Positions 1 through 64,000 of a DNA stretch of 64,000 nt are shown piece by piece (the first letter of the stretch is position 1; each line of letters begins with the position of its first letter). The DNA lies in the NCBI RefSeq assembly GCF_000161935.1, contig NZ_GG698807.1, positions 21,966 to 85,965 of the forward strand, given 5' to 3'. The stretch comes from Limosilactobacillus coleohominis 101-4-CHN (GTDB lineage Bacteria; Bacillota; Bacilli; Lactobacillales; Lactobacillaceae). A program made the position numbers and the translations under genes. The notes beneath the pieces are model-generated. The model saw only the letters and a program-made list of their open reading frames with translations, searched no databases and was not told the origin of the DNA.

Positions 1-24
1 ACCACCCGCCTTTTTTATTGGGTC

Positions 25-1320
25 TTATTTAATTTGATGATTACTCTTGAATTGTTTTAGATTTGCCTTAGTTGGATTCAGGTTTAACCATTCCTTAGAG
101 AGAAATGCATCATTCATATGATACTTAGGTTTCGGCTGGGATTGTTCTAAGAACGGTGCAGTTTGACGATCAAAGTCAACCCAACCTGCCCATCCGATAT
201 GGATGGTGTCTTGCATGAACCCATCTTGATTACCCTTGTGGGAGTAATCAATGATGTTATTAAATCCTTGAGAGCGCAACTGCGTTTTAATCTTGCGCAC
301 TGTGCGGTAATACATCGGCATGGACATCCCTGTGTGTTTTTCCCATTTAGCATTCACCGGTGTAATCATAAAAATTACATTTGTATTGGTTTTATGGAAC
401 TGATTTAATACCACTTCCAGATCCCCATATTCTGGTGACTTTGTGTAGTCAAAGTTCTTTTGGGAATTAGCAGTACTCTTGATATGACCACGCATCCGTC
501 GGTTATAGAATGAATTTAATACCCCAAAGTTATTGTTACTAGAGGCCCGGTCATGTTGCTTAATCGCTGCCGCTGTTAAATCAGCATAATTAAGTTGTTC
601 AGGAAGGAGCCGTGCTTTCGGCTTGATTCGCCGACCGTAGTTATCTTTGATAAAGAATCCAGAGAAGAGATTATCCTCATGGTGCAAGAGTGTAATCTTT
701 GAATTGATGACCCAGCGATCCCACTTACTCAGGGATTGACCCTTGCTAATCTTATTGGCGTAGCTACTAATTGATCCATCATCACCAAGCAATTGGATTA
801 GACGTTTGGCAGTATAACGATCGTAGGCCGATTGTGGGTTAGCTTGACGCAACCACATTAAGTTAGCATAGGCACCGTTGTAATATTTAAAGGCTGATGG
901 CATTACCCCACGCTTAACAAACCATTGTGGGGAAATAACGTAAACTGCTTTTTTACCTTGCATTTGTTGAGGCATCATTGTCATGTTAAACAGTTGAGGC
1001 AATGATTGTGTCCCCCGGGAACCAAACATAAACGGACGATAGGAATGATACCTTTCAGCCATAACCGCAGGGTGGTAGCGATCCATCCGATTAAATTCGC
1101 TAGAACCAAAGAATGGAGCATATTTTGAGCGACGACCACTGAGGGCCTGAACCTTTAATGAACGATTTTTAAAAACCGTTGGACTTAAGGAAACCGCAGC
1201 CCGTTGTTCAGTCGCAGCAGAGTGGTGACCAGACCATGGCAAGCAAAAGAAGATGAATGCTAATAATGCCGCAACAATCACTGGGCCAAAAATTGACCAC
1301 AGCTTTTTCTTGTTAGTCAT
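25..1320 (-). CDS. dltD: DltD, D-alanyl transfer protein of the teichoic acid D-alanylation system
   Basis: Last gene of the dlt operon. DltD is a membrane-anchored extracellular protein needed to put D-alanine on teichoic acids. Seen here: 431 residues; a single N-terminal membrane segment at about residues 8-29 after a lysine-rich start; the family motif GSSEFNR at about residue 72; and near the C-terminus the Asp and His of DTIHIGWAGW, matching the SGNH-hydrolase-like catalytic set of the family. The start codon overlaps the end of dltC by 8 bases, implying translational coupling. The sequence after its stop (bases 1-24) is GC-rich with an A run on the coding strand and may be half of a terminator cut by the window edge. 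Family length is normal and the assignment is secure. Confidence 0.96.
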   Translation of the reverse strand: MTNKKKLWSIFGPVIVAALLAFIFFCLPWSGHHSAATEQRAAVSLSPTVFKNRSLKVQALSGRRSKYAPFFGSSEFNRMDRYHPAVMAERYHSYRPFMFGSRGTQSLPQLFNMTMMPQQMQGKKAVYVISPQWFVKRGVMPSAFKYYNGAYANLMWLRQANPQSAYDRYTAKRLIQLLGDDGSISSYANKISKGQSLSKWDRWVINSKITLLHHEDNLFSGFFIKDNYGRRIKPKARLLPEQLNYADLTAAAIKQHDRASSNNNFGVLNSFYNRRMRGHIKSTANSQKNFDYTKSPEYGDLEVVLNQFHKTNTNVIFMITPVNAKWEKHTGMSMPMYYRTVRKIKTQLRSQGFNNIIDYSHKGNQDGFMQDTIHIGWAGWVDFDRQTAPFLEQSQPKPKYHMNDAFLSKEWLNLNPTKANLKQFKSNHQIK

Positions 1321-1552
1321 TTTGTAATTCCTTTACCCGATCCTCAATCTTATCAACAGAACTCCAAGCACTCCGGTCAAATTCTGAAACAGGAACTTGA
1401 ATATCAAATTCATCTTGAAGAGATAGTAAGAATTGAACAGTGGCCATGGAGTCTAACAGACCATCGGCGTATAAATCAGCAGTGGTATCAGAGAAGTCGC
1501 TTGCGTCACGACCAGTTGCTTGTGCTAATAAATCTTGAATTTGTTCTTTCAT
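1313..1552 (-). CDS. dltC: DltC, D-alanyl carrier protein
   Basis: Small acyl-carrier-like protein of 79 residues that carries D-alanine as a thioester on a 4'-phosphopantetheine arm, loaded by DltA and handed to DltB. The attachment serine is visible in the motif LLDSMATVQFL (Ser35). The C-terminal part is acidic, as expected of a four-helix carrier. It has a good ribosome site (GGAGGAATTATC before the ATG on the minus strand), follows dltB by 30 bases and overlaps dltD by 8. Nothing unusual. Confidence 0.97.
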   Translation of the reverse strand: MKEQIQDLLAQATGRDASDFSDTTADLYADGLLDSMATVQFLLSLQDEFDIQVPVSEFDRSAWSSVDKIEDRVKELQND

Positions 1553-1582
1553 GATAATTCCTCCAGGTATTTTTATATCAAG

Positions 1583-2815
1583 TTATTTCATTGCTGCGGG
1601 ACTGAACCATAATGTGTTCAAGAAACCACAGAAGATTAAAAATCCGAAAACGACAAAATTAAAAGTAATAAATCCGGCAATAAACTTAGTCAGTTTAGTT
1701 GATTTAAGGTTTTTATAGTGTTTTCGCTTATAGCGAAGCCACCAGTCATTGATCACTAAGGCTAAGCCATGTAAGAATCCATATAGGATATAATACCATG
1801 TTACTCCATGCCAGAAGCCCATGACTACCATGTTTAACATGTAGGCAATGGATGATAAAACATTCCGATTTTTAAACCAACGTTTTTTGGTAGCTAGGAA
1901 CACAAAACGCATGAAGATGTAATCACGGAACCAGAATGATAGAGACATATGCCAACGGTTCCAGAATTCCTTAATGTTCTTAGAAAGAAACGGCTTATTA
2001 AAGTTCATTGGGGTTTCGACACCCATGATGTAACTAATGGCGACTGCAAATAATGAATATCCAGCAAAGTCAAAGTATAAGTCACCGGTATAAACATAAG
2101 CAACGCCGACGACCCACCATGAGAGGTGTGGGGCATGTGCCATTGCTTGGCGTTGGAAATAGGGCAGCCATTGTTGAGCAAAGAAATAATCCACAATAAA
2201 CTTATATACAAACCCGATAAATAAGTACAGGACTGCCTTTTGCAGTAAACTGAGGTATTTTTCCCGACTAGGAACTTTTTGGTAGTCTTTTGAAAAACGA
2301 CGATACCGATCAATTGGTCCGGAAGTAATGGTTGGCATAAATGCCATGAAACGGACAAACTTCCACCAATTAAGATCCTTAACGGCACCATCCCTTGTTT
2401 CAATGATTGTTCCTGCAGCTCGGAAAGTTAAGTAAGAAATCCCTAAGAAGCCGAGGAGCGAATTATGACCAACCATTGCGGGAGTAAATTTAACAATGAT
2501 GATCGGCAAGAGCGATAAAAAGACGGTTACATAAAAAACCATACTGTTATTTTGCTTTTGCCGGTAATGGAAGTACCACATTACTAAGCAAGTTTGGTAA
2601 ATGATATAAACAATCAACGAAGCAGCTTGTTTGTAGCTTTGACCATCGAACATGAAGAAGATGAAGATAAAGCTAATGAGTGCTTCATACCATTCGAAAC
2701 GTTTACCAAAGTAAAGGCCAATGCCCATCGGAATGAGGGCAATTAACAAGTAAATAAAATACGAAGGAGTTCCATAGGCGGAGAAGTTTGGTAAGCTTGC
2801 AAACCAATTAATCAT
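1583..2815 (-). CDS. dltB: DltB, MBOAT-family D-alanine transfer membrane protein
   Basis: Polytopic membrane protein of 410 residues in the MBOAT family. It accepts D-alanine from DltC at the inner face of the membrane and passes it outward. Many hydrophobic segments are evident. The signature histidine of the family sits in MGFWHGVTWYY and I count it as His336, the position assigned to the catalytic His of characterised DltB proteins. A second His follows in YGFLHG. The start codon shares one base with the dltA stop (TAATG), typical of coupled dlt genes. Confidence 0.97.
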   Translation of the reverse strand: MINWFASLPNFSAYGTPSYFIYLLIALIPMGIGLYFGKRFEWYEALISFIFIFFMFDGQSYKQAASLIVYIIYQTCLVMWYFHYRQKQNNSMVFYVTVFLSLLPIIIVKFTPAMVGHNSLLGFLGISYLTFRAAGTIIETRDGAVKDLNWWKFVRFMAFMPTITSGPIDRYRRFSKDYQKVPSREKYLSLLQKAVLYLFIGFVYKFIVDYFFAQQWLPYFQRQAMAHAPHLSWWVVGVAYVYTGDLYFDFAGYSLFAVAISYIMGVETPMNFNKPFLSKNIKEFWNRWHMSLSFWFRDYIFMRFVFLATKKRWFKNRNVLSSIAYMLNMVVMGFWHGVTWYYILYGFLHGLALVINDWWLRYKRKHYKNLKSTKLTKFIAGFITFNFVVFGFLIFCGFLNTLWFSPAAMK

Positions 2816-4344
2816 TATTTATTAGCCTCCGCGATGAGTTGCTTAACCGCAATCTTGCCATTTGCTGATGTTGGGTAACTATCAACATAGATGAATTGGG
2901 TTGGCATCATGTAATCCATAATTTTATCTTTTAAGCTTTCCCGAATGGCCTTTGTTAATTCGGTATCGCTGGCGAAATCGTTTGGTTCGGCGATTACATA
3001 GGCAATCAAATGCGTTGCTTTACCATTTTTGTCATACTTTGGTACCGCTACGGCTTGCTTAATGTATTGACTTAACTCCAGACTAGAGCGAACTTCGTCG
3101 AGTTCTACCCGGAAACCGTGTAATTTGATTTGGAAGTCCATCCGACCGATGATATGACGAAGACCATCAGCACTGATGTAGCCAGCGTCCCCGGTACGGT
3201 ATGATTGTTGGCCATTGAACTTAAAGAAGTTTTTGGCAGTCTTTTCTGGATTATTGAGGTAACCAGCGGCAACACTATCACCGGAAATGATGATTTCACC
3301 ATGCTTTCCAGGTTCAGTGATTTGTTGGTCGCCGTCCCAGATCGTAGTAGTAACTCCAGGTTTATCGTAACCAATCGGCAGCCGTTTAGCATCCTTGAGC
3401 ATATCTCTTGTGATTTCACAGCTAGTAACTGCTACAGTTGCTTCCGTTGGGCCATAGGTGTTGTAGATGTGGGCATCTGGAAACTTTTGGAACAGCCGTT
3501 TAACGGTTGAAACTGATAATTCTTCACCACAAAAGACAAACTTCTGTAAATCAGGCATCTTTTCAGCGTTAAAATCAGGACTGAGTAGTAGCAATTCTGC
3601 AAATGATGGAGTACCAAAGAAGACATTGATCTTGAGATCTGGTAAGACTTTAAAAAGCTGACCGAAGTTTTGGACTACCTTAACCGGAATGGCTTTGACA
3701 GAAGCGCCCGAGAGCATTCCAACTAACCAGTAGAAATGGGAAATATCAAAAGAAAATGGTGGTTGACCAAGGAAGGTCGCTTCCCGAGGAAGATCAAAAT
3801 CATCGCCCAACATCCAATTAGCGAAAGTTGTAATATTGTTAGCGCTAATTTCAATGCCCTTTGGCGAACCAGTCGTTCCAGAAGTGAAGAGAATATAGAA
3901 AGTATCATCTCCAGCGACTTCATGATCCATATTATAGGAGACTTGCTCGTCCATGATTTTACGTAATTCAAATCGGTTTAGGATTTGTCCATCGTAGTCT
4001 AAATCTTGGTCTGGGAAGTCATCAACTGCAATCACCAATTTAGGATCAGCGGTGTTAATGATTGACTGCATTCGGGGAAGGGCCGAACCAGTTTCTACTG
4101 GAATATATGCGTGACCAGACTTTAAACCACCAAGAAATCCAGCAACCATTTCAAATTGGTGGTCGCCATAAAACATAATCGGGCTACCAGCCGGAATGTT
4201 ACTGTAATCAAGCCAGGCCGCAAGTGCATTGGATGCGTTGACTAAATCTTGATAAGTATGGGTCGTCCCCATTTCATCGAAATAAACCTTATCAAGGTGT
4301 TGTTTGGCGATTTGATCGATTTCAGGAACAATATTTGTAACCAA
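2815..4344 (-). CDS. dltA: DltA, D-alanine--carrier protein ligase
   Basis: ATP-dependent adenylating enzyme that activates D-alanine and loads it on DltC. Motifs of the AMP-binding superfamily are visible: FTSGTTGSPKG (P-loop-like), NTYGPTEATV, YRTGDAG and the C-terminal SANGKI lysine loop. Start choice: an ATG at 4359 shares a base with the dltX stop but has no ribosome site. Five codons in, a TTG at 4344 is preceded at 8 bases by a clean GGAGG (4357-4353), so I prefer TTG, giving 509 residues. The ATG reading would add five residues. It sits between dltX and dltB in the conserved operon order. Confidence 0.95.
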   Translation of the reverse strand: MVTNIVPEIDQIAKQHLDKVYFDEMGTTHTYQDLVNASNALAAWLDYSNIPAGSPIMFYGDHQFEMVAGFLGGLKSGHAYIPVETGSALPRMQSIINTADPKLVIAVDDFPDQDLDYDGQILNRFELRKIMDEQVSYNMDHEVAGDDTFYILFTSGTTGSPKGIEISANNITTFANWMLGDDFDLPREATFLGQPPFSFDISHFYWLVGMLSGASVKAIPVKVVQNFGQLFKVLPDLKINVFFGTPSFAELLLLSPDFNAEKMPDLQKFVFCGEELSVSTVKRLFQKFPDAHIYNTYGPTEATVAVTSCEITRDMLKDAKRLPIGYDKPGVTTTIWDGDQQITEPGKHGEIIISGDSVAAGYLNNPEKTAKNFFKFNGQQSYRTGDAGYISADGLRHIIGRMDFQIKLHGFRVELDEVRSSLELSQYIKQAVAVPKYDKNGKATHLIAYVIAEPNDFASDTELTKAIRESLKDKIMDYMMPTQFIYVDSYPTSANGKIAVKQLIAEANK

Positions 4345-4358
4345 AACTCTTTCCTCCA

Positions 4359-4499
4359 TTAAAATTCGTTATAAATGAATGGGGCTTGTCCAGCACCAAA
4401 GTAACCATAAAGGTAAATTAAGGCAACTAGAACGACGAAATAAAAAAGCGTCTTTAAGATAAACGTGTACGTTGGATGATCTTTGAGCGCTTTAATCAT
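4359..4499 (-). CDS. dltX: DltX, small membrane protein of the dlt operon
   Basis: Open frame of 46 codons directly upstream of dltA. It has a basic N-terminus, one hydrophobic segment (about residues 13-32) and the C-terminal sequence FIYNEF, which is the hallmark ending of DltX proteins. DltX is the short bitopic protein that starts Firmicute dlt operons and takes part in D-alanine transfer with DltB and DltD. A ribosome site (AGAAAGGA) lies 11 bases before the ATG. Its stop overlaps the first ATG of dltA by one base. Genes this short are often missed by annotation pipelines. Confidence 0.92.
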   Translation of the reverse strand: MIKALKDHPTYTFILKTLFYFVVLVALIYLYGYFGAGQAPFIYNEF

Positions 4500-4570
4500 T
4501 AAATTACCATCCTTTCTGACTGGCGAAGACAGCCTTCATAAATAATCGGCATGACCTAGTATAGTCATCA

Positions 4571-4595
4571 TTTCAAATTAAATAATAATTTGAAA
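4571..4595. repeat. Inverted repeat in the dlt leader, possible operator
   Basis: TTTCAAATTA and its exact reverse complement TAATTTGAAA flank a 5-base spacer, giving a 25-base perfect dyad. It lies downstream of the predicted dlt promoter and about 70 bases before dltX. It has no T run after it, so it does not look like a terminator. A regulator-binding site or mRNA hairpin is the simplest reading. Confidence 0.5.
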
Positions 4596-4630
4596 TTAGA
4601 AATTACCTAATTTTAAAAATATCAAACGAA

Positions 4631-4660
4631 ATTATACAACATCTTACAAGGCAGTGTAAA
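4631..4660 (-). promoter_or_regulatory. Probable dlt operon promoter
   Basis: On the minus strand TTTACA (4660-4655) and TATAAT (4636-4631) are separated by 18 bases, about 130 bases before dltX. The perfect inverted repeat at 4571-4595 lies between this promoter and the gene, in the predicted leader. Confidence 0.65.
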
Positions 4661-4728
4661 CGAATTGGTGTTAAGAAGGTTTAGTTAATTGTAATTAATG
4701 AATTATATTTCCTATTAATGATCGTCTT

Positions 4729-4737
4729 TGATATAAT
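4729..4737 (+). promoter_or_regulatory. Extended -10 promoter for sbcDC
   Basis: TGATATAAT (TGn plus a perfect TATAAT at 4732-4737) lies 37 bases before the sbcD start. No convincing -35 is visible, which is common for extended -10 promoters. Confidence 0.6.
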
Positions 4738-4773
4738 CGATTGGAAACGCAAACAAACGTTTGGAGGACGAAA

Positions 4774-5898
4774 ATGCGATTTTTACATACTGGAGACTGG
4801 CATATCGGGAAACACTTGGCTGGCTATAATTTACTGGCGGATCAACATGCGACTTTTGAAAAGATTCGCCAAATTGCTAAAGCAGAACAAGTCGATGCAA
4901 TGGTCATCGCTGGTGATTTATATGATCGGACAATTCCAAGTGAGGCCGCTACCCGAGAATTGACTAGTGAACTAGCAGAGTTAAATATTCATGATCAATT
5001 ACCAATTTTTGCGATTAGTGGCAATCATGATTCAGCTACCCGACTAGGTGTAGGGAGTCAGTGGTTTACAAGTAACGATTTCTATTTAAATACAAAATTT
5101 AGTCAGGCGTTTATGCCAATTGAATTTGCTGATACCCAGTTATTTTTGTTGCCTTTTTTTGGTTTACAAGAAGTCCGCAATTATTTTGCGGATGATCAAA
5201 TTAAAGATATCAATACTGCAATGAAAAAGATTGTTGCTGCAATGAAAAAGCGATTTGTAGATGGCAAGCGGCATGTATTAGTTGCCCACTTCTTTGCGGC
5301 CGGGAGTCAGCGAACCGCCGATTCAGAGACGATGATTGAAGTAGGGGGATTGAGCGCCGTCAATACTGATCTATTAACTGATTTTGATTATGTTGCCCTT
5401 GGCCACTTACATAATAAAAACGCGTTGCAGGAGGCACGGATAAAATATAGCGGCTCGCCAATGAAATTTTCAGTTTCCGAAGCTAATATGGAAAAAGGAG
5501 TCTGGATTGTGGATACAGCTCCGTTTAATATTCGCTGGGTTGAGCTTCCTGCGATCCATGAGATTCACGTGATCGAATCCTCAATGGATCAATTGACTGA
5601 TCCAACATTTGCCAAGCAGTACTCCAAAGAAGATTATTATGCAATTAAACTTACGGATCGACAAATTATTCCAGATGTTATGAATCGTTTGCGGCAATAT
5701 TACCCGCAAATCATAAGTCTCGGTCGTAAGTATGGGTTTGCAGGGCCTCATGAAAATTATCATCATCTAAACCAACGTCAATCACCTAAGCAATTATTCG
5801 CTAATTTCTTTGAAAAAACGGTGGGTACTAAACTGAATGCAGAACAAGAAAAGATTGTTGATACTACATTAGCAGAAATGCAAAAGGGGGATCGCTAG
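4774..5898 (+). CDS. sbcD: SbcD, nuclease subunit of the SbcCD DNA repair complex
   Basis: Mn-dependent phosphoesterase subunit (Mre11 homologue) of SbcCD, which opens DNA hairpins and trims blocked ends. Metal-binding motifs are visible: HTGDWHIG at the N-terminus, AGDLYDR, SGNHDSATR and GHLHNK. Start: the ATG at 4774 follows GGAGG (4763-4767) at 6 bases. A longer in-frame TTG at 4741 lacks a ribosome site and would precede the family's usual N-terminus. 374 residues, normal for the family. sbcC begins one base after its stop. Confidence 0.96.
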   Translation: MRFLHTGDWHIGKHLAGYNLLADQHATFEKIRQIAKAEQVDAMVIAGDLYDRTIPSEAATRELTSELAELNIHDQLPIFAISGNHDSATRLGVGSQWFTSNDFYLNTKFSQAFMPIEFADTQLFLLPFFGLQEVRNYFADDQIKDINTAMKKIVAAMKKRFVDGKRHVLVAHFFAAGSQRTADSETMIEVGGLSAVNTDLLTDFDYVALGHLHNKNALQEARIKYSGSPMKFSVSEANMEKGVWIVDTAPFNIRWVELPAIHEIHVIESSMDQLTDPTFAKQYSKEDYYAIKLTDRQIIPDVMNRLRQYYPQIISLGRKYGFAGPHENYHHLNQRQSPKQLFANFFEKTVGTKLNAEQEKIVDTTLAEMQKGDR

Positions 5899-5899
5899 G

Positions 5900-8800
5900 A
5901 TGCAACCATTAAAACTACATCTGCAATATTTTGGTCCTTATAAAGATGAAGTAATAGATTTTCAAAAGTTGACAGGAACAGCAGTCTTTTTGGTAAGTGG
6001 TAATACCGGAAGCGGGAAAACCACAATATTTGATGCAATGTGTTATGCGCTTTTTGGTCAAACAACTAATGATCAAGACCGTGATGCGACAGCGCTACGT
6101 TCGGATTTTGCACCAAAAAATCAAGAAACGTGCGTTACTTTTACCTTTAGCCACAAAGGACAAACTTATCAAATTACCCGCCAGCCGAAACAAACGATTA
6201 TGGGGCGTGGTAATAAATTAGTCGAACATGGGACAAAAGTTAGTTTAATCTATCCGTTGGAGAATTCAGAGCCAAACGAAATTAGTAAAATCGGTCCAGC
6301 TAATCAATTTATTGAACAGTTGTTGAATTTAACTCGAGATCAGTTTAAGCAAATTGTGCTCTTGCCGCAGGGAAAGTTTCGTCAATTTCTAGAATCGAGC
6401 AGTTCTGATAAAGAAACATTATTACGCGATCTTTTTAATACTCACTTTTATGAACAGTGGGCAGCAACGTTAAAGAGCCAGCTCACCGAACAGCAACAGG
6501 CTTATAAGCAAACGTTAGATAAACTGTCAGTTACAAAGGCAAACTTAGCAGATGTTAATGGTGATCAGTCAACGGCTGAGTGGTTAAGCCAGGTAGAACA
6601 AAAAATTAAAGATCGACAAAGTGATATTGAAAATATTTCCCAGGAAATAACCAGGCAGCAATTAGTGACGAATCAACTAAATCAGCAATTAACCAACCAA
6701 CATGCTTTAGTCCAGGCAATGGGTGAAAAAAAGAAAGCGGCTGCGGATCTTCTGGATTTGCAAGAGCAGGCGCCACAAATTAATCATTGGCGACAAATCA
6801 TTGAACGGCTAACTTGGTATCAGGAACACCAGGCTGACTATTTAAATTACCAAAGCTTACATACAAAACTGGCGGAAAATCAGCGGCTTATAGCTGACAA
6901 ACAAGCTGAAGTAAGAAAACTGCGTATTGAGCAAAAAGAGGTCGATACAGTTGCAGAACAACTGAAACAGCAGAACGAACGAATTCGAAAGCTACAGGAG
7001 CGGAAAAATGTTTTAGAAAACCAGCTACCACAATATACGCGTCGTGATCAGCTTAAGCAGGCCGTTCAAACTGGAGAAAAGCAGTTCAATGGACAACAAC
7101 AATTAGTTACAAGTCAAAAAGAAAAATTAGAGTTAACCCAACAGCGGCTACAAAGGGTTACGGATGAACTTGACCAGTTGGGCGAAGTGCACGATCATGA
7201 ATTAAAATTCGAAAATCAGCGGCATCAACTACAGAAGCTTCAGGAAATAGTTGCGGATCTTCAAAAACACCAGCGTAAATCAAATGAATTATCTAAACAG
7301 CAGCGGACTTTACAAAAATGGCTAGACCAGCAACAACAATTAATTACGCAGTCACAAACGACTTATGATGATTTGAAAGATGCTTATCTGCGTGGAGAAA
7401 TTGCACGACTGGTTCACCAATTAAAACCGGGTTCGCCATGCCCAGTTTGTGGGGCAACTGATCATCCTCACCCTGCACCTTTGCCGAAAGATGATCGCGT
7501 GGTATTAAATGATGAAGTTGAAGCCGCTAATCAACGATTAAGTCAATTACAAAGGGAACAAGCAGCTAAAAAATCGCAGTTCGATGATCAAAAACATCAA
7601 GTTAATGAAGAAATGGCTACTATCAACGAATTGTTAGTACAGTTAAGCCAATTAATGAATGATGACTTTGCAACAATTGATGAGGCAAAAGAGAAAGTTC
7701 GAAGCTTTTCTGAAACTGTTAATAAATTGCGGCAAAATTTACTAAATGAGAAACGGCAAACACAAAAATTACTAACAGAACAGTCTGATTTGAATCAACG
7801 TCAAACGGAAGAACAGCAACAATTTACAGAAGCCCAACAAGAGTTAGATAAACTACAGATGCAATTGACGACTGATCGAGCGACCTATCAAGCGGTCGTC
7901 AATGATTTGCAAACTGAATATGAAGATGCCCAGAGTGCAACGGCTCAGGTCGGTGAATGGCAAGATGAAATTAATCACTTCCAACAACACCAGCAAAATA
8001 CTCAACGTAAACAGGTAATGTTAGCAGAACGGGTAACAAATAATCAACAAGAGCTAACGGGACTGAATCAATTAGTTCAAACACTTCAAAAACAGATCAT
8101 GGAGAGCCACCAAAAGTTACAGCAGCAGTTAGCAGATTATTCTCCAGAATTGGATGATAGTTTTTGGACTTGGGCTGGTGGGCATATCAATGAGTTGACG
8201 ACTTTGCAAAGTCGTGTGCAAGATTTCCACACTAAACAAACTCGTCTTCAAGCGCTTATTCAGCGCCTAGAAAAACAAATTGGCACTCAATCGATGCCGA
8301 ATGTTGAACAAACTAGTCAGGAGTTAGCAGAAGAACAGCGACGATTAGCGGAGTTGCAACGACAGAGTGGCCAACTTAGTAATGAACTGCAAAATATTTT
8401 AAAAACTCACGATCAAGTTGCGAAAATTAATCGCCAACAAAATTCAGAATTGAAGCGAGTCCAAGATTTGCAGACCGTTAGCGACGTGATGAATGGAAAT
8501 ACTGATAATAAACTTAGTTTAGAACGTTATGTACTGCAAAGTTATCTAACAGAGGTACTGCAGGTAGCAAATGGACGACTAGCAAAACTGACGAATGGAC
8601 GTTATGCTTTTAAACTCAGCGATGAAGCTGCAAGGGGCAACGGAACGAAGTGGAGCGGTCTTGAAATTAACGTTTATGATGATAATGCAGGACAAGAACG
8701 CAGTGTCCGGACCCTTTCTGGTGGAGAAAGTTTTATTGCGTCATTGGCATTAGCTCTGGGACTGGGCGAAGTCATTCAAGAACGTAGTGGTGGCATTAAA

Positions 8801-9022
8801 GTAGAAACACTATTTATTGATGAGGGCTTTGGATCACTAGATCAAGAAGCGTTGGAGCAGGCGATGAATGCTTTACAGTCAATTAAAGGCTATCAGATGA
8901 TCGGCATTATTAGTCACGTGACTGAATTAGAAAATCAAATTCCCAACCAACTGCGGGTGATTTCACGCAATGGTGTGAGTCATGTTGAATATCGTCAAGA
9001 AATTTCCAGCCTCGAAAATTAG
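5900..9022 (+). CDS. sbcC: SbcC, ATPase subunit of the SbcCD DNA repair complex
   Basis: SMC/Rad50-like ATPase of 1040 residues that works with SbcD. Domain order: Walker A GNTGSGKT at residues 34-41; a long glutamine-rich coiled coil; a zinc hook CPVC at 514-517 almost exactly in the middle; the returning coiled coil; then the ABC signature LSGGESF and Walker B TLFIDEGFGSLD near the C-terminus. Ribosome site AAGGGGG lies inside the end of sbcD. The many long frames on the opposite strand are by-products of this low-complexity coil. Confidence 0.97.
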   Translation: MQPLKLHLQYFGPYKDEVIDFQKLTGTAVFLVSGNTGSGKTTIFDAMCYALFGQTTNDQDRDATALRSDFAPKNQETCVTFTFSHKGQTYQITRQPKQTIMGRGNKLVEHGTKVSLIYPLENSEPNEISKIGPANQFIEQLLNLTRDQFKQIVLLPQGKFRQFLESSSSDKETLLRDLFNTHFYEQWAATLKSQLTEQQQAYKQTLDKLSVTKANLADVNGDQSTAEWLSQVEQKIKDRQSDIENISQEITRQQLVTNQLNQQLTNQHALVQAMGEKKKAAADLLDLQEQAPQINHWRQIIERLTWYQEHQADYLNYQSLHTKLAENQRLIADKQAEVRKLRIEQKEVDTVAEQLKQQNERIRKLQERKNVLENQLPQYTRRDQLKQAVQTGEKQFNGQQQLVTSQKEKLELTQQRLQRVTDELDQLGEVHDHELKFENQRHQLQKLQEIVADLQKHQRKSNELSKQQRTLQKWLDQQQQLITQSQTTYDDLKDAYLRGEIARLVHQLKPGSPCPVCGATDHPHPAPLPKDDRVVLNDEVEAANQRLSQLQREQAAKKSQFDDQKHQVNEEMATINELLVQLSQLMNDDFATIDEAKEKVRSFSETVNKLRQNLLNEKRQTQKLLTEQSDLNQRQTEEQQQFTEAQQELDKLQMQLTTDRATYQAVVNDLQTEYEDAQSATAQVGEWQDEINHFQQHQQNTQRKQVMLAERVTNNQQELTGLNQLVQTLQKQIMESHQKLQQQLADYSPELDDSFWTWAGGHINELTTLQSRVQDFHTKQTRLQALIQRLEKQIGTQSMPNVEQTSQELAEEQRRLAELQRQSGQLSNELQNILKTHDQVAKINRQQNSELKRVQDLQTVSDVMNGNTDNKLSLERYVLQSYLTEVLQVANGRLAKLTNGRYAFKLSDEAARGNGTKWSGLEINVYDDNAGQERSVRTLSGGESFIASLALALGLGEVIQERSGGIKVETLFIDEGFGSLDQEALEQAMNALQSIKGYQMIGIISHVTELENQIPNQLRVISRNGVSHVEYRQEISSLEN

Positions 9023-9025
9023 GGA

Positions 9026-9054
9026 TTGCTAATTTAAATTTAATGTAATATGAT
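9026..9054 (+). promoter_or_regulatory. Promoter of the serS T-box transcript
   Basis: TTGCTA (9026-9031), a 17-base spacer and TATGAT (9049-9054) sit just after the sbcC stop and just before the T-box leader. Confidence 0.6.
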
Positions 9055-9061
9055 TAGCATG

Positions 9062-9276
9062 ATTAATAAACACGGGTGCATTTAAAGTAGATTTCCAGAG
9101 AGGCAACGGGTGGTGGAAGTTGTCAGTCGAAACTCCGGTGCATGAAATGTGGGCGGGTAATGCCGCACGGTCAATGGCCGTTATCCATTTCGAGGGTGAC
9201 AGATTGTCAAACTTGGGTGGTACCGCGGAACTAGAGCCATTTCGTCCCAAAATATGAGGATGAAATGGCTCTTTTT
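9062..9276 (+). promoter_or_regulatory. T-box leader controlling serS (serine tRNA sensing)
   Basis: Contains the near-invariant T-box ACTTGGGTGGTACCGCGG (9211-9228), which pairs with the acceptor end of uncharged tRNA. A terminator follows (9233-9276: AGAGCCATTTC stem with a complementary arm and T run). Upstream, the stem I region has the CAGAGAG element and a likely specifier TCC (Ser) at 9134-9136 after CGAAAC. The mechanism is transcription antitermination when tRNA-Ser is uncharged. Specifier placement is by eye. Confidence 0.92.
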
Positions 9277-9292
9277 GATTGGAGGAAACGTT

Positions 9293-10600
9293 ATGTTAGA
9301 TATTAAGAAGATTCGTCGCCAACCGGACTGGTTTAAAGAGAAGTTAGCAACCCGGGGGATTGACGCATCAGAAATTGATGAAGTCCTGGAATTGGACCAA
9401 AAGCGGCGTGAATTATTACAAAAAGTCGAAGCGCTGAAAGCACAACGCAATGAAGCTTCTAAGAAGATTGGTGAAGCAAAGCGCAATGGTCAATCTGCTG
9501 AAGAAGCTATTAAGGAAACACGAGACTTGGGTGACCAAATCAAGGGCCTTGATGAAAAGGTAGAAGCTAATGATGAAGTTTTCTACGATAAAATGTCACG
9601 GTTGCCAAACGTTCCACATGATGACGTTCCAGTCAGCTTAACAGAAGATGGTGCGGTTGAATTACGGAAGGTTGGTCAAGTTCGGGACTTTGACTTTGAA
9701 CCAAAGCATCATTGGGATGTTGGTGAAAATCTTGGGATTTTGGACTTTGATCGAGCGCGGAAGGTTTCCGGAGCACGGTTTGTTTACTACCTTGGTTTAG
9801 GTGCGCAATTAGAGCGGGCCGTTTACAATTTCATGTTGGATGAACACATGAAGGATGGCTACACTGAAGTGCTGCCACCATATATTGTGAATGCAAAATC
9901 CATGTATGGAACTGGTCAATTCCCGAAGTTTAAAGAAGGAGTTTACCAAGTTAATGGGGAAGACATGACGTTGATTCCGACCGCAGAAGTGCCGTTGACT
10001 AATTATTATCGTGGTGATGTAATTCCAGAACAGGAATTGCCAGTTTACGTTACTGCATTAACACCATGTTTCCGTTCAGAAGCAGGGGCTGCGGGTCGTG
10101 ATACGCGGGGCTTGATTCGGATGCACCAATTCAATAAGGTGGAAATGGTTAAGTACACGAAGCCGGAAGATTCATGGGATGAATTAGAGAAGATGACTGC
10201 AAATGCAGAAAATATTCTCAAAAAGTTAGGATTGCCATATCACGTAATTACATTAACCAGCAGTGACATGAGTTTCACGGCTTCTATGACGCATGATTTG
10301 GAACTTTGGATGCCAGCGCAAAACAAGTACCGTGAAGTCTCAAGCTGTTCTAACTGTCTTGATTTCCAGGCCCGGCGGATGCATACGCAGTACCGTGATG
10401 CGGATGGTAAATTGCATTATGTTCACACCCTGAATGGTTCAGGACTAGCCGTTGGACGGACGGTGGCCGCGATTTTGGAAAATTATCAAAATGCAGACGG
10501 CTCCGTTACCATTCCAGAGGTCCTGGTACCATACATGCATGGGGTTAAGAAGATCACAAAAGAAAATGCAGTCCCATTTCGTAATAAACTGAATAAGTAA
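9293..10600 (+). CDS. serS: Seryl-tRNA synthetase
   Basis: Class II aminoacyl-tRNA synthetase of 435 residues that charges tRNA-Ser. Seen: an N-terminal coiled coil arm (about residues 25-100, rich in K/E/A), then the class II core with [12 protein letters not shown], motif 2 region [21 protein letters not shown], and motif 3 region [10 protein letters not shown]. Start: the ATG at 9293 has GGAGGAAA 8 bases before it. An in-frame ATG at 9254 lies inside the T-box terminator and is excluded. Controlled by the T-box leader directly upstream. Confidence 0.97.
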
Positions 10601-10666
10601 GATCAAAAAAGACTAGTATGATACACTAAGGGTGGATCATCGGTTAATGATTGGATGAATAAATAG

Positions 10667-10693
10667 AATGGCGCCGGTGGGCGTCATTTTTTA
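10667..10693 (+). terminator. Terminator after serS
   Basis: AATGGCGCC and GGGCGTCATT form a hairpin (one G-U pair) followed by six T residues, between serS and the MFS gene. Confidence 0.75.
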
Positions 10694-10712
10694 GGTTAAG
10701 GAGCAATTGAAA

Positions 10713-11867
10713 ATGCAAACCAAGTCGCTGCAATTAAAGTGGGTTGTGGCAGCCAGCCTATTTAACAATACGGGAGCCGCTCTACTGTGGCCCTTAACGA
10801 CTGTCTATATGCATGAATATTTGGGCGAATCAATGACGATTGCTGGGGTCGTTATGTTTGTAATGTCACTGTGTATGATGATGGGCAATTATTTAGGTGG
10901 AGTGCTGTATGATCGTTGGAATCCATACTTGGCGGCTGTGATCCCAGTTATTTTTGCCACTGGAGCTGCTTTTCTACTGATCTTTTTCCATCAGTGGCCG
11001 TTTTTTGCCATTTGGTTATGTTTAATCAGCTTTGCGGATGGTTCCAGTATTACAGTGATTAACTCATATGGGACCAAGATTGAGGGAAAATCAACCCGGT
11101 ATGTTTTTAATATGCTTTACATGGCAATGAATATTGGAGTTGTTGTTGGTACCTTATTGGTCGGGGTACTTCTACCAATTAGTCCGGTGCTGGTGTTTAT
11201 TACTACGGCAGCCTTTTATGCCATTTTTCTATTAATTACAGTACTATTCTTTAACGTACAACTACCGAAAGCGACCCATCAACGAAGACTCAATCGACAA
11301 AGTCATCGTGGTGATCGGCGTGGCGTCCGCATTGTATATGCGCTTTGTGGGTGTTTAATGACGGTATATTTAAGCTATGTGTTATGGGAAACGGTCATGT
11401 CAGTGCGAATTACCAATATGCATATTCCATTTTTTGCGTATAGTTTACTTTGGACGATCAATGGTGGAGTCATTATTGTTGGTCAGCCAATCGTCAATCA
11501 ATTAGCTGGTTATATCAGAGTGCGCACACAGATTATTTGGGGAATTGCGATTTTTGCGAGTTCTTTTATCATCTTAATTTTTGCCCGGAACTTTACTATG
11601 TTTGTAATTGATTTTTTGATTTTAACGGTAGGTGAAATGACTGGAATTCCAGCCGTTCCTGCGTATATTGATCAGCTAACCGATCCACGCGATACTGGAT
11701 ACTATCAGGGACTCCCGAACATCGCAATGTCGATTGGTCGAGCAATCGGACCATTATATGGTGGATTAATTATCGATTATTTTAATTATGAAGTATTATT
11801 TATCACCGTCAGTGGAATGATGTTGACCACCTTGGCGTATGTTGTTTTTTTGACACGATCAAAATAA
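10713..11867 (+). CDS. MFS transporter, drug/solute efflux type, substrate unknown
   Basis: Membrane protein of 384 residues with about 12 hydrophobic segments in two halves joined by a basic loop (ATHQRRLNRQSHRGDRRG), the standard major facilitator layout. A GGVLYDRW sequence between segments 2 and 3 resembles the conserved MFS loop motif A. Start: ATG 10713 is 9 bases after AAGGAG; a TTG at 10707 is too close to that site. Preceded by a terminator and with no following gene on the same transcript before tRNA-Glu, it appears monocistronic. The closest description I can give is an MdtG/YqjV-like exporter; the substrate cannot be read from sequence. Confidence 0.85.
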   Translation: MQTKSLQLKWVVAASLFNNTGAALLWPLTTVYMHEYLGESMTIAGVVMFVMSLCMMMGNYLGGVLYDRWNPYLAAVIPVIFATGAAFLLIFFHQWPFFAIWLCLISFADGSSITVINSYGTKIEGKSTRYVFNMLYMAMNIGVVVGTLLVGVLLPISPVLVFITTAAFYAIFLLITVLFFNVQLPKATHQRRLNRQSHRGDRRGVRIVYALCGCLMTVYLSYVLWETVMSVRITNMHIPFFAYSLLWTINGGVIIVGQPIVNQLAGYIRVRTQIIWGIAIFASSFIILIFARNFTMFVIDFLILTVGEMTGIPAVPAYIDQLTDPRDTGYYQGLPNIAMSIGRAIGPLYGGLIIDYFNYEVLFITVSGMMLTTLAYVVFLTRSK

Positions 11868-11892
11868 AGTCAAAAAAATTTAGCGAAAAGGG

Positions 11893-11920
11893 TTGTATTT
11901 TTTTTGACCTATGATATTAT
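11893..11920 (+). promoter_or_regulatory. Promoter of tRNA-Glu
   Basis: TTGTAT (11893-11898), a 16-base spacer and an extended -10 TGATATTAT (TATTAT at 11915-11920), 20 bases before the tRNA. Confidence 0.5.
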
Positions 11921-11940
11921 TATAGACGTCAAGAGGAATT

Positions 11941-12013
11941 GACCCGTTGGTCAAGTTGGTTAAGACACCAGCCTTTCACGCTGGTAACGTGAGTTCAAAT
12001 CTCGCACGGGTCA
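11941..12013 (+). tRNA. tRNA-Glu (anticodon TTC)
   Basis: Cloverleaf is readable: acceptor GACCCGT (11941-11947) pairs with ACGGGTC (12006-12012). The anticodon arm CCAGC-CTTTCAC-GCTGG places TTC in the middle of the 7-base loop. The T arm contains GTTCAAAT. The discriminator is A; CCA is not encoded. A strong terminator follows. The gene lies 0.8 kb upstream of a glutamate:GABA antiporter and 9.6 kb from gltX, which charges it. Confidence 0.97.
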
Positions 12014-12018
12014 TTAGT

Positions 12019-12052
12019 AAAGGCTACTTGTTATTACAAGTAGCCTTTTTTT
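12019..12052 (+). terminator. Terminator of tRNA-Glu
   Basis: AAAGGCTACTTGT and ACAAGTAGCCTTT form a perfect stem with a short loop, followed by a run of T. Confidence 0.9.
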
Positions 12053-12099
12053 ACGAATTCATCATTTTGTGAGTTTTAGGAGAATATAGGAGTATATCA

Positions 12100-12627
12100 A
12101 TGAAATCGACAAAAAATCTACTAGGCCGTAGTGCCTTTGACCTCAGCGAGACAAAGTATTTTGAGTCCGTTTCAGTAAAAGACATTGCCTCACACGCCCA
12201 AGTCGAGCGGCAGACTTTTTATTACTATTTTTCAGATAAATACCAATGTCTCAGTTTTTATCTTCAGCAATGGGGGACTCTGTTGGCGGAACGGGATGGA
12301 TCTACTAATCTCCAGCAACACTTACTGAATTTATTGGATGTAATTCGTAAACATAAAGAAGCAATTATTCATATTACATACGGTGACCAAGGATATTCAC
12401 TACTAAGTGCCTTTTTGGATACTGCATTAAATCAATTTATTTTACAAAGCGAAGGTAAAAAGGCCGCTGATCAACTTGATAAGGGTGCGCAGTTCTTCGC
12501 GTACGGTATTCGGGGAATCATTATTGAATGGATTAAAAAAGGGATGGACGACGATCCGTCAACTTTATTAGCGAAAACGTTACCATCATCGACAGAAAGC
12601 GTCGATCGTTTGTTTTCAGAAGTATAA
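12100..12627 (+). CDS. TetR-family transcriptional regulator
   Basis: 175 residues with an N-terminal TetR-type helix-turn-helix: VSVKDIASHAQVERQTFYYY followed by FSDKYQCL at about residues 26-53, the usual spacing. The C-terminal ligand domain is unspecific and resembles the DhaS-like subgroup in layout. It sits immediately upstream of gadC on the same strand, so control of the gad genes is an inference from position only. A dyad TATACA-N12-TGTATA begins right after its stop (12631-12654) and is a candidate operator. Ribosome site is TAGGAG, 8 bases before the ATG. Confidence 0.85.
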   Translation: MKSTKNLLGRSAFDLSETKYFESVSVKDIASHAQVERQTFYYYFSDKYQCLSFYLQQWGTLLAERDGSTNLQQHLLNLLDVIRKHKEAIIHITYGDQGYSLLSAFLDTALNQFILQSEGKKAADQLDKGAQFFAYGIRGIIIEWIKKGMDDDPSTLLAKTLPSSTESVDRLFSEV

Positions 12628-12630
12628 AAT

Positions 12631-12654
12631 TATACACATTCCATAAAATGTATA
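12631..12654. promoter_or_regulatory. Possible operator upstream of gadC
   Basis: TATACA and TGTATA form an inverted pair with a 12-base partly symmetric centre, between the TetR gene and gadC. The symmetry suits a dimeric repressor, but the assignment rests on position alone. Confidence 0.35.
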
Positions 12655-12784
12655 TTTCATCTCAAATAGAGACCGTTTACAATGAACATGTAATCAGAAC
12701 GGATCCCTGATTAGTTTATTATTCCTGCGATCACAAATAGCGCTCACGTGATGGTAGTCAATAAAAAGTAGGAGATGGATTATT

Positions 12785-14251
12785 TTGGCTGAAAATAAAC
12801 AAGAAGCCAAAGACCTGAAGGCAGTTAACCAGATTACTGGGTTCCAACTGTTCTCTATGACCACTTCAATGGTTATGACGGTCTATGGATTTGCTTCATT
12901 TGCTAAGCAAGGCGCTACGGCGTTCTTCTTCCTGTTCTTAGCTGGTATTTTATGGTTCTTACCTGTTACCCGTGCAGCTGGTGAAATGGCATCAGTTGAT
13001 GGCTGGTCCAAGGGTGGTGTCTTCACCTGGGTAGGTAAGATGTACAGTGAAAACTCTGGGTTCTCTGCATTGTTCTATCAATGGGTCCACATTACCGTTG
13101 GTATGAACACAATGATGATGTTCATCATCGCATGTTTCTCAGCTAGTTTGAGTTTACCTGCAATGTATGACAACCTTTGGGTTCGTTACATTTTAATTTT
13201 GATTATTATTTGGGGATTAATTGCCCTTCAACAACGTGGGACAAAGTTTACTGGTAAGATTGCTCAATGGGGATTCACACTCGGTGTTATTATTCCTGTA
13301 TTCTTCTTACTATTCCTCTTTGTTGCTTACTTGTTAACTGGTCACCACATGTTGATTACAATCAACTGGCACACAATCTTCCCACAAACTTGGTCTGGTA
13401 GTGTTCTGGTTGGATTTGTTCCATTTATCCTAGCATTCTGTGGTGCTGAAGGTTCTGCTCCTCACGTTAAGAACTTAAAGAACCCACATGCTTATGCTAA
13501 GGTTATGTTGGCATTATGTATTGCTGCGATCTGCTCCGATATCATTGGTTCAATGTCAATTGCCGCTACAATTCCTAACGATAAGATTCAATTGAGTAAC
13601 GGAATTGTGTTTGCTTATGGTTCATTAGCTTCGATGTTCCACATGTCTGGTGAATTTATTCAACGCTTAACTGGTATTCTGTTAGCACTTGGTGTGTTGG
13701 CCGAAATTAGTAGTTGGGTTGTTGGTCCAAACGCCGGGATGCACGAAGCTGCTAAGAAGGGTTACCTTCCAGCACGGTTCGCTAAGTCAAACAAGAACGG
13801 TATTGGTACTAATGTCATGGTTCTCCAAGGAATCATCGTATGTATCGTTGGTGCATGGTTAACCTTCGGTGCTGGTGGTTCAAAGAACGACATCAGTTTC
13901 CAAACTGCAATGAGTTTAACGGTTGCAATTTACATGTTAATGTACTTAATGATGTTTGCTGCTTACTTCCGTTTGATCAACAAGCATGATGATTTACACC
14001 GGACATGGGTTGCTTCACGTTCTAAGTTCTTGAAGAACTTATACGCAATTGTTGGTTTTGTTTTGACCGCATTTGCTTTGATTGTTACGTTCTTCCCACC
14101 AAAGGGATACTCAGTAGCACAACAACACACTTACCTAATGCTGTTGATTGTCGGATTCGTAATTGTCTTCTTCGTTCCATTTATCATGCTTCGTTACCAC
14201 AACAAGTGGACGAAGGAAGTTAAGGACGCAGGGCTTTACGACGAAGATTAA
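12785..14251 (+). CDS. gadC: GadC, glutamate:GABA antiporter
   Basis: APC-superfamily permease of 488 residues that exchanges external glutamate for internal GABA, the transport half of glutamate-dependent acid resistance. About 12 hydrophobic segments are visible; the first contains ITGFQLFSMTTSMVMTVYG and the C-terminal tail is soluble and charged. A TTG start at 12785 is chosen because GGAG (12771-12774) lies 10 bases before it. It is followed by gadB on the same strand with no terminator between, so the two are probably co-transcribed. Codons are strongly biased to AAC, AAG, TTC and CAC, as in highly expressed genes. A decayed homologue lies at 18390-19840. Confidence 0.93.
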   Translation: MAENKQEAKDLKAVNQITGFQLFSMTTSMVMTVYGFASFAKQGATAFFFLFLAGILWFLPVTRAAGEMASVDGWSKGGVFTWVGKMYSENSGFSALFYQWVHITVGMNTMMMFIIACFSASLSLPAMYDNLWVRYILILIIIWGLIALQQRGTKFTGKIAQWGFTLGVIIPVFFLLFLFVAYLLTGHHMLITINWHTIFPQTWSGSVLVGFVPFILAFCGAEGSAPHVKNLKNPHAYAKVMLALCIAAICSDIIGSMSIAATIPNDKIQLSNGIVFAYGSLASMFHMSGEFIQRLTGILLALGVLAEISSWVVGPNAGMHEAAKKGYLPARFAKSNKNGIGTNVMVLQGIIVCIVGAWLTFGAGGSKNDISFQTAMSLTVAIYMLMYLMMFAAYFRLINKHDDLHRTWVASRSKFLKNLYAIVGFVLTAFALIVTFFPPKGYSVAQQHTYLMLLIVGFVIVFFVPFIMLRYHNKWTKEVKDAGLYDED

Positions 14252-14378
14252 TTTATTACAAAATAACATATCGACTATCGTCAAGGTCCCTGAAAGGGGG
14301 AATTGGAGAACGAAGTTAGTAGTTGTCTGATTTAGTAAAGTAGTAGTCATATATTTTGTAGCGATAGGTTTTTAACAC

Positions 14379-14423
14379 AAAGGAGGGGAAGGAATTAGTT
14401 GGCTGCTAATTCCGAAAACTAAT
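14379..14423 (+). promoter_or_regulatory. gadB leader: strong Shine-Dalgarno separated from the start by a hairpin
   Basis: AAAGGAGGGG (14379-14388) is the only ribosome site before gadB yet ends 35 bases from the ATG. Between them GGAATTAG (14391-14398) and CTAATTCC (14406-14413) form a perfect 8-bp stem with a 7-base loop. Removing the 23-base hairpin leaves about 12-14 bases, close to a workable spacing. The same arrangement precedes gadB2 (20084-20129). No ATG, GTG or TTG start lies in frame between the site and the ATG. Confidence 0.75.
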
Positions 14424-15800
14424 ATGGCTGATATTAACGATGCTTTAGAGCAAAACTGGTTAGGTAGCGTTGAATCTGGCGAACATTTACCAGAAGAAGA
14501 AATGCCTGAAAAGGCAATGAACCCAAACGTTGCTGAACAATTAATTCAACACTTCCGTTTGAACGAAGCAAAGGCTAACCAAAACTTGGCAACCTTCTGT
14601 TCAACTCAAATGGAACCACAAGCTGACAAGTTAATGGCAAGTGCCATGAACACTAACGCCATTGACAAGTCAGAATACCCAAAGACGGCTGCCATGGAAG
14701 ACCGTTGTGCTGCCATGATTGGTCACATGTGGGGTATTCCAGAAGATGAAAAGTTCCGGAAGGACTTCATCGGTACTTCAACTGTTGGTTCATCAGAAGC
14801 ATGTATGTTAGGTGGACTTTCCATGTTATTCTCATGGAAGCACCGTGCTAAGGCTAATGGCATCGACATCGATGACTTACACAACCACAAGCCAAACATG
14901 ATTATTGGTTCTGGTTACCAAGTTGTTTGGGAAAAGTTCTGTACTTACTGGAATGTTGAAATGCGTCAAGTTAAGTTGGAACACGGTACCAACGAATCAA
15001 GCTTGAACATTGAAAAGGCAATGTCATTAGTTGACGAAAACACGATTGGGATTGTTGCTGTCTTTGGTATTACCTTTACTGGTGAAATTGATGACGTTCA
15101 AGCCCTTGATGCTGAAGTAACTAAGTACAACGAAGCTCACAAGGACATGCCTATTAAGATTCACGTTGACGCTGCTTACAACGGATTCTTCGCTCCTTGG
15201 GTTGATGGCTTCAAGCCATGGGACTTCCGTCTGAAGAACGTTGCTTCAATCAACGTTTCTGGTCACAAGTACGGAATGGTTTACCCTGGTTTAGGTTGGA
15301 CTATTTGGCGTAAGAACGATTACGAACACCTTCCAAAGGAAATGCGGTTCTCTGTACCATACCTTGGTGGTTCAGTTGACTCCATCGCTATTAACTTCTC
15401 CCACTCTGGTGCTCACATTGTAGGTCAATACTACAACTTAATCCGGTTTGGTAAGGAAGGCTTCCGTGCAGTTATGGAAAACGTACGGAAGGTATCAACT
15501 CACATTAGTGAAGTTTTGAAGGCCACTGGTTACTTCGAAATGATCACCGATGGTTCACTTCTTCCAATCAACACTTGGAAGCTTCGTGATGATGTTGATG
15601 TTAAGTGGAACCTTTATGACATGGAAGATGCCCTTCGTTCATACGGTTGGCAAGTTCCTGCATACCCACTTCCAAAGGATCGTGACGACGAAACTGTTGA
15701 ACGGATCGTTGTTCGCCCAGGAATGAGCATGACGATCGCTGATGACTTTGCTGAAGACCTCAACCAAGCCATTGACGACTTAAACAAGAAGTTTAACTAA
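14424..15800 (+). CDS. gadB: Glutamate decarboxylase
   Basis: PLP-dependent enzyme of 458 residues that converts glutamate to GABA and CO2, consuming a proton. The cofactor lysine is Lys282 in SINVSGHKYG; HVDAAYNGF carries the family's conserved Asp. Full length for the bacterial GadA/GadB family, with C-terminal MTIADDFAEDL. It follows gadC and has extreme codon bias (nearly all AAG, GAA, TTC, CAC), suggesting very high expression. The start at 14424 lacks a close ribosome site; see the leader entry. A paralogue at 20130-21500 is interrupted by a stop. Confidence 0.96.
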   Translation: MADINDALEQNWLGSVESGEHLPEEEMPEKAMNPNVAEQLIQHFRLNEAKANQNLATFCSTQMEPQADKLMASAMNTNAIDKSEYPKTAAMEDRCAAMIGHMWGIPEDEKFRKDFIGTSTVGSSEACMLGGLSMLFSWKHRAKANGIDIDDLHNHKPNMIIGSGYQVVWEKFCTYWNVEMRQVKLEHGTNESSLNIEKAMSLVDENTIGIVAVFGITFTGEIDDVQALDAEVTKYNEAHKDMPIKIHVDAAYNGFFAPWVDGFKPWDFRLKNVASINVSGHKYGMVYPGLGWTIWRKNDYEHLPKEMRFSVPYLGGSVDSIAINFSHSGAHIVGQYYNLIRFGKEGFRAVMENVRKVSTHISEVLKATGYFEMITDGSLLPINTWKLRDDVDVKWNLYDMEDALRSYGWQVPAYPLPKDRDDETVERIVVRPGMSMTIADDFAEDLNQAIDDLNKKFN

Positions 15801-15823
15801 TTATAATTAATATTCCAGGTGGA

Positions 15824-15857
15824 AAAGTACCTTGGTTTTTACCAGGGTACTTTTTTT
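15824..15857 (+). terminator. Terminator of the gadCB operon
   Basis: AAAAGTACCTTGG and CCAGGGTACTTTT form a hairpin followed by T residues, 24 bases after gadB. Confidence 0.9.
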
Positions 15858-15879
15858 GTACGCCTGGCATGATTAATTA

Positions 15880-16560
15880 GGGCGACGATGAAAGTCAGTT
15901 ATGGACCATAATATCAGGAACTATGAGCCGAGAACAAGTGGATCCGCTGTGAGGTGAGATCTTGAAGGAAGCCTAGCAAAGTGCTGCTCCGAAAGTTTAT
16001 ATTCTTACCCGAGGAGACCTGATTTACACGTTTCCGACAAGAGGAATAAATTAATTTCTACAGAAATAAGCGATGCAGTGATGTATAGCTCAGAAGTCAA
16101 TGAGGCATAGTAGTCTGATTAAGTAGATGAAGGACTGAACGGCGATAACCCATAACCTATATTGGAGGTTTAATTAGGTGCGACAATCACAGGAAATAGA
16201 ACTGCATGCTGACCGTTTGTCGAGGATAGGTTTGGAAAACAGAAAATAAGGGCACGTATTAATAGCTATGGTGAAGATAAAAATATGAGTGTTACTATTC
16301 AAGAACCGTAATAACCTCAATCATGCTTATTTGTGAGTTAGGAGAACGATGACTATTGTTACTTATACCGTACCTTAGAGAAGACGAAATAGAATTAATT
16401 GCCAGCCTGCGTGACCGATATAAGCCAACACCAGTCAAATGGGCTAAAATTCCGAAACTCAATGGTGGAATGAGAAAGTTGGGGGATACCAATGGTGGCA
16501 GACCGGACAATCCAGCAAGCATGGTTCTAAGTATTTACACTTATAAAAAACTTAATTATC
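15880..16560 (+). mobile_element. Degenerate group II intron (RNA domains plus broken maturase)
   Basis: The 5' half (about 15880-16160) matches what I recall of the ribozyme RNA of a common Firmicute group II intron: blocks such as GAACAAGTGGATCCGCTGTG, AGGAAGCC and GAAGGACTGAAC in order. A likely 5' end is GGGCGACGATGAAAGTC near 15880, only about 23 bases after the gadB terminator. A broken reverse transcriptase/maturase frame follows. The 3' part of the maturase, domains V-VI and the 3' splice site were not found, so the element is dead and 3'-truncated. Confidence 0.75.
16178..16560 (+). pseudogene. Remnant of group II intron reverse transcriptase/maturase
   Basis: Starts with GTG at 16178 behind GGAGG, encoding VRQSQEIELHADRLSRIG, a typical maturase N-terminus, then stops at TAA. 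Further pieces in shifted frames read INSYGEDKNMSVTIQE, NRNNLNHAYL, YLREDEIELIASLRD, YKPTPVKWAKIPKLNGGMRK and, after one more shift at a G run (about 16482), LGIPMVADRTIQQA. These are consecutive segments of the N-terminal RT domain in the right order. The catalytic YADD region and maturase domain X are absent. At least four frameshifts or stops; no function expected. Confidence 0.8.
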
Positions 16561-16634
16561 GAGCACCTCCTGAGATATTTATGATTGATGATCAACTTAT
16601 TTCTAACTTAATTTGGCATTTCAGGAATTATTAA

Positions 16635-16986
16635 ACTAACAATGTGGAGATATCCATAGAATGTTGAAAACAATCAATTATTAGGATTATTATTTATATT
16701 AGGAATTATTATAATATATCAAGCTATTAATTATATTAATGTTATTGGAATTTATTTGAATTGATTGAAAATAGAAAATTAGTAATATAATGATATCTTT
16801 AAAGTCTATACGGTCGGGGCTATTTGTCGGTTGATAGATCGTTTTTTTATGGAATAAATGCCGAAATGACGGGATCTTTATATTCATCCCTCAAAAATAT
16901 AAATTACATATTATTTGAAGAGTCATCACTAATTAATATACAATATATATGATGATTAATAAATGATATATAAGGAGGGATTTTAA
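16635..16986. other. AT-rich gap before the Spx-like gene
   Basis: About 350 bases of very AT-rich sequence with no supported gene on either strand. A hydrophobic frame at about 16665-16760 lacks any start codon. A possible promoter for the next gene is TTGAAG (16915-16920), 16 bases, TATACA (16937-16942). Confidence 0.5.
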
Positions 16987-17385
16987 ATGATTTTGTTGTA
17001 TATTTCGGTTAATTCATCGTCGTGTCGTAAAGCTCGTTTGTGGTTTAATGATCATCATATTAGTTTTACAGAACATAATGTTACATCGGAAGGTATATCG
17101 CGAAAACAGCTTTTACGAATCATGGGAAAAACGGTAAATGGAACTAGTGACATTTTATGTACAAGATCCAATGCTTATAAAAGTTTAAAAATTAGAGTTA
17201 ATAATTTGAGCTTTAATGATTTTGTTAGCTTGATTTGTCGAATCCCTGAATTACTCAAAACACCTATAATTTTAACTAATGATAGTATTCAAATCGGTTT
17301 CAATCAGGATGAAATTCGTAGTTTTATTCCACACAACATTCGTGCAGAAGAAATTATGGATCTTGAAAGGAAAAGTGTGGTTTAA
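16987..17385 (+). CDS. Divergent Spx/ArsC-family regulator
   Basis: 132 residues, the usual Spx length. The thioredoxin-like N-terminus has SSSCRKARLWF, aligning with the CxxCRKA redox motif of Spx, but only the second cysteine (Cys13) is present; the first position (10) is Ser. The C-terminal LLKTPIILTNDSIQIGFNQD with EIRSFIP and HNIR matches the Spx ending. Spx proteins bind the RNA polymerase alpha C-terminal domain and control stress genes. A good ribosome site (AAGGAGGG) precedes it. It is much more AT-rich than its neighbours, lies in an island of dead mobile DNA between the two gad loci, and is overlapped at its 3' end by a tiny membrane-peptide frame. The family call is firm; a role in acid or oxidative stress is inference. 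Confidence 0.85.
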   Translation: MILLYISVNSSSCRKARLWFNDHHISFTEHNVTSEGISRKQLLRIMGKTVNGTSDILCTRSNAYKSLKIRVNNLSFNDFVSLICRIPELLKTPIILTNDSIQIGFNQDEIRSFIPHNIRAEEIMDLERKSVV

Positions 17386-17476
17386 TTTTATAGCAATTTT
17401 AATTGGTTATTTATTATATACAATTTATTCAATCATCAATCGGTTAAAGAATGAAAGAGAAAATGACTTTGATTAG
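17375..17476 (+). CDS. Putative 33-residue single-span membrane peptide overlapping the Spx-like gene
   Basis: A GTG-started frame, +1 relative to the Spx-like gene and overlapping its last 11 bases. A ribosome site GAAAGGA sits 4 bases before the GTG inside the upstream gene. The product has one hydrophobic span (FIAILIGYLLYTIYSII) followed by a charged tail (NRLKNERENDFD). A terminator at 17559-17587 follows, so both frames would share one transcript. I know no family for it; coding status is supported only by the ribosome site, the overlap and the membrane-protein composition. Confidence 0.45.
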   Translation: MWFNFIAILIGYLLYTIYSIINRLKNERENDFD

Positions 17477-17558
17477 CAATTAAAGCATTGACTAGTTTAT
17501 AATTATCTATTATTTACAGTATAAGTTGCTTTATGGTTAATTAAGTTACTTGATAAAT

Positions 17559-17587
17559 AAGTCAGTGTTGGTAAAACGCTGGCTTTT
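17559..17587 (+). terminator. Terminator after the Spx-like gene
   Basis: AAGTCAGTGTT and AACGCTGGCTT pair with G-U wobbles around a short loop, followed by six T residues. Confidence 0.75.
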
Positions 17588-17889
17588 TTAAGTTATGTTA
17601 CCTGAGTATGTAAGTGATAGCGGATGTGCAAGGTAAAAAACTTTTTGTTCTTATAAAGATATATATCTTTAAATCCTAGAAGTGTTCATAACGACTAATC
17701 ATCATATCAATTTGAGGTAAAAATATGGGAATTGTCATTTCTTGGTAGAAGAATATTACGTTCGTATAATTGAACTAACCTAATCTAGGATTTTAAAGAT
17801 AAAAAAACATCATCAAGTAGTAACAGTTATATATTTCATAACTTTTAATGGCGGGGAAAGTATTATAAACGCTGACTCCTTGCATCAAT

Positions 17890-18190
17890 TTATTCACTAT
17901 GTAACTGATGGATTTATTAGTTATGTAGTAATCAACGAAATGGTGATCGGCAAACTTTAACTATCTTAAGACATAATCGATAATCAACGACTGCTGCTTC
18001 ATAGTGATCAAAGCTTTCAAAGATGCGCGTATAATAATCCATTACAACATGCTATGACCAAGACATGCTATGACCAAGACAGATCTACCAGTTATGAAGC
18101 ACTTGTCCAGTCCATTGATAAATGCCTTAATTTATGTAATTATCATCGTTATTAAGCAAAATTAAACAGCCTTCATTCAGCTTAATTAAA
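17890..18190 (+). mobile_element. Remnant of an IS3-family transposase (OrfB C-terminal part)
   Basis: Broken reading frames give LLHSDQSFQ, corresponding to the LLHSDQG block that contains a catalytic Asp of IS3/IS150-type integrases. Further on they give SYEALVQSIDKCLNLCNYHRY with AKLNSL, matching the YNxxRxxxKLxGLSP region near the C-terminus. Stops and frame changes are frequent; the sequence expected between the two blocks (SMSRKGNCYDNA) is missing. No terminal inverted repeats were recognised. Dead fragment. Confidence 0.6.
18047..18078 (+). repeat. 16-base tandem duplication inside the transposase remnant
   Basis: ACATGCTATGACCAAG occurs twice in direct succession (18047-18062 and 18063-18078), a shift of one base relative to the triplet frame. 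It is one of the lesions that broke the transposase. Confidence 0.9.
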
Positions 18191-18278
18191 TTATATATTT
18201 ACTTGTCTATTTATTAACGGAAGCGGGTTCATAAATGCTACTGCTAAGTTAAAATACGAACACATAGTACGTAACGTA

Positions 18279-18319
18279 AATAGGTTCCAGTGCTCGATAA
18301 ACGAACTCTGGAACCTATT
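18279..18319 (-). repeat. Conserved cruciform repeat, copy 1 (downstream of gadC2)
   Basis: Outer arms AATAGGTTCCAG and CTGGAACCTATT are exact reverse complements. The interior (TGCTCGATAAACGAACT) contains a weaker inner dyad. Read on the minus strand, in the direction of gadC2 transcription, it aligns with the element at 62947-62994 over its whole length, including the loop. It lies 71 bases past the end of gadC2. A second dyad, GAGAGC...GCTCTC (18328-18358), sits between them. Confidence 0.75.
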
Positions 18320-18389
18320 GTGCTTGTGAGAGCATGAGAAAGAAACTGTCACGCTCTCGATAATTTAAAGTAGGAGAAAAAGAGATAGA

Positions 18390-19840
18390 TTATTCAGAAT
18401 GAGTCTTTGATTGTTGATCCAATAATCCAGTGTGATGTTTCCGTGTTGCATAATAAATTGCAAACGGAATGATAACGACAATAATAAAGCAAGAAATTAA
18501 AATTGTCATGTAAGTACCTGCGGAAGAGGCAGGAAGTGAAGTAGTTGGGAAGAAAGAAATAATAAACGCAAAGAGGGTTACTAAGAATCCGCAAACAGCG
18601 ATGATCGTCTTACCAACTGTACCACCAGGAACATTGTAAGTTCGTGGTAAATCACGTTTCTTAAATACTAAAACTAAATAACCAATAAAGAATAAGAAGT
18701 AACCAACTAGGTAGATAACGACAGTTAAGCCCATTGCTGCGAAGAATGAAACATTACCGCCTCCGCCGCCAAGGGTAAGAACAGCGTCCCAGATAGAAAC
18801 AATAAGTCCTTGAACCATAATTAAACGGACAGGAATATTATGCTTATTAGTCTTTTGGAAGTATTTTGGAATAATGCCAACTTTAGCAGTATCATAAATT
18901 GCTCGAGATGGACCAGTAACCCATGAACTAATTTCAGCAATTACACCACAAGCAAGCATTAAACCTACAATTCGAGTAAGCCAGCCTAGCTTGCCACCGC
19001 TTAAATGAATAAATAATTAAATGCTTGTACAACACCAGCACTTAAAGAGAGTTCTTTTTGTGGAATTACAGAAGCAACTGTTAAACCACCAAGTGTATCA
19101 AGGCAAATTGCCAAGATGACCAGAATAAACATAACTAATGGATAATTTCGATTTGGGTTCTTTAATTCATTAATGTAGGAAGCAGATGCTTCACCGCCCA
19201 TGTATGCCAGAATAAATGATACAAAGACAACTAATGTCGTCACTTTAGTGAAGTCCGGAATGAATGCATGTGGAGTAAAACTAATTAGTAGTTTACCGCC
19301 AGAGCAAAGATACCAAATTGCGAGAATGAATAAAATTGCTGATGGAATTAAAATCCCAATCATGAAGCCAAATTTGGCAATTTTTTGGGTATATTTAGTA
19401 CCGCCTAATTGAGAAAATGTTACTAACCAGAAGACAATTAGAACGCCCAAAAATTTAACCCATGGGTTACTTGCTAGTGCAGGCCAACTAACAACGAACG
19501 ATAAGGCCCCAAGAATGAAATAAATCATTGTACAGAAGTTAACGGTGATTTGGAACCATTGGAAGAAAATAGCAGCGAATCCAAACCGTTGACCGAGAGT
19601 ATGACTAACCCAGCTGAATTCACCTCCTCCATTATCATTCCATCCTTTTACAGTAGCCATTTCAGCAGCATAAAGGGCAACCGGAATGAACCAAAAAATA
19701 CCTCCAAGAATGAGGAAGAATACCAGGTGCAACTTTGAAGTAGCAAAAGTTGGGTATTCATAGACGGTTAGAACCATCGCTGCAGTGATGGAAAAGAAGC
19801 CCCACATTGTCAGGGTTCTTTTATTTTGCAAAGCACTCAT
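18390..19840 (-). pseudogene. gadC2, glutamate:GABA antiporter paralogue broken by a frameshift
   Basis: Two frames together make a full GadC-type permease. The first (19840-19001) holds the N-terminal segments up to AFNYLFI. The sequence then continues in another frame as HLSGGKLGWLTRIVGLMLAC and on to 18390. The shift lies around 19003-19013 in an AT-rich stretch. About 480 residues in total, with a good ribosome site (AAAGGAG) before the start. It is transcribed divergently from gadB2, which is itself interrupted, so the second gad locus looks inactive. It lacks the strong codon bias of the intact gadC. Confidence 0.9.
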
Positions 19841-20083
19841 AACATTTCTCCTTTCAGTTATTTAATCATTGACTTTCAATGATTCATTCTCATCATAAGG
19901 CGGTAGAAGAAGTTTTACAAAAATAATGTAAATTTTAAATTTAGTATCATTAATTAACAAAAATAATTAATGGATATTGTTGAAGAACGAGATACTTATT
20001 ATTTGCCTTTTTAAATTTATGCTTGTTACACTCAGGATGAATCATGATTTAAATTCAAGGTATACCTGAATGCGATATGTTTG
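19841..20083. promoter_or_regulatory. Divergent control region between gadC2 and gadB2
   Basis: Holds two dyads. CATTAATTA and TAATTAATG (19948-19972) are perfect 9-base arms around 7 bases. AGGTATACCT (20058-20067) is a perfect 10-base palindrome set in a longer imperfect one (ATTCA...GAAT). These are plausible regulator sites for both genes. Promoter boxes were not clear enough to assign. Confidence 0.4.
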
Positions 20084-20129
20084 AAAGGAGGTTGAGGAAT
20101 TAGCCAGCTACCAATTCCGATACAGATCA
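20084..20129 (+). promoter_or_regulatory. gadB2 leader: Shine-Dalgarno separated from the start by a hairpin
   Basis: AAAGGAGG (20084-20091) lies 38 bases before the ATG. GGAATT (20096-20101) and AATTCC (20113-20118) form a 6-bp stem in a 23-base block that matches the gadB leader at 20 of the first 25 positions. With the hairpin excluded the spacing is 15 bases, nearly the same as in gadB. Confidence 0.7.
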
Positions 20130-21500
20130 ATGACAGAAAAAGATCAAGCGTTAGAACAAAACTGGTTGGGGAGTACTGAATCAGGAGAAGACTTACCGGA
20201 CCAAGATATTCCTGAACAAGCGATGAATCCGACGGTGGCTAAACAATTGATTCAACACTTTCGTTTAAATGAAGCTAAGGCCGATCAAAACTTAACAACG
20301 TTCTGTACCACCCAAATGGAGCCGGAAGCCGATGAATTGATGAAGGAAGCAATGAATACTAACGCGATTGATAAGACAGAATATCCTAAGACCGCGGCAA
20401 TGTGTGATCGTTGTGTGGCAATGATTGGTCATATGTGGGGAATCCCGGAAGATGAAAAGTTCCCTAAGGATTATATTGGGACTTCAACTGTGGGCTCATC
20501 AGAAGGATGTATGCTTGGCGGCTTAGGAATGCTGTTTACGTGGAAACACCGTGCTAAGGCTGCTGGAATAAATATTAACGATCTAGACCATCATCGGCCA
20601 AACTTGATTATTGGGTCCGGATACCAAGTGGTTTGGCAAAAGTTCTGCACTTATTGGAACGTAGAAATGCGACAAGTACCCTTGAAGAAAGGGTCTGATG
20701 AACTGAACCTGAATATTGATGAAGCGATGAAACTGGTTGACGAAAATACGATTGGAATTGTGGCAATTTTTGGGATTACCTATACCGGAGCAATTGATGA
20801 CGTTCAAGCACTCGACCAGCGCGTTTCAGAATATAATCAGTCTCACCCTGACTTACCATTACGAATCCACGTCGACTCAGCATATAATGGATTCTTTGCT
20901 CCATGGGTCTCAGGCTTTAAGCCATGGGATTTTCGCCTGAAGAACGTTGCTTCAATTAACGTTTCTGGTCACAAGTACGGCATGGTTTATCCTGGCATTG
21001 GCTGGATTGTCTGGCGCAAAAACAATTATGATTACTTACCAAAGGAATTACGCTTCTCCGTTCAATACTTAGGCTAGACAGTTGATTCGATTGCAATTAA
21101 TTTCTCCTGTTCTGGAGCTAATATTGTGGGCCAATACTATAACTTAATTCGCTTTGGTAAGGCTGGATACCGAGCATGTATGGAAAATGTCCGGAAAGTT
21201 TCAGAAAAGTTAAGTAAAGCAATTAGCGACACAGGCTACTTTAATGTCATTACAGATGGTTCCGAATTGCCAATTATTACTTGGGAGTTTAAGAAAGATA
21301 CCAACGTAAAATGGACATTATATGATGTTCAAGATGCATTGAAGATGTTTGGCTGGCAAGTTCCTGCCTACCCGCTACCGAAGAATCGTGATGATGAAAT
21401 TATTCAACGGATCGTTGTCCGGCCGGCGATGGACATGACAATTGCCAATGACTTTATTGATGACTTAGGGCATGCACTTGACTATTTAAATCATAAATAG
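20130..21500 (+). pseudogene. gadB2, glutamate decarboxylase paralogue with an in-frame amber codon
   Basis: One continuous frame of 457 codons, closely similar to GadB at 14424-15800 throughout, with TAG at 21075-21077 (codon 316). The cofactor lysine is conserved at residue 282 in SGHKYG, but the stop removes the last 141 residues, which include part of the large domain and the C-terminus. Where GadB reads LGGSVDS, this reads LG-stop-TVDS. Two histidines shortly after (SHSGAH in GadB) are Cys and Asn here. Codon use is more ordinary than in gadB. Translation could make a 315-residue product, unlikely to be active. Confidence 0.92.
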
Positions 21501-21552
21501 TGGACAGTTTAAGATAAACTTGACGTTATGGCTTTTAATTTTTCTTACACAA

Positions 21553-21561
21553 TGGTAAAAT
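21553..21561 (+). promoter_or_regulatory. Extended -10 promoter for gltX
   Basis: TGGTAAAAT (TAAAAT at 21556-21561) lies about 84 bases before gltX and upstream of a hairpin with a T run, so the gltX leader would contain that hairpin. Confidence 0.5.
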
Positions 21562-21574
21562 AGTCATAAGTCTT

Positions 21575-21608
21575 AGGGATGGGGATTCGCTAGGAGACCC
21601 ATCTTTTT
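21575..21608 (+). terminator. Terminator or attenuator in the gltX leader
   Basis: GATGGG (21578-21583) and CCCATC (21598-21603), extended by weaker pairs, are followed by five T residues. It may end the gadB2 transcript, or act as an attenuator if transcription starts at the promoter at 21553-21561. Confidence 0.6.
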
Positions 21609-21644
21609 AGTAAGATTAATTTCTGATGGAGAGAGGATATTACT

Positions 21645-23153
21645 ATGGATAAAAAGGTTAGAGTACGTTATGCTCCAAGTCCAACGGGCTTCTTGCATAT
21701 CGGTAATGCACAATCTGCACTTTTTAACTATCTGTTTGCTCGTCACTTTAATGGAACAATGGTTCTTCGGATCGAAGATACTGATATTGCACGGAATGTG
21801 CCACACGGTGAAGAGTCGCAGATGGAGAACTTGCACTGGTTGGGTGTTGACTGGGATGAAGGTCCAGATAAGCCAAATCCTAAGTATGCCCCATACCATC
21901 AAACTGAACGTAACAAGGAAGGTATTTACCACAAGTACGTTCAAAAGTTAATTGACGAAGGCAAGGCCTACTATGACTACACCACTGAAGAAGAACTTCA
22001 AAAGATGCGTGAAGAACAAAAGGCCAAGGGTGAAACTCCTCGTTACGGTGGTCACTGGTACAACGCTAGCCAAGAAGAAATTGACGCTGCCAAGGCCAAG
22101 GGAATTAAGCCTTCTGTTCGTCTGCACTTACCAAAGGATCACACTCTAGAATGGGATGACTGGGCATTAGGTCACATTTCATTCAACTCTGACAACCTTG
22201 GTGGTGACTTTGTTATCGAAAAGAACAACGGAATGCCTACTTATAACTTTGCTGTTGTTATTGATGACTACTTGATGGACATTACCGACTGTCTCCGTGG
22301 TGCTGACCATATTGCCAACACACCAAAGCAAATTGCGGTTTACGAAGCCCTCGGTGTTGACCACCCACACTTCTGTCACATTTCACTGATCTTCAACCCA
22401 GCAACTGGTAAGAAGTTGAGTAAGCGTGATAAGAATACTCTGCAATTCATTAGCCAATACCACCGTCATGGTTACCTCAAGGAAGCTATCTTTAACTTTA
22501 TTGCCTTCCTTGGTTGGTCACCAGTTGGTGAAAAGGAAATTTATTCTAAGGAAGAATTAATTAAGGCTTACGATCCTAACCGGATGTCTAACTCACCAGC
22601 TTACTTCGATCAACACAAGCTTGATTGGATGAACGCTGAATACATCAAGAAGATGTCAGTAGATGAATTAGCTGACCGGATTATGACCTTAGTTCATGAA
22701 AATGATTCTGAAGAAGCTAATAAACTGAATGATTTGAAGATGAGTGATGATGATCTTCGGGCATTGCTCAAGAAGGTTATTCACATTCACCAACGTGATG
22801 TTTACAAGTTAATCGAAATCATGGATTACGCTTGGTTCTATGCAACGATCTTAGACCAAGATCTTTCATACGATGATTTTGCAAACTTCGATAAGGATGA
22901 AACGCTTGCTGTATTGAACGGCATTAAGGATGCAGTAAAGGACTTGTCTGATGATACGACACCAGATGCTTACAATGACCTGATTAAGAAGGTTGGTAAG
23001 GATGTCAATGTTAAGGGACAAAAGCTTTACTTCCCATTGAACATTGCCTTCACTGGTAAGAGTTCTGCTCCACAAATCAACGAAATCATGGCAGTTTACC
23101 CAGTAGCTACTACTGTTAAGCTCCTTGATAAGGCAATTGCTTCATTGAACTAA
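21645..23153 (+). CDS. gltX: Glutamyl-tRNA synthetase
   Basis: Class I aminoacyl-tRNA synthetase of 502 residues. The HIGH-type signature is visible in [13 protein letters not shown] near the N-terminus and the KMSKS-type loop as KLSKRDKN around residue 256. The C-terminal helical anticodon-binding region is present. Ribosome site GAGAGGA precedes the ATG by 8 bases. In this lineage the enzyme probably also charges tRNA-Gln for later amidation (family knowledge, not visible here). Strong codon bias indicates high expression. Its position beside gadB2 and near tRNA-Glu makes a glutamate-themed cluster. Confidence 0.97.
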
Positions 23154-23170
23154 TTGCTTAAGGTAGTGAA

Positions 23171-23206
23171 ATAGGCGATCTCAATTTTGAGATCGCCTAT
23201 TTTTTT
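23171..23206 (+). terminator. Terminator of gltX
   Basis: ATAGGCGATCTCAA and TTGAGATCGCCTAT are exact complements around a two-base loop, followed by T residues. Confidence 0.95.
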
Positions 23207-23251
23207 GGCATTGCTGCCAGGAGTATAATCTTAGTTTTTTATTCGTTAAAA

Positions 23252-23289
23252 TGTTACATAATTTCAATAGCTATTGAAATTATGTAACA
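23252..23289. promoter_or_regulatory. Perfect 38-bp palindrome, probable DeoR operator
   Basis: TGTTACATAATTTCAATAG is followed immediately by its exact reverse complement. The right half contains the predicted -35 (TTGAAA, 23274-23279) of the deoC promoter; the -10 is TATAAT at 23296-23301 after 16 bases. Bacillus DeoR, the SorC-type homologue of the gene at 24056, represses by binding a palindrome at its deo promoter, so the site most likely belongs to this regulator. Confidence 0.8.
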
Positions 23290-23301
23290 AAAGGATATAA
23301 T
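23274..23301 (+). promoter_or_regulatory. deoC promoter
   Basis: TTGAAA, 16-base spacer, TATAAT, overlapping the palindromic operator. A repressor bound to the palindrome would cover the -35 box. Confidence 0.7.
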
Positions 23302-23334
23302 GAAAATGATCAATAATAAAGGAGGAAGCTAGTC

Positions 23335-23988
23335 ATGGAATTAAATCGGTACATTGATCATACTTTATTAGCACCTGATGCAACTGAGGAGCAAATTGAT
23401 ACAGTTATCCAACAGGCGATTGATAATCATTTTCATACGGTGATGGTCAATCCATATTGGGTAACTAAAGTTCATCAAGCATTGCAAGGGACAGATGTTG
23501 TAACGGCTTGCGTAATTGGCTTTCCACTTGGGGCCAATACCACGAAGATTAAAGTGGCAGAGGCACAGGACGCAATTGAAAATGGTGTTGACGAAATTGA
23601 CATGGTTATGAATATTGGTGAACTAAAGTCAGGACATGATGATAAAGTTGCTGCAGATATTCAAGCCGTTGTGAATGCTGGTCATCAAGCAAATAAAATT
23701 GTAAAAGTGATTTTAGAGACCTGTTTATTAACGGATGACGAAATTACACGTGCTTCACAAATGGCTGCTGATGCTGGGGCTGATTTCGTTAAGACTTCCA
23801 CCGGCTTTTCTACTGAAGGAGCAACGGTTCATGCAGTGGAAATTATGGCAGCTGCTGTTAAGGGAACTCGCACTGCGGTTAAAGCCTCAGGTGGCATTCA
23901 CAGCACGGCGGAAGCAGAGGCGATGATTAAAGCTGGTGCAACACGATTAGGTGTAAGTCATAGTATGGAAGTAATCGGGAAAAAATAA
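23335..23988 (+). CDS. deoC: Deoxyribose-phosphate aldolase
   Basis: Class I aldolase of 217 residues that splits 2-deoxyribose 5-phosphate into glyceraldehyde 3-phosphate and acetaldehyde, in deoxynucleoside catabolism. The Schiff-base lysine is Lys153 in FVKTSTGFS, the first catalytic lysine region is [10 protein letters not shown], and AVKASGGI follows. A strong ribosome site (AAAGGAGG) precedes the ATG. Its regulator gene follows 67 bases later on the same strand. Confidence 0.97.
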
Positions 23989-24055
23989 CTTATTCACAAC
24001 ACCAGCCAATTTAAGGTATGATAAAACATAGTGATAAGAGGCGGGGTGGAATAAG

Positions 24056-25003
24056 ATGGTATCGCAAAAGCAAATTCGACAAGCAGTAGAAGTTAGCAAA
24101 TTGTACTACTTAAAAGGCATGACCCAAGCGGAAATTGCTCGTGAATTGAAACTTTCACGGCCAACGGTGTCTCGGGCCATCCAATTTGCCCGTGACCAAC
24201 GAATTGTTCAAATTAAGATTGATGATCCGTTACATTATGTTCATAGTTTAGGCCAACAGTTAAAGCAAAAGTATCATTTGTCTCAAGCGATTATTGCTGA
24301 ACCTATTGATGATGAGCCACAATCGATTTTAACGGCACTTGGGGAAGCAACTGCCCAACTTCTACCGACACTTGTCCAAGATAATGATATTATCGGGGTT
24401 AGTTGGGGTCAGACTTTGAATGCGGTGGCGAAATATTTACAGCCAAGTGATCGTAAACACATTCAAGTTGTTTACCTCAAGGGGACGGTCGCTAACTCTA
24501 CTCATAATAATTTTGTGGTCAACGTTACTAAAGCCTTCAATAAGAATTTTCATACACAAGCACAAATTTTACCGTTACCGGTCATCTTTGATAATGCTAA
24601 GATTAAATCAATGGTGGTGCAGGACCACTTTATTGATCAAATCCTAACGACGGCTAGGCACGTTAATGTGGCCGTGTTTACCGTTGGTACGACTGAAGAT
24701 AACGCAACATTATTTAGTTTAGGCTATTTGAATACATCTGAAATAAAAAAGTTACAAAGAACGGCGGTTGGTGATATCGTTTCACAATTTGTTGATGAAC
24801 AGGGACAGATTGTTGATCCGGAATTAGCCAAACGAACGATGGCCATTCCGCTTGACGTTTTAAAAGCAACCCGTCAATCCATCCTGGTTGCTGGTGGAAT
24901 GAACAAGTTACCGGTGATCCAAGCAGCCTTAAATGGCAGATACGCTAATGTTCTAGTAACAGATTTACACAATGCTCAAGCATTATTAGATGAAAATGAA
25001 TAG
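24056..25003 (+). CDS. deoR: DeoR, SorC-family transcriptional regulator
   Basis: 315 residues: N-terminal helix-turn-helix in MTQAEIARELKLSRPTVSRA (about residues 22-41) followed by a SorC/DeoR-type sugar-binding domain with GVSWGQTLNAVAKYL and VAVFTVGTTE. This is the architecture of Bacillus subtilis DeoR, which is released from DNA by deoxyribose 5-phosphate. Placement behind deoC and a perfect palindrome at the deoC promoter supports autoregulated control of this small operon. The ribosome site is weak (GGGGTGG). Confidence 0.88.
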   Translation: MVSQKQIRQAVEVSKLYYLKGMTQAEIARELKLSRPTVSRAIQFARDQRIVQIKIDDPLHYVHSLGQQLKQKYHLSQAIIAEPIDDEPQSILTALGEATAQLLPTLVQDNDIIGVSWGQTLNAVAKYLQPSDRKHIQVVYLKGTVANSTHNNFVVNVTKAFNKNFHTQAQILPLPVIFDNAKIKSMVVQDHFIDQILTTARHVNVAVFTVGTTEDNATLFSLGYLNTSEIKKLQRTAVGDIVSQFVDEQGQIVDPELAKRTMAIPLDVLKATRQSILVAGGMNKLPVIQAALNGRYANVLVTDLHNAQALLDENE

Positions 25004-25042
25004 GAAAATGGCGATCATCTGCTCTGATGATCGCCATTTTTC
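25004..25042. terminator. Bidirectional terminator between deoR and trpS
   Basis: GAAAATGGCGATCATC and GATGATCGCCATTTTTC form a long perfect stem with A and T runs on both sides, between convergent genes. Confidence 0.95.
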
Positions 25043-25059
25043 ATTCACGATTAGGTTAA

Positions 25060-26075
25060 TTATTCAAAGTAGTTCAAGCCCATGGCTTCCTTAACTTCAT
25101 GCAGGGTCTTGTTAGCTACTTGATTAGCTTTTTCAGAACCATGCTTCAGCATGTCGTAAACGGCCGGGATGTCCTTAGCAAATTCTAGACGCCGTTCACG
25201 AATTGGGGTTAATTCTTTATTCAAAACTTCAAACAGGTATTTCTTGATCTTTACGTCACCAAGGCCGCCTGCCCGGTAATGGTCCTTGAGTTCTTGCACC
25301 TTTTCCTTATCGTCGTCAAAGATGTCTAGGTAAGTGAAGACAATGTTACCTTCAACTTGGCCGGGATCTTCAACGTGGATATGGTTCGGGTCAGTATACA
25401 TTGACATTACTTTTTTACGTAACGTATCCTCATCATCGGATAGGTAAATACAGTTACCAAGCGACTTGCTCATCTTGGCATTACCATCAAGTCCAGGGAT
25501 TCGCCCTTGTCCTTTTGGTGGAAAGACCCCTTCAGGTTCTACAAGTACATCACCGTAAATGGAGTTAAATGTTCGAACGATTTCACGTGCTTGCTCCAGC
25601 ATTGGTTCTTGGTCATCGCCAACCGGAACGAGCTCGGCCTTAAATGCAGTGATATCACATGCTTGGCTAACCGGGTAAGTTAGGAATCCAGCGGGAATGG
25701 AACGATTGAAATTCTTTTGCTGAATTTCTGACTTAACAGTTGGGTTTCGTTCCAACCGGGAAACGGTAACTAAGTTCAGATAGTACATGTTGAGCTCAGA
25801 AAGCGCCGGGATTTGTGACTGAACGTAGATGGTTGATTTTTCTGGATCAAGTCCCACCGCCAAGTAATCTAGTGCAACTTGGATGAGACTATTACGGATT
25901 TTTCTGGATCCCGGGCGTTGTCGGTCAGAGCTTGTTGATCCGCAATCATGATATATGGATCATACTTGCCACTGTTTTGCATTTTGACCCGTTCGCGCAG
26001 TGAACCAACGTAGTGACCGATGTGAAGGTGACCAGTTGGTCGGTCACCAGTCAAAATTACCTTTTTTTCTGTCAT
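25060..26075 (-). pseudogene. trpS: Tryptophanyl-tRNA synthetase gene with a one-base frameshift
   Basis: Class I synthetase: [18 protein letters not shown] near the N-terminus and KMSKSLGN further on. Start at 26075 has an AAAGGA site; a longer frame to 26162 runs into the T-box and is excluded. After NARDPEK the frame shifts: a run of five A on the coding strand (25899-25903 of the top strand) would need to be six to read on as [20 protein letters not shown]. With one base added the gene would give 338 residues, the normal length. TrpS is normally essential, so either the read is wrong here, a second trpS exists elsewhere, or frame slippage on the A run gives some product. Confidence 0.9.
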
Positions 26076-26105
26076 AATGATCAATCCTTTCGAATAAAAC
26101 TGGGT

Positions 26106-26309
26106 AAAAGAAAATCGCCCCATTTTCCACTTGGAAAATAGGACGATTAACCGCGGTGCCACCTAAATTATGTACAGGAGCTGTACATCACTCATTCAAT
26201 ATTTAACTGCTTCTGGCGGCTCCACTTCGCACTTCCGTTGGCTTCTTTCAGCGGGTATCAGCCATCTCTGTTGTTTGGTCATGCTACTATTACCACGTCA
26301 TTGAATTAC
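26106..26309 (-). promoter_or_regulatory. T-box leader controlling trpS (tryptophan)
   Basis: On the minus strand AGGTGGCACCGCGG (26164-26151) is the T-box. It is followed by a terminator (26149-26106) with AATCGTCCTATTTTCC pairing to the downstream arm and a T run. The specifier loop reads CGAAG-TGG-A with the Trp codon at 26224-26222. The CAGAGAT element and stem I are upstream. Confidence 0.92.
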
Positions 26310-26313
26310 TTAA

Positions 26314-26341
26314 ATTGTAACTGATTTAAAAAATCTTGCAA
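26314..26341 (-). promoter_or_regulatory. Promoter of the trpS T-box transcript
   Basis: TTGCAA (26341-26336), 16 bases, TACAAT (26319-26314) on the minus strand, between the tyrS stop and the T-box. Confidence 0.55.
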
Positions 26342-26344
26342 CCC

Positions 26345-27598
26345 TTACTTTGTAACTTTGGCTAAAGTGTAGTGCTTCTTACCACGACGCACCACGACGT
26401 ACTTACCATCAAAGTGATCTGCCGGGTTAATTTCAGCTTCGATATCCGTAACTTTTTCACCGTTGACGGTAATGGCGCCGTTCTTAACGTCTTCACGAGC
26501 CTGCCGCTTGGAAGGTTCAATATTGGTATTGACCAGCCAGTCCACAATGTTAACCACATCTGCCGAAATATCTACTGATGGGGCGGACTTGAAGGCCTGC
26601 TCGATATCTTCGGTGGTTAGATCTTTAATGTCACCCTTGAATAACAATTGAGAAATTTCTTCAGCGTGCTTGGTGGCAGCTTCGCCGTGGACAAAAGTAG
26701 TGACTTCCCGTGCCAATGTCCGTTGAGCTTCCCGCTTCCAAGGTTCCTTCTCAACCTTTTCAGCCAGGTCATTAATTTGATCTTGATCAAGGAATGTGAA
26801 GTACTTGAGGTATTTCACAACGTCGCGATCATCTTGGTTCAGCCAGAATTGGTAGAATTCGTATGGTGACGTCTTCTTCGGATCTAGCCAAACTGCGCCA
26901 CCAGCAGTTTTACCGAACTTTGTACCGTCGGCCTTGAGCATCAGTGGAATTGTTAGTCCAAAGACCTTGGTTTCGGGACCTTCCACCTTATGAATTAAGT
27001 CAATTCCAGAAGTAATGTTACCCCATTGGTCTGATCCACCGATTTGGAGTTGGACGTCATTGTTGCGGTAGAGGTGGAGAAAGTCAACCGCTTGAAGAAT
27101 TTGGTAGGTAAATTCAGTGAAGGAAATTCCGTTATCCAGCCGACTAGCAACGACTTCCTTATTTAACATCGTATTAACATTGAAGAGTTTACCGTAATCA
27201 CGCAGGAATTCAATCATAGAAATCTTGGAAAGCCAGGTGTAATTGTCCACGATGGTAAAGTTTTCGGTCCCAAATAACTTTTTCATTTGTTCAGTGAGGG
27301 CCTTTTTATTATGTTCCAACTGCGATTCAGTCTGCAGAGTTCGCTCAGTCTTTCGTCCGGAAGGATCCCCAATGGCACCAGTACCGCCACCGATAATGAT
27401 TACCGGGTGGTGGCCAGCGAGTTGGAATCGTTTCAGCATCATGAATGGAATTAAGTGTCCAATGTGGAGACTATCACCTGTTGGGTCCGTCCCACAGTAC
27501 AAACTAATTTGTTTTTCATTCGTTAATTCGCGGAGGCCGTCTTCATCAGTAACTTGATTAACTGCACCACGCCATTTTAATTCATCAACAATGTTCAT
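26345..27598 (-). CDS. tyrS: Tyrosyl-tRNA synthetase
   Basis: Class I synthetase of 417 residues charging tRNA-Tyr. HIGH motif in DSLHIGHLIPF, the KMSKS loop as KFGKTAGG, the tyrosine-pocket GGSDQWGNI, and a C-terminal S4-like RNA-binding domain (SKRQAREDVKNGAITVNGEK). Ribosome site GGAGGG lies 8 bases before the ATG. It has its own T-box leader and lies upstream of trpS on the same strand; both synthetases are therefore controlled separately by their own tRNAs. Confidence 0.97.
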   Translation of the reverse strand: MNIVDELKWRGAVNQVTDEDGLRELTNEKQISLYCGTDPTGDSLHIGHLIPFMMLKRFQLAGHHPVIIIGGGTGAIGDPSGRKTERTLQTESQLEHNKKALTEQMKKLFGTENFTIVDNYTWLSKISMIEFLRDYGKLFNVNTMLNKEVVASRLDNGISFTEFTYQILQAVDFLHLYRNNDVQLQIGGSDQWGNITSGIDLIHKVEGPETKVFGLTIPLMLKADGTKFGKTAGGAVWLDPKKTSPYEFYQFWLNQDDRDVVKYLKYFTFLDQDQINDLAEKVEKEPWKREAQRTLAREVTTFVHGEAATKHAEEISQLLFKGDIKDLTTEDIEQAFKSAPSVDISADVVNIVDWLVNTNIEPSKRQAREDVKNGAITVNGEKVTDIEAEINPADHFDGKYVVVRRGKKHYTLAKVTK

Positions 27599-27628
27599 CT
27601 AGAATCCCTCCATTTGTTAGTAACAACG

Positions 27629-27848
27629 AAAAAACGTCCCAAGACACTCAAGTCTTGGGACGAAGTGAACCGTGGTACCACCCATTTTCGTACGTTACGT
27701 ACCTTAATTAACATTATTTAAAAGATTGGTGATTAATAATGATCAGTTGTAATTCGTCAACCTCCTATGCATTAGCTTCCACATCACCGCTAACTCTCTG
27801 CACCAGGGAAGAGGTTCCTACTAGGACTGTTAATCAACCGTTGATTGC
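27629..27848 (-). promoter_or_regulatory. T-box leader controlling tyrS (tyrosine)
   Basis: Minus-strand T-box TGGGTGGTACCACGG (27684-27670). The terminator at 27662-27629 has CGTCCCAAGACTTG pairing to CAAGTCTTGGGACG-like arms and a T run. The specifier loop reads CGAAT-TAC-AA with the Tyr codon at 27751-27749. Confidence 0.93.
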
Positions 27849-27877
27849 ATTAAACAATGAATTAACTTAAAAGTCAA
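27849..27877 (-). promoter_or_regulatory. Promoter of the tyrS T-box transcript
   Basis: TTGACT (27877-27872), 17 bases, TTTAAT (27854-27849) on the minus strand. Confidence 0.65.
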
Positions 27878-27930
27878 GGTAGATAAATCGAATTTTTTTA
27901 AATGAAACCGATTTAATGTTCGGAAACGTG

Positions 27931-27958
27931 TTGACAGGTTATGAGATTTCAGTATAAT
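27931..27958 (+). promoter_or_regulatory. Promoter of the amino acid permease T-box transcript
   Basis: TTGACA (27931-27936), 16 bases, TATAAT (27953-27958): both boxes match the consensus perfectly. Confidence 0.85.
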
Positions 27959-27965
27959 TATCATT

Positions 27966-28157
27966 AACTTTTAATAAGAGCGACCAACAGAGAGACTAAT
28001 CTGAGCTGAAAGTTAGTCGTCGTTCATGGCATTAATTCACGCGTGAAATGGGTGGTTCCATTATTGACCGAGAGGTAAGTCCAAATGGCTTATAAAGATG
28101 GGTGGAACCGCGTTGACAAACGTCCCTGGTATTTGTAGTACCAGGGGCGTTTTTTTG
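27966..28157 (+). promoter_or_regulatory. T-box leader controlling an amino acid permease
   Basis: GGGTGGAACCGCG (28100-28112) is the T-box. A terminator follows (28119-28157: AACGTCCCTGGTA pairing to TACCAGGGGCGTT and T7). ACAGAGAG marks the distal loop of stem I. The specifier is not clear. The CGAA flank seen in the three synthetase leaders here is missing; candidates are CAC (His) at 28038-28040 in AATT-CAC-G and GGC or GCA a little upstream. Confidence 0.85.
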
Positions 28158-28174
28158 TGAAAGGAGATTAAAAG

Positions 28175-29533
28175 ATGGATGAACAACAAGAACAAAAATT
28201 ATCACGCTCACTAAAAAGTCGTCATATCACGATGATTGCAATTGGTGGTGCCATCGGTACTGGACTCTTCTTGGGATCCGGGAGTGCCATCAAAGCCGCC
28301 GGGCCATCAATTATTTTGACATATTTGATTGTCGGAATCTTCTGTTTCTTTATGATGCGCGCCCTTGGTGAACTTTTGCTCGCTGATACTAGTAAACATT
28401 CCTTTATTGATTCAGTGAAGGAATATCTTGGCGATCGGATGGAATTTATTGCTGGCTGGACGTATTGGTCGTGTTGGTTGAGTCTTGCGATGGCAGATTT
28501 GACCGCGACCGGGATTTACTTAAAGTACTGGTTTCCTAATTTACCACAGTGGATTGGTCCGCTCGTGATTATTATTTTGCTGATGTTGGTTAACATGGTT
28601 AACGTGGGGTTATTTGGTGAACTTGAATCCTGGTTTTCCACGATTAAGGTTTTAGCAATTGTCGCACTAATTGTTGTTGGTTTAGTGATGGTGATTTTAC
28701 AGACACCAACGAAGACAGGTCACGCTAGTTTAGTGAACCTAGTAAGCCATGGTGGATTCTTCCCGAAGGGGCCAATTGGTTTCTTGATGTCGTTTCAAAT
28801 GGTTGTTTTTGCCTTTGTTGGAATTGAAATGGTTGGTTTAACCGCTGGGGAAACTAAAAACCCAGAGACAGATATTCCTAAGGCAATTAATACTCTGCCA
28901 GTTCGGATTGGGTTATTCTACATTGGTTCAATGCTCGCAATTATGTCGGTCTACCCTTGGACGGATATTAAGACGAGCTCGAGCCCGTTTGTTCAAGTCT
29001 TTGCGGGAATTGGGGTGACAGGTGCAGCCGCCATTTTAAACTTTGTGGTACTGACTGCTGCTATGTCAGCCACTAATAGTGCTATCTTCTCAACTAGTCG
29101 TTCGTTGTACTCACTGGCTGCTGGTGGGAATGCACCAGCTCGTTTCCAAAAATTGAGCGCTAAGGCAGTACCAAATCAGGCGTTGCAATTCTCTTCACTA
29201 ATCCTATTTGTGGTGGTTATTTTAAACTACGTGATGCCTGCGGGAATTTTCGAATTAATTTCCGGAGTGTCAACCATTAACTTTATTTTTGTATGGCTCT
29301 TTATTCTGTGGTGCCATATTAAGTACCGCCAAGCTCATCCAAAGGGAGTGGCTGGGTTCTCAATGCCAGGATTCCCAGTAACGGATTGGTTAACCATTAT
29401 TTTCTTTGTTGCGGTCCTGATTATTTTGCTCTTTATTCCATCAACGCGTCCAGCGTTATTTGTTTCGGTGTTGTTTTTTATTTGTCTATTTATTGGGTAT
29501 ACGTTTGTGGAACGTTCGCGACAACACAAATAA
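28175..29533 (+). CDS. Amino acid permease, AAT-type APC family
   Basis: 452 residues with about 12 membrane segments. SRHITMIAIGGAIGTGLFLGSG at the N-terminus is the conserved first-segment signature of AAT permeases, and FVGIEMVGLTAGETKNPE is a typical mid-protein motif. It lies directly behind a T-box leader with a strong ribosome site (AAAGGAG), so uptake is induced when one particular tRNA is uncharged. The substrate should be that amino acid; histidine is one candidate from the leader, unproven. Monocistronic as far as I can see. Confidence 0.88.
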   Translation: MDEQQEQKLSRSLKSRHITMIAIGGAIGTGLFLGSGSAIKAAGPSIILTYLIVGIFCFFMMRALGELLLADTSKHSFIDSVKEYLGDRMEFIAGWTYWSCWLSLAMADLTATGIYLKYWFPNLPQWIGPLVIIILLMLVNMVNVGLFGELESWFSTIKVLAIVALIVVGLVMVILQTPTKTGHASLVNLVSHGGFFPKGPIGFLMSFQMVVFAFVGIEMVGLTAGETKNPETDIPKAINTLPVRIGLFYIGSMLAIMSVYPWTDIKTSSSPFVQVFAGIGVTGAAAILNFVVLTAAMSATNSAIFSTSRSLYSLAAGGNAPARFQKLSAKAVPNQALQFSSLILFVVVILNYVMPAGIFELISGVSTINFIFVWLFILWCHIKYRQAHPKGVAGFSMPGFPVTDWLTIIFFVAVLIILLFIPSTRPALFVSVLFFICLFIGYTFVERSRQHK

Positions 29534-29932
29534 ATCATAACGCTTTCATTACCGTAATGAACGGATTCAATTGCTATTTTAATTCATGAGAATTATAATA
29601 AAGATGTGGAAAGATCAGTACCGTTGCCTGATAACAACCTGTAAATAACAGGAATCACTCTTACCCCCACATCACATCAACTAAATAAGGTCAAAAGACT
29701 AGTTGTCGAATTATTTCGGGATCTTCGGACCCCCTTAGAACACTAATTTAAGTTACTTAATTGAGATACAGTTTAAAATTGGAACAATGAAGTACGCAAC
29801 GGCAGATAGTCTTTCCAAAATATAGCACCAAGCAATTGCTTGGTGCTTTTTGTTTATTCGGTGATGTAAAGCGTTATACTTTTGATATTTATTCAGTTCG
29901 GTGAATAAATGAAGGGGGACGGCGGAAATCGC
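29534..29932. other. Gap between the permease and nupC with two regulatory-looking sites
   Basis: No supported gene. Contains a terminator at 29823-29852 and a TGTAAAGCG box (29865-29873) that is inverted relative to CGCTTTACA at 29930-29938. A sequence resembling a cre half-site (TCATAACGCTTTCA, 29535-29548) follows the permease stop. Nothing else recognised. Confidence 0.5.
29823..29852 (+). terminator. Terminator between the permease and nupC
   Basis: AGCACCAAGC and GCTTGGTGCT form a perfect stem around AATT, followed by T residues. Confidence 0.9.
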
Positions 29933-29961
29933 TTTACACGGTATCAATCGTCAGGTATAAT
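29925..29961 (+). promoter_or_regulatory. nupC promoter with an overlapping cre-like site
   Basis: TTTACA (29933-29938), 17 bases, TATAAT (29956-29961). The -35 is embedded in GAAATCGCTTTACA, whose reverse complement has the AAAGCG core of a catabolite-responsive element, with mismatches at the ends. A second, inverted TGTAAAGCG lies 56 bases upstream. CcpA control of nucleoside uptake is plausible but not proven. Confidence 0.55.
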
Positions 29962-30043
29962 TATTACAAAGTCGATTGCAAAATCTATGTAATTAGACTC
30001 GTTGTGCAATTATTCGATTTCTATACAGAAAGGTGCTGACATA

Positions 30044-31243
30044 ATGTATCTTGCGATTAATATCGTTGGACTATTAGTTTTCTTGCTAATTGGGTTCCTT
30101 TTCTCCAAGGACAAGAAAAACATTAATTGGAAAGCTATTGCAGTGATGGTGGTTATCAACATCATCCTGGCAGCCTTTTTGATTGGCTCGCCAGTCGGTC
30201 GGCGGGGTGTTCAAGCTGCTGCGGATGGCTTTGTTTGGCTAGTAGACGCTTCAGCTAAGGGGACCACTTTTGCGCTTGGTTCCTGGTATAATGCCAAGAA
30301 TTTGAACTTTATTTGTTCTGCGCTGATGCCAATCTTGATGGTTGTTCCATTGTTCGATATTTTAACCTACATCGGTTTCCTGCCATGGATAATTAAATGG
30401 ATTGGTCGGGGGTTGTCATTTATTACCGGTCAACCGAAATTTGAATCGTTCTTCGCAGTTGAAATGATGTTCTTAGGGAACACCGAAGTATTGGCCGTTT
30501 CCGAATTACAATTGCGGAAGATGTCTAAGGCACGGAACTTAACGATTGCCATGATGTCAATGTCATGTATTACCGCAGCAATGGTTGGCTCATATGTTGA
30601 AATGATGCCTGGTCGTTACATTTTAACGGCGATTCCGATTAACATCATTAACTCACTGATTGCCACTAGTTTGATGAACCCAGTGAAGGTTGATCCGGCC
30701 GAGGATACGATTGTGACGGTTAATGACACGGATGCTAAAAAGGAACCATTCTTTAGTTTCTTGGGTGACTCAATTTTGGGCGCCGGTAAGCTGATTTTGA
30801 TTATCATTGCTAACGTGGTTGCGTTCGTTGCATTAGCCGCATTGATTGATAAGATTTTAGGGCTCTTCTGGAAGCCACTTTCACTAGAAAGTATCTTAGG
30901 GGTCATCATGTTCCCGTTCTCCTGGCTAATGGGATTAAATGTCCACGATGCGTGGATTCTTTCTCAAAATATGGGGATGAAGTTGATCACCAACGAATTT
31001 GTTGTCATGGGTAGCATGACAAATAAGATCGCGCATTTCGATCCGCACTTCCAAGCAGTCCTGACAACGTTTGTAACTTCATTTGCTAACTTTGGGACGC
31101 TTGGAATGATCATTGGTGCCTTTAAGGGACTAGTTGATAAAGATACGAACAACTACATTGCGCGCAATATTGGTTACCTAGTTCTTTCAGGGATTTTGGT
31201 CTCTCTGTTGTCAGCTGCAATGGTTGGTTTATTCGTTTGGTAA
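30044..31243 (+). CDS. nupC: Nucleoside transporter, NupC/CNT family
   Basis: Concentrative nucleoside:cation symporter of 399 residues with N-terminal, core and gate regions of the family. Hydrophobic segments throughout; GNTEVLAVSELQLRKMS, SYVEMMPGRYILTA and GLNVHDAW contain residues typical of CNT substrate and gate motifs. The start at 30044 follows GAAAGGTG at 7 bases; an in-frame TTG/ATG further up (30002) precedes the membrane domain without a ribosome site. A nucleoside hydrolase gene follows after a small intercistronic hairpin, making an uptake-and-cleavage pair. Confidence 0.9.
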   Translation: MYLAINIVGLLVFLLIGFLFSKDKKNINWKAIAVMVVINIILAAFLIGSPVGRRGVQAAADGFVWLVDASAKGTTFALGSWYNAKNLNFICSALMPILMVVPLFDILTYIGFLPWIIKWIGRGLSFITGQPKFESFFAVEMMFLGNTEVLAVSELQLRKMSKARNLTIAMMSMSCITAAMVGSYVEMMPGRYILTAIPINIINSLIATSLMNPVKVDPAEDTIVTVNDTDAKKEPFFSFLGDSILGAGKLILIIIANVVAFVALAALIDKILGLFWKPLSLESILGVIMFPFSWLMGLNVHDAWILSQNMGMKLITNEFVVMGSMTNKIAHFDPHFQAVLTTFVTSFANFGTLGMIIGAFKGLVDKDTNNYIARNIGYLVLSGILVSLLSAAMVGLFVW

Positions 31244-31259
31244 TTAAAAATGATTGATT

Positions 31260-31289
31260 GGAGGCTGGCGGGAACGACAGTCTCCTTTT
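31260..31289 (+). terminator. Weak intercistronic hairpin between nupC and the nucleoside hydrolase
   Basis: GGAGGCTG and CAGTCTCC pair (one G-U) around a 10-base loop, followed by TTTT. It may reduce read-through or protect the nupC message. Confidence 0.5.
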
Positions 31290-31317
31290 GTTACTTAATA
31301 GGAAAGGATGCCAGAAA

Positions 31318-32238
31318 ATGACTACGAAAATTATTATGGATACGGATCCAGGAATTGATGACGCAGCTGCTTTGACGATGGCAATCAATAACCCAGAAAT
31401 TGATTTAAAACTAGTGACTGCAGTTGCTGGAAATGTCAAAGTTGATAAAACAACGGCGAACGCACTTAAAATTGTGCATTTCTTTGGAAAAAACGATACT
31501 ATTCCCGTGGCTGCTGGGGCGGCTGAACCATTAATCAAACCATTTGAAGACGCTGCTCGGATTCACGGTGAGTCTGGAATGGAAGGGTACGACTTTGGTG
31601 ATGATTACGGTCAACCAATTGCTAAATCAGCGGTACAAGCACTTCGTGATACAATCATGGCTGAAGATGAAATTACTTTAGTGCCAACTGGTTCATACAC
31701 TAACATTGCGTTGCTTTTCAAGGAATACCCTGAAGTAAAGAGTCATATTAAGCAGATTGTGGCAATGGGTGGTTCCCTTTCTGGTGGCAATATGACGAGT
31801 GTGGCCGAATTTAATGTCTTTACCGATCCGGATGCGGCACGAATTATGTATAATTCTGGCATTCCAATTGTGATGGTTGGTTTAGATGTAACATTGAAAG
31901 CGTTGCTGACAGATGACAGTCTCAATCAGCTTAAAGATATGAACGAAACTGGTAAAATGTTGTATGGTTTAATCAGTCACTATAATGATGTCAGCGGTGG
32001 AGCCAAGGGTCGGCCAATGCATGACGTCAATACGATTTTCTACTTATTGCACCCTGAGGCCTTCACTACTAAGAATTTATGGATTGACGTCCAAACTAGT
32101 GGCCCAGCAATTGGGGCAACGGTCGGTGACATTCGTGGTGCGTACCATGATAGCAAAACTAATGCCAAGGCGTGCGTTGATATTGATGCCGACTTCTTTA
32201 ACCAATGGTTCCTAGCACAAGTTGCTAAAATGAAATAA
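31318..32238 (+). CDS. Ribonucleoside hydrolase (inosine/uridine-preferring family)
   Basis: 306 residues. The calcium-binding signature DTDPGIDDAAAL is at the N-terminus; MGGSLSGGNMTSVAEFNVFTDPDAA and the late HDVNTIFYL are further family motifs. The enzyme cleaves ribonucleosides to base and ribose for salvage. Start 31318 chosen for the AAAGGATG site 7 bases upstream. It is coupled to nupC. Which nucleoside it prefers (RihA, RihB or RihC type) cannot be told with certainty. Confidence 0.92.
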   Translation: MTTKIIMDTDPGIDDAAALTMAINNPEIDLKLVTAVAGNVKVDKTTANALKIVHFFGKNDTIPVAAGAAEPLIKPFEDAARIHGESGMEGYDFGDDYGQPIAKSAVQALRDTIMAEDEITLVPTGSYTNIALLFKEYPEVKSHIKQIVAMGGSLSGGNMTSVAEFNVFTDPDAARIMYNSGIPIVMVGLDVTLKALLTDDSLNQLKDMNETGKMLYGLISHYNDVSGGAKGRPMHDVNTIFYLLHPEAFTTKNLWIDVQTSGPAIGATVGDIRGAYHDSKTNAKACVDIDADFFNQWFLAQVAKMK

Positions 32239-32258
32239 AGCCAATTGAAACAATGAAT

Positions 32259-32293
32259 TAGCTCCCGTGAATGCTTGAAACGGGGGCTTTTTT
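32259..32293 (+). terminator. Terminator of the nupC-hydrolase operon
   Basis: AGCTCCCGT and ACGGGGGCT form a stem followed by six T residues. The downstream arm overlaps the spacer of the predicted rsmG promoter. Confidence 0.85.
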
Positions 32294-32303
32294 AAGGTAA
32301 AGT
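32275..32303 (+). promoter_or_regulatory. Candidate promoter of the rsmG-noc-parAB cluster
   Basis: TTGAAA (32275-32280), 17 bases, TAAAGT (32298-32303), followed after about 10 bases by a dyad made of parS half-sites. Confidence 0.5.
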
Positions 32304-32313
32304 AAAAAGGTAA

Positions 32314-32337
32314 CGTGAAACAATTTCGTGTTTCACG
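32314..32337. promoter_or_regulatory. Inverted pair of parS half-sites before rsmG
   Basis: CGTGAAACA and TGTTTCACG are perfect complements around six bases. These are the two halves of the ParB-binding palindrome TGTTTCACGTGAAACA in reversed order. The dyad lies at the predicted transcription start of the cluster that encodes ParB and Noc. It could be a degenerate parS, an operator for autoregulation, or chance. Confidence 0.55.
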
Positions 32338-32351
32338 GAAAGGACGGTAGA

Positions 32352-33080
32352 ATGACTCCAGAAGAATTTCGTCAAGCGTTAGCTAACCAAGGGATTCAAT
32401 TGACTGATCATCAAATGAATCAATTTGCTCAGTATTATCAAGATTTAGTAGCTACCAATCAGGTTGTTAATTTAACCCGTATTACGGATGAAAAAGATGT
32501 TTACTTGAAACACTTTTATGATTCCATTACCGGTAGTTTTGCTCTGCCAGCATTACGGACCGAAAGTCTGAGTTTATGTGATATTGGAGCTGGGGCTGGT
32601 TTCCCATCATTACCATTGAAGATTGCGTTTCCCCAATTAAAGGTAACGATTGTTGATTCATTGAACAAACGGATTAACTTTTTACAAGAATTAGTTGCTC
32701 GTCTTAATCTGGATAACGTGACGTTAGTCCACTCAAGAGCGGAAGATTTTAGTAAAAAGGGAAGCGCCCATCGGGAAAACTATGATGTGGTAACAGCGCG
32801 TGCTGTTGCACGTTTATCCGTACTGAGTGAGCTGTGTTTACCCGCTGCCAAAGTGGGAGGCATTTTTCTGGCATATAAGGCACAAGCAGCCGCGGATGAA
32901 TTAACTTCAGCGACGCGGGCAATCGCTAAGTTGGGTGGCCAAAAACGGAATGTTTACTCATTAGAATTGCCAACTAAACCAGAACCAGAGGAACGAAACT
33001 TATTAATTATTGATAAACTAACCGCAACGCCTCAGCAATATCCGCGACGGGCGGGGACACCTGCGAAAAAACCATTATAG
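32352..33080 (+). CDS. rsmG: 16S rRNA (guanine-N7) methyltransferase RsmG
   Basis: SAM-dependent methyltransferase of 242 residues that modifies a guanosine in the 530 loop of 16S rRNA. The SAM-binding motif is LCDIGAGAGFPSLPLKIAFP, preceded by NLTRITDEKDVYLKHFYDS, a family signature. Start 32352 has GAAAGGACGG before it; an earlier in-frame GTG at 32328 lies in the dyad and is unlikely. Position ahead of noc and parAB is the classic oriC-proximal order. Confidence 0.96.
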   Translation: MTPEEFRQALANQGIQLTDHQMNQFAQYYQDLVATNQVVNLTRITDEKDVYLKHFYDSITGSFALPALRTESLSLCDIGAGAGFPSLPLKIAFPQLKVTIVDSLNKRINFLQELVARLNLDNVTLVHSRAEDFSKKGSAHRENYDVVTARAVARLSVLSELCLPAAKVGGIFLAYKAQAAADELTSATRAIAKLGGQKRNVYSLELPTKPEPEERNLLIIDKLTATPQQYPRRAGTPAKKPL

Positions 33081-33104
33081 TTATTAAAATGAGGGAGAAT
33101 GAGT

Positions 33105-34025
33105 ATGGCATTTTCAATTTTTGGCATTGGTAAAAATCATCACGATACAAAAAATGAAGTGGTAGAGATTCCGTTAGATCAAATTGAGCCCAACCGTTAT
33201 CAACCACGGCAGGTTTTTGATGAAGAAGGAATTCAAGAATTAGCCGCAACTATTGATGCACATGGCTTGCTCCAGCCGATTATTCTCCGTGAATATGAAC
33301 CAGCAAAATATGAAATTATCGCCGGTGAACGCCGCTTTCGGGCGATGAAGTTATTGCAATGGGAAAAGGCACCGGCGATTGTGGAGAAGATGAACGATCA
33401 CGAAACCGCATCGTTAGCCTTGATTGAAAATTTACAACGATCTGAATTAAGTTCAGTGGAAGAAGCCCAAGCCTATGAAAAGCTGATGGACTTAAATCAT
33501 TTAACACAGGCGAAGTTGGCTAAGGGTGTCGGAAAGAGTCAATCCGCGGTTGCCAACAAGCTGCGGCTGCTGAAGTTGATTGTTCCAGTTCAAAATGCCA
33601 TTCTGGATGGGTTAATTACCGAACGTCATGGTCGGGCACTTTTAAATCTTAATGATGATCAGCAACGTAAAATGTTAATGCGGATTGTGAACGAAAAATT
33701 GAACGTTCGGCAAACGGAAGATGAAGTGGCCCGCCTCCAAGGAAAGCCTCTGCCATCTGAAGTAGAAGCCCAAAAAGAGCAGGAACGACTTGCAAACGAA
33801 GAAAATGTGAAGGTTAAGAAACCAAAGAAACGGTCTGTTAAACATAAGCCTGCCAAAAAAGCCTCTCCAGCACCTAAAATTAAGATCAGTGATCCGCGAA
33901 TTGCCATGAACACCATTAAGGAATCCGTGAAAATGATTAATGATAGTGGATTGGATGCTGAATTGTCTGAGCAAACCTTAAAAAATGCTTATAAGATAAC
34001 CATTAAGATTCCAAAGCAAAAGTAA
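33105..34025 (+). CDS. noc: Noc, nucleoid occlusion protein (ParB family)
   Basis: 306 residues. ParB-type N-terminal domain with EIPLDQIEPNRYQPR and IAGERRFRAMK, then the helix-turn-helix TQAKLAKGVGKSQSAVANKL. A lysine-rich linker (about residues 235-258) separates the C-terminal dimerisation part. Noc blocks division over the nucleoid. Of two nearby ATGs (33099, 33105), the second is 8 bases from GGGAG and is preferred. It is distinguished from ParB by position before parA and by the basic linker. Confidence 0.9.
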   Translation: MAFSIFGIGKNHHDTKNEVVEIPLDQIEPNRYQPRQVFDEEGIQELAATIDAHGLLQPIILREYEPAKYEIIAGERRFRAMKLLQWEKAPAIVEKMNDHETASLALIENLQRSELSSVEEAQAYEKLMDLNHLTQAKLAKGVGKSQSAVANKLRLLKLIVPVQNAILDGLITERHGRALLNLNDDQQRKMLMRIVNEKLNVRQTEDEVARLQGKPLPSEVEAQKEQERLANEENVKVKKPKKRSVKHKPAKKASPAPKIKISDPRIAMNTIKESVKMINDSGLDAELSEQTLKNAYKITIKIPKQK

Positions 34026-34045
34026 TAACGAAAGGAGCTGACACG

Positions 34046-34816
34046 ATGGGAACAGTAATCGCACTGGCTAATCAAAAAGGTGGGGTTGGTAAAACCACCA
34101 CCAGTGTCAACCTGGGTGCCTGTTTAGCGGATGCTGGCAAGCGAGTTTTGCTTATTGACTTAGACCCGCAAGGTAACGCCACTAGTGGCCTTGGCATTGA
34201 TAAAAAGAAGATCGAGCAGAGCGTCTATGATGTGCTAATTAATGATGTGGAATTGAGCGCGGTCATTCAGCCAAGCAGTCATCAGGGATTAGACATTGCA
34301 CCGACAACAATTGAATTATCAGGTGCAGAAGTTGAGTTAACTTCTATGATGGCCCGGGAGACCCGGTTAAAGGATGGGTTTGCTGACGTTCAGGATCAAT
34401 ATGATTATATTTTGATTGATTGCCCGCCTTCGCTGGGATTATTAACGATTAACGCCTTTACAGCTGCTAATTCTATTTTGATTCCAGTTCAGAGTGAATA
34501 CTATGCTTTGGAAGGCTTGAGTCAATTAATCAATACGATTCAGCTGGTTCGAAAACATTTCAATAAGGACCTTAAGATAGAGGGAGTTTTATTGACGATG
34601 TTCGATAAACGCACTAACCTCGGTCAGGAAGTCAATGCGGAAGTAAAAAAGTTTTTTGGCTCCCAAGTATACGAGACTGTCATTCCACGGAATGTTCGTT
34701 TGTCAGAGGCGCCCAGTCATGGTTTGGCCATCATTGATTACGATAAAAGATCGACGGGTGCCAAGGTTTACCAACAATTAGCAAAGGAAGTGTTGGCTGC
34801 TCATGGCGAAAAATAA
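34046..34816 (+). CDS. parA: ParA/Soj, chromosome partitioning ATPase
   Basis: 256 residues with the deviant Walker A KGGVGKTTTSVNLG at residues 11-24, Walker A' DLDPQGNATSGLG and Walker B LIDCPPSLGLLT. Works with ParB in origin segregation and replication control. Ribosome site AAAGGAG, 7 bases before the ATG. Its end overlaps parB by 14 bases. Confidence 0.97.
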   Translation: MGTVIALANQKGGVGKTTTSVNLGACLADAGKRVLLIDLDPQGNATSGLGIDKKKIEQSVYDVLINDVELSAVIQPSSHQGLDIAPTTIELSGAEVELTSMMARETRLKDGFADVQDQYDYILIDCPPSLGLLTINAFTAANSILIPVQSEYYALEGLSQLINTIQLVRKHFNKDLKIEGVLLTMFDKRTNLGQEVNAEVKKFFGSQVYETVIPRNVRLSEAPSHGLAIIDYDKRSTGAKVYQQLAKEVLAAHGEK

Positions 34817-35696
34817 GAAGATGGGTCTGGGACGGGGCATTGAAGCCCTGTTTGAGGATAACAATTTAGAAGAAGCGCAGACGGGCGAAAATGTTGTTGA
34901 TCTCAAACTATCAGCAATTCGTCCTAATCCGTACCAGCCACGTCGCATTTTTGACCAAAAGGCGTTAAAGGAATTAGCTAAATCGATTAGTGAATCTGGA
35001 GTTTTTCAGCCAATCATTGTGCGCCAACCGGATTCGCAAATCGAGCGGTACGAAATTATCGCTGGTGAACGCCGTTATCGGGCTTCGAAGTTGGCTAAGC
35101 AGACAACGATTCCCGCCATTGTTCGGGACTTTGATGATGAACGGATGATGGAAGTCGCGGTCTTGGAAAATCTGCAACGGGAAGATTTGACCCCACTAGA
35201 AGAGGCGCAAGCCTACCAAACATTAATGGATAAGCTGATGCTTACCCAAGCAGAAGTTGCCAAGCGGCTTGGTAAAAGCCGGCCGTACATCGCCAATTAT
35301 TTACGGTTGTTGAGCCTTCCTGAAAGTGTTAAAGAATCCTTACAAGCTGGTGAACTTTCAATGGGGCAGGCGCGGACACTACTGGGCCTTAAAGATAAGC
35401 AGAAGGTTGCAGTGGTTGCGCGAAAGGCCATTACTAACCGGTTGACGGTTCGTCAATTAGAAGACTTAGTAGCCTCAATGAATAATGACCATGGTCATAA
35501 GAACCATAAAAAGAAGGTTCAACATCATAAGTCACCATACTTGCGGGAAGCTGAAAATGAGTTGCAAAGTAAGTTTGGAACCAAAGTGGCGGTGGCTCCC
35601 GCAGCAAAAAAGAATACTGGAAAGATTGAAATTCCGTATACTTCTGCTGATGATTTAACTAGGATTTTGGAATTGCTCGGGATTTCATTTGATTAG
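34803..35696 (+). CDS. parB: ParB/Spo0J, chromosome partitioning protein
   Basis: 297 residues: N-terminal CTPase/ParB domain with AIRPNPYQPRRIFD and IAGERRYRASK, helix-turn-helix TQAEVAKRLGKSRPYIANYL, a basic His/Lys-rich linker (NDHGHKNHKKKVQHHK) and a C-terminal dimer domain. Binds parS near the origin. Overlaps the end of parA by 14 bases, so the two are coupled. The only parS-like sequence I noticed in this window is the inverted half-site pair at 32314-32337. Confidence 0.96.
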   Translation: MAKNKKMGLGRGIEALFEDNNLEEAQTGENVVDLKLSAIRPNPYQPRRIFDQKALKELAKSISESGVFQPIIVRQPDSQIERYEIIAGERRYRASKLAKQTTIPAIVRDFDDERMMEVAVLENLQREDLTPLEEAQAYQTLMDKLMLTQAEVAKRLGKSRPYIANYLRLLSLPESVKESLQAGELSMGQARTLLGLKDKQKVAVVARKAITNRLTVRQLEDLVASMNNDHGHKNHKKKVQHHKSPYLREAENELQSKFGTKVAVAPAAKKNTGKIEIPYTSADDLTRILELLGISFD

Positions 35697-35712
35697 GACA
35701 GGAGTGATCATA

Positions 35713-35910
35713 ATGGAAGATTACGCACTAAACGACATTGTAATGATGAAGAAGCAGCACCCATGTGGCACAAACCGTTGGCAAATTATTCGGGTCGGTG
35801 CGGATATTAAAATTCAATGTACGGGTTGTGGGCACATCGTGATGATGAGTCGCTATAACTTTGATAAACGAATGAAGAAAGTTCTCGAAAAAGCAGACCA
35901 AGAAAATTAA
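35713..35910 (+). CDS. DUF951 family protein
   Basis: Small protein of 65 residues with MMKKQHPCGTNRW and the pair CTGCGHIVMMSR: a His/Cys set that may bind metal. The family is found between parB and ychF in many Firmicutes, as here; its function is unknown. Start 35713 is 9 bases after GGAG; an in-frame start at 35689 would overlap parB. Confidence 0.88.
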   Translation: MEDYALNDIVMMKKQHPCGTNRWQIIRVGADIKIQCTGCGHIVMMSRYNFDKRMKKVLEKADQEN

Positions 35911-35931
35911 AAAAAGGAACGTGAAAAGAAA

Positions 35932-37029
35932 ATGTCATTAACTGCAGGAATTGTTGGATTACCAAATGTGGGGAAGTCCACGCTGTTTAACGCAATTACG
36001 AAGGCTGGTGCCGAAATGGCAAACTACCCGTTTGCTACGATTGATCCGAATGTTGGGATGGTAGAAGTTCCGGATCCACGTCTGGACCGAATTAACGAAT
36101 TGATTCCCGCTAAAAAGATTGTCCCAACTACCTTTGAATTCACGGATATCGCCGGAATTGTTAAAGGGGCTTCCAAAGGGGAAGGTCTTGGGAACAAGTT
36201 TTTGGAAAACATTCGTCAAACTGATGCTATCGTGCACGTTGTTCGGGCGTTTGATGATAACGACATTACCAGTGTTACGGGTAAGGTTGACCCAATTGAA
36301 GATATTGACACCATTAATCTGGAATTAATTATGGCTGATTTGGAGTCCGTCAATAATCGGCTTAGCAAGGTGCAACGGGCAGCCAAGGGTCGTGATAAGG
36401 ACGCTTTGGCGGAATTAGCGGTTTTGAATAAGATTAAGCCAGTGCTCGAAGATGGTAAGAGTGCACGGACGATTGATTTTTCTGAGGATGAGCAAAAGAT
36501 TGTTAAGGGACTATTCTTACTAACGACCAAGCCAGTACTTTACGTTGCTAACATTGCGGAAGAAGATATGGCCGATCCAGACAGTAACAAATACATGGAT
36601 GCCATCAAGGAACACGTGGCTGGCGAAGGTGAAGTCATCGGTGTCGCAGCAGCTGCTGAAGAATCCATTGCCGAAATGGACGATGACGAAAAGGCTGACT
36701 TTCTAGAAATGGAAGGGGTCAAGGAACCTGGCTTAAACCGATTGATTCGCGCGGCTTATAAGCTATTGGGCCTCGAAACGTTCTTTACTGCCGGTGGTCC
36801 AGAAACCCGTGCGTGGACTTACCGGAAGGGAACTAAAGCCCCTCAAGCGGCAGGAATTATCCACTCAGACTTTGAACGTGGTTTTATTCGGGCTGAAGTA
36901 ATGAGTTTTAGTGATTTAGACGAACTTGGTTCTGCAGCGAAGGTTAAAGAAGCCGGTAAACTACGTCTTGAAGGTAAAGATTACGTGATGCAGGATGGTG
37001 ACATTGTTGAATTCCGTTTCAACGTTTAA
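35932..37029 (+). CDS. ychF: YchF/OLA1-family redox-regulated ATPase
   Basis: 365 residues, Obg-like P-loop NTPase: G1 [14 protein letters not shown] at the N-terminus, [10 protein letters not shown], and the C-terminal TGS-like domain with [20 protein letters not shown] and [19 protein letters not shown]. The family prefers ATP over GTP and associates with ribosomes. Ribosome site AAGGAA. Typical neighbour of DUF951 and parB. Confidence 0.96.
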
Positions 37030-37064
37030 TTGAGGAATTTAACAGCATAGAGAGGAGTAACACT

Positions 37065-37841
37065 GTGAGTGAACAACCACGGAATGCCGCTGCTGGTCAA
37101 CGGCAGAAGCAATATATTAAAGAAAATAATAAAGAAGCGGGCAAGACCTTTAGTGAATATGGTTTAACCCGTAAAAACGAAGAGTTTGTTTACCAACTTA
37201 ATAAGCAATTAGCTGCAAAGGGAATTGCTGCTGATAAAAAGAGCGAATATCTGGATGACACAATTAATAAGCTACAGGCAGGACAAAAGAAGGGGCAAAC
37301 TGCAAAAGCGATGTTTGGCACCCCAACCGCTTATGTAGAGGAATTGACGAATCCCAAAAAGAAGGAAGCAACGGTTCAGGGAACGAGTAACTTTGGATTA
37401 TTGGCGTTAGATAATGGAATGATGTTCTTTGCGATCTTCTCCTTCATGTTTGGGTTAATTGCATTTATGAATCCGGGATCACTCAGTCCGAATGGTCATT
37501 ACGGAAGTTCGGGATTAACTGCAATTCTGATTGTAGCAATTGCTGGAGGTTTGCTTTTCGGTTACATTGCGAAAATTATGGCGCCATACAAGGATAAAAA
37601 TACCGGTAAGGTTGTTCAACGGAGTCTGTGGGCACGAATTGGGATGATTGTCTTGGCCTTTGCGATCTGGATTGGAATTTACACGTTGACTGCTTTACTG
37701 CCGAATAGCATTAATCCGCAAACTAACAAGTGGGTATACATTATTCTAGGGATTGTTGTCTTTGGGGCTGACCTCTACTTACGGACACGGTTCCACATCG
37801 TGAATAACGTTTTTGCAGGGCAACCAAGAAATCGTCGGTAA
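37065..37841 (+). CDS. DUF1129 family membrane protein
   Basis: 258 residues starting with GTG behind AGAGGAG. The soluble N-terminal half (about 1-110) is rich in Lys, Glu and Gln with a helical NxKQLAAKGIAADKK-like region. The C-terminal half has four to five hydrophobic segments. It matches the DUF1129 family, common beside ychF in lactobacilli. Function unknown. Confidence 0.8.
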   Translation: MSEQPRNAAAGQRQKQYIKENNKEAGKTFSEYGLTRKNEEFVYQLNKQLAAKGIAADKKSEYLDDTINKLQAGQKKGQTAKAMFGTPTAYVEELTNPKKKEATVQGTSNFGLLALDNGMMFFAIFSFMFGLIAFMNPGSLSPNGHYGSSGLTAILIVAIAGGLLFGYIAKIMAPYKDKNTGKVVQRSLWARIGMIVLAFAIWIGIYTLTALLPNSINPQTNKWVYIILGIVVFGADLYLRTRFHIVNNVFAGQPRNRR

Positions 37842-37897
37842 AATTATAAATTCTAAAAATTTATCCTTGACCTGAAATGAATTTCCTAGTAGGTTAA

Positions 37898-39073
<1,176 letters not shown>

Positions 39074-39090
39074 TTAAATTAGGATAATCG

Positions 39091-39125
39091 AAAAACAGGA
39101 TTCGTGGAATGCGGATCCTGTTTTT
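39091..39125 (+). terminator. Terminator of guaB
   Basis: AAAAACAGGATTCG and CGGATCCTGTTTTT form a stem with one wobble and a T run. Confidence 0.9.
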
Positions 39126-39231
39126 CAGTTTGAAGTTAAATAAATATTTAAGGCCATCCGCAGATTGAGAATTATTAAGTTAAACAGTGTATAATTATCT
39201 CAGTTATATTCTCGTAAAAGGAGGAGCAACG

Positions 39232-39921
39232 ATGAAAATTTTGGTTGTTGACGATGATAAGGAAATCGTTCAGTTACTAGAAATCTACGTTCGGAATGAA
39301 GGCTATGAACCAGTTTCAGCTTATAACGGCAAGGACGCCTTAACTAAATTAAATACCACTCCTGATATTGGGTTGGTCATTTTAGATTTAATGATGCCAG
39401 AAATGGATGGCATGGAAGTCATTAAGCGAATTCGGAAGGATTCTTCGATTCCAATTTTAGTATTGTCAGCTAAAACCGCTGATATGGACAAGATTCAGGG
39501 GTTAATTACTGGGGCAGATGATTATGTCACCAAGCCATTCAACCCGCTTGAAGTCATGGCGCGGGTTCGCTCATTGCTACGACGGAGCGAGGGTCAAATG
39601 ACCAATGATCAGCCAGATATCCTCAATGTTGGTCCGCTTCAAATTAATAAGGATTCGCATGAAGTAAAGACCATTAATGGTGATCTCATTCAATTAACGG
39701 CGTTAGAGTTTGGAATTTTATACTTGTTAGCTTCTCATCCCAACCGGGTTTTCTCAGCTGACGATATTTTTGAACGAGTTTGGCAACAAGAATCGGTTGT
39801 CTCTGCCAAGACCGTGATGGTCCACGTTAGCCACCTGCGTGACAAAATTGAAGCGGCCACAGGCGGTGAAAAGGTCATTGAAACCGTTTGGGGTGTTGGC
39901 TATAAGGTTGAAGCACATTAG
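39232..39921 (+). CDS. OmpR/PhoB-family response regulator
   Basis: 229 residues: receiver domain with ILVVDDDKEIV and the phospho-acceptor Asp52 in VILDLMMPEMDG, Lys in VTKPFNPLEV, then a winged-helix DNA-binding domain ending in VWGVGYKVEAH. Start 39232 is 7 bases after AAAGGAGG. It is separated from the kinase by a terminator and a new promoter, so the kinase and carboxypeptidase can be expressed independently. Possible control of cell-wall genes is inferred from the neighbouring D,D-carboxypeptidase. Confidence 0.93.
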   Translation: MKILVVDDDKEIVQLLEIYVRNEGYEPVSAYNGKDALTKLNTTPDIGLVILDLMMPEMDGMEVIKRIRKDSSIPILVLSAKTADMDKIQGLITGADDYVTKPFNPLEVMARVRSLLRRSEGQMTNDQPDILNVGPLQINKDSHEVKTINGDLIQLTALEFGILYLLASHPNRVFSADDIFERVWQQESVVSAKTVMVHVSHLRDKIEAATGGEKVIETVWGVGYKVEAH

Positions 39922-39930
39922 TATTAATTT

Positions 39931-39957
39931 AAGACTGGGAGACCCCCAGTCTTTTTA
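39931..39957 (+). terminator. Terminator between response regulator and kinase
   Basis: AAGACTGGG and CCCAGTCTT form a tight stem followed by T residues. Confidence 0.85.
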
Positions 39958-39958
39958 A

Positions 39959-39986
39959 TTGGTAAACTATTGAAAAATGCTATAAT
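39959..39986 (+). promoter_or_regulatory. Promoter of the histidine kinase operon
   Basis: TTGGTA (39959-39964), 16 bases, TATAAT (39981-39986), 34 bases before the kinase start. Confidence 0.6.
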
Positions 39987-40019
39987 AAAGCGTGAATTTA
40001 AAAAAGCGGGGAAAATACT

Positions 40020-41174
40020 TTGAAATTAACGGCACGGGAAAAAGGCTCTCTCTTTTTTGAGGGGATTATCACGGTTGTTTTATTAATCTTAATTAATTTA
40101 GCCTTAATCGTAATCATTCAAGATGTGATTCAAGATAATCCAGGAGTCGCCAGCGGGATTTTTATTATCAAAAAATCGTTAAAGATCGGACCATTTCAAG
40201 CACAGATTTGGTCGTACCAGCGAATTGTCATTGGGCTCTTTATTGTGATTGATATTTTTGTTGTGTGGTGGCGATTACTTCGACGTTATCATCAATATCA
40301 AATTAACCATATTATTAAAGAACTGCATTACATTGCGCAGGGACATTTAGATCATCGAATTCCTTTCCGCTTAAAGGGACGAACGCAGCACGTCGTGACC
40401 AGTGTAAATGCACTAGTAGATAGTGCGGTTCAATCCATGAATGATGAGCGGCAAATTGAAAAGTCGAAAGATGAACTAATTACCAACGTTAGTCATGATT
40501 TGCGAACCCCATTAACGAGCATCATTGGTTACTTGCGCTTGATTGAAGACAAGCAATATCATTCTGAAGAGGATATTCTTAAGTATTCGCACATTGCCTA
40601 TGAAAAAGCTAAGCAAATGAAAAATATGGTGGAAGACCTATTTGAATATACAAAGGTCCAGCAACATGGGGCTCCAGTTAATTTTATGCCAGTTGACTTG
40701 GGACAGCTGTTGGAACAAGTTTGTGCCAGTTTCGAATTAGAAGGGGAAAATCGCGGAATTGAAGTCAGTTCGCAAACAACACCCACACCATTAGTGATTG
40801 ATGGTGATCCCGAAAAATTAGGACGGGTCTTTAGTAATTTAGTGGCCAACGGAATTAAGTATGGTCATGGGGCTAGTTATATCCGTTTGGATGCCATTCA
40901 ACACGGCGATCAAGTTACCGTAACGGTCGCCAATGATGGTGAACGAATTCCCGCAGATTCCCTGAGTCACCTGTTTGAACGGTTCTATCGAGTGGAAGCT
41001 TCTCGTTCGAAGGCAACTGGAGGGACTGGATTGGGCCTGGCAATCGTGAAAAGTGTGGTCGACCTGCACCATGGTAATGTTGAAGTTCAATCCAACGATA
41101 ATCAGACGGCGTTTATTGTAACGTTACCAACCAAACAAGAAAAATCAGGAGCATCGAATTATGAAACACATTAA
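40020..41174 (+). CDS. Sensor histidine kinase
   Basis: 384 residues with a TTG start behind GCGGGGA. Two membrane segments (about residues 14-36 and 67-86) enclose a short external loop; a HAMP-like stretch follows, then the H box NVSHDLRTPLTSIIG with His159, the N box (NLVANGIKYG), and G boxes DGERIPADS and GGTGLGLAIV. The short extracellular loop fits an intramembrane-type sensor. It overlaps the following carboxypeptidase by 14 bases, so signal and enzyme are coupled in translation, as in VanRS-like cell-wall systems. The signal is unknown. Confidence 0.92.
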   Translation: MKLTAREKGSLFFEGIITVVLLILINLALIVIIQDVIQDNPGVASGIFIIKKSLKIGPFQAQIWSYQRIVIGLFIVIDIFVVWWRLLRRYHQYQINHIIKELHYIAQGHLDHRIPFRLKGRTQHVVTSVNALVDSAVQSMNDERQIEKSKDELITNVSHDLRTPLTSIIGYLRLIEDKQYHSEEDILKYSHIAYEKAKQMKNMVEDLFEYTKVQQHGAPVNFMPVDLGQLLEQVCASFELEGENRGIEVSSQTTPTPLVIDGDPEKLGRVFSNLVANGIKYGHGASYIRLDAIQHGDQVTVTVANDGERIPADSLSHLFERFYRVEASRSKATGGTGLGLAIVKSVVDLHHGNVEVQSNDNQTAFIVTLPTKQEKSGASNYETH

Positions 41175-42363
41175 ACAAGTGCTAGTTAGTTTCATAATTA
41201 CCTTGGTGACCGTTTGTGGGGTCTGTTTTAACCGACTGCCAATTGCGCATGCAGCGACGGTGGATGCCCATGCGGCCTTTGCAATTGATGCCCAGACTGG
41301 CCAGGTTTTATACAACCATAATGGTGATCAACGATTAGCAGTGGCATCAATGAGTAAGTTACTAACGGTTGCCGTAATTGAAAATGAGATTAGTTCTGGA
41401 AAATTAAAGTGGTCAACGAAGGTTAAAATTACGTCGGCAGAAGCTAAGCTGTCAACTGCCAGTGGCTATTCGAACGTTCCTTTGAAGGCTAGCAAACAAT
41501 ACACAGTTAAACAGTTAACACAAGCGGCCTTAATTAAGTCTGGTGATGCAGCAACCATTGCATTAACCAGGGCTCAGGGGCGCAATACGCAACAATTTGT
41601 TCAGCAGATGGGGACAATGGCCAAACGGATTGGTTTGAGTAACTACCGTCTTTATAACGGTGTCGGTTTAGAAAATGGTGATATGGCCAGTTTTAAGTTG
41701 CCAAAGACTGCAAAAGCCGCGGAAAATCAAATGACTGCTCAGGATGTTGCTAAGGTTGCTCGGTATTTAATTCAAAATTATCCGGCAGTGCTGAAAATCA
41801 CTAAACAACGAACGTTACGCTGGGACGGTAAAGATTATCCGAATAGCAATGAATTATTGCCTGGCAATGCGGCTGCCCCACAAAAGGTTAAGGTGGATGG
41901 TCTCAAAACGGGAACTTCTGATAAAGCTGGTCAGTGCCTAGTTTCCACCGGGACTTACCAGGGACACCGAATTATTACTGTTGTAATGCATGCTAATAAT
42001 CGTTTTAGCCAAACAAAAGTCCTTTATGAAGAAGTCTTTGCCAATTGGCAACCAGTAAGGGGGAAGCAACGGCAAACCGTGAGTGTTAGTCATGGACAAC
42101 GAAAAAATGTTCAAGTCGAAACTAAACATGCGGTGACAGTTTGGCAGCCGCAACATCAACCGGTAAAGGCCCAATTTATCGCAGATGCTCATGTGAAGGA
42201 TGGGCAGAAGATTAAAGCGCCTCTAAAAAAGAATACCCGAGTTGGTAAATTACAGTATCGTAAATTGATGAATATCAATAATCAACCGCTACAATTTGGG
42301 GTATACCCAACAAATGAGGTTAAGCGGGCAGGCTTATTTGGCTGGTTTGCGAGTCTCTTTTAA
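41161..42363 (+). CDS. D-alanyl-D-alanine carboxypeptidase (PBP5/DacA type)
   Basis: 400 residues with an N-terminal signal peptide (hydrophobic stretch at about 7-22, likely cleavage after AHA). Active-site motifs: SMSK with Ser63-Lys66, SGD at about 124-126 in the SxN position, and KTG at 249-251. A C-terminal beta-rich domain follows. The enzyme trims the terminal D-Ala of peptidoglycan. It may anchor via the C-terminal hydrophobic segment (RAGLFGWFASLF). Translationally coupled to the upstream kinase. Confidence 0.92.
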   Translation: MKHIKQVLVSFIITLVTVCGVCFNRLPIAHAATVDAHAAFAIDAQTGQVLYNHNGDQRLAVASMSKLLTVAVIENEISSGKLKWSTKVKITSAEAKLSTASGYSNVPLKASKQYTVKQLTQAALIKSGDAATIALTRAQGRNTQQFVQQMGTMAKRIGLSNYRLYNGVGLENGDMASFKLPKTAKAAENQMTAQDVAKVARYLIQNYPAVLKITKQRTLRWDGKDYPNSNELLPGNAAAPQKVKVDGLKTGTSDKAGQCLVSTGTYQGHRIITVVMHANNRFSQTKVLYEEVFANWQPVRGKQRQTVSVSHGQRKNVQVETKHAVTVWQPQHQPVKAQFIADAHVKDGQKIKAPLKKNTRVGKLQYRKLMNINNQPLQFGVYPTNEVKRAGLFGWFASLF

Positions 42364-42401
42364 GGATTTCCTTAGTAATTAATTTAATGTAAGTGGTTGC
42401 A

Positions 42402-42429
42402 TTGATATTAAGTTAAATTTAAATATGAT
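42402..42429 (+). promoter_or_regulatory. Promoter of azlCD
   Basis: TTGATA (42402-42407), 16 bases, TATGAT (42424-42429). Confidence 0.55.
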
Positions 42430-42512
42430 AAACTAATAGGGAATGTGTGTGTTTGGCATGCATGGTTAATCACAATGTAAAATTTGACTTCATTATCTTG
42501 GAGGATTGTTCA

Positions 42513-43367
42513 TTGCAACAAAAAGCCCATCAAATTAATCCAGAAAAACAACCTTGGCTGGAAAATCTGGAAATTGCAATGCCATTATGTTTGAGTTACC
42601 TCCCAATTGGGGTTGCCTGCGGGATTCTGCTTCATGCTGCTGGGATGAACTTTTTACTAATTTTATTAGTATCCATAATGGTTTTTTCTGGTGGTGCGCA
42701 ATTTATTTTGGCATCATTGTTAGTATTAGATGCACCAGTTTCAAGTATTTTTATGACCTTATTTTTTCTTGAATTGCGGTATGCACTGTTAGGGTCTAGT
42801 TTGTCGAAATACTTCCGTAACGAGTCACAACGGATGGTATTATTATTTTCGGCTTCAATGAATGATGAAAACTATGCCGTTAACTACCTTAAATTTGCGA
42901 CCGATAAGAATTGGTCCACTCGTGATGCATTAATGGTTGAACATTATTCATTGATCTCATGGGCAAGCGGGAACTTGATTGGTGGATTAATCGGAAGTGC
43001 GGTTTCAATTGATTTTACAATTGTTGACTTTGCCTTGACAGCATTGTTTATCTACATGATCGTGATGCAAATTCAAAACAACATTACCTTTTTGATCTGT
43101 TTGCTCTCGGTGATAACGTCATTTTTCTTCCTGTTGCTTACCCGCAACACCATTGGAATTATTCTCTCAACACTGGTCACTTCATTAATTGGGTTTGCAA
43201 TTGAAAATCGGGTCCGGAAGTATGCTAAGGACCCAGACAAAACGTGGATTTTGGGTAAAATTAAGCGACCGCGGATTACCAAAACCACGGTGGAAGATAT
43301 GGAAGGGGACAATGCTCCTGATGAAGAACAACAACTCAATTCCGAATTACATGATGGAGATAAATAA
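42513..43367 (+). CDS. azlC: AzlC-family branched-chain amino acid exporter, large subunit
   Basis: 284 residues, polytopic membrane protein with AMPLCLSYLPIGVACGIL near the start, typical of AzlC/YgaZ. TTG start at 42513, chosen because GGAGG lies 8 bases upstream; a longer ATG frame from 42447 has no ribosome site. The soluble charged C-terminus (VEDMEGDNAPDEEQQ) is an extension. Its stop shares one base with the azlD start. With AzlD it likely exports branched-chain amino acids. Confidence 0.9.
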   Translation: MQQKAHQINPEKQPWLENLEIAMPLCLSYLPIGVACGILLHAAGMNFLLILLVSIMVFSGGAQFILASLLVLDAPVSSIFMTLFFLELRYALLGSSLSKYFRNESQRMVLLFSASMNDENYAVNYLKFATDKNWSTRDALMVEHYSLISWASGNLIGGLIGSAVSIDFTIVDFALTALFIYMIVMQIQNNITFLICLLSVITSFFFLLLTRNTIGIILSTLVTSLIGFAIENRVRKYAKDPDKTWILGKIKRPRITKTTVEDMEGDNAPDEEQQLNSELHDGDK

Positions 43368-43786
43368 TGGTTAGTTTAAGCAATAGTCTAGTATTAGCTT
43401 CGCTAGTACCTAGTCATCACAATTTGACATACAACCTGATCGTCATTGTCCTTTCGGCATTAGCGGCGTTTATTCCTCGGTACTTTCCGATGCGGTTCTT
43501 TACTAACCGTAAAATTCCGGAATGGTTTAACGAATGGATGAAGTACGTCCCCGTCAGTTTATTTACGGCATTGGTGGTTAAAGGAATTTTTGTTGATTCC
43601 AAATACCATTTAATTGTGGATAAGCTTCACCTCTTTGGAAATACGATTATGGTATATGGTCTCGCGAGTTATTTAATCGCTACAGTTTGTGTTGGCTTGG
43701 TAGCATACTTTACACGTTCCATGCTTTCGTCGGTAATTGTAGGTTTAGGAGTAGTATGGTTATTGTCGATCACGATTGGCGTTTAA
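43367..43786 (+). CDS. azlD: AzlD-family exporter, small subunit
   Basis: 139 residues with four hydrophobic segments and FIPRYFPMRF after the first membrane segment, a typical AzlD motif. Starts in a TAATG overlap with azlC. A terminator follows at 43842-43886. Confidence 0.9.
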   Translation: MVSLSNSLVLASLVPSHHNLTYNLIVIVLSALAAFIPRYFPMRFFTNRKIPEWFNEWMKYVPVSLFTALVVKGIFVDSKYHLIVDKLHLFGNTIMVYGLASYLIATVCVGLVAYFTRSMLSSVIVGLGVVWLLSITIGV

Positions 43787-43841
43787 TAAGATCTTTAGCT
43801 GGGGATGACTCCAGTTTCAATCAGTAACTTTATTTTACACG

Positions 43842-43886
43842 TTATCAGGAGTGAACGGAAAACTTTCGTTCGTGAACTGATTTTTG
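43842..43886 (+). terminator. Terminator of azlCD
   Basis: ATCAG...GAACG pairs with CGTTC...CTGAT through an internal loop, followed by TTTTT. Confidence 0.7.
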
Positions 43887-43926
43887 TTAAAATTGGGGTA
43901 ATTGATAAAAAGAAGGTTATAGAAAG

Positions 43927-44967
43927 ATGGAAAATGCATGGGCAAAGTTTACCAGCAACGTTCATTTGCACCGGACGGTAGTTTTATTAATGCTGATTGC
44001 AGTGCTGTACGTTGCGCGGGGCATGATGAACACGATTTTACTAACGTTCATTTTTACTTATCTAATTGTTCATTGGATCCGACTGGTCCAACGGTGGATT
44101 CCAAAATTACCAGTAACGGTTATTGTATTAGTAACATATATTCTCCTGATATGGGGGATCTATTATGTGGTAACGGATTATCTCCCCATGATTATTAATG
44201 AACTGGTCAAAATGGTGGATTCACTAATTAAATTTTATCAGGGTGACGATATGAAATGGTTTATGCGCTATGTTAATCGTTACGTCAGCACAGCCACTAT
44301 TATTGAACAAGCAAAGCACGGGATGAGTTTTGCGGTTGACACCTTAACGCGAATTGGAACACTGACCATTTCACTTTTTATGTCGTTAATTTTAAGTTTC
44401 TTTTATACGATTGAACTGAAGCAAATGAATGAATTCTCGCATCAATTTTTAGAAACCAAGTATTTAAACTGGCTGTTTGGCGATATTTATTACTTTGGTA
44501 AGACGTTTGTGAATACTTTTGGGGTGGTTTTGGAAGCCCAATTTTTCATTGCCATCTGTAACACTGCGTTAACGATGATCTGTCTATCATTTATGAAGAT
44601 GCCGCAGATATTTGCGTTGGGATTAATGGTTTTCATCCTGAGTCTGGTTCCGGTGGCTGGAGTAATCATTTCATTAATTCCACTCTGCTTAGTCGGCTAC
44701 CAATCTGGCGGAATTCGGGACGTTATCTACATTATTATTATGATCATGGTTATTCATGCGCTGGAAGCGTACGTTTTAAATCCGAAATTTATGTCTAGTC
44801 GGACCGAATTGCCAATTTTCTATACATTCGTCGTGCTATTGGTAGCCGAACATTTATGGGGCACTTGGGGACTGATTGTTGGGGTGCCAGTCTTTACCTT
44901 TTTACTAGATATTTTCGGGGTAAAATCGGTTCAACGACATCGGGGCCCACGATCAATTCGAGAATAA
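43927..44967 (+). CDS. AI-2E family transporter (YdbI/PerM-like)
   Basis: 346 residues with about seven hydrophobic segments and the C-terminal signature HALEAYVLNPKFMSSRTELP, followed by LWGTWGLIVGVPVFTF, both characteristic of the family. Ribosome site AGAAGG. Members export small molecules or ions; a link to autoinducer-2 was the original naming and does not hold for all. Substrate unknown. Confidence 0.87.
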   Translation: MENAWAKFTSNVHLHRTVVLLMLIAVLYVARGMMNTILLTFIFTYLIVHWIRLVQRWIPKLPVTVIVLVTYILLIWGIYYVVTDYLPMIINELVKMVDSLIKFYQGDDMKWFMRYVNRYVSTATIIEQAKHGMSFAVDTLTRIGTLTISLFMSLILSFFYTIELKQMNEFSHQFLETKYLNWLFGDIYYFGKTFVNTFGVVLEAQFFIAICNTALTMICLSFMKMPQIFALGLMVFILSLVPVAGVIISLIPLCLVGYQSGGIRDVIYIIIMIMVIHALEAYVLNPKFMSSRTELPIFYTFVVLLVAEHLWGTWGLIVGVPVFTFLLDIFGVKSVQRHRGPRSIRE

Positions 44968-44970
44968 GTA

Positions 44971-44999
44971 TTTACATTTTCGTTAGAATCAACTATTCT
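44971..44999 (+). promoter_or_regulatory. Promoter of fhs
   Basis: TTTACA (44971-44976), 17 bases, TATTCT (44994-44999). A PurBox-like pair begins 9 bases downstream. Confidence 0.6.
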
Positions 45000-45007
45000 A
45001 ATTATAT

Positions 45008-45052
45008 ATTTACGAACTATTGATAGTTCTAAGTAACTAATAGTTCTTGTTT
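45008..45052 (+). promoter_or_regulatory. PurR-type operator of fhs
   Basis: ATTTACGAACTAT (45008-45020) matches the PurBox pattern AWWWCCGAACWWT at all but one position. An inverted ATAGTTCTTGTTT lies at 45040-45052. The GAAC and GTTC cores are 25 bases apart. The same layout is seen before purE and purC. Confidence 0.7.
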
Positions 45053-45082
45053 TTAGGGGTTTGTTTTAAGGAGGACCAATTA

Positions 45083-46744
45083 ATGTTAACAGATATTGAA
45101 ATTGCCGATCGTGCTGAAATGGAACCCATTACGGAAATTGCTGCTAAACTTGGTTTAAGTGAAGATGATATTGAACAATATGGTAAGTACAAATCAAAAT
45201 TACAGTTGCCGCTAAAAAAGGATGCTAATAAGAAACATCGGTTGGTCCTCGTGACTTCTATTAATCCAACTCCTGCCGGCGAAGGTAAATCCACAGTGCT
45301 GGTCGGTCTGGGCGATGCAATGAATAAGTTAAACCACCAAACGATTATTGCAATGCGGGAACCATCTATGGGACCAGTCTTCGGTATTAAAGGTGGGGCC
45401 ACCGGTGGTGGTTTCAGCCAGGTCGTCCCAATGGAAGATATTAACTTACACTTTACAGGTGACTTGCACGCACTCACGAGTGCTAACAATACCTTAGCTG
45501 CCCTCGTTGATAACTACATCATGCGAGATAACGAATTGAATCTGGACCCCCGGCGGATTATTTGGAAACGAGTTGAAGACGTTAACGACCGTGCTTTACG
45601 AAACGTGGTGACGGGCCTTGGCGGAGTCATGCAAGGGATTCCCCGGGAAACGGGCTTTGATATTACTGCAGCTTCTGAATTAATGGCCATTTTGTGCCTG
45701 TCGACTGATTTGATGGATTTGAAACGGCGGGTTGGACGAATCGTGGTTGGTTACACTCGAGATAAGGAACCAGTAACCGTCAGTCAGCTGGGCTTTGAAA
45801 ATGCTATTACAATCTTGCTGAAGGATGCGATTAAGCCGAACCTCGTCCAAACGTTGGCTCATACACCAACCATTATCCATGGAGGGCCATTTGCCAATAT
45901 CGCGCATGGATGTAACTCAGTTTTAGCTACTCAAGCGGCAATGAACCTAGCGGACTACACAGTTACTGAATCAGGATTTGGTGCAGACCTAGGTGCAGAA
46001 AAGTTTCTTGATATTAAACGGCGGGTCTTAGGTAAGACGCCAGATGCAATGGTGATTGTAGCTACCGTACGGGCGCTGGAATATAATGGTGGTGCCCAAC
46101 TGGCTAGTTTGAAGGATGAAAATCTTCCAGAACTAAAGAAGGGAATGGCAAACTTAAATCGGCATATCAAGAATATGCAACGGTTTGGGATTCCACTGGT
46201 AGTCGCAATTAATCATTTTGTAACTGATACAGATGCTGAAATTAAAGCGATTGAAGACAACTGTAAGCAACTCGGTGTGAACGTATTGGTTACTGATGCA
46301 TGGGCTAAGGGTGGTGACGGTGCCCTCGGCTTAGCTAAGGAAGTGGTTAAGCTGGCCGATCAACCAAGTACGTTCCATGAACTTTATGATTTAGATCAAA
46401 CTCCGGAAGAAAAGATTCGGACGATTGCTACGCAGGTATATGGCGCTAAGGACGTCGTGTTCAGTAAGAAGGCCCAAAAGCAGCTCAAACAATTTACTGA
46501 TTTGGGCTGGAACAAGCTTCCTGTCTGCATTGCGAAAACGCAATACTCATTTACTGATGATCAAACACAATTGGAGGCACCGACGAACTTTACGTTCCAC
46601 ATTCGAGAACTGGTTCCAAAGCTGGGAGCAGGGTTCATTGTGGCCTTGTCTGGCAATATGATGACAATGCCGGGGTTAGCAAAGACTCCAGCGGCCGTCA
46701 ACATGACAATTGATGAAAATGGGACAATTACTGGGTTATTCTAA
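45083..46744 (+). CDS. fhs: Formate--tetrahydrofolate ligase
   Basis: 553 residues; makes 10-formyl-THF from formate, THF and ATP. P-loop [36 protein letters not shown] and [10 protein letters not shown] are family hallmarks. Start 45083 follows AAGGAGG; a longer frame to 45047 is in the leader. The product is the C1 donor for PurN and PurH, and the gene shares a PurR-type operator with the purine genes downstream, so it acts as part of that regulon. Confidence 0.97.
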
Positions 46745-46765
46745 GGTGAATAATTCGATAATTGT

Positions 46766-46808
46766 AAAAAAAGACATAGAATGTCGTAATGATGTTCTAT
46801 GTCTTTTA
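46766..46808 (+). terminator. Terminator of fhs
   Basis: AAAGACATAGAA and TTCTATGTCTTT form a perfect stem around a 13-base loop with A and T flanks. Confidence 0.9.
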
Positions 46809-46811
46809 TTT

Positions 46812-46855
46812 ATATACGAACTATGATTCGGCAATCAACTATATTGTTCTTGTTT
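46812..46855 (+). promoter_or_regulatory. PurR-type operator of purE
   Basis: ATATACGAACTAT (46812-46824) and the inverted ATTGTTCTTGTTT (46843-46855), with GAAC and GTTC cores separated by 24 bases. I could not assign promoter boxes for purEKB with confidence. Confidence 0.7.
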
Positions 46856-46905
46856 CATTTCGATAAGTTTGGTACCCTAAAGGAGATCTAAGGAGGGAAT
46901 GACTA

Positions 46906-47391
46906 ATGAGTAAAGTTAGTGTTGTGATGGGGAGTAAATTGGACTGGCCAACGGTTAAGGAAGCCTGTTTGATTTTAGATCAATTTGGGGTTGATTATGA
47001 TAAACGAGTGATTTCTGCACACCGGATGCCAAATGAAATGTTCGCTTTTGCGCAAAACGCAGTAAAAAATGGCACCGCGGTTATTATTGCTTGTGCAGGA
47101 GGGGCCGCTCATCTTCCGGGGATGATTGCAGCTAATACACCATTGCCCGTGATTGGCATTCCTGGCCAAACAAAGGCTTTGGGCGGGATGGACTCACTGC
47201 TTTCGATTGTCCAGATGCCGGCAGGAATTCCGGTGGCAACCACGGCAATTGGAGTTCCAGGAGCCAAGAACGCAGCTTTATTAGCGCTCCAAATTTTAGG
47301 AATCACTACTTCAAAGATTCAACAACAGATCGTTCAGTATCGGCAACGGATGCACGATGAAGCAAAAGAAAGCGGGAATCATCTTGACTAA
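46906..47391 (+). CDS. purE: N5-carboxyaminoimidazole ribonucleotide mutase PurE
   Basis: 161 residues; converts N5-CAIR to CAIR. VVMGSKLDWPTV, ISAHRMPNEMF and IACAGGAAHLPGMIA are the conserved active-site blocks of class I PurE. Ribosome site AAGGAGGG. Overlaps purK by 35 bases. Confidence 0.97.
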   Translation: MSKVSVVMGSKLDWPTVKEACLILDQFGVDYDKRVISAHRMPNEMFAFAQNAVKNGTAVIIACAGGAAHLPGMIAANTPLPVIGIPGQTKALGGMDSLLSIVQMPAGIPVATTAIGVPGAKNAALLALQILGITTSKIQQQIVQYRQRMHDEAKESGNHLD

Positions 47392-48508
47392 TTTTATTCA
47401 ACCGGGATCAACCATTGGGATTATTGGCGGTGGTCAATTGGGCCAAATGCTGGCTTTATATGCAAAACAAACAGGGATGAAAGTCGTTATTTTGGATCCA
47501 ACGCCACACTGTCCAGCTGGCCAAGTCGCTGATGAACAGATTATTGCTTCTTATGAAGACGTCGCAGCAATTCAAGAACTTGCCCAACGGGCGGATGTTT
47601 TAACCTATGAATTTGAAAACGTTGATTTAAGGTCATTAGAAGATGTGGCAGATCATTCGTATGTTCCACAGGGAACAAATTTGCTATACATTACAAAGGA
47701 TCGTATTCGGGAAAAGACCTTTTTGCATCAAGCAGGATTGAAAACAGCACCTTTTCAGTCTGTTCATAGTTCTCAAGAACTGGAAAATGCAGTGGCAAAC
47801 ATTGGTTACCCATGTGTTTTGAAAACGTGTGAAGGCGGTTATGATGGTCATGGTCAAGTGGTTTTGCATCGAGCAGCCGACTTAGCAAAATGTGCAGAGA
47901 TTTTAAAGACACAAAATTGTATTTTAGAAGGCTGGGTTCCTTTTAGAATGGAATGTTCTGTAATGGTGGCTCGTAACGAACGGGGAGAGATCACTACGTT
48001 CCCAGTAGCCGAAAATATTCATCATAATGAAATTCTGCACATCAGTATTATTCCGGCTCGGATTTCACCAGAATTGCAAAGACAAGCGCAACAGATGGCG
48101 GAACAAATTGCGAAGGCAATTAATTTACGGGGAATTTTAGGGGTGGAGATGTTTGTTGGCCAGGATGACCAAATTTACATCAATGAATTAGCACCCCGCC
48201 CGCATAATTCTGGTCACTATTCGATTGAGGCATGTAACTTTTCCCAGTTTGCCATTCATAATCGGGCGATTTGCAATTGGCCGCTACCACAAATTAGACT
48301 TTTACAGCCTGTAGTAATGGTGAATGTACTGGGACAACATGTTGCAAAAGTCCGTCAGCAAATCGCTCAACACCCTACTTGGCATTTTCATGATTATGGA
48401 AAAGCAGAAATTCGTCATAACCGAAAAATGGGTCACGTAACGATTTTGACAGATGACGTTGAACAAACCCTCCATGAAGTGGTTGCCAGTGAAATTTGGC
48501 AGAAATAG
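47357..48508 (+). CDS. purK: N5-carboxyaminoimidazole ribonucleotide synthetase PurK
   Basis: 383 residues, ATP-grasp enzyme making N5-CAIR from AIR, bicarbonate and [21 protein letters not shown] at the N-terminus and [18 protein letters not shown] near the C-terminus are diagnostic. The ATG at 47357 lies inside purE; a TTG at 47384 would shorten the protein by nine residues. Neither has a strong ribosome site, so coupling to purE is likely. Confidence 0.95.
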
Positions 48509-48573
48509 TTTTCCAAATTAATTCAAATCATTATAGAATAGAACTATTGAGAAAAAGAAAGGATTTTAAACCC

Positions 48574-49869
48574 ATGATTGATCGTTATACTAGTCCAGAA
48601 ATGAAGCATATTTGGAGTGACCAGACTAAATACCAATGCTGGTTGGAAGTTGAAATTGCTGCAGATGAAGCCTGGAGTAAACTGGGCCACATTCCAGCGG
48701 AAGATGTAGAAAAAATTAAGCAAAATGCGAAGTTTACGGTTGAGGGGATTAACGAGATTGAAGCAGTAACTCACCACGATGTGATTGCCTTTACGCGGGA
48801 TGTTTCTAAGTCGTTGGGACCTGAACGGAAATGGGTTCATTATGGAATGACGAGTACCGACGTTGTTGATACTGCTCAGGGTTACCGTTTAAAAAAGGCG
48901 AATGATTTATTACGCCAAGATATTGAAGATTTTATGCAAGTCTTAAAAGAAATGGCGGAAAAATATAAGTACACGGTCTGCATGGGTCGAACTCACGGGG
49001 TACATGCTGAACCAACCACGTTCGGTTTGAAGGCTGCCCGTTGGTATTCAGAAATGAAGCGTAATCGGCAGCGGTTTGATGAAGCTGCTAAAGGGGTGGA
49101 AGCTGGTAAAATTTCTGGAGCAGTCGGCACTTTTGCTGAAATTGATCCATTTGTGGAAGAATACGTTTGTAAAAAACTAGGTATTCGTCCGCAGGAAATT
49201 TCAACCCAAGTCTTAACACGGGATTTACATGCTGCTTATGTTGCCGCGATTGCGCTCGTTGGGACCAGTCTGGAAGAGATGGCTACCGAAATTCGTTCAT
49301 TACAACGAACAGAAATCCATGAAGTTGAGGAACACTTTGCCAAGGGGCAAAAAGGTTCTTCTGCAATGCCACATAAGCGGAACCCAATTGGTTCAGAAAA
49401 CATTTGCGGTTGTGCACGGATGCTGCGGGGATACATGGTACCAGCCTATGAAGACGTTTCATTATGGCACGAACGAGATATTTCACACTCAAGTGCTGAA
49501 CGAATGATTTTGCCGGATGCGACCTCGTTATTGGATTACATGCTGAAGCGCTTTGGTCGGATTTTAAAGAATTTAGATGTCTTTCCAGAAACAATGAAGA
49601 AGAATATGGATAAGACGCTTGGCTTGATTTATTCTGGACGGATTTTGCTAAAGTTAGTTAATTCAGGGATGACCCGGGAAGCGGCATATGATTTAATTCA
49701 ACCATACACCGCTAAGTGCTGGGCTGAACAAATTCCGTTCCGGCCATTGCTAGAAGCTGATTCAACAATCCAAAAGCAATTAACCAAGAACGACTTGGAT
49801 GATGCGTTTGACTATCATTGGCATTTACGCCATGTTGATGATATCTACAAACGGATTGGGTTAGATTAA
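48574..49869 (+). CDS. purB: Adenylosuccinate lyase PurB
   Basis: 431 residues. Acts twice in purine synthesis, splitting SAICAR and adenylosuccinate. The fumarase-superfamily signature is [11 protein letters not shown] and the catalytic HDVIAFTRD and GMTSTDVVD regions are present. Start 48574 has AGAAAGGA 10 bases before it; a longer frame to 48496 overlaps purK. A single PurBox-like half (ATAGAACTATT, near 48535) lies in the gap to purK. Confidence 0.96.
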
Positions 49870-49885
49870 AAACGTAGTGCTTTGT

Positions 49886-49939
49886 AATACCTCTCCGAAA
49901 CTGTTAGGAGTAACCTAGCAACTTCGAGAGGTATTTTTT
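49886..49939 (+). terminator. Long two-stem terminator of purEKB
   Basis: AATACCTCTCCGAA pairs with TTCGAGAGGTATT (one bulged base). Inside, TAGG pairs with CCTA across a 5-by-5 internal loop. A run of six T follows. Confidence 0.9.
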
Positions 49940-49950
49940 GTGAGGAAAAT

Positions 49951-50553
49951 TTGGCTATTTACGTGATGATGGATGGTCACTATTGGGGCCATATTGAATT
50001 TCAAGACCAGCTTCGCAATGAAACACCGCAGGCAATTAGCAAGTTACGGGACTGTGGTGTTCAAACGATTATGATGTTGACTGGCGATCAAGACCGAATC
50101 GCCCAACGTATTGCAAGTAAAATTGGTATTACGCAAGTCTTTGCGGGATTATTGCCAGAACAAAAGGTCATGCATCTGCAACAGCTTCCTGATCATAAAC
50201 GGCCCAGCATGATGGTTGGCGATGGTGTGAATGATGCGCCAGTATTGAAAGTGGCCGATGTTGGGGTTGCCATGGGTGCACGTGGTTCGACCGCTGCTAG
50301 TGAATCAGCGGACGTGGTGATTCTAGCGGATGATTTACGCAAAGTGGCGAATGCTGTTGTGATCGCTCAAGACACATTACGGATTGCTAAACATGCCGTT
50401 TGGATTGGAATCGCGGTGTGTGTGATTTTGATGTTAATTTGTAGCACTGGGGTGGTACCAACGATTATTGGCGCCTTTTTGCAAGAATTTGTTGATACGA
50501 TTTGTATCTTATGGGGCCTTCGGGCACGGCATGATTTTAAAAATCTAATGTAA
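49951..50553 (+). pseudogene. C-terminal fragment of a heavy-metal P-type ATPase
   Basis: 200 codons matching only the last third of a CadA/ZntA-like P1B ATPase: the nucleotide-domain end LTGDQDRIAQRIASKIG, the hinge MVGDGVNDAPVLKVADVGVAMG, and two C-terminal membrane segments. Metal-binding domains, the first six membrane segments, the actuator domain and the DKTGT phosphorylation site are all missing, and nothing upstream encodes them. The fragment begins 12 bases after the purB terminator, splitting the purine genes in two groups. A TTG with GAGGA before it could start translation, but no ATPase function is possible. Confidence 0.88.
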
Positions 50554-50562
50554 ATAAAATGA

Positions 50563-50599
50563 CCAACTAGCTGAACAATAATTGGCTAGTTGGTTTTTA
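50563..50599 (+). terminator. Terminator after the ATPase fragment
   Basis: ACCAACTAGCT and GGCTAGTTGGT pair around a short loop, followed by TTTTT. Confidence 0.88.
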
Positions 50600-50664
50600 A
50601 TTTTGGCATTTTTAGAAAATCACGAACAATAGCGAATAAATAAAATTAAAAGTTTGGATATTTA

Positions 50665-50693
50665 TTGACAGATTTACAATCAATTGATATGCT
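50665..50693 (+). promoter_or_regulatory. Promoter of purCSQLFMNHD
   Basis: TTGACA (50665-50670), 17 bases, TATGCT (50688-50693). A PurBox pair starts 12 bases downstream, over the expected start of transcription. Confidence 0.7.
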
Positions 50694-50704
50694 CATGATG
50701 TTCG

Positions 50705-50747
50705 ATAGCGAACTCAGATAGTTATTTGTTTTATAAAGTTCGTGTTT
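50705..50747 (+). promoter_or_regulatory. PurR-type operator of purC
   Basis: ATAGCGAACTCAG (50705-50717) and the inverted AAAGTTCGTGTTT (50735-50747). GAAC and GTTC cores are 24 bases apart, as at purE. A further GTTCG lies just upstream at 50700-50704 and a CGAAC near 50622. Confidence 0.65.
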
Positions 50748-50773
50748 TATTCAAAAAAGGAGCGATTTTACCC

Positions 50774-51499
50774 ATGGGTGAACTGTTATATTCCGGAAAA
50801 GCAAAACAAATGTGGACAACGGAGGATCCGGATTTATTACGCGTTGTCTACCTTGACCAAGCAACCATGTTGAATGGCAAACGAAAGGACCATTTTGTTG
50901 GTAAAGGGACAGCTGCCAATGATATTTCAACGTTAGTTTTTGAATATCTGATCCGCAAAGGAATTCCAACTCACTTTGTAAAACGGCTCTCGCCAACGGA
51001 AGAATTAGTAAAAAAGTGTGAAATGATTCGATTAGAATTTGTTACCAGAAATATTGTTGCGGGGCATTTTGCCTCACGCTTCGGTTTAAAGGAAGGAACG
51101 CCATTAGACCAACCGGTTGAAGAAACATTTTATAAGAGTGATGAACTAGATGATCCCTTTGCTAACGAATCAGATGCGATTGCCATTCAAGCATGCACGG
51201 CGAATGAATATCAACAATGTTGGGAGTTAGCACGGCGGTGTAATGTGCTATTGACTGCGCTTTTTGCAAAGGCAGGGATGAAATTAGTTGATTTTAAGCT
51301 TGAGTTTGGCAAGTTGGCAGACGGTACTTTGGTTCTCGCAGATGAATTTTCACCAGATAATTGTCGACTGTGGGATCGTGAAACAAATGCCCACTTGGAT
51401 AAGGATGTTTTCCGAAAGAATCTGGGGGATATTACGACAACTTATGATGAAGTATATGAACGTTTGCAAAAGGTAGTCATGGAGGAAAATGATGATTAA
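50774..51499 (+). CDS. purC: SAICAR synthetase PurC
   Basis: 241 residues. ELLYSGKAKQMW at the N-terminus, KRLSPTEELVKKCEMIRLEFV in the middle and LADEFSPDNCRLWD are the family signatures. Joins CAIR to aspartate with ATP. Start 50774 follows AAAAGGAG at 10 bases; an upstream in-frame ATG (50726) lies in the operator. First gene of an operon of overlapping or closely spaced purine genes. Confidence 0.97.
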   Translation: MGELLYSGKAKQMWTTEDPDLLRVVYLDQATMLNGKRKDHFVGKGTAANDISTLVFEYLIRKGIPTHFVKRLSPTEELVKKCEMIRLEFVTRNIVAGHFASRFGLKEGTPLDQPVEETFYKSDELDDPFANESDAIAIQACTANEYQQCWELARRCNVLLTALFAKAGMKLVDFKLEFGKLADGTLVLADEFSPDNCRLWDRETNAHLDKDVFRKNLGDITTTYDEVYERLQKVVMEENDD

Positions 51500-51737
51500 A
51501 GTTCGAGTTTTCGTCACCTATAAACAATCAGTTTTTGATCCCCAAGGGGATACGATTGCTAAGACCGTTCACGCCATTGGTCATTCTGAAGTTGAATCTG
51601 TGCAGGTTGGTAAGTTTTTTGACTTGAGCTTAAAAACCACCCCAGACCAAGTGGCAACGGTCGTTAAAGATATTGCGACGAATTTATTGGTGAACTTCAA
51701 TATGGAAACTTACACTTACCAAGTGCTGGAGGGCTAG
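51492..51737 (+). CDS. purS: FGAM synthase subunit PurS
   Basis: 81 residues; the small structural subunit that joins PurQ and PurL. The start [19 protein letters not shown] is typical. Two adjacent ATGs exist (51489, 51492); the second is better spaced from GGAGG (51481-51485). Overlaps the end of purC by 8 bases. Confidence 0.95.
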
Positions 51738-51739
51738 TT

Positions 51740-52414
51740 ATGAAGATTGCAGTCATTGTCTTTCCTGGTTCTAACTGTGATGTTGATATTTATGAAGCGC
51801 TGGCGACCGTTTGCCACGCTGATGTCCAATACGTTTCCCATCGTGAAAAAAGTCTGGCCGGTTTTGATGCGGTGATGCTGCCAGGGGGCTTTTCATATGG
51901 TGACTACCTGCGGGCAGGAGCGCTAGCACGGTTTACAAACATTATGCCGGCAATTATTCAAATGGCTAACGAAGGGAAACCAGTCTTTGGGACTTGCAAT
52001 GGATTTCAAATCTTAACTGAAGCTGGACTATTGCCGGGAGCTTTAAAACACAACAATAGTCAGCAATTTATTTGCAAAACGGTTCCGTTAGAGGTGGTAA
52101 ATAATCAGACATTGTTTACCACTGAATATCAGGCGCATGAACGAATTGCGTTACCGATTGCCCATGCTGATGGATGTTATGTTGCCAGCAAGGAGACGCT
52201 TGACCAGTTGGAACAAAATCACCAAGTGGTCTTTCGGTACGCAGCTGAGAATCCAAACGGCTCTTTGAGAAATATTGCTGGGATTACAAATCAGCGAGGA
52301 AATGTCTTAGGGATGATGCCACATCCAGAACGGGCGGTGGAAGCCCTGCTAGGAAATACAGCTGGGCGGCGTCTCTTTGAGTCACTGTTAACAAATGGCA
52401 CCGTAAAAGCATAG
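51740..52414 (+). CDS. purQ: FGAM synthase glutaminase subunit PurQ
   Basis: 224 residues, class I glutamine amidotransferase. The nucleophile is the Cys in [10 protein letters not shown]; the His-Glu partner is [10 protein letters not shown] near the C-terminus. Supplies ammonia to PurL. Two bases after purS, ribosome site GGAGGG. Confidence 0.97.
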
Positions 52415-52426
52415 TGAGGGAAAACG

Positions 52427-54644
52427 ATGAAGCAAGCAATGACACCAGAAGAAATCAAAAAGCAAAAGCCTTACCTTGATTGGAGTTTGACGGAAAAGGA
52501 ATATAACTATATTGCCGATCGACTATTAGGCCGTTTACCAAACTATACGGAAACTGGATTGTTTGCGGCGATGTGGAGTGAACATTGTTCTTATAAAAAA
52601 TCAAAGCCGGTTTTACGACTTTTCCCGAATAAAAACGCACGGGTTTTGCAAGGCCCGGGTGAAGGCGCGGGAGTAGTCGATATTGATGATGGACAGGAAG
52701 TTGTTTTTAAGGCGGAGAGCCATAACCACCCAACGACAGTGGAACCTTATCAGGGTGCCGCAACCGGGGTGGGCGGAATTCTCCGGGACATCTTTAGCAT
52801 GGGGGGGCTCGCCCAATAGCGTCGCTGGATTCACTACATTTCGGTGAATTAACGGATCCTCAAATGCGGATGAAAGTGGCACAGACAGTTAAAGGCATTG
52901 GTGACTACGGAAACTGTATGGGGATTCCCACAGTGGCCGGTGAAACAACGTTTGACCCCTGCTATCAAGGTAATATTTTATGTAACGCCATGAGTGTTGG
53001 TTTGATGAATCAAAAAGATCTTCAGCAAGGGAAGGCCGCCGGAATTGGCAACGCGGTGATGTATGTGGGTGCCAAAACCGGACGTGATGGAATTCACGGA
53101 GCCACCTTTGCTTCTGCGGACTTTTCTGATGAGAACGCGACGCAACGTTCCGCCGTTCAAGTCGGTGATCCGTTTATGGAAAAACTGCTGATGGAGGCGT
53201 GTTTGGAATTAATTCAAAAGCATGCTGATTGGCTGGTTGGAATCCAAGATATGGGAGCTGCCGGAATAGTCTCCTCCAGTGCTGAAATGGCCAGTGAAGG
53301 TCAAAGCGGTATGAAATTGAATCTGGATTTAGTACCACAACGAGAAACGGAAATGTCCGCGTATGAAATTATGCTGAGCGAATCCCAAGAACGGATGCTG
53401 CTTTGTGTAGTGAAAGGCCATGAAAAAGATGTTCGAGAAATCTTTCACCGGTATGATCTAGATGCGGTCACGATTGGACGGATTATCGAAGGCCACGATT
53501 ACATTCTCGAACATGACGGTGAAGAGGTTTGTCACATTCCGGTATCAACGTTAACGGATGATGTTTTAGAAGAACCCAGTACTGAACGGGAACCGCAAGT
53601 TTGCAAACAGCTCGAGAAGTACCAGCTTGGCAGCCAATTGTGAATGAATCGGGACAAGTGCTTCGACAACTGCTGCAACAAGCAACGATTGCCAGTGATG
53701 AAGCTTTAACGCAACAGTATGATACTCAGGTTCGGACTTCAACAGTGGCCGGCCCGGGTAGTGATGCTGGTGTGATTCGGATTCGTGGCTACCATAAAGG
53801 TTTAGCAATGACGACTGATGGGAATGGCCGTTTTGTTTACTTGGATCCTGAAATCGGTGGACAAATGGCAGTTACTGAGGCTTATCTCAATATTGTGGCG
53901 AGTGGTGCGGAACCATTGGCAATTACCGACTGCCTTAATTATGGTGACCCTAATGATCCGGAGATTTTCTGGGAATTGCACCATTCAATTGAAGGGATGG
54001 CGACTGCGTGCCGCATTTTTGATACTCCGGTCATTTCAGGAAATGTTTCTCTTTATAACGAGAACAATGGTCGATCAATTTATCCAACCCCGATGGTGGG
54101 CATGGTGGGTTTAATTAAAAATCTTGATCACGTGATTCCGTCATTTGCTACCCATGCCGGAGATGATGTTTACCTCATTGGTCAAACTGGTAATGATTAT
54201 GCTGGATCGGAACTGCAAAAATTAATGACGGGGCAAATATCCGGCACACTATCAAAAGTCAACTTACAAAGAATCCAGGAATATTGTGGGCGCCTGCATT
54301 CTGAAATGGTGGCCGGTCACGTAACTGCTGCACATGATGTCAGTGAAGGTGGTCTTGGCGTCGCATTTGCTGAAATGCTATTTGCTGGTGAGACTGGAAT
54401 GAATTTAGATTTACGTGATCTCACTGCTACGCAATTGTTCAGCGAAACTGCGGGACGGATGATAGTGACGGTACCATCAGCTTTTAAGACGGAATTTGAA
54501 GACGCAATGGGGAATGATGCCCAATGGGTTGGAACGGTTACTAACACTCATTGGTTAGAAGGACACCTGCAAGACGCGGATTTCAACGAAGACTTGGCGG
54601 AACTAAAAAGAGAATATAAGGGGGGGCGCTCCCGTGCCAGCTGA
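52427..54644 (+). pseudogene. purL: purL, FGAM synthase large subunit with two frameshifts
   Basis: Three frames together give a full PurL of about 738 residues. Break 1: a run of seven G at 52801-52807 where the family reads [20 protein letters not shown]. Two fewer (or one more) G restores it. Break 2: TTT at 53600-53602. One more T restores [18 protein letters not shown]. Family motifs are otherwise intact: [19 protein letters not shown], the IRIRGYHKGLAMTTDGN region and HDVSEGGLGVA. Both lesions are in homopolymers. As read, no active enzyme can be made, which would block the fourth step of IMP synthesis. The reading end overlaps purF by 11 bases. Confidence 0.93.
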
Positions 54645-56097
54645 AGTTAAAGGATTAAATGAAGAGTGTGGTGTCTTTGGCATTTTTGGCGCACCACATG
54701 CGAATCAACTAACCTATCTGGGTTTACATACTTTGCAGCATCGTGGACAGGAAGGTGCCGGCATTGTGACGACTGATCATGAGGAAATGCATCAGCATCG
54801 TGACCGCGGACTGTTAGCCCAAGTTTTTAAAAATCAAGCGGATCTGGAAGGCTTGCTTGGCGATACTGCAATTGGTCATGTGCGTTACGGAACGGCCGGA
54901 CGTGATGCCATCCAAAATGTTCAACCATTCCTCTTTCGCTTTCATGATGGCGATGTGGCGCTAGCCCATAATGGTAACTTAACGAATGCAGTCACATTAC
55001 GTCGCCAGCTCGAAGATGAAGGGGCTGTTTTTCAGTCAGACTCGGATACGGAGATTCTCATTCACTTGGTGCGTAAGCACATTAAGGATGGTTTTATCCC
55101 AACCCTGAAACAAAGTTTGAACGAAGTTAAAGGCGGATTTGCATTTTTACTGTTGCAAAAGGATCGCTTAATTGCTGCTTTAGATCCGAATGGGATTCGT
55201 CCATTATGCATTGGCAGGCTCGCGAATGGTGCTTATGTGGTGGCAAGTGAATCTTGTGCACTGGATATCGTAAACGCCAAATTTGTGCGGGATGTTCAAC
55301 CGGGTGAGCTATTGATTATTGATCGCGATGGTTTACACGAGGATCGGTATACGGACAACACGCAATTAGCGATCTGCTCGATGGAATATATCTACTTTGC
55401 ACGTCCTGACTCAATTATTCATGGGGTGACGGTTCATAATGCTCGTAAACGAATGGGTAAATTGTTGGCACGTGAACATCCCGTGGAAGCGGATATGGTA
55501 ATTGGGGTGCCGAATTCATCCCTTTCTGCGGCTAGTGGCTATGCTGAAGAGATTGGCCTGCCATATGAAATGGGACTAATTAAAAACCAGTATGTTGCGC
55601 GCACTTTTATCCAACCCACTCAGGCGTTGCGGGAACGCGGGGTCCATATGAAACTGTCGGCGGTACGGGGCGTGGTCCAAGGACGGCGCGTTGCGGTTGT
55701 GGATGATTCCATCGTTCGTGGAACCACATCGCGACAAATCGTGCAGATGTTACGAGCCGCTGGTGCCAAGGAAGTTCATATGCTGATTGCTTCCCCACCA
55801 TTTAAATTTCCGTGCTTTTACGGGATTGATGTCTCCACGCGGGCAGAATTAATGGCTGCCCACTTTAGTGTCGAAGAAATGCGTCAACAAATTGGTGCTG
55901 ATTCACTGAGTTTCTTATCGGTGCCCAATTTAGTTCAAGCAATCAACGTACCAGATGCAGGGACGGCACCTTATGGCGGACTGACCGTTGCCTATTTTAA
56001 TGGTGACTATCCAACGCCACTTTATGATTATGAAGCTAAATACCTAGCCTCGTTGAATAAGCAGGAACGTCGTGAACGAAGGGAGCGAGAAGCGTGA
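54634..56097 (+). CDS. purF: Amidophosphoribosyltransferase PurF
   Basis: 487 residues; catalyses the committed step, PRPP to phosphoribosylamine. A short propeptide of 11 residues precedes the catalytic Cys12 ([11 protein letters not shown]), as in the Bacillus enzyme, which is processed to expose the Cys. The PRPP-binding loop is [21 protein letters not shown] start at 54634 behind a G-rich ribosome site (AAGGGGGGG). Overlaps purL and shares a GTGA overlap with purM. Confidence 0.96.
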
Positions 56098-57120
56098 GTC
56101 GTTACGAAGAAGCTGGTGTGAACATTGAAGCGGGTTACGAATTAGTGAACCGGATTAAAGAAGCGGTTAATAGCACCCATCGCCAGGGAATGATGACTGG
56201 AATTGGAAGTTTTGGCGGAATGTTTGATTTAGGTGAACTAAAATTTCGCCACCCGATTTTGATTTCTGGAACCGACGGGGTCGGCACCAAGTTACTGATT
56301 GCCCAGCAAATGAATCGACATTATACGATTGGTATTGACGTAGTTGCCATGTGCGTAAATGATGTTTTGGCTCAGGGGGCTGAACCCTTGTACTTTTTGG
56401 ATTACATTGCAACTGGCCATAATGATCCTGCTAAAATGGCGCAAATTGTTGAAGGAGTAGCGACCGGTTGCCAGCAAGCAAACGCAGCATTGGTTGGCGG
56501 GGAAACTGCAGAAATGCCAGATATGTATTCTGAAGATGAGTATGATTTAGCAGGAACGGTTACTGGTGTGGTGGAAAAGGATGCCCTACTAACTAGTGCC
56601 AATCCAGAAGCAGGCGATATTTTGGTTGGGTTACCTTCCAGCGGGCTGCACTCAAACGGTTTTTCACTCGTGCGCCAGATTCTCTTTAAAGACCATCAGA
56701 TTCAATTGAATGATCAACCAGAAATTCTGGGTGGTGAAACGGTGGGAACGACGTTACTGACCCCAACCAAAATCTATGTTCAAGCAGTTTTACCATTACT
56801 CAAAGACCATTTAAAGCCATATTACCGGTGGCGGTCTCCCCGAAAATGTTCCACGAATGATTGGTGATGCTTTACAAGCGCGGATCGATCCGCAATGTTG
56901 GCCACAATTACCCATTTTTAACTATCTAAAGCAACTGGGGCAATTGGCGGATGACGATTGCTGGAAGACCTTCAATATGGGAATTGGGATGGTACTAGCA
57001 GTTGCTCCTGAAAATGTTGAATTAGTTCAGAACCGCCTTGCTGAAGCTGGCGAACGCAGTTATCAAATCGGTCGTTTGATAAAGCGGCCCCAAGGCAGTA
57101 CCAAGATTGAGATTAAGTGA
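56094..57120 (+). pseudogene. purM: purM, AIR synthetase with a small internal deletion
   Basis: The first frame runs with family motifs ([48 protein letters not shown]) to LLKDHLK, then goes out of frame. The expected [17 protein letters not shown] continues in another frame from 56818. Comparison with the family indicates that about four residues and a few bases are lost near 56811-56818 (a deletion of 3n+2 bases, about 11). This is not a homopolymer slip, so it is more likely a true mutation. GTG start overlapping the purF stop. Confidence 0.92.
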
Positions 57121-57129
57121 GGTTGGACG

Positions 57130-57708
57130 ATGAGAGTGGCAATTTTTGCTTCCGGAAACGGAACTAATTTTGAAGTATTAACCAAGCAATTTCAAAACCA
57201 CCAGTTAGCCGGCAATGTTGTGTTGCTATTTTGTGATCATCCTGACGCTTATGTGATGAAAAGGGCACAACATTTGAATGTTCCAGCATTCAGTTGGACG
57301 GTTAAAGAAGCTGGTGGAAAAGAAGCCTATGAAAAGCGGCTTTTAAAGTTATTACAGACGCAAAAAATTGATTTGATTTTATTAGCTGGTTACTTGCGAG
57401 TGGTGGGTGCGACGATTTTGGATCAGTATGAGAGACGCATCATTAATTTACACCCCGCATGGTTACCGGAGTATCCTGGCTTACATTCGATTGAACGGGC
57501 GTACCGCGACCAAGCTTCTGAAACTGGCGTGACCGTACACTTTATTGATCGCGGCTTGGATACGGGGCCGATTATCATGCAAGAGCGGGTGCCAATCCAC
57601 TCAGATGATTCACTAGCTGAACTCGAAAACCGGGTGCACGAAGTGGAGCATCGTCTGTATCCCCAAGCAGTTAAGCAGGTTCTAAGTCAATTAACAACAA
57701 AGGAGTAG
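57130..57708 (+). CDS. purN: Phosphoribosylglycinamide formyltransferase PurN
   Basis: 192 residues. [13 protein letters not shown] at the N-terminus, [16 protein letters not shown] and [20 protein letters not shown] contain the conserved His and the folate-binding region, and [17 protein letters not shown] holds the catalytic Asp region. Uses 10-formyl-THF from Fhs. Ribosome site GAGGTTGG. Confidence 0.97.
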
Positions 57709-57715
57709 ATTACCA

Positions 57716-59254
57716 ATGAAGCGTGCCTTAGTAAGTGTTTCTGATAAGACAAATTTAGTACCATTTGTTCAAGGATTAGCAGAGAATGACTTTGAAATTG
57801 TTTCGACCGGCGGCACCAAGCGAATTTTAGACGATGCTGGTATCAAAACCATTAGTATTGAAGAGGTGACCCATTTTTCTGAAATCTTGGATGGTCGGGT
57901 GAAGACTCTGAACCCGTACGTTCATGGTGGCCTATTGGCCCGGCGTGAAGTTCCTGAACATATGGCGACACTGAAAGAACACCATATTACCCCAATTGAT
58001 TTGGTATGTGTAAACCTGTACCCATTCAAACAAACAATTGAAAAAGCAGGGGTCAGTTTAGCGGAAGCAATCGAAAATATCGATATTGGCGGTCCATCGA
58101 TGGTGCGGTCGGCTGCTAAGAACTACCGTGACGTTACCGTAGTCACCGATATTAATGATTACGATCAGGTGCTAGCAGAAATTAAGCAAAGTGGGGAAAC
58201 TACTTTAGCAACCCGCGCACAATTAGCGGCCAAGGCCTTTCGAACTACAGCAGCCTATGATGCCCTGATTGCCCAATACCTGACCGACCGAGAAGAATTA
58301 GCGGATCCGGAAAAGCTGACGTTAACGTACGACCTTAAAGAAACGATGCGTTACGGAGAAAATTCACATCAACAGGCCTGGTTGTATGAAGATGCTCTAC
58401 CCAAGGCTTACTCGGTCTTGGCGGCCCACCAACTTCATGGAAAAAAGCTATCATATAACAACATCAAAGATGCAGATGAAGCGTTACGGTGCATTCGCGA
58501 ATTCGATCAACCAACCGTTGTTGCAATGAAACACATGAATCCATGTGGAATTGGACGTGGTCAGACAATTGAACAGGCTTGGCAGCGTGCTTATCAAGCA
58601 GATTCAGTATCAATTTTTGGTGGTGTGATTGCCTTAAACCGGCCAGTTGATTTAGCAACGGCGGAACACATGCATAAAATTTTCTTAGAAATCGTGATTG
58701 CGCCAAGCTTTGATGATGATGCTTATCAATTATTAGCGAAAAAGAAAAATATTCGCCTACTGACGGTTGATTTTACTAAGAAAGATGAATCAACTAAACG
58801 TGAAGTTGTGTCTGTCATGGGTGGTTTACTAACGCAGGATCAGGATGTTTTAGAAGAAGATGCCCATGATTGGCAATGCGTAACTGAGGCGAAACCAACA
58901 GAAAGTCAATTACAATCGTTGATGTTTGCTTGGAAGGCGGTTAAACATGCTAAATCCAACGCCATTGTAGTTGCTAACGATGAACGTACATTAGGGGTTG
59001 GTGAAGGACAGCCAAATCGAATTGATTCATTAAAGATTGCGGTCAAACATGCTGGAGATGCCATTGATGACCGAACGGTGATGGCTTCGGACGCCTTCTT
59101 CCCGTTTGGGGATTGTATTGAATTTGCTGGTCAACATGGGATTAAAGCGGTTGTTCAACCCGGTGGGTCTATTCGGGATCAAGAATCAATTGATATGGCG
59201 AATAAGTACGGCATCGCAATGGTTACAACCGGTGTTCGCCATTTCCGTCACTAG
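57716..59254 (+). CDS. purH: AICAR transformylase/IMP cyclohydrolase PurH
   Basis: 512 residues, two-domain enzyme for the last two steps to IMP. N-terminal MGS-like cyclohydrolase domain ([34 protein letters not shown]), then the transformylase domain with [14 protein letters not shown] and [15 protein letters not shown], and the C-terminal [20 protein letters not shown]. Follows purN by 7 bases with AAGGAG. Confidence 0.97.
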
Positions 59255-59276
59255 GATTTGTTAAAAGGAGAACCGG

Positions 59277-60533
59277 ATGACGCAACAACAAAATGTATTA
59301 GTAGTGGGTGAAGGTGGTCGTGAATTTGCCATTGCCAAGAAATTGCAAGAGAGTACCCATGTGCAACAGGTTTACTGTGCTCCAGGCAATGTCGGCATGG
59401 AATCTGTAGGTATCCAACAAGTTGACATTGCAGAAAATGATTTTCCTCGATTGATTGACTTTGCTAAGACCCATGAGATTGCTTGGACTTTTGTGGGACC
59501 TGAGGATAGTCTTGTGGAAGGAATTGTTGATGAATTTCATGCGGCTGGTCTCAAGATTTACGGTCCCACCGCACGCGCTGCCCAGTTAGAAGGATCGAAA
59601 GATTATGCCTTGAATTTTATGGATCATTATGGGGTTCCAACGGCAAAACACCATGGTTATCGTGATCAAACAGCGGCACTAAAGGGGCTGGATGAATTTG
59701 GTTTTCCATTAGTCATTAAAGAAAATGGTTTAGCAGGCGGTAAAGGAGTAGTAATTGTTCGGGATCGTGCAGAAGCAGTGAGAACAGTTGAAGAAATGTT
59801 TGCCAATGGTCAATCACGACTGGTGCTCGAAGAATGTTTGGTGGGGCCTGAATACTCACTTTTTTTGGCCTTGAGTAATGGTCATTATCGGATTTTACCA
59901 ATGGCTCAAGATCATAAACGAGCTTATGATGGTGATCGGGGACCAAATACCGGTGGAATGGGCGCTTATAGTCCTCTCCCCCAATTAGCCAAAAATGATT
60001 ATCAACGGATGATTGACGAAGTAGTAAAACCCACGGTCCAGGGATTGGTTGCTGGGAACTATCACTACCATGGGATTCTTTACATTGGTTTAATCATGAC
60101 CGTTGCAGGGCCGAAAGTCATTGAGTATAACGTTCGATTAGGGGATCCGGAAACCCAAGTTATTTTACCCCGCTTAACAACGGATTTATACGAATTAGTT
60201 GATGCTGCATTAAAGGATGAGCCATTACCTGAGATTCAGGTTAGTGAACAAGCGACCTTTGGGGTTGTAGTTGCTGCGGAAGGCTATCCGCAAAAGCCTG
60301 TTCATGGACAACCACTAGTAAAATTACCGGCTATGGACGGGGTAGTAATTGACTATGCTAATGTGAAGGGTGATCTTAACCATTTGCGAGGTGCGGGTGG
60401 TCGTCTATTGATGGTTCTTTCGATGGCCGACTCTTTGCAAGTGGCACATGATCAGGTCTACCAGTACCTTGACCAACGCCATTTACAACAATGCTATTAC
60501 CGCCATGATATTGGGTCTAAAGCTGGACTCTAG
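59277..60533 (+). CDS. purD: Phosphoribosylamine--glycine ligase PurD
   Basis: 418 residues, ATP-grasp. VLVVGEGGREFAIAKKLQ at the N-terminus, FPLVIKENGLAGGKGVVI and NVRLGDPETQVILPRL are diagnostic. Makes GAR from PRA and glycine. Usual place at the end of the pur operon. Ribosome site AAAAGGAG. Confidence 0.97.
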   Translation: MTQQQNVLVVGEGGREFAIAKKLQESTHVQQVYCAPGNVGMESVGIQQVDIAENDFPRLIDFAKTHEIAWTFVGPEDSLVEGIVDEFHAAGLKIYGPTARAAQLEGSKDYALNFMDHYGVPTAKHHGYRDQTAALKGLDEFGFPLVIKENGLAGGKGVVIVRDRAEAVRTVEEMFANGQSRLVLEECLVGPEYSLFLALSNGHYRILPMAQDHKRAYDGDRGPNTGGMGAYSPLPQLAKNDYQRMIDEVVKPTVQGLVAGNYHYHGILYIGLIMTVAGPKVIEYNVRLGDPETQVILPRLTTDLYELVDAALKDEPLPEIQVSEQATFGVVVAAEGYPQKPVHGQPLVKLPAMDGVVIDYANVKGDLNHLRGAGGRLLMVLSMADSLQVAHDQVYQYLDQRHLQQCYYRHDIGSKAGL

Positions 60534-60576
60534 TAAGCAGGTGCAAATAAAAATTGGGTCAACCACTTGCTACCTA

Positions 60577-60605
60577 TTGGAATTTATTTCCGAATGGATT
60601 AAAAT
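60577..60605 (+). promoter_or_regulatory. Promoter of gpmA
   Basis: TTGGAA (60577-60582), 17 bases, TAAAAT (60600-60605). Confidence 0.6.
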
Positions 60606-60659
60606 ATTGGGGTAATGCATTTTTATTGCGAGATTTAAGAAGAAAGAGGTCAATTGGAC

Positions 60660-61355
60660 ATGGCTAAATTAGTATTGATTCGTCACGGTCAAAGTGAATG
60701 GAACCTTTCAAACCAATTTACTGGTTGGGTTGATGTTGATTTAAGTGAAAAGGGTGTTGAACAAGCCAAGGCTGCTGGTAAGGCGATTGCTGAACATGGC
60801 TTGCAATTTGATTACGCCTATACTTCAGTTTTGAAGCGGGCAATCAAGACTCTGCACTACGCTCTTGAAGAATGTGATCAACTTTGGATCCCAGAATTTA
60901 AGACGTGGCGTTTAAACGAACGTCACTACGGTGCACTTCAAGGCCACAATAAGAAGAAGGCTGCTGAAAAGTACGGTGACGAACAAGTCCACATTTGGCG
61001 TCGTTCATACGATGTTTTGCCACCATTGCTGGGGGCAGATGACGAAGGTTCTGCTGCTAAGGATCGTCGTTACGCTAATTTAGACCCACGGGCAATTCCG
61101 GGTGGTGAAAACTTAAAGGTTACTTTGGAACGAGTTATTCCATTGTGGCAAGATGAAATTGCGCCAAAGCTTTTGGATAACAAGAACGTTATTATTGCAG
61201 CACACGGTAACTCATTACGTGCGCTCTCCAAGTACATTGAACAAATCTCTGATGAAGACATCATGAACTTGGAAATGGCAACTGGCCAACCAGTTGTTTA
61301 CACCTTCGACGACAAGTTAAATGTGTTGGATAAGGAAAAGTACGACATCGACTAA
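60660..61355 (+). CDS. gpmA: 2,3-bisphosphoglycerate-dependent phosphoglycerate mutase
   Basis: 231 residues, glycolytic enzyme. The phospho-histidine signature [12 protein letters not shown] is at the N-terminus; [13 protein letters not shown] and [10 protein letters not shown] hold the remaining active-site residues. Strong codon bias as expected for glycolysis. ATG 60660 is 9 bases after AAAGAGG; the in-frame TTG at 60654 is less likely. Confidence 0.97.
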
Positions 61356-61371
61356 TGTTGATGAGTAATAA

Positions 61372-61406
61372 TAAAAGGCTGGGTCTTAACTCAGCCTTTT
61401 ATTTTG
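61372..61406 (+). terminator. Terminator of gpmA
   Basis: AAAAGGCTGGG and TCAGCCTTTT form a stem with A and T flanks. Confidence 0.88.
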
Positions 61407-61440
61407 CAAATGGTTCAATCAAGCCGAAGGGAGCAGAAAA

Positions 61441-62940
61441 ATGGTTTGGACATGGGATGTCATTAGACGAGTAATCGAAGTATTATGGCTGATTAATATT
61501 GGGTTTGCGATTTGGACGGTTTTCCGTAGTCGCCGGGATATTGCTTCCACCTGGGCATGGTTGCTAGTATTGACGGTCTTTCCGGTAGTTGGCTTTATTA
61601 TTTATTTGATCTTTGGCCGTCAGCTTTCCCAGAACGATATTTTTACGATGCGTGCAGAAGACCAAAAGGTTCAAGAACACTTTTAAAAAAAACAGCACCG
61701 GTTAATTAATAAGCATCGTCTCTTACCAGCGGCTGTTAAACATACTAAGGACCGGATGATGGTCCAGGCACTATTAAATAATAGTGAATCTTTAATTACG
61801 TTTGATAATCAAGTGGAATTATTTACTGACGGGCACGTTAAGTTTGCACACCTAATTGATGATCTTAATCATGCTCACTCCATGATTAGCCTGGAATACT
61901 ATACTTTTTATGATGATGGTTTAGGAAACCGGGTTTTACAGGCTTTAGAAAAGGCTGCGAGTCGTGGGGTTAAAGTCCGTGTTCTCTATGATGCAAGTGG
62001 TTCGCGTGGGACAAAGCCAAGCTTTTTTGCGCACTTACGGGAACTGGGTGGTGATGCCCAACCATTCGTTTCAGCTCCAGCACATTGGTTTATGACCCCG
62101 CGGATGAACTATCATTTACACCGTAAGTTAGTAATTATTGATCATCAAGTCGGTTATATTGGTGGTTTTAATATTGGTGATCAATACCTCGGTCTGGCCC
62201 CCAAGTTTGGTTATTGGCGGGATACTCATCTGCGGGTAGCTGGTCAGGCAGCCCAGATTATGGAAGTGCGGTTCGCAATGGACTGGAATACTAGTTGCCG
62301 ACGTTCTCGACTCCCCAAAATGAATCTAGATCATACTTTAGGAAGTTTTACAATTAAGCGACCAACGAGTGAAGACATGCAACATCATGAATTAGTTCCA
62401 ATGCAGATTGTTTCATCAGGGCCGGATAATCAACGATTTGCGATTCGGCGAGGGTATGAAAACCTCATTAGTCGAGCAACGCAGTATGTTTATATTCAAA
62501 CGCCGTACTTAATCCCGGAACCTTCAGTGCTAGAAGCGTTAATCATTGCGGCCCATAGTGGAGTGGACGTGCGCGTGATGATTCCATGTAAACCTGATCA
62601 TCCATTTGTTTACCGGGCCACGGAGTATTATGCTAAGTACCTGGTTAATAACGGGGTTAAAGTTTATAAGTATGATCATGGCTTTATTCACGCCAAGACC
62701 ATGGTGGCTGATGGCACCTTAGCATCGGTCGGTTCAGCCAATATGGATTATCGAAGCTTTAGTTTGAATTTTGAAGTGAATGCCTTTACTTATAGTCATG
62801 AGTTAGCGGAGCGCTTGCGGGACGCATTTGAACAAGATTTACAACAATCCACACGTCTGACGCCGGAATACTTTGATCAACAAACCAGATGGCACCAATT
62901 TAAAGAGTACTTCTCACGATTATTGTCGCCCATCTTATAA
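61441..62940 (+). pseudogene. cls: cls, cardiolipin synthase with an in-frame stop after the membrane anchor
   Basis: One frame of 500 codons with TAA at 61684-61686 (codon 82). Before it: two N-terminal membrane segments (about residues 13-31 and 38-58), as in Cls. After it: both PLD catalytic motifs, HLHRKLVIIDHQVGYIGGFN and FIHAKTMVADGTLASVGSAN. The stop sits in EHF-stop-KKQHR, in a T4A8 tract; a one-base change (AAA or CAA to TAA) explains it. Re-initiation at ATGATG (61756) could make the soluble catalytic part without its anchor. Cardiolipin would be reduced or made by another Cls. Confidence 0.9.
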
Positions 62941-62946
62941 AAAAAC

Positions 62947-62994
62947 GAAATAGGGTTCCAGAAGTTCGGTTTTACCGAGTGCTGGAACCCTATT
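62947..62994 (+). repeat. Conserved cruciform repeat, copy 2 (terminator between cls and the bile salt hydrolase gene)
   Basis: AAATAGGGTTCCAG and CTGGAACCCTATTT are exact complements; the interior has an inner dyad CGGT-TTT-ACCG. It lies 6 bases after cls between convergent genes and would work in both directions. It matches the element at 18279-18319 along its length, in the same orientation relative to the gene ending beside it. Confidence 0.8.
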
Positions 62995-63016
62995 TGTGGA
63001 TCGTGTGTTCTAGATT

Positions 63017-64000
63017 TTAGTTCACATGATTGATTGCTTGTTGGTTAATAAATGGGTAAGAAGTTAATTGCTGGCTAGCTAAGTCGACCTTATTCATATC
63101 CACACAGTTGATTTGATTGTTGGTGTAGGTTGTGTAGTAAAGGCTTCCCTTATCTAGATCATAGCCGACCGTGTAAATTGTGTATTCAAACTTAGCGGGG
63201 TTAGTTGCAACTTGGTCAAGACCGCTTTGCTGTTCGACCGAGTGCATCACGTGGAATAATTGAGTAATGTTGGCAATTTCATCATGCTCTGGCCAGTTGG
63301 CATTGTATTTATTAAAGGTGGCCCGAACAAAACGACTTTCAGCGTCCATTCCGCCAGGGAGGTTACGAGTACCTAATCCACGGCTGTAATCAGTTAAGTT
63401 GACTTGGTCAGAAAATGTGTTGGCAAGGGTGTTAGCTGATAAAGTACGGTAATTATTGAGGTTGAAGAGTTGTTTGGGGAATGAAGGGTTATTAGTTAAT
63501 ACACCAACGGGATCGTCATAAACATGGACACCATCGCGATCGCTTTCAACGACGATGGCGGATGTTTGATCAGCGATTAACCAGTGTAATGGAGAAGCAG
63601 GCAAGTTAGGACTGAATTGCCGGTTAGTAACGTTGACATTCGTTAATAATTTTTTAGCTTCATCAACAGTTGCACATTGACCTAAAACCCATGGTATTAA
63701 TTCAAAGGAGGCAACATTTTTGTATCCAGCTTTGCTGTCAGCGTAGAAAGCATTGTCAGGATAATTAAGGCCACCCATTGCTAGTCCGTGCTCATTGGCA
63801 GCGTCGAAGTATAAGGGATAGTCATTCATCACAGCAGCAACCCCTATCAAGGCATAATGTTGATTAAGATCATCAACTTCGTGAAAATTGAACGGCTTGT
63901 TACGTGGTGTAATCACCACCTGTTGGCCGTATGATATTTCTAAATCCAGATTGCGGCCAAAATAATGATGATTAGCCACAGTAAAACTCATTGCAGTACA
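63017..64000 (-). CDS. Choloylglycine hydrolase family protein (bile salt hydrolase type), 5' end outside the window
   Basis: Ntn-hydrolase of the bile salt hydrolase/penicillin V acylase family. An internal ATG at 63991 is not the true start: the frame continues upstream as C-T-A-M-S-F-T, and TGT (64000-63998) is the expected second codon, giving the catalytic Cys2 after a start Met just beyond the window. Further family residues: GRNLDLE (Arg and Asp near residues 18-21), NEHGLAMGGLNYP, LTNNPSFP (active-site Asn) and SRFVRATF (Arg). Complete protein is about 328 residues. BSH versus penicillin acylase cannot be settled from sequence alone; a BSH role suits a gut lactobacillus. Confidence 0.9.
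   Translation of the reverse strand, partial: CTAMSFTVANHHYFGRNLDLEISYGQQVVITPRNKPFNFHEVDDLNQHYALIGVAAVMNDYPLYFDAANEHGLAMGGLNYPDNAFYADSKAGYKNVASFELIPWVLGQCATVDEAKKLLTNVNVTNRQFSPNLPASPLHWLIADQTSAIVVESDRDGVHVYDDPVGVLTNNPSFPKQLFNLNNYRTLSANTLANTFSDQVNLTDYSRGLGTRNLPGGMDAESRFVRATFNKYNANWPEHDEIANITQLFHVMHSVEQQSGLDQVATNPAKFEYTIYTVGYDLDKGSLYYTTYTNNQINCVDMNKVDLASQQLTSYPFINQQAINHVN

Follow-up and report, generated by a model that had tools for sequence, protein, structure and literature searches.

A hairpin between a distant Shine-Dalgarno sequence and the start codon of gadB, kept across seven genera of lactobacilli, probably forms a split ribosome-binding site

How can a ribosome start at a codon that lies 37 nt beyond its Shine-Dalgarno (SD) sequence? 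The glutamate decarboxylase gene gadB of Limosilactobacillus coleohominis 101-4-CHN raises this question. In the window, the whole 64,000-nt stretch of contig NZ_GG698807.1 that was analysed, gadB follows genes for a TetR-type regulator and gadC, and further along lie gadC2 remnants, gadB2 and gltX. An earlier note on this DNA had described a strong SD, far from the ATG, ahead of both gadB and gadB2, with a block able to fold into a hairpin in between, and its coordinates and letters for the two leaders are correct. The features are as follows.

12100..12627, plus strand: TetR-type regulator gene, 5' of gadC; its matches to TetR-type models are under their cut-offs
12785..14251, plus strand: gadC-like glutamate/GABA antiporter gene, 5' of gadB; best match TIGR00910, 3.7e-130
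14379..14386, plus strand: gadB SD, AAAGGAGG; the spacer 14387-14423 measures 37 nt, to the ATG at 14424
14391..14413, plus strand: gadB hairpin, 23 nt, beginning 4 nt past the SD; folded out, it leaves 14 nt
14414..14423, plus strand: linker from the hairpin to the gadB start codon, 10 nt, without an SD core of at least 4 bases
14424..15800, plus strand: gadB, glutamate decarboxylase of 458 aa; TIGR01788, 3.5e-158
20083..20092, plus strand: gadB2 SD, GAAAGGAGGT, about 37-38 nt ahead of the ATG at 20130
20096..20118, plus strand: degenerate copy of the hairpin ahead of gadB2, with an A.C mismatch in the stem; match to covariance model R2 (see below) of 18.9 bits, E 0.15
20130..21500, plus strand: gadB2, with 75% identity to gadB; one TAG, 21075-21077, interrupts the frame

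The gadC-like gene scores 434.9 bits against TIGR00910, under the curated cut-off of 673.5, and two plasmids carry an annotated TetR/AcrR gene at the position equivalent to that of the window's TetR-type gene. The window GAD protein is 98-100% identical to those of L. caecicola and L. coleohominis loci. Between gadC and the gadB SD lie 127 nt (14252-14378) that by eye resemble the corresponding stretches of L005 and L006 and are missing from the short Levilactobacillus gadC-gadB gap. Further along, gadC2 is divergent from gadB2 and split into two minus-strand frames (18390-18959 and 19001-19840); judged from these broken frames, gadC2 and the TAG-interrupted gadB2 read as a decaying second gad locus.

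The spacing itself sets the two gadB leaders apart. We surveyed 386.8 kb of contig C11 together with the window, roughly one quarter of the 1.73-Mb genome, and took the 338 ORFs that encode 150 aa or more. A GGAGG occurs no further than 50 nt from the first ATG in 65 of them, and in 59 of these it stands 4-12 nt away. Against the median of 8 nt in these 65 genes, the 37 nt of gadB bear out the claim that its SD is too distant for ordinary initiation. The six outliers lie at 0, 14, 21, 35, 37 and 38 nt, the last two being gadB and gadB2; the ORF at 35 nt, which we take from its N-terminus to be rpoC, presumably uses a TTG start closer to its SD. Under a strict definition of the arrangement (an SD of at least 7 bases at 22-48 nt, a hairpin, and early starts that all lack a canonical SD), ORFs with 100 aa or more yielded no case among 340 in C11 (2203 N), two among 54 in the window, namely gadB and gadB2, and none among the 675 of L. 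brevis (800 kb); on a separate L. brevis gad stretch, gadB also has the strict arrangement. A census of 381 ORFs likewise singled out gadB and gadB2. Matches of any strength numbered 10 in C11, 4 in the window and 26 in L. brevis, and we inspected those that had no canonical start or an SD of at least 7 bases. With the exception of one L. brevis ORF, the weaker matches were by eye internal or misassigned starts, as were the two in C11 and the two in L. brevis that combine a six-base SD with no canonical start. The exception, near 15471 of L134, encodes 378 aa without a Pfam match and has GAGGTGA 36 nt 5' of its first ATG; its stem is weak (-3.7), a later start has only a four-base SD, and it is possibly a second, weak case.

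In the window, the gadB hairpin reads GGAATTAG-TTGGCTG-CTAATTCC, a perfect 8-bp stem to which the minimum free energy (MFE) structure adds one U.G, giving GGAATTAGT-TGGCT-GCTAATTCC with nine pairs, eight of them Watson-Crick. The MFE of the 48-nt leader is -11.9 kcal/mol against a shuffled mean of -6.2, a value equalled by 3 of 200 shuffles, and for the spacer alone 0.4% of 500 shuffles fold equally well. The 141-nt region around the leader does no better than its shuffles (56 of 200 as good), and the signal is therefore that of the local hairpin only. The SD and the AUG are both outside the hairpin; in context the AUG is free with a probability of 0.27, owing to other pairings. At gathering score, Rfam recognised only one tRNA in the window and gave the leader no family match, and a search of a phage collection with the gadB leader returned no match.

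The paralogue adds less than the earlier note had supposed. The gadB and gadB2 blocks do agree at 20 of 25 positions, with all five differences transitions, as that note had counted. Its claim of a hairpin in both copies stands for gadB, where the fold goes beyond chance, and falters for gadB2, where the changes destroy pairs (A-U becomes A.C, U.G becomes C.A), the spacer MFE is -3.9 and is matched by 23% of shuffles, and the mean pair probability of the stem in context is 0.05 or 0.01. The gadB2 fold is weak, its stem hardly forms, and the paralogue by itself is insufficient support for a hairpin. The observation nevertheless holds, because the decisive evidence comes from relatives and not from gadB2.

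We refer to GADs with at least 60% identity to window gadB as clade A and to those with about 40-52% as clade B. After removal of same-genome duplicates across two collections, 25 clade-A Lactobacillaceae leaders were available, and 20 of these, from seven genera, consist of an SD, 31-38 nt with one hairpin, and the ATG: six from Limosilactobacillus, six from Levilactobacillus, two each from Furfurilactobacillus, g13 (Lentilactobacillus) and g17, and one each from g5 and g33, counts that are not independent events because leaders of the same genus are often near-identical. The MFE structure of the spacer is a single hairpin in all 20, and in 18 the fold is better than 95% or more of 500 shuffles, the exceptions being gadB2 (0.228) and L059 (0.068). 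Fisher's combined p over 13 leaders is 4e-15, the leaders being treated as independent though they are not and two inputs being set to 0.002 where no shuffle equalled the real fold. Arms and loops were measured in 17 of the 20 (L004, L006 and L029 were left out as copies or near-copies): the hairpin is 18-29 nt long, ends 6-12 nt before the ATG and leaves a residual spacing of 7-16 nt.

The hairpin is absent in the other five, which come from L. raoultii, L. farraginis, L. parakefiri and plasmids in L. sakei and L. pentosus. Of the two observations that the earlier note had named as weighing against its own proposal, an alternative start at normal spacing was not seen in our survey of the leaders, and lack of the block was, in these five. 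The L. raoultii group has the SD AGAAAGG 12 nt from the ATG, identified by eye where the script missed it. The plasmids (L100 and L101), typed as conjugative, carry tetR-gadC-gadB-gltX in Latilactobacillus sakei and Lactiplantibacillus pentosus, and their leaders are of the L. parakefiri type. Clade-A leaders of Enterococcus and, by eye, Aeriscardovia have no hairpin arrangement; in Enterococcus the SD stands at 8-9 nt in seven of eight leaders by script and in the eighth (L016) by eye. For the clade-B and Aeriscardovia leaders the assessment was visual, and the start is not shown in several of these stretches.

On a midpoint-rooted GAD tree of 33 of the 35 prepared proteins (L026 and L038, shorter than 350 aa, were omitted, and window gadB2 was not included), the hairpin label changes four times. 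The first branch in clade A, g17, has the hairpin, as do most other Lactobacillaceae; Enterococcus, four Aeriscardovia and the L. raoultii group lack it. A single gain followed by losses would be one reading of this pattern. The four Aeriscardovia (Bifidobacteriaceae) proteins, from metagenome bins (L008, L009, L011 and L012), group with Limosilactobacillus in the tree, and L010, L027 and L030, outside the tree, are similar to them, which points to transfer across phyla or to mis-binning. Two observations on single genomes may be added: G017 has two clade-A gadB copies (L064 and L099) with unrelated hairpins at the same place, and gadB of L. tangyuanensis (L026, near 2953) has a TAG at codon 10 with an ATG directly after it, behind an SD-hairpin-ATG spacer that L. 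senmaizukei (L029) has letter for letter.

If the leaders share a fold and not a sequence, their arms should pair with each other and not with those of other genera. Between genera, 5' arms agree on average at 1.58 of their six outer bases; own arms pair at 5.94 of 6 on average, and arms swapped between genera at 2.31, with some swaps reaching 6 (17 leaders). Loops span 3-11 nt and by eye have no motif common to the whole set; near relatives have loops in common, and the loop CCAATAA occurs in L055 as well as in L061, which belongs to another genus. L055, L061, L063 and L059 form a set of four leaders that can be aligned with one gap column and are paired in 36 of 40 cells, and the search for covariation in the stem that the earlier note had recommended came out positive in them: compensatory changes fall in 7 of 10 pairs, a count reached by 1 of 500 shuffles, with 2.5 for shuffles and 1-2 for a slid register, and RNAalifold returns the identical ten pairs. 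Three Levilactobacillus leaders have compensatory changes in 3 of 10 pairs (18 of 500 shuffles reach 3), and 11 model-fitted leaders have double changes in 9 of 10 (none of 500 shuffles; the fitting leans to structure).

Covariance models were built on the four leaders (R1) and on the 11 (R2). R1 placed 9 of 15 held-out leaders at the top rank in 256 kb, with 18.9-29 bits, and missed gadB2, L007, L025, L028, L064 and L099; its best score in 787 kb of background was 18.8 bits, which puts window gadB, at 18.9, at the edge of background. R2 ranked six leaders first in 188 kb and missed L007 and L099; its top ranks include both Furfurilactobacillus leaders (E 0.0014 and 0.01) and one g17 leader (E 0.085), all outside its training set. 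A scan of the family with R2 matched at least 7 of 396 genomes, always at the gadB leader, and has little bearing on other genes, since 16 candidates were scored in each genome and G000 itself went unmatched. Together, the compensatory changes, the arm swaps, the covariance-model searches and the in-frame stops that interrupt 11 of 18 spacers strongly support the view that the fold, and neither a peptide nor the letters, is under selection, in agreement with the earlier argument against a conserved peptide, and the block therefore probably loops out, as had been proposed.

We consider it probable that the gadB leader is a constitutive hairpin-bridged, or split, ribosome-binding site of the T4 gene 25/38 type. 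The strong SD would base-pair with 16S rRNA, and the hairpin of 18-29 nt would loop out and reduce the distance from SD to AUG from 31-38 nt to 7-16 nt (14 nt in gadB); this shortened spacing would let the AUG reach the P site. The hairpin would thus be a structural spacer and enhancer, probably permanently folded, and we infer that the 30S subunit would initiate with the hairpin folded and that translation would depend on it. Several observations sit less easily with looping out. The residual 14 nt in gadB (7-16 nt in the set) exceed the usual 8 nt; the total spacer of 31-38 nt is rather constant, beyond what the model requires; the gadB2 and L059 spacers fail a 5% shuffle test; and five of the 25 clade-A Lactobacillaceae leaders, along with those of Enterococcus and Aeriscardovia, manage without a hairpin. 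Some stems are also low in context: the mean pair probability over -120..+60 is at least 0.88 in 13 of 18 leaders, and is 0.01 in L021, L024 and gadB2, 0.51 in L018 and 0.72 in L064, while over -60..+40 it is at least 0.9 in 11 of 18. For the Levilactobacillus stems, the predicted competing partners may lie within the gadC tail, a translated stretch.

The alternative that fares best, though we think it unlikely, is a regulated switch, in which the stability of the hairpin or a bound factor sets GadB output through an acid-stabilised A+.C pair, temperature or a protein. It would suit an acid-resistance gene, and gadB2, L007, L018, L021, L024 and L059 all have A.C or C.A mismatches within the stem or at its edge, some stems being marginal at 37 C (-2.1 kcal/mol in L059, -2.5 in gadB2). 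However, the window gadB stem has no A.C, L055 carries C.C and C.U in its place, and an excess of A.C is expected in any case, as a single transition in a Watson-Crick pair can produce no other mismatch. At 45 C, the predicted stem energy is still no higher than -4 kcal/mol in 14 of 18 leaders, which is why we read the hairpin as a fixed spacer and not a switch. The leader also does not resemble an RNA thermometer or a protein-bound leader, the SD and AUG being unsequestered and the loops, by eye, without a motif. The earlier idea that gadB translation answers to pH, temperature or a trans-acting factor is accordingly not supported. In L. brevis, the pH control of gadCB was reported as measured on transcripts in the available part of the source (PMC6240960), which speaks against the switch and is compatible with a translational layer. 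A narrower version, an acid-tuned on-switch in which A+.C in some stems would firm the hairpin as cytosolic pH drops, is decidedly improbable; if true, the bridged site would work best in acid, when GadB is needed.

A standby role, also raised by the earlier note, or a stabilising one would make the folded hairpin dispensable: the distal SD would dock ribosomes or shield the mRNA from 5' exonucleases. Distal SDs with docking or mRNA-shielding roles are known, and the rather constant SD-AUG length fits such a role, as does an AGGA at 13 nt (L063) and 11 nt (L064) from the ATG. We nonetheless find it improbable, somewhat more so than a switch in general, since an SD core of at least 4 bases at 3-20 nt from the ATG is lacking in 18 of 20 leaders, the AGGA of L063 and L064 sits inside the 3' arm of the hairpin, and neither role would explain why compensatory changes preserve a hairpin placed precisely between the SD and the AUG.

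There is very little room for a true start nearer the SD, or for a short upstream ORF with re-initiation or coupling. Candidate starts do occur: in the window, a TTG at 14399, 12 nt past the SD, whose 7-codon frame ends 1 nt before the ATG; in all five Levilactobacillus spacers analysed, an out-of-frame ATG whose frame ends 1-8 nt beyond the first base of the gadB ATG; in L019, an ATG 5 nt past the SD and in L061 a TTG 8 nt past it, both closed by an in-frame stop. Yet 10 of the 11 spacers with an in-frame stop offer no in-frame ATG, GTG or TTG beyond it (the exception is L005), no candidate start codon for an upstream ORF exists in gadB2, L055, L064 or L099, and the TTG of L005 is in the gadB frame. 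Across the 18 spacers no upstream ORF is conserved and the candidate starts are not kept. Coupling to gadC was considered separately and disfavoured: gadB2 is divergent from the gadC2 remnants in the window, and in about 1.4 kb upstream of both G017 copies the open frames are by eye not gadC-like. Finally, a DNA operator or a transcription terminator or attenuator, which an inverted repeat in an intergenic region might suggest, is barely credible given that arm letters vary widely between genera with pairing kept and that no terminator-like site was called at the gadB hairpin. For the 52-bp gadC-gadB gap of L. brevis, the available part of PMC6240960 reports no promoter or terminator; it describes inverted repeats ahead of gadC and gadR, and its main text, to that extent, does not contain the word 'hairpin'.

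The split ribosome-binding site that we favour would have several consequences. One looped-out site has apparently been kept over seven lactobacillar genera in a cellular gene that serves acid resistance and the production of GABA, and its leaders would form a natural series for gauging which hairpins a 30S subunit accommodates between the SD and the P site. In gadB expression work, output should change if the leader hairpin is removed or put in the wrong place, and predictors of starts or ribosome-binding sites limited to about 20 nt would overlook hairpin-bridged sites. Looped-out sites are already known; titles and abstract openings in the open-licence literature yielded no report of the gadB leader hairpin, weak evidence that the gadB case is new.

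The closest parallels come from phage T4, where looped-out ribosome sites in genes 25 and 38 are supported by mutants, according to the available part of a review (PMC3014915). Like gadB, gene 25 (the 26-25 junction) is intercistronic and has a hairpin between a distant SD and the AUG, which brings them from 27 nt to 11 nt; the fold is described there as kept in close T-even relatives and absent from distant ones (PMC3014915). In contrast, the gadB fold covers seven genera with letters unconserved between most of them; its spacer, at 31-38 nt, is longer than that of the gene of this E. coli phage, and no homology is claimed. In gene 38, as in gadB, a hairpin cuts the SD-AUG distance, there from 22 to 5 nt in the same account (PMC3014915). 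Gene 38 differs from gadB in its shorter spacing and is an unrelated gene. The E. coli thrS hairpin lies upstream of the SD and not, as in gadB, between the SD and the AUG. At this split site, as described in the available part of the source, the ribosome accommodates a long hairpin in the binding region while it is still folded (PMC3936740).
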